From Gammaproteobacteria bacterium UBA2955 (GTDB lineage: Bacteria; Pseudomonadota; Gammaproteobacteria; Pseudomonadales; Azotimanducaceae), in NCBI GenBank assembly GCA_002348825.1, contig DEBN01000058.1:1-13590 (forward strand): a DNA stretch of 13,590 nucleotides, read 5' to 3'. Of the stretch, positions 1 through 13,590 are shown one piece after another (the stretch's first letter is position 1; every line of letters starts with the position of its first letter). The notes below the pieces were generated by a model that saw nothing but the letters and a program-made list of their open reading frames with translations, was not told the DNA's origin and searched no databases. A program made the translations under genes and the position numbers.

Positions 1-1464
1 ACCGTCGAATGCCACATCGCGGCGGGGCTACCTCGAACTACAATTGTGGGGCTTGCCGAAGGTGCGGTTAAAGAGTCAAGGGATCGCATAAACAGTGCAC
101 TTAGAACCTGCGGCTTTCACTTTCCCCGCGGGCACGTCATCGTCAATCTTGCGCCGAGTCACCTGACCAAAAGCGGCAGCAGCTACGACCTACCCATCGC
201 ACTGGCCATTCTCTGCGCCAGCGACCAGATCGAAATACGCGAGGCCGCCACTACTGAATTCGTCGGTGAACTGGGCTTATTCGGTGAAATTCGCCGCATC
301 AACGGTCTATTGAGTTGCGCCTTGGCCTGTCAGAAAGCCCACCACGCCCTGTATCTGCCCAAAGCTAACGAGCTTGAAGCGAGCCTTATAAAACAGGGTA
401 AGTTACGAATTGCAGGGCATCTGCTGGAATTATGTGCTCACTTAAATGGTAAGCCGCAATCGGCTGTCCAAGCGCCCAAGAGCGAGCCCGTTGCTCGACA
501 CAGGCAGCGGCAGTCAACTTATGAGCAGATCCTTGGTCAAAGCGCTGCCAAGCGCGCCTCACTTATCGCTGCGGCGGGCAGCCACCATCTGCTCATGGTT
601 GGACCACCCGGTACAGGTAAAGCTTTGCTGGCGAAAGGCTTGGCTGAATTCCTGCCGCCACTTACAGACCAACAAATGCTCGAAGTGGCGGCAGTGTACT
701 CAGCAGCTGGCATATCTAGGCCAGACTACCATGACCCCCCGTTTAGAGAACCTCATCACTCCGCAACCGACGCGGCGCTGCTGGGTGGAGGCCAGACACC
801 TACACCGGGCGAGAGTGCATTGGCGCACCATGGCGTATTGTTTTTAGACGAGCTGCCGCACTTTCGCGCATCTGCTATCGATCTTTTGCGCGAGCCGCTC
901 GAGAGCGGCGTGGCAGTTATTTCTCGGGCCCGCTACAAGGTGCGCTATCCGTGCCGGTTTCAGCTCGTTGCCGCCATGAACCCATGCCCAGCCGGGCGCA
1001 TTTGCTCGGAAACAAGCTGCCGTTGCGCACCCAACCAGGTGCAGCGCTACCAAAGTCGGATCTCTGGCCCACTGCTCGATCGCATCGACTTGCAAGTTAG
1101 AGTGCCGCAACTTAGGCACGAGACCTTAACCAAACTCGAGCGCAGATCCGACACACGTCAGAGCATTAAGTTTTTGCGTCAACGAGTGGAATCAGCGCGA
1201 CTACGCCAACTGGACCGTCAAGGTCACACGAACAGCTGGCTGGACGCCGCGCGACTGCGCTCTGAAATGACTCGAGCAGGCCTGGATGAAAGCTTTTTAA
1301 CGACTATTCTGCAAAAGTTTCAGTTGTCTGCTCGGAGCTATCATAAAGTATGGCGCATCGCTCGAACCATCGCCGATTTGGACGAAAAGGATGCTATCTG
1401 CCAGGCACATGTGGTTGAGGCACTCGGCTTTCGATCCCTGCCGTGGGAGCAAGGCGTTAGGTAA
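1..1464 (+). CDS. yifB: YifB/ComM family Mg-chelatase-like AAA+ ATPase (5' end outside window)
   Basis: ComM-type AAA+ helicase. Members studied in naturally competent bacteria promote branch migration while transforming DNA is integrated. The reading frame is open from base 1 and its first codons encode the conserved region before VGLAEGAVKESRDR, so the gene starts upstream; the GTG at 46 is an internal Val, not the start. About 30 N-terminal residues are missing by comparison with the family. Counting from base 1, the N-terminal ChlI-like domain spans about residues 1-150. Walker A GPPGTGK is at 201-207 and Walker B LFLDE at 280-284. The family's four-cysteine cluster (Cys329, 335, 340, 342) comes just before QVQRYQSRISGPLLDRIDL. 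The gene ends 28 bases before a hairpin terminator. The family is widespread in bacteria not known to be competent, so a role in transformation here is not shown. Family call very secure. Confidence 0.96.
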   Translation, partial: TVECHIAAGLPRTTIVGLAEGAVKESRDRINSALRTCGFHFPRGHVIVNLAPSHLTKSGSSYDLPIALAILCASDQIEIREAATTEFVGELGLFGEIRRINGLLSCALACQKAHHALYLPKANELEASLIKQGKLRIAGHLLELCAHLNGKPQSAVQAPKSEPVARHRQRQSTYEQILGQSAAKRASLIAAAGSHHLLMVGPPGTGKALLAKGLAEFLPPLTDQQMLEVAAVYSAAGISRPDYHDPPFREPHHSATDAALLGGGQTPTPGESALAHHGVLFLDELPHFRASAIDLLREPLESGVAVISRARYKVRYPCRFQLVAAMNPCPAGRICSETSCRCAPNQVQRYQSRISGPLLDRIDLQVRVPQLRHETLTKLERRSDTRQSIKFLRQRVESARLRQLDRQGHTNSWLDAARLRSEMTRAGLDESFLTTILQKFQLSARSYHKVWRIARTIADLDEKDAICQAHVVEALGFRSLPWEQGVR

Positions 1465-1491
1465 TACCGATGAATTGGATAAAGCTATAAA

Positions 1492-1515
1492 AAAAGGCCT
1501 CCGAGGAGGCCTTTT
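1492..1515. terminator. Bidirectional intrinsic terminator between yifB and the porin gene
   Basis: Perfect 10-bp inverted repeat AAAAGGCCTC / GAGGCCTTTT around a CGAG tetraloop. The GC-rich core is flanked by an A run on one side and a T run on the other, so it can end transcription from both directions. It sits between the stop of yifB (+) at 1464 and the stop of the porin gene (-) at 1541, as expected for convergent genes. Confidence 0.9.
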
Positions 1516-1540
1516 AGTCTGTTGTATCAGCCGAAGGGAG

Positions 1541-2158
1541 TTAAAAGCTTTTGCCAACAGAAAATACGATGGCTTCACCACCGCCGATGTCGTCGTCTGG
1601 GAAAATCAACGAGACACCTAAATCGAGCTCGGCAACCGAAAAACCATAGTCCGCCTGAAAATAAGCTCCTTCAAAGTCCTGGCCAAAGCTACCGTAAGTC
1701 GCGGCAAATCCAGCGCCCAAATCGGCAGACAGCGCTGTAAAGCTGTAATCCTGCTCTGCGGCTGGATCATCATAAGTGCCGACGGAGTATTCTAAACTCA
1801 GCGGCCCGTACCCTACATTCAGGTTAATTTCTTCATAGGTATTGTCGAAATCGCCCGTGTAGTAATAGCCAGTAAACCCAACACCAGCGGATAGATCGCC
1901 CATTTCAACGCCGTACCCTAAGTAGCCGTCTACCTCCAATCCGTCCCCTACGTCTGCAGTCCAGGCTCCAGCGTAAAAACCACCTTCTTCAAAGTCGATA
2001 CCTGCACTGGCCGAGGAGCTCTTTTGAAAAAATCCCCGATAGTAGTATTCCGAGACAAAACCAACGTTGTATGACACATCGGCGTGGCTGACCACCGGCA
2101 CTGACGCCGCGCCAGCCATGGCCGCCGCTACAGATAAAGATTTCAACATTGCCTTCAT
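1541..2158 (-). CDS. TorF family putative outer-membrane porin (gcw_chp family)
   Basis: Predicted small outer-membrane beta-barrel protein of the gcw_chp/TorF family, 205 aa. Seen: a Sec signal peptide with cleavage likely after Ala26 (VSHA|DVSY), then alternating aromatic and glycine-rich strands (YNVGFVSEYYYRGFF, GFYAGAW, GVGFTGYYYTG) and a C-terminal phenylalanine (FSVGKSF), typical of outer-membrane barrels. The mature protein is acidic and rich in Tyr and Gly. The ATG has a strong Shine-Dalgarno (GGAGA about 5 bases upstream). The substrate is unknown, and porin function is assigned by family only. The upstream gap carries a sigma-54 promoter match and NtrC-like sites, which suggests induction under nitrogen limitation. 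From memory, relatives are often encoded beside glnK-amtB; no such genes are present here. It converges on yifB across a shared terminator. Confidence 0.88.
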   Translation of the reverse strand: MKAMLKSLSVAAAMAGAASVPVVSHADVSYNVGFVSEYYYRGFFQKSSSASAGIDFEEGGFYAGAWTADVGDGLEVDGYLGYGVEMGDLSAGVGFTGYYYTGDFDNTYEEINLNVGYGPLSLEYSVGTYDDPAAEQDYSFTALSADLGAGFAATYGSFGQDFEGAYFQADYGFSVAELDLGVSLIFPDDDIGGGEAIVFSVGKSF

Positions 2159-2241
2159 AATTTCTCCTTTCCATTTCCGCTAATAACAGCTTTTAAGTAA
2201 ACAGACCGAATCCAAGCGATGGTCCGATGTGATCACCGAGA

Positions 2242-2257
2242 TGCAACAACGATGCCA
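2242..2257 (-). promoter_or_regulatory. Sigma-54 (RpoN) promoter for the TorF-family porin gene
   Basis: On the minus strand the sequence reads TGGCATCGTTGTTGCA. The consensus is TGGCAC-R-N4-TTGCW. The -24 element matches 5 of 6 (TGGCAT), the -12 element matches fully (TTGCA), and exactly 10 bases separate the GG and GC pairs, as sigma-54 requires. The predicted start is near 2231, giving a leader of about 73 bases before the ATG at 2158. Two NtrC-like dyads lie upstream. No convincing sigma-70 promoter was found in the same gap. Confidence 0.78.
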
Positions 2258-2283
2258 GAGTTACATTCGTATAAGGAATCTGG

Positions 2284-2295
2284 GTTTGCGCAAAC
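2284..2295. repeat. 12-bp perfect palindrome in the porin regulatory region
   Basis: GTTTGCGCAAAC is a perfect palindrome between the NtrC-like sites and the sigma-54 promoter, about 53-64 bases upstream of the predicted start. It could be an operator for a second regulator, but I cannot name one. A lone extra NtrC half-site GCACCA lies at 2304-2309. Confidence 0.4.
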
Positions 2296-2320
2296 ACACA
2301 GAGGCACCAGAACAATCTAG

Positions 2321-2337
2321 TGCCCCATAGTGGTGCA
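2321..2337. promoter_or_regulatory. NtrC-type binding site, promoter-proximal
   Basis: The 17-base dyad TGCCCCATAGTGGTGCA matches 14 of 17 positions of the enterobacterial NtrC consensus TGCACCAAAATGGTGCA; its arms are TGCCCCA and TGGTGCA, with one mismatch between them. The centre, 2329, lies about 98 bases upstream of the predicted sigma-54 start, a normal position for NtrC enhancer sites. It lies wholly between genes. Confidence 0.7.
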
Positions 2338-2352
2338 GAACGAGCGCTGCCC

Positions 2353-2369
2353 AGCACCAAAACAGAGCA
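2353..2369. promoter_or_regulatory. NtrC-type binding site, promoter-distal
   Basis: AGCACCAAAACAGAGCA matches 13 of 17 positions of the NtrC consensus. The left half GCACCAAAA is perfect and the right half is degenerate. The centre, 2361, is 32 bp from the proximal site, the same spacing as the paired NtrC sites upstream of E. coli glnAp2. It sits just past the stop of the cupredoxin gene, between genes. Confidence 0.6.
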
Positions 2370-2375
2370 GACTTA

Positions 2376-2966
2376 TCAAAGCGCTGAGAGATATTGCTCC
2401 AGGCGTTGGGTGTTCATCGCGAATGAAGCCTTCATGTTTTGCGCAGCCTCCTCAATTTCGCTCATATTTACGGGGTCTCCAACCTGTATGACACCAACCA
2501 TGGCCATAACCACATGGGGATCGCACTGATAGACATAGACCCCCTCTTTATCCAGGGTAACGCTGATATCTTGGCTCAGTTGTCCCGCCCAAGAGTCGGC
2601 GCCGTCAGGAATCATTCCCGCAATAGACGCCGAATTGTGCGCAAGATCGGTGGCTTTGAAATGCACCGTGTCACCGACTGAAACCTTGATCACTGCAGGC
2701 TCAAAAATCATGCTGCCACCCGGGCCTGAGTTGAGCATTTTTACCTCGTGCTCCGAACCCTCGGACAATGACACCTTCTCCATCTGCACAACAACAGGGG
2801 CTGCTGCAACACTGGGTTCGGTTTCCTTACTAAGGGATCTTTTTACAGTACCGAAAGGCTTCAGCCGCTCGCGAATTTCCGCATTGGTGCCCGGGGGTAC
2901 TGCATTAACGGTAAATACAACTAACGCGAGTGCTAATCCCGAGACCGAAAATACAAGACGCCTCAA
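2376..2966 (-). CDS. Secreted pseudoazurin-like blue copper protein (cupredoxin)
   Basis: Predicted periplasmic type-1 copper protein that carries single electrons between redox partners. 196 aa, with a signal peptide ending near Ala22 (TVNA|VPPG). Residues 80-165 resemble pseudoazurin: the GHN-type segment DLAHNS gives His110, followed by a pseudoazurin-like MIPDGA stretch; then the CDPHVVMAM motif gives Cys148, His151 and Met156, so all four copper ligands are present with the usual Cys-His-Met spacing. A helical C-terminal tail (about 167-196) also recalls pseudoazurin. Unusually, about 55 residues lie between signal and cupredoxin domain and contain EIRERLKPFGTV, reminiscent of the segment before the haem domain of c5-type cytochromes. 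The start is TTG: an in-frame TGA lies immediately upstream and AGGAG is 7 bases away. It is separated from the isovaleryl-CoA dehydrogenase gene by 166 bases and probably transcribed from its own promoter. Redox partner unknown; the nearby quinoprotein is a candidate. Confidence 0.9.
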   Translation of the reverse strand: MRRLVFSVSGLALALVVFTVNAVPPGTNAEIRERLKPFGTVKRSLSKETEPSVAAAPVVVQMEKVSLSEGSEHEVKMLNSGPGGSMIFEPAVIKVSVGDTVHFKATDLAHNSASIAGMIPDGADSWAGQLSQDISVTLDKEGVYVYQCDPHVVMAMVGVIQVGDPVNMSEIEEAAQNMKASFAMNTQRLEQYLSAL

Positions 2967-2973
2967 TCAAGTT

Positions 2974-2978
2974 CTCCT
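2974..2978 (-). promoter_or_regulatory. Ribosome binding site that fixes the TTG start of the cupredoxin gene
   Basis: AGGAG on the minus strand, 7 bases before the TTG at 2964-2966. A TGA overlaps the spacer in frame, so no earlier start is possible. The next in-frame ATG lies well inside the protein and would remove the signal peptide. Confidence 0.75.
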
Positions 2979-3117
2979 AGATAAATTTTTTATTCTTACC
3001 GCGTGTTTGAGAGCGGCTTCGAACATCGCCTGCCAACAAATCGAGTAAACATGCAATCCGCATATTCGACGTGCGCAGACTCAATCCGACTGCTGGAACG
3101 GAATCATTCCCGCCGCA

Positions 3118-3146
3118 ATTATAGCCTTAGCCTTAGGTCGCGTCGA
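3118..3146 (-). promoter_or_regulatory. Candidate sigma-70 promoter for the cupredoxin gene
   Basis: On the minus strand a perfect -10 box TATAAT (3118-3123) follows TCGACG (3141-3146; 4 of 6 to TTGACA) with a 17-base spacer. The -35 box lies inside the last codons of the isovaleryl-CoA dehydrogenase gene. The predicted start near 3111 gives a leader of about 145 bases before the TTG. No intrinsic terminator was found in the 166-base gap, so read-through from upstream is also possible. Confidence 0.42.
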
Positions 3147-4293
3147 ACAACTCACGGCCAATTAACATACGACGAATTTCACTGGTGCCTGCACCGATTT
3201 CGTAAAGCTTAGCATCGCGCAGTAACCGACCCGCCGCGTAGTCGTTGATATAGCCGTTGCCGCCCAATGCTTGAATCGCTTGCAGCGCGTGCTGGGTGGC
3301 GCGCTCTGCTGCGTAAAGTATGCATCCGGCCGCATCAATTCGGGTCGTCCTGTCATGATCACAGGCCGCGGCTACGGAATATACATAAGCCCGCGCAGCA
3401 TTGGTTTCGGTATATAAATCGGCCAGCTTGCCCTGCATTAATTGAAATTCACCAATGGGACGGCCAAATTGTTTGCGTTCTTTTAAGTACGGTGCCACAA
3501 GATCCAAACAAGCGCGCATAATACCCAGGGGTCCACCCGCAAGCACCACTCGCTCATAGTCCAGACCGCTCATAAGAATACGAACACCTTCACCGACTCG
3601 ACCAAGTATCTGCGTTTTAGGTACTCGACAGTCTTCGAAAATGAGCTCCGCCGTATCCGACCCACGCATACCCAACTTGTCGAGCTTGGTCCCGGTGGTG
3701 AAGCCTGTTTGAGTCTTCTCAATCAGGAACGCGGTGATACCTTTCGATCCTAGTTCAGGATCGACCGTGGCATAGACCACGAGCACATCTGCCTGCGGAC
3801 CATTGGTGATCCACATCTTTCCCCCGTTTAAAATGTAGTTGTCGCCGTCCTCCCGCGCGCGCAGTCCCATACTCACCACATCGGAACCCGAATTGTGTTC
3901 GCTCATCGCCAACGCACCAACGTATTCACCACTGATTAGGTCCGGCAAGTACGCTTGCTTCTGTTCATCCGTTCCAAAGCGCGCCAATTGATTCACACAT
4001 AAATTAGAGTGTGCGCCATACGACAAACCAACCGCACCTGAGGCCCGGCTGATCTCCTCCATCACCACCGTATGTGCAAGATAGCCAAGATCGACGCCCC
4101 CAAAGGTTTCTGCAACCGTCATGCCTAAAACGCCGAGCTCGCCGAGCTTCGGCCATAGCTCTCGCGGAAAAACATTGCTGCGGTCAATCTCGGCAGCCAT
4201 AGGTGAAATTTCACGCGCACAAAAGTTTGCGACGCTATCGCGCAGTGCATCTAGGGTTTCACCTAGACCAAAATCAAAGTCAGGTAAGCTCAT
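3133..4293 (-). CDS. liuA: Isovaleryl-CoA dehydrogenase (LiuA type)
   Basis: Cytoplasmic FAD-dependent acyl-CoA dehydrogenase that converts isovaleryl-CoA to 3-methylcrotonyl-CoA in leucine breakdown and passes electrons to ETF. 386 aa, full length. The N-terminal helical domain is at about 8-120; the middle domain carries the family signatures [15 protein letters not shown] (about 127-141) and WITNG (161-165). The C-terminal domain contains QALGGNGY (341-348). Two features separate it from medium- and short-chain enzymes: the catalytic base appears to be Glu247 in [11 protein letters not shown], where isovaleryl-CoA dehydrogenases place it, and the usual catalytic Glu of MCAD is replaced by Ala in [11 protein letters not shown] (Ala368). 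The start has GGAG 5 bases upstream, and only 19 bases separate it from the RDD gene, so cotranscription is likely. The usual partners (liuB, C, D, E) are not in the window. Assignment strong. Confidence 0.93.
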
Positions 4294-4312
4294 AACGCTC
4301 CGTATTAGTTAG

Positions 4313-4768
4313 TTACTGTTGCTCTGCAGCATCCGCCACCCGCGCCACCACTTGAGTTCCGCACACCCAGTCATGAACACAACGCCGATCGGGGCGAAGA
4401 CCAACAAGGAGGTCGATAACTGGTAAGAACCAGTAGCCGATGAACGCTGCATGCAGCAACGGAAAAAAAGGCGCCCGTAACAAAATTAACTTCCAAAACG
4501 CCGGCACTTGCCCAGACCTATGATCGACAACTTTAATCTTAACAAACCATTTACCTAAGGTCTGGCCTTGACGCCACAAAAGCAAGCCGTTAACCAAAAG
4601 ATAGCCGGCAACCCCAAGACAGAAAACACGGAACCAAGGGAACCCGCCAGCCCACGCTTCAGCGTTTTCTATAACGCCACTCACCAACATAACCAGCATC
4701 GCCACCGTCGGCACGAGGATAAAATCTACAACAGTGGCGACGACACGACGCCAAAAACTAGCGGGCAT
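4313..4768 (-). CDS. RDD family integral membrane protein
   Basis: Small inner-membrane protein of unknown function, 151 aa. Seen: the family's Arg/Asp pair in the first helix (Arg8 and Asp15 in RRVVATVVDF), GQTLGKWFVKIKVVD (68-82) in the central loop, and a C-terminal RRCVHDWVCGTQVV with the HD...GT signature. Predicted membrane segments lie at about 10-32, 45-66 and 102-124. Its ATG follows the stop of the quinoprotein gene by one base (TAA-C-ATG), which points to translational coupling; its own Shine-Dalgarno is weak. Some RDD proteins have been linked to ion or proton exchange, but nothing here points to a substrate. Confidence 0.88.
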   Translation of the reverse strand: MPASFWRRVVATVVDFILVPTVAMLVMLVSGVIENAEAWAGGFPWFRVFCLGVAGYLLVNGLLLWRQGQTLGKWFVKIKVVDHRSGQVPAFWKLILLRAPFFPLLHAAFIGYWFLPVIDLLVGLRPDRRCVHDWVCGTQVVARVADAAEQQ

Positions 4769-4769
4769 G

Positions 4770-6368
4770 TTACTCGGGCTCTGAACCCGAGCCGTCTATC
4801 GACTCGGCTAACTGAAAAACCAGAAAGGCATTGCCTCCATCCATTCCCACACCGGCGTAGCCGGAGCTGACCAACAATAAATCATCAACAAGCAATGGCC
4901 CATGCGCGTCAATACTGCCGCCTTCAGCCTCTCGCCCGTTCACGGTGATGAATGATCGCGCCGTTTTATAACGCCACAAAATCTTTCCGCTCACCGCGTC
5001 ATAAACCTCCAATTGCCCTGCGAGGTCCCCGGATACAACGATCCCATCGGCCGCGACAATTCCAGCGGACAATCCGGGCCAAAACCCCAGCGCCTCTCGA
5101 GCTTGTGCGCTGAAGTCCTTCGCCGCAAACCATTGCACCGAGCCATCGTCTAAACTCAACGCATAAAGCCCGGGTGTCGGCTCGGCGCTAAGATCCAAGC
5201 CCGCTGGGAAGTCACTGATAGGCACGTACAGAAGTCCCCGTTGAGTATCCGCCGCGAGCCCCCAATGAATCCCTCCAAGGTAGCCACCGCGACCGAACTG
5301 CTGACTCCAGACCTGGTTTCCAGTCAGCGGATCCAACGCGCTCACCGCACCAGATTTTTGCGCGACATAAAGCAACTCACGACCTTGGCTATTTTTGGTC
5401 AACAACGGCGGCGCGCCAAAATCTAAGTCCGGGCCTTCTTGCTCAGGACAATTCGCCCCGCCCGCAACACAGGCCATATTAAACGTATCGTTGGCGGTAA
5501 ACTGATTTACCCAGCGTCGCTTGCCGTTCGCTATATCAACCGCAAAAATCGCGTCGCTGGTTTCTGTCGCGGGTGCTGTGTAGTTTTCGCCCGTGCCGTA
5601 AAACAGCAACCCGCGTTGGCGATCGAGCGTCGGGGCACTCCATACTGGAGCGCCGCTAGGCCCCCATTTTTTAACAAAAAAGTAGTGCGAGCCGGTAACT
5701 TGCGCTTCTTCTTCTATCGTCGGCAGATACCAGAGCTGCCGGCCCGTTTCGGCATCCAACGCCGCCATGCCACCGCTGGTTGTGCAACAGCCGTAGAAGG
5801 GCAACATGCTTAAACCAATCTCCTGGCTGGAAATCGGCAGGTAGATCACGCCGTCTGCCACCAGCGGCGAGCCAGAATACATCGGTAATGGTTCGCTCTC
5901 CGTGCCACGCTGCCAAAGCGTCTTGCCACTCTCTGCATGGATAGCGAACACGCCTTTTTCTCGGTGGGCAAAGAACAACGTCGGGCCGAAGTCGGTAGCT
6001 ACGCCAACAATACTGCTGGCGGCACCACCCGCAGCATCGGAATTGCGCCAACGTACACAGCCGGACTCGCGGTTAAGCGCCAGCAAACCATTTTCACCAT
6101 CACCGATATAAATCGTGTCCGAGGTAACCAGCGGGTAAAACCGTGGCGTTTTAGTGCTGAGCCCATAGGCCCATTTCAGCTGCAATCGATGCACATTTTG
6201 CGCGTTAATTTGACTGTCCGCAGACTGCACAAACCGAGTGTTCGCGGCATCGATGCCCCAACTCGCCGGAAAAAATCTTTCGGTATTAGGGGCGCTACTA
6301 CAATCGGTCGCCCAAGCGGTACTGCAATACACCGCAGTAACGGCGACAACGTAGAATAATCTCAACAT
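4770..6368 (-). CDS. Exported PQQ-type beta-propeller protein, PVA-dehydrogenase-like quinoprotein without haem domain
   Basis: Predicted periplasmic quinoprotein of the polyvinyl-alcohol-dehydrogenase-like branch, which would oxidise an alcohol using PQQ. 532 aa, signal peptide ending near Ala20 (TAWA|TDC). Propeller blades recur with the Trp-docking pattern, e.g. GLLALNRESGCVRW, ALDAETGRQLW, AVDIANGKRRW, ALDPLTGNQVW, ALSLDDGSVQW and VYDAVSGKILW. A vicinal Cys pair (Cys194-Cys195 in FYGCCTTSGG) matches the unusual disulfide next to PQQ in quinoprotein alcohol dehydrogenases. GTGENYTAP (258-266, Asn262 possible Ca ligand) and GPDLDFG (312-318, Asp314/Asp316 possible catalytic Asp) align by eye with active-site segments. 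There is no CxxCH, so it is not a quinohaemoprotein and needs an outside electron acceptor. Start ATG with modest GGAA. It is 52 bases after the aminotransferase gene and coupled to the RDD gene. Substrate unknown; a BamB-like non-enzymatic role is less likely. Confidence 0.85.
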   Translation of the reverse strand: MLRLFYVVAVTAVYCSTAWATDCSSAPNTERFFPASWGIDAANTRFVQSADSQINAQNVHRLQLKWAYGLSTKTPRFYPLVTSDTIYIGDGENGLLALNRESGCVRWRNSDAAGGAASSIVGVATDFGPTLFFAHREKGVFAIHAESGKTLWQRGTESEPLPMYSGSPLVADGVIYLPISSQEIGLSMLPFYGCCTTSGGMAALDAETGRQLWYLPTIEEEAQVTGSHYFFVKKWGPSGAPVWSAPTLDRQRGLLFYGTGENYTAPATETSDAIFAVDIANGKRRWVNQFTANDTFNMACVAGGANCPEQEGPDLDFGAPPLLTKNSQGRELLYVAQKSGAVSALDPLTGNQVWSQQFGRGGYLGGIHWGLAADTQRGLLYVPISDFPAGLDLSAEPTPGLYALSLDDGSVQWFAAKDFSAQAREALGFWPGLSAGIVAADGIVVSGDLAGQLEVYDAVSGKILWRYKTARSFITVNGREAEGGSIDAHGPLLVDDLLLVSSGYAGVGMDGGNAFLVFQLAESIDGSGSEPE

Positions 6369-6420
6369 TACTGTTCCAAATATTTTTTAGCGCTGTAACC
6401 CCGATGTATAACAAGCGGCC

Positions 6421-7860
6421 TCAAAGCAGGCGATTCTTGTGCGCCCAATCCATAGTGGCATCCAGCCCAATTGCAAACTTATCAATAAGCTCGTCGATCT
6501 GATCTTCATTGATGACCAGCGGCGGGCAAAAGGCCACACTGTCCCCAAGATTGCGCAAAATAACGCCCGCGTCGTGGCACGCTGCGGCGCAGTAGCCGCC
6601 GACACCCGCCTTCATATCGAACGGTGTTCTGGGCTGTTTTTGCTTTACCAGTTCTACCGCTGCAATCAATCCCTCGCCCCGCACCTCGCCGACCAGCGGG
6701 TGATCCGCGAACTGGCGCAGGCGCTGTTGGAAAATCTGCCCAACTTTGGCGGCGTGCGTGTATAGATCCATTTCTTCCATGATTTCTAAATTTCGCAGCG
6801 CTACCGCGGCACACACGGGATGGCCAGAATATGTGAAGCCGTGACCAAAATTACCTAATTCATCCGAACGACCAACAAACGCGTCGTGCATGAAGTCCGG
6901 CAGCAGCACCGCACTGATCGGCAGATACGCTGAGGATAATGCTTTAGCCAGACTTATCGTGGTCGGTCGGAAACCAAATGTCTGGGCACCAAAAGGCTGG
7001 CCGGTGCGTCCAAAACCACAGATCACTTCATCATCAATAAAAATAATATCGTGTTTTTGCAGCAGGTCGGCCACCCGCGAAAGATAGCCTGCCGGCGGCA
7101 CCACTACGCCGCCAGCGCCCTGAATAGGCTCTGCAATAAACCCAGCAATGGTTTCCGGACCCTCTCGCTCAATCAATTGTTCGAGCTCGGCGAGTAGCCG
7201 ATCTACAAACTGCGCTTCGCTCTCGCCTACACGACCCTCGCTGTAGTAGTGGGGACAGGTCACGTGCATAACGCCGGGCAGCGGCAGATCAAACTCTTTG
7301 TGAAAAGTAGGAATACCCGTCAGCGAGCCGCTTGCTATCGTAATGCCATGGTAACCGCGCTTACGACTGATAATTTTTTTCTTTTCCGGTCGACCAATTG
7401 CGTTGTTGTAATACCACAGCAACTTTATCTGGGTATCGTTGGCATCGCTCCCGGACAAGCCAAAAAACACTCGCCCGCCGTCCATTGGCGCCATTTCGAT
7501 CAACCGCTCTGCCAACAACACTGAAGCTTCGTTAGTGCGCCCGGCGAAAAGCTGGGAGTAACTCATTTTGCGCATCTGTTCTTCCGCAACCCGGGCAAGC
7601 TCTGCATTCCCATACCCCAACGCGGTGCACCAAAGTCCAGCCATACCCTCAATGTACTGCTTACCTTTGTTGTCCCAGAGATAAACACCTTCCGCTCGCT
7701 CATGCACGACCGGACCCTGCTGGCTGTGTTGTTTTAGATTTGTCGACGGGTGCAACAGCACGCGCAAGTCTTTCGCCTCGATGGAGTCTGGCGCAAATTC
7801 ATTATGCAGAACCAGACCCTCGGCCGGGGCACCCGGAGTGGTGCTAGTAGTCGTCGTCAT
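6421..7860 (-). CDS. Class III PLP-dependent aminotransferase (omega-transaminase type)
   Basis: Cytoplasmic fold-type I aminotransferase moving an amino group from an omega-amino acid or amine to a keto acid such as pyruvate. 479 aa. It closely resembles the Chromobacterium violaceum-type omega-transaminases: GVYLWDNKGKQYIEGMAGLWC (58-78), GSDANDTQIK (137-146), EPIQGAGGVVVPP (244-256), DDEVICGFGRTG with cofactor-binding Asp277, and the Schiff-base Lys306 in SLAKALSS. GHGFTYSGHP lies at 339-348. Arg436 (VILRNLGD) sits where the mobile substrate-carboxylate Arg is found. The start has AGGAG 8 bases upstream, and the SDR gene ends 26 bases before it. Physiological substrates could include beta-alanine, diamines or related compounds; the sequence does not decide. 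Family call strong, substrate unknown. Confidence 0.92.
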   Translation of the reverse strand: MTTTTSTTPGAPAEGLVLHNEFAPDSIEAKDLRVLLHPSTNLKQHSQQGPVVHERAEGVYLWDNKGKQYIEGMAGLWCTALGYGNAELARVAEEQMRKMSYSQLFAGRTNEASVLLAERLIEMAPMDGGRVFFGLSGSDANDTQIKLLWYYNNAIGRPEKKKIISRKRGYHGITIASGSLTGIPTFHKEFDLPLPGVMHVTCPHYYSEGRVGESEAQFVDRLLAELEQLIEREGPETIAGFIAEPIQGAGGVVVPPAGYLSRVADLLQKHDIIFIDDEVICGFGRTGQPFGAQTFGFRPTTISLAKALSSAYLPISAVLLPDFMHDAFVGRSDELGNFGHGFTYSGHPVCAAVALRNLEIMEEMDLYTHAAKVGQIFQQRLRQFADHPLVGEVRGEGLIAAVELVKQKQPRTPFDMKAGVGGYCAAACHDAGVILRNLGDSVAFCPPLVINEDQIDELIDKFAIGLDATMDWAHKNRLL

Positions 7861-7886
7861 GACTTTGGCTCCTATACATTAACTCG

Positions 7887-8711
7887 CTATATCAGTTCCG
7901 CCGCCTGCAGCTTGAATTCCTGCATCACCTCATCGGCGTAATCGATACGACCCGTTAACTGGCTCGGATCACCATGGCACAACCTCAAACAAGCTTCTGC
8001 CATATGCTCAACCGGAGTAACTCGGTCCTCGTTTTCCGAATTGATTAACTTGTGATGCATAACGCCTGGGGTTGCGACCAATCCGGGTGAAATAACATTA
8101 ACCGCAACCCCTTTATCGTAAGCCTCTTGCGCAAGGCCGGTGGTAAAACGCTCAAGCGCTGCCTTACACATCCCATAAACAGTGCCTCCCCGTCCCGCCA
8201 GCGTTTTATCCGGATGAATAGCAGCGTGGGATGAAATATTCAGGATCCAGCCCGAGCCTCGCTCCTGCATGCCCGGCAACACTCGCTGGGCTAATTCGAA
8301 TGGCGCCCACACTTGCACATCCATCATCAGACGGAACCTTTTTTCTGGGAACTCATCGACCGGAATGAAATAAGTTATGGCTGCGTTGTTCACCAAAATA
8401 TCCACTGCGCCATATTCTGCCTCTGCGGCGCGAATCAACTGTTCACGGTCTTCGGCCAGCGCCAAATCTGCTTTGACCGCCAATGCCTCGCCTCCAGCCG
8501 CCCGAATAGCCGCCACGGTTTCATTGATGGTTCCGGGTAAATAGTGCTCGCCACTGTCGACGGTGCGCGCCGAAACAACAACCTTAGCCCCCTCCATGGC
8601 GAATCGACGCGCGATGGCATCGCCAATGCCTCTACTAGCGCCGGTCACGACCGCGACCTTGCCTGCTAGGACACCCCGCTGATTTACTTTGCCCTCACTC
8701 GAATCGCTCAT
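7887..8711 (-). CDS. Classical SDR family oxidoreductase
   Basis: NAD(P)-dependent short-chain dehydrogenase, 274 aa, probably cytoplasmic. Cofactor motif TGASRGIG at 23-30, NNAA at 108-111, catalytic Ser160/Ser161 in LNISS, and YxxxK as Tyr179-Lys183. An insert after the second strand carries the HYLPGTINETVAAI segment, which is typical of a subgroup of longer SDRs. The residue after strand 2 is Arg (SART, 47-50), which suggests NADP rather than NAD, as inference. The start has a GGGGGA tract close upstream; the alanine racemase gene ends 29 bases earlier, so the two are probably cotranscribed. Oxidation of an alcohol or hydroxyacyl intermediate in the pathway of the downstream aminotransferase and acyl-CoA dehydrogenase is possible but unproven. 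Confidence 0.9.
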   Translation of the reverse strand: MSDSSEGKVNQRGVLAGKVAVVTGASRGIGDAIARRFAMEGAKVVVSARTVDSGEHYLPGTINETVAAIRAAGGEALAVKADLALAEDREQLIRAAEAEYGAVDILVNNAAITYFIPVDEFPEKRFRLMMDVQVWAPFELAQRVLPGMQERGSGWILNISSHAAIHPDKTLAGRGGTVYGMCKAALERFTTGLAQEAYDKGVAVNVISPGLVATPGVMHHKLINSENEDRVTPVEHMAEACLRLCHGDPSQLTGRIDYADEVMQEFKLQAAELI

Positions 8712-8740
8712 TGTTCCCCCATGATCTCCACGCGTGTTAG

Positions 8741-9835
8741 CTACGGCGAATACCCTTCCATATCAGAATCAGTACCGTATACCCTATGTAGACGCTTGCC
8801 CAGCCCAGTCAGCACCTCGTAAGGGATCGTTTGCGCTTGAGCAGCGACGTCGTCAACGCAGATATTTTCACCTATAACCTCCACCCAATCACCGACCGCA
8901 ACGTCCACCTTCGACGCGTCCGCATGAAGCATATCCATGCTCACCCGTCCACGAATCGAACACCGCTGACCTTGAAAGAACACCTCGCCTTGGTTTGACA
9001 ACAGCCGGGGCACACCATCCGCATAGCCCACCCCAACAATCATAATCCGCTCCTGTGCAGATGCGATATAGGTGCCGCCATAACCCACCGGGGCTCCTGC
9101 CTCGAGATTCCGCAATTGCAGGACCTGACCAAACACGCTGGCAACAGCCTTTAAACCACTGTCGTGCGCTCGGCTGCCCGCTATCGGACTGCCGCCATAC
9201 AAACCAATACCGGCTCGGCCCAGTTGCTCGATACCCGCAGGCAGCGCAACTCCGCTGACACAGGCTGCAGAGTTGCTAAAACTCAATCTCAGTTCAGGCC
9301 GAAGCTGTTGTAGCGCGGTAAAAACACTGATCACTCTTTGTATCTGCAGCTCGGTAAAGTCATGCTCGACTTCATCTGCTCGTGCAAAGTGGCTCAAGAG
9401 CACGCGGACATCCAAATCGTGATTTCGTACCGCCGGCAAAACTTCCGCAGCGCTCAGGCCCAGCCTTGCCATACCGCTGTCGAGTTGCAGCGACGCTGGT
9501 AATCCGCTGGGACTCCAGAGTGCACACTGTTCAATGCTGTTAAGCACCGGGCGTAAGTTCTGTGCGGACAGCGTGGCGTAAGAGGCTGTCGTTACCCCTT
9601 CGAGAACGTAGATATGCGCATCCGGCAATCGGCGGCGCAGCTGCACGCCCTCAGCGGCCTGCGCGACAAAAAACTCTCGACAGCCTTCTGCCCACAGCGC
9701 GGCGGCAATTTCATTAGCTCCAAGCCCGTAGGCGTCGGCCTTAACCACAGCGGCTAAGTTTTCTGCATTACCACCATGCAGCACGCCGTAATTATGTGCT
9801 AACGCCGCCAAATCTATCTGCAAGCGTCCGCTCAC
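8741..9835 (-). CDS. alr: Alanine racemase
   Basis: PLP-dependent fold-type III racemase interconverting L- and D-alanine; it supplies D-alanine for peptidoglycan or takes part in alanine catabolism. 364 aa, full length. The PLP Lys is Lys32 in AVVKADAYGLG and the opposite catalytic base is Tyr252 in PVGYGGTY. Other signatures are GMARLG (121-126), SNSAA (187-191), GIGLYG (209-214), GYADG (270-274) and the dimer-contact motif RVSMDM (297-302). The start is GTG at 9835; the N-terminus SGRLQIDLAALAHN fits the family and no better in-frame start lies upstream. No clear Shine-Dalgarno precedes it. It is the first gene of the minus-strand run, and the neighbouring aminotransferase makes a catabolic (DadX-like) role possible, though no dadA is seen. 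Confidence 0.94.
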   Translation of the reverse strand: MSGRLQIDLAALAHNYGVLHGGNAENLAAVVKADAYGLGANEIAAALWAEGCREFFVAQAAEGVQLRRRLPDAHIYVLEGVTTASYATLSAQNLRPVLNSIEQCALWSPSGLPASLQLDSGMARLGLSAAEVLPAVRNHDLDVRVLLSHFARADEVEHDFTELQIQRVISVFTALQQLRPELRLSFSNSAACVSGVALPAGIEQLGRAGIGLYGGSPIAGSRAHDSGLKAVASVFGQVLQLRNLEAGAPVGYGGTYIASAQERIMIVGVGYADGVPRLLSNQGEVFFQGQRCSIRGRVSMDMLHADASKVDVAVGDWVEVIGENICVDDVAAQAQTIPYEVLTGLGKRLHRVYGTDSDMEGYSP

Positions 9836-10031
9836 AGGACTAAAACAACGGGTTGAGAAAGCAGCGGTTTTTTTATGGCCTTTCGGTAGCTTGCAATCAT
9901 CTTGGTAACAGCTCTTAACGCACAGGCAACGGACCCGTAAACTCTCGAATACTATAACGACGGCCCTATTGACGTGCCAGTTGCCGACTCAACTAATGCT
10001 CCTCGCTCACGTCTGGGAACTGGATATCTTT
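9836..10031. other. Divergent intergenic region between alr and the esterase gene
   Basis: About 196 bases that must hold promoters for both directions. On the plus strand TTGACG (9969-9974) and ACTAAT (9992-9997), 17 bases apart, give a possible promoter starting near 10004 and fit the ATG at 10032. On the minus strand TATAGT (9951-9956) is a possible -10 for alr without a good -35. No hairpin, repeat or small gene was convincing. Confidence 0.35.
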
Positions 10032-11150
10032 ATGCCCAATCAGCACACCACAGCAACAACGAGCCTCGAAAGCAGTGTGATCACACTCCAACACAGGTCA
10101 TCAGTTTTAGCGGACAACCCATTAGGAGATCCTTGTGAACGGCCTCTCAATGTGTATCTGCCGAGGGCTTATCACAACCAAACACGCAAGAATCGCCGCT
10201 TCGCCGTACTCTACAGCCTGGCTGGCTTTACCGGTACGGGGCCCGGGCAGCTGAACTGGAAGGGCTTTGAGGAAAATCTTGCGGAACGGCTGGATCGCCT
10301 CATCGCGAGCAATAGGATGGCACCCGCTATCGTTGTGTTCCCCGATTGTTTTACCGCTTATGGCGGCACTCAGTACATAAATTCCAGTGCTATCGGCAAT
10401 TATGCGGATTACATCAACACCGAATTAGTACCGTTCATCGATCGGGAATTTCGCACCAAAGCAACCCGCGAGCATCGCGGTTGTTTTGGAAAATCCTCAG
10501 GCGGTTATGGGGCGCTGATGCTAGCGATGCGTTATCCGAAAATCTGGGGCGGCGTCGCCAATCACAGTGGCGACGCATACTTTGATTTCGTCTATCGCAG
10601 CGACTGGCCTCGGGTGCTCACACATTTACAGCGTTACGCGCGAGCATCAAATGGGCGACTTCGCGCCACGACCGCAGCACAAATGCGGCAATTAGGCGAA
10701 GACGATGGGCGAGTAGAGCATTTTTTGCAGGGCGTTTGGTCCCGGCCACCCGGTGGCGCTCAAGGCATCACGAGTGACGAGATGATGACGCTGATGTTAC
10801 TGGGCATGGCCGCAAGCTACGATCCGGACCCAAACGCACGCAACGGTTTCCGTCTACCTTTCGACTTAGAGTCTGGCAAGCTTATTCCGGCGCGCTGGCG
10901 CACTTGGTTAAGGCACGACCCGATCAATCAACTCGCTCGATACGGGCACAATCTGAAGAAACTGCGCGGACTATTCATCGACTGCGGTCGTCAAGACCAG
11001 TTTCATATTCACTTTGGCAGCCGGCAGCTATCCCATGCGTTAACCAACAAGGGCATCGAACATCGCTACGAGGAGTTCGATGGCACCCACTCAGGCATCG
11101 ACCACCGTCTCGACATTAGCCTACCGTTTTTAGCTAAGCGTCTAGGTTAG
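10032..11150 (+). CDS. Esterase-D/antigen-85-like alpha/beta hydrolase
   Basis: Predicted serine hydrolase of the putative esterase (esterase D) family, 372 aa from this start. The nucleophile is Ser155 in GKSSGGYGALM, the acid probably Asp322 in DCGRQDQF, and the base His353 in FDGTHSGIDHR, so the triad order is Ser-Asp-His. An oxyanion-side segment AVLYSLAGFTGTG lies at about 58-70. No signal peptide is seen, so it is probably cytoplasmic. The frame can be extended to a TTG at 9969 or an ATG at 9996, but similarity-like sequence begins only around SSVITLQHRS, and a possible promoter (9969-9997) lies inside the extension, so ATG 10032 is preferred; its Shine-Dalgarno is weak. The last 17 bases overlap the end of the convergent gene. 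Substrate unknown. Confidence 0.84.
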   Translation: MPNQHTTATTSLESSVITLQHRSSVLADNPLGDPCERPLNVYLPRAYHNQTRKNRRFAVLYSLAGFTGTGPGQLNWKGFEENLAERLDRLIASNRMAPAIVVFPDCFTAYGGTQYINSSAIGNYADYINTELVPFIDREFRTKATREHRGCFGKSSGGYGALMLAMRYPKIWGGVANHSGDAYFDFVYRSDWPRVLTHLQRYARASNGRLRATTAAQMRQLGEDDGRVEHFLQGVWSRPPGGAQGITSDEMMTLMLLGMAASYDPDPNARNGFRLPFDLESGKLIPARWRTWLRHDPINQLARYGHNLKKLRGLFIDCGRQDQFHIHFGSRQLSHALTNKGIEHRYEEFDGTHSGIDHRLDISLPFLAKRLG

Positions 11151-12072
11151 CAGCGAGCAGTTTGTTGATGGTCGTGTCAACGCTGCAAAGCGCCTGCATT
11201 TGTAGCGCTTGCAATGCCGGCGCCGGGTCGATGGCGTCATCGTGATCAAGAACGCCCAGCATTGCAGAAGTTAAAGGTGGATTGGCCAACAATGCCTGCA
11301 TGCACGATGCCAAAGCGTAGCCAAGGGCGATCGGTAAACCCATGACTACTGTGGTTTTGCCCATACATGCCGCCACCCGTTGGAGCAGGTCTTTACGGCT
11401 GAGCGATTCCGCACCAGCCAGATCCAGAGCGCCCGCATGTTTGAGCAGCGCTGCCTGCGTAACCGCCTGAATAACATCTCCCGCATAAATGGGTTGCTCC
11501 AAACTTTGCGGGCGAAACGCCAGGCTGCGCGCTTGCGCACCCCGAGCTAACAGGGCGCGGCTGGCATAATCGCCTTCACCCAGCACCATAGGCACGCGCA
11601 AAACACACACGAGAGTAGCCGCACTAAGCAGGATATCCTCCGCGCGCCCCTTTGAGGCCAAACAGGCATTCGGCGACGACGCGGTCGACCCTAAGATCGA
11701 TAAATAAGTCAGGTGCTCGATGCTGGAATGATCGCAGACTTTAGCCATTACCTCGGCGCTTGCCTCATGGGCTTGAGCATAGGGCGCTGACTTGGTTGCT
11801 TTAAGAATGCCGACCAAGTGCAACGCACGGGAGCACCCTTGGGCCGCCCCTAGGAGCGCCTCTTGGTCTGTGTAATCCAACACCCGAACATCTAAGCGCC
11901 CACGTTGCTCGGCTGTAAGCTCTATTGCTGTGAGCTGCTTCGCCGCTCGTGCACTGCGCACTACCGCGCGAATTCGATCTTGAGTACTGCTCAGCGTTGC
12001 CACAACAAAACGTCGGCCAAGATTACCGTTTGCGCCCGTAACCAACCATTGCTGCTCGCTCGCTTTCTGCAT
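11134..12072 (-). CDS. Atypical SDR / NmrA-like NAD(P)-binding protein
   Basis: Rossmann-fold protein of the extended/atypical SDR group (NmrA- or NDUFA9-like), 312 aa. The nucleotide motif TGANGNLG (Gly13, Gly16, Gly19) is intact and followed by RAVVRS (35-40), with DVRVLDYTD (61-69) and HLVGI (85-89) at the expected places. Where active SDRs carry YxxxK, the sequence is CLASK (137-141): Lys141 is kept but the Tyr is Cys. The protein may therefore bind NAD(P)H without classic dehydrogenase activity, as in many NmrA-like regulators and quinone-reductase-like relatives. The start ATG has TAGGAG about 6 bases upstream. It is divergent from the lipoprotein gene and overlaps the 3' end of the esterase gene by 17 bases. 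Specific function unknown. Confidence 0.85.
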   Translation of the reverse strand: MQKASEQQWLVTGANGNLGRRFVVATLSSTQDRIRAVVRSARAAKQLTAIELTAEQRGRLDVRVLDYTDQEALLGAAQGCSRALHLVGILKATKSAPYAQAHEASAEVMAKVCDHSSIEHLTYLSILGSTASSPNACLASKGRAEDILLSAATLVCVLRVPMVLGEGDYASRALLARGAQARSLAFRPQSLEQPIYAGDVIQAVTQAALLKHAGALDLAGAESLSRKDLLQRVAACMGKTTVVMGLPIALGYALASCMQALLANPPLTSAMLGVLDHDDAIDPAPALQALQMQALCSVDTTINKLLAANLDA

Positions 12073-12143
12073 CGATTACTCCTAATTGCACAAGAAAGTT
12101 TATCAGGTCGCGCTATTGATCACTCTGTGAAGCGTATGACAAC

Positions 12144-12171
12144 TCGACCTGCGTGTTATTTTAAGTATGAT
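12144..12171 (+). promoter_or_regulatory. Candidate sigma-70 promoter for the lipoprotein / phosphatidyltransferase pair
   Basis: TCGACC (12144-12149; 4 of 6) and TATGAT (12166-12171; 5 of 6) with a 16-base spacer lie in the 158-base divergent gap, giving a start near 12178 and a leader of about 50 bases before the ATG at 12231. Confidence 0.35.
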
Positions 12172-12230
12172 CCGTCCTCGTTATAAGCCGATTTCCTGTC
12201 CGCCGCCCGCACCTGGATACTGACTCAACG

Positions 12231-12686
12231 ATGCGCAATCTTTCTCTAATCCTCTGCTCGCTGTCTTGCGCCTTTGCGGTTTCTGCCTGCTCCGGCCCCA
12301 TCGGACCCATTGCAGGGGGCCAGCTCGAGGGGAATAAGCTCGCTTGGCCCCAAGAGTGGGCATTCGCCGATGACTGCGAGAACGTACTGTTACAGACAAA
12401 TTCCGCGGATCCTTATTCGGTTACAGTCTGGGGCGTTAGCGTCGGCGAAAATTTTTATGTCGCCTCTGGCGACCAGAGCGCTACTTGGATAAAAAACCTT
12501 TACCAGGACCCCGTCATCGTTCTAGGCATCGAGGATAATCTGTATACAGGCGCAGCCGAACGAGTCTCGGATCCACAAGAGCTTGCTCTGGTAATCGAAC
12601 AATATTCGCTCAAATACGATTTTTACCTTGACGAGAGCAACGAAACAGACGGTGTTATTTTCCGATTAACCGAAGCGCTTGAGTAA
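12231..12686 (+). CDS. Predicted lipoprotein with a pyridoxamine-phosphate-oxidase-like (split-barrel) domain
   Basis: 151 aa. The N-terminus is a type II signal peptide with lipobox VSAC; Cys20 would be lipidated, and Ser at +2 predicts outer-membrane sorting. The remaining 130 residues resemble small FMN split-barrel proteins: a strand SVTVWGVSVGENFYVAS (63-79), then WIKNLYQDPVIVLGI (86-100), which matches the W(Y)xxLxxxPxV pattern, then a strand leading to ERVSDPQELALVIEQYSLKY. I read this from pattern resemblance to the DUF385/DUF2255-type families, not from a search. Cofactor binding is not shown. Such domains are usually cytoplasmic, so a lipid-anchored copy is unusual. The CDP-alcohol phosphatidyltransferase gene starts 5 bases after its stop, so the two are almost surely cotranscribed. 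Shine-Dalgarno weak. Confidence 0.72.
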   Translation: MRNLSLILCSLSCAFAVSACSGPIGPIAGGQLEGNKLAWPQEWAFADDCENVLLQTNSADPYSVTVWGVSVGENFYVASGDQSATWIKNLYQDPVIVLGIEDNLYTGAAERVSDPQELALVIEQYSLKYDFYLDESNETDGVIFRLTEALE

Positions 12687-12691
12687 CATTA

Positions 12692-13234
12692 GTGGCCTCC
12701 AGCAGCGTCTTGACCTGGGCTAATGCCCTAACGCTGAACCGCCTGCTACTGTGCTTGCCCCTGTATCTTTTGATTCGCAACGAACTCTGGTCCTGGGCTG
12801 CAGTGTGTTTATTTTTCGCGGTGGTCAGTGACCTCTTAGATGGCAAAGTCGCACGCACACAGGGAACCAGCAGCACCTTGGGAGGATTTTTCGATCATGC
12901 TACCGACGCGATACTAGTCACCACAGGCTGCTTGGCTTTGGCCCAATCAGAAGTCATCGGGTTTGCGCTGGTATGGCTGATACCCACAGCATTCTTTCAA
13001 TACAGCCTTGACTCACGAATTCTTACAGGTCGGGCATTGCGCAGCAGCGCTCTTGGTCGCGTCAATGGCATCGGCTACTTTGTGCTGGTCTGCACCGCCG
13101 TCGGCAGCTACCTCCTAGATTGGAGTTGGCTGCAAATGTTGCTGCCAACGTTCGCCTGGGTGCTGGTTGCCAGCACCCTCGTGTCTATCGCCGATCGTTT
13201 ACAGGCCACCATTCGTAAACCTAATCAGGGCTGA
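12692..13234 (+). CDS. CDP-alcohol phosphatidyltransferase family membrane protein
   Basis: Integral membrane enzyme transferring a phosphatidyl group from a CDP-activated lipid to an alcohol during phospholipid synthesis. 180 aa. The full signature D(x)2DG(x)2AR(x)8G(x)3D(x)3D is present as Asp47, Asp50, Gly51, Ala54, Arg55, Gly64, Asp68 and Asp72, so metal binding and catalysis should be intact. About six hydrophobic segments lie near 12-29, 33-46, 74-90, 91-104, 122-141 and 146-165. The size is close to PgsA-type phosphatidylglycerophosphate synthases, but the sequence does not tell the alcohol acceptor; a cardiolipin-synthase-like role is equally possible. The start is GTG, 5 bases after the lipoprotein stop, with only a weak GAG-type Shine-Dalgarno, suggesting translational coupling. 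Confidence 0.88.
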   Translation: MASSSVLTWANALTLNRLLLCLPLYLLIRNELWSWAAVCLFFAVVSDLLDGKVARTQGTSSTLGGFFDHATDAILVTTGCLALAQSEVIGFALVWLIPTAFFQYSLDSRILTGRALRSSALGRVNGIGYFVLVCTAVGSYLLDWSWLQMLLPTFAWVLVASTLVSIADRLQATIRKPNQG

Positions 13235-13251
13235 CACCCGCAGCTGCGTGA

Positions 13252-13590
13252 TTATTGCTGCCCGGCAATTGCGTACGCGTGGGCTTTAAATTCATGGCTG
13301 AACGGATGCCAAAAGCCAGGCATGCGTTGAGTTAGGCAAAATCCAGTGATCCCCGCGTTTGGCGCCATCCAACTGTGCGTACCGGCCATGCCCCCCCAGT
13401 GGTATTCATCCTGTGCCGACGCGGGTTCTGACGCTTGCGGGATTTGCTTTAACGCAAAGCCGAGTCCAAAGGTCGTGCCGGGCATGGTCCACATGCGAAA
13501 CGCCACGCGCACCCCGGGGGCCAGCTGATTTTTACGCATTTCTTCGAGGGTCGACGCGCGCAGCAGCCGCACGCCTTGGCGTTCGCCGCC
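13252..13590 (-). CDS. Serine beta-lactamase-like hydrolase, C-terminal part (gene runs off the window)
   Basis: C-terminal 112 codons of a class C beta-lactamase/family VIII esterase-like protein. The frame stays open to the right edge, beginning GGERQGVRLL, so the GTG at 13572 is an internal Val and the true start is outside. The segment RLLRASTLEEM is the helix typical of this family. Further on, HWGGMAGTHSWMAP (58-71 in this part, counting from the GTG) occupies the place of the KTG box; WGG instead of KTG is common in esterase-type members, so an esterase or peptidase is more likely than a true beta-lactamase. The catalytic SxxK and Tyr motifs lie outside the window. It converges on the phosphatidyltransferase gene with 17 bases between; no clear terminator is seen there. 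Confidence 0.82.
   Translation of the reverse strand, partial: GGERQGVRLLRASTLEEMRKNQLAPGVRVAFRMWTMPGTTFGLGFALKQIPQASEPASAQDEYHWGGMAGTHSWMAPNAGITGFCLTQRMPGFWHPFSHEFKAHAYAIAGQQ

Follow-up and report, generated by a model that had tools for sequence, protein, structure and literature searches.

The window analysed here, a stretch of 13,590 nucleotides, is contig C187 of a draft genome of 2.63 Mb that is 90.8% complete. It opens inside a comM/yifB gene that converges on the gene for a small putative porin of the TorF family (Table 1). A likely ribosome-binding site precedes the porin gene, and AGGAGAAA ahead of TATG is common to all seven aligned porin upstream sequences. On the 5' side of the porin lies a gene for a pseudoazurin-like protein (window 2376-2966), whose product carries about 75 extra residues at its N-terminus, ahead of the cupredoxin domain. 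Because the stop codon of this gene sits just beyond the distal of two NtrC-type dyads, we take the control region to be the 217-bp gap between the cupredoxin and porin genes. The region is unlikely to serve the cupredoxin gene, whose coding sequence stops short of the distal dyad and runs in the same direction. The nearest named relatives of the porin come from marine gammaproteobacterial metagenome-assembled genomes (MAGs) and from a genome of the K189A clade, which NCBI files under the OMG group with HTCC2089 and the obligately oligotrophic KI89C. Porin identities of 84-90%, together with gene order, suggest that the window is itself a member of the K189A clade.

Table 1. Features of the porin locus in the window.
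Feature	Position	Strand	Remarks
comM/yifB	1..1464	+	open at window start; convergent with porin
TorF family putative porin (TIGR02001, PF09694 Gcw_chp), 205 aa	1541..2158	-	predicted signal peptide and 12-stranded barrel
likely ribosome-binding site AAGGAG	2164..2169	-	read directly from sequence
sigma-54 (-24/-12) promoter TGGCATCGTTGTTGCA	2242..2257	-	10/11 specified bases; strict GG and GC
proximal NtrC-type dyad TGCACCACTATGGGGCA, centre 2329	2321..2337	-	11/12 consensus positions; 20.7 bits
distal NtrC-type dyad TGCTCTGTTTTGGTGCT, centre 2361	2353..2369	-	9/12 consensus positions; 14.7 bits
pseudoazurin-like cupredoxin gene, 5' of porin	2376..2966	-	stop codon just past distal dyad

A preliminary description of this DNA had pointed to the two dyads as NtrC-like sites with centres 32 bp apart, and both coordinates and spacing were confirmed on the porin strand. 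A recount against TGCACCATTTTGGTGCA, which we take to be the NtrC 17-mer consensus, likewise gave the 14 and 13 matches claimed, the former for the proximal and the latter for the distal dyad, which is the weaker of the two. The sigma-54 promoter said to lie ahead of the porin was found as a strict 16-mer with GG and GC 10 bp apart. Its position places the predicted transcription start near 2231 and therefore the dyad centres 130 and 98 bp upstream, the distances previously estimated; relative to the 16-mer itself, the dyads lie at -112 and -80. The E. coli glnAp2 promoter has two strong NtrC sites spaced 32 bp centre to centre, about 100-140 bp ahead of its sigma-54 start. That promoter controls glutamine synthetase (GS), whereas the similar layout in the window precedes the gene for a predicted outer-membrane protein.

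For the position weight matrix scan that the preliminary description had proposed, we used 31 dyads upstream of GS genes from 23 loci searched, the GS locus of the same genome among them and no porin locus; because these training dyads were picked with the NtrC consensus, the matrix owes nothing to the porin but does depend on that consensus. The porin dyads rank 1 and 2 among all positions of the window. When three further stretches of the same genome are added, 2 and 8 of 37,824 positions, the sites themselves included, score at least as high as the two dyads. Among the matches listed for the 2.63-Mb genome, TGCACCN5GGTGCA with at most one mismatch occurs at nine places, including the proximal dyad, and with at most two mismatches at 142 places, compared with 44 for the reversed control. 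The exact sigma-54 motif TGGCAYN5TTGCW occurs at 16 places, the porin promoter among them, compared with 5 for its reversed control. We examined 13 of these 16 sites (12 fetched loci and the porin's own), and only at the GS gene and the porin did the preceding 200 bp contain dyads scoring 8 bits or more.

Of 274 genomes sampled from the class, 143 contained a member of the TIGR02001 porin family. Our family sample took 30 of the 45 porin places listed in the window's taxonomic family, its own locus included, many of which are closely related and hence not independent cases. The class sample joined 30 loci with the next 80 by score, and the 110, less two repeats, gave 108 distinct TIGR02001 genes. 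Short upstream sequence placed one class locus outside the dyad and promoter scan and two outside the control comparison, and L049, with 22 bp of upstream sequence, lay outside the porin upstream tests. The orthologous regions, whose lack of dyads the preliminary description had named as grounds against its reading, keep them: all 29 other family loci have a dyad of at least 8 bits, and 27 of the 29 have a sigma-54 motif. With the window's own locus counted, the promoter is present in 28/30 and a dyad in 30/30, the best dyad exceeding 95% of shuffles in 29 of the 30, and at least two dyads occur together with the promoter in 18. The exceptions are L030, which has no promoter and a dyad at chance level (22 of 200 shuffles reach it), and L032, which has no promoter by the strict rule; the locus L058 has neither promoter nor dyad.

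The arrangement of these elements also sets the porin regions apart. A dyad 40-180 bp upstream of a promoter is found in 27 of 30 family and 66 of 108 class porin regions. The controls show it in 5 of 1,120 stretches of other DNA and, for other genes, in 11 of 466 upstream regions. Dyad pairs 29-33 bp apart occur in 6/30 family and 37/108 class regions, against 4/1120 and 11/466 in the controls; the 466-region control is a strict one, since the upstream regions of some amtB and porin-divergent genes sit in it. At L027, the count is lowered because a higher-scoring site further upstream was taken over the dyad at the orthologous place. Most close relatives keep the 32-bp spacing emphasized earlier, but it varies in more distant ones, with family spacings of 18, 19, 23, 29, 32, 35, and 41 bp and others; in the class loci, the spacings of dyad pairs peak at 30-32 bp, about three helical turns. 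Upstream sequence was compared for six near relatives, whose identity to the window across the aligned 360 bp is 47-52%. Each of them retains the -24 element and, in the corresponding position, a dyad. At -12, L054 and L055 read TTGT and the other four TTGC. In five of the six, two dyads that each score 8 bits or more lie exactly 32 bp from one another; L050 has one such dyad. These amount to fewer than six independent cases, because L051 and L052 come from one MAG and L052 and L053 are 97% alike upstream.

The same genome encodes NtrC (contig C112; TIGR01818, 696.4 bits, cut-off 558.6), RpoN (contig C18; TIGR02395, 496.2 bits, cut-off 277.35), and a P-II protein (contig C51), the single one found by a search of this genome, compared with two P-II genes near amtB in L049, L050, and L054. 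NtrC-type dyads and a sigma-54 promoter lie upstream of both its GS gene and its amtB-glnK genes. The amtB-glnK promoter (contig C51, L047) is like that of the porin in having dyads spaced by 32 bp and a sigma-54 promoter at equal distance; its dyads stand at -110 and -78 from the promoter 16-mer, so that the two layouts are equal to within 2 bp. In the six named relatives examined, the amtB pair lies at -109 to -112 and -77 to -80. The porin and amtB control regions nonetheless have only short words in common, and a recent copy of the amtB region was rejected because blastn of the two 200-bp regions gave no match longer than 8 identical bases.

Gene order ties the porin to ammonium transport genes. 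Within 1.5-kb flanks, glnK and amtB directly follow the porin in four of the 30 family loci (L007, L019, L022, and L032), and amtB and/or glnK lie nearby in 9 of 10 named loci, the sequence of the tenth (L051) ending too soon. Across the class, 63 of the 108 distinct TIGR02001 genes adjoin glnK and/or amtB in the fetched flanks, 61 of them both. L053 and L055 carry the porin, then comM in reverse orientation, then amtB, glnK, and thrC. The window's genome likely has this order too, because contig C51 ends beside amtB, past a small outward-reading open reading frame, and the window opens inside comM; the junction itself falls in a contig gap. Same-genus loci occur both in an operon form (porin-glnK-amtB; L007, L019, and L022) and in one where comM adjoins the porin (L008-L012); loci of this second form retain the promoter and dyads. 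We regard this as the strongest argument that nitrogen control of the porin is under selection. The promoter motif accompanies 51 of the 63 class genes with glnK or amtB neighbors, compared with only 20 of the 45 without, and nitrogen control is therefore not general to TorF porins. The role in uptake of a nitrogen source suggested in the preliminary description draws support from this recurrent neighborhood, the nitrogen compound being a putative cargo.

The porin matches TIGR02001 with 59.1 bits (curated cut-off 47.15) and PF09694 with 37.6 bits (cut-off 24), the only Pfam family listed at E<=0.001, which Pfam enters as of unknown function. Structure prediction gives 12 strands, an N-terminal helix at residues 2-17 (low confidence), and the C-terminus KSF, and the protein is predicted to be an outer-membrane beta-barrel with a signal peptide and a C-terminal Phe. 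The closest folds to the model are the 12-stranded porins KdgM and NanC, at 6-10% sequence identity, although Foldseek alone ranked other barrels (OmpG) first, and a profile search of solved structures returned no KdgM or NanC chain at E<=1. Weak profile matches to solved structures of PorB (E 0.077) and cystatin M were not accepted as relatives. The inward face, assigned from alternation in the predicted strands rather than from coordinates, has 13 acidic and no basic residues, and at nine of these 13 positions every one of the 54 aligned proteins has an acidic residue; an invariant Arg41 sits in a predicted turn, outside this count. With 13 acidic and no basic residues facing inward, the barrel interior would therefore be suited to cations. 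KdgM and NanC are known to carry acidic sugars, in contrast to the predicted inward acidic residues of the TorF barrel.

Sequence alone shows the dyads and promoter, the encoded regulators, an amtB region of matching layout, and, in relatives, both conservation of the control region and the gene neighborhood. On this basis it is very probable that an NtrC/sigma-54 region switches on this porin under nitrogen limitation, in one regulon with amtB-glnK and GS. When nitrogen is short, NtrB would phosphorylate NtrC, whose dimers would bind both porin dyads on one helix face and then oligomerize. Through a DNA loop, NtrC would contact RNA polymerase-sigma-54 at the -24/-12 promoter, and ATP hydrolysis would open it. 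The porin would then be made together with AmtB and GlnK, and the barrel may let ammonium, or a nitrogen cation of comparably small size, through the outer membrane to reach AmtB. NtrC binding, the induction of the porin, and this role of the barrel are inferred.

Three other accounts of the locus can be weighed against this one. That the dyads and promoter are chance matches in ordinary intergenic DNA has next to no probability, even if single dyads of at least 8 bits appear in 83 of 740 shuffled regions. When the 217-bp gap was shuffled 5,000 times with dinucleotide content kept, the sigma-54 score was reached 34 times, and the score of the best dyad or of the dyad pair never. These shuffles, the other DNA from the same loci, and the comparison across relatives, with the promoter and dyad kept at nearly all the other family loci, rule out a chance origin. 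It is also conceivable that another enhancer-binding protein with an NtrC-like site activates the sigma-54 promoter, and that it answers to some signal besides nitrogen status. Four further matches in the genome cover the AAA region of the ntrC model (two on contig C70 and one each on C13 and C163), and because of such AAA activators, NtrC is the likely but not the only candidate activator of the porin promoter. The same matrix, however, detects dyads at the genome's own GS gene, ntrBC, and amtB, the amtB layout agrees with that of the porin to within 2 bp, and the porin often adjoins glnK-amtB, so we consider a different activator very unlikely.

Less easily set aside, though still somewhat unlikely in our judgment, is the possibility that the porin is under nitrogen control but serves to remodel the envelope, or to take up carbon or some other nutrient, in place of a nitrogen compound. 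Its nearest folds are the sugar-acid porins KdgM and NanC, and Pfam gives the function of PF09694 as unknown. The recurrent neighborhood with amtB-glnK argues against such a cargo, as does an inward face that is predicted to suit cations, where the KdgM and NanC barrels carry acidic sugars.

NtrC control of a membrane protein beside glnK-amtB, and of a porin, is already known. In Herbaspirillum seropedicae, the nlmA-glnK-amtB (orf1-glnK-amtB) operon is NtrC-dependent and strongly raised under nitrogen limitation, with an amtB-lacZ fusion 21-fold higher in that condition, according to the parts of the 2011 paper considered here, in which NlmA is described as most probably periplasmic (PMC3023670). 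The likeness of NlmA to the TIGR02001 porin that we draw is one of gene order and NtrC dependence only; the window porin differs in having its own promoter, and in near relatives comM lies between porin and amtB-glnK. In Pseudomonas aeruginosa, NtrC binds the oprD promoter region and raises expression of the porin gene, and the portions of that report at hand describe no paired-dyad sigma-54 layout (PMC13029640). OprD is a basic amino acid porin of another family than the TorF porin. A TorF porin has been found in the shell of gold nanoparticles, in a passage that does not concern nitrogen (PMC13303613). The literature searched, which leaves out most subscription journals, contained no paper on nitrogen control of TorF porins.

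The promoter type is a classical one, and the added value lies in a testable role for a widespread outer-membrane family. Tentatively, the TIGR02001 barrels of this clade may be dedicated outer-membrane channels for ammonium (or a small cation), forming with AmtB one NtrC-controlled uptake route, a possibility that we rate below even. In oligotrophic marine bacteria, the outer membrane is usually regarded as no barrier to ammonium. If the proposal is true, cells at very low ammonium would widen the outer membrane for ammonium alone. With a barrel that is an ammonium or small-cation channel and supplies AmtB, such bacteria would regulate the permeability of their outer membrane as one step in scavenging ammonium. 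For a family of unknown function, the predicted 12-stranded barrel with its conserved inward acidic residues would make the ammonium-channel role testable.

Elsewhere in the genome, NtrC-type dyads also lie between mdh and gltB and between the GS gene and ntrB. The mdh-gltB gap holds a perfect dyad, TGCACCAAAATGGTGCA (L048:6105-6121, contig C134), and has no sigma-54 site by the strict rule; the dyad may work over a distance or serve as a site of repression. Two adjoining dyads between the GS gene and ntrB (L046:3869-3902, contig C112) suggest autoregulation of ntrBC. The GS gene beside ntrBC (L046:4007-5017, contig C112) encodes a 336-aa product that scores 72 bits to Gln-synt_C, which suggests a shorter type II enzyme. 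Among the matches listed, GS matches over 600 bits occur in 22 of 61 family genomes.
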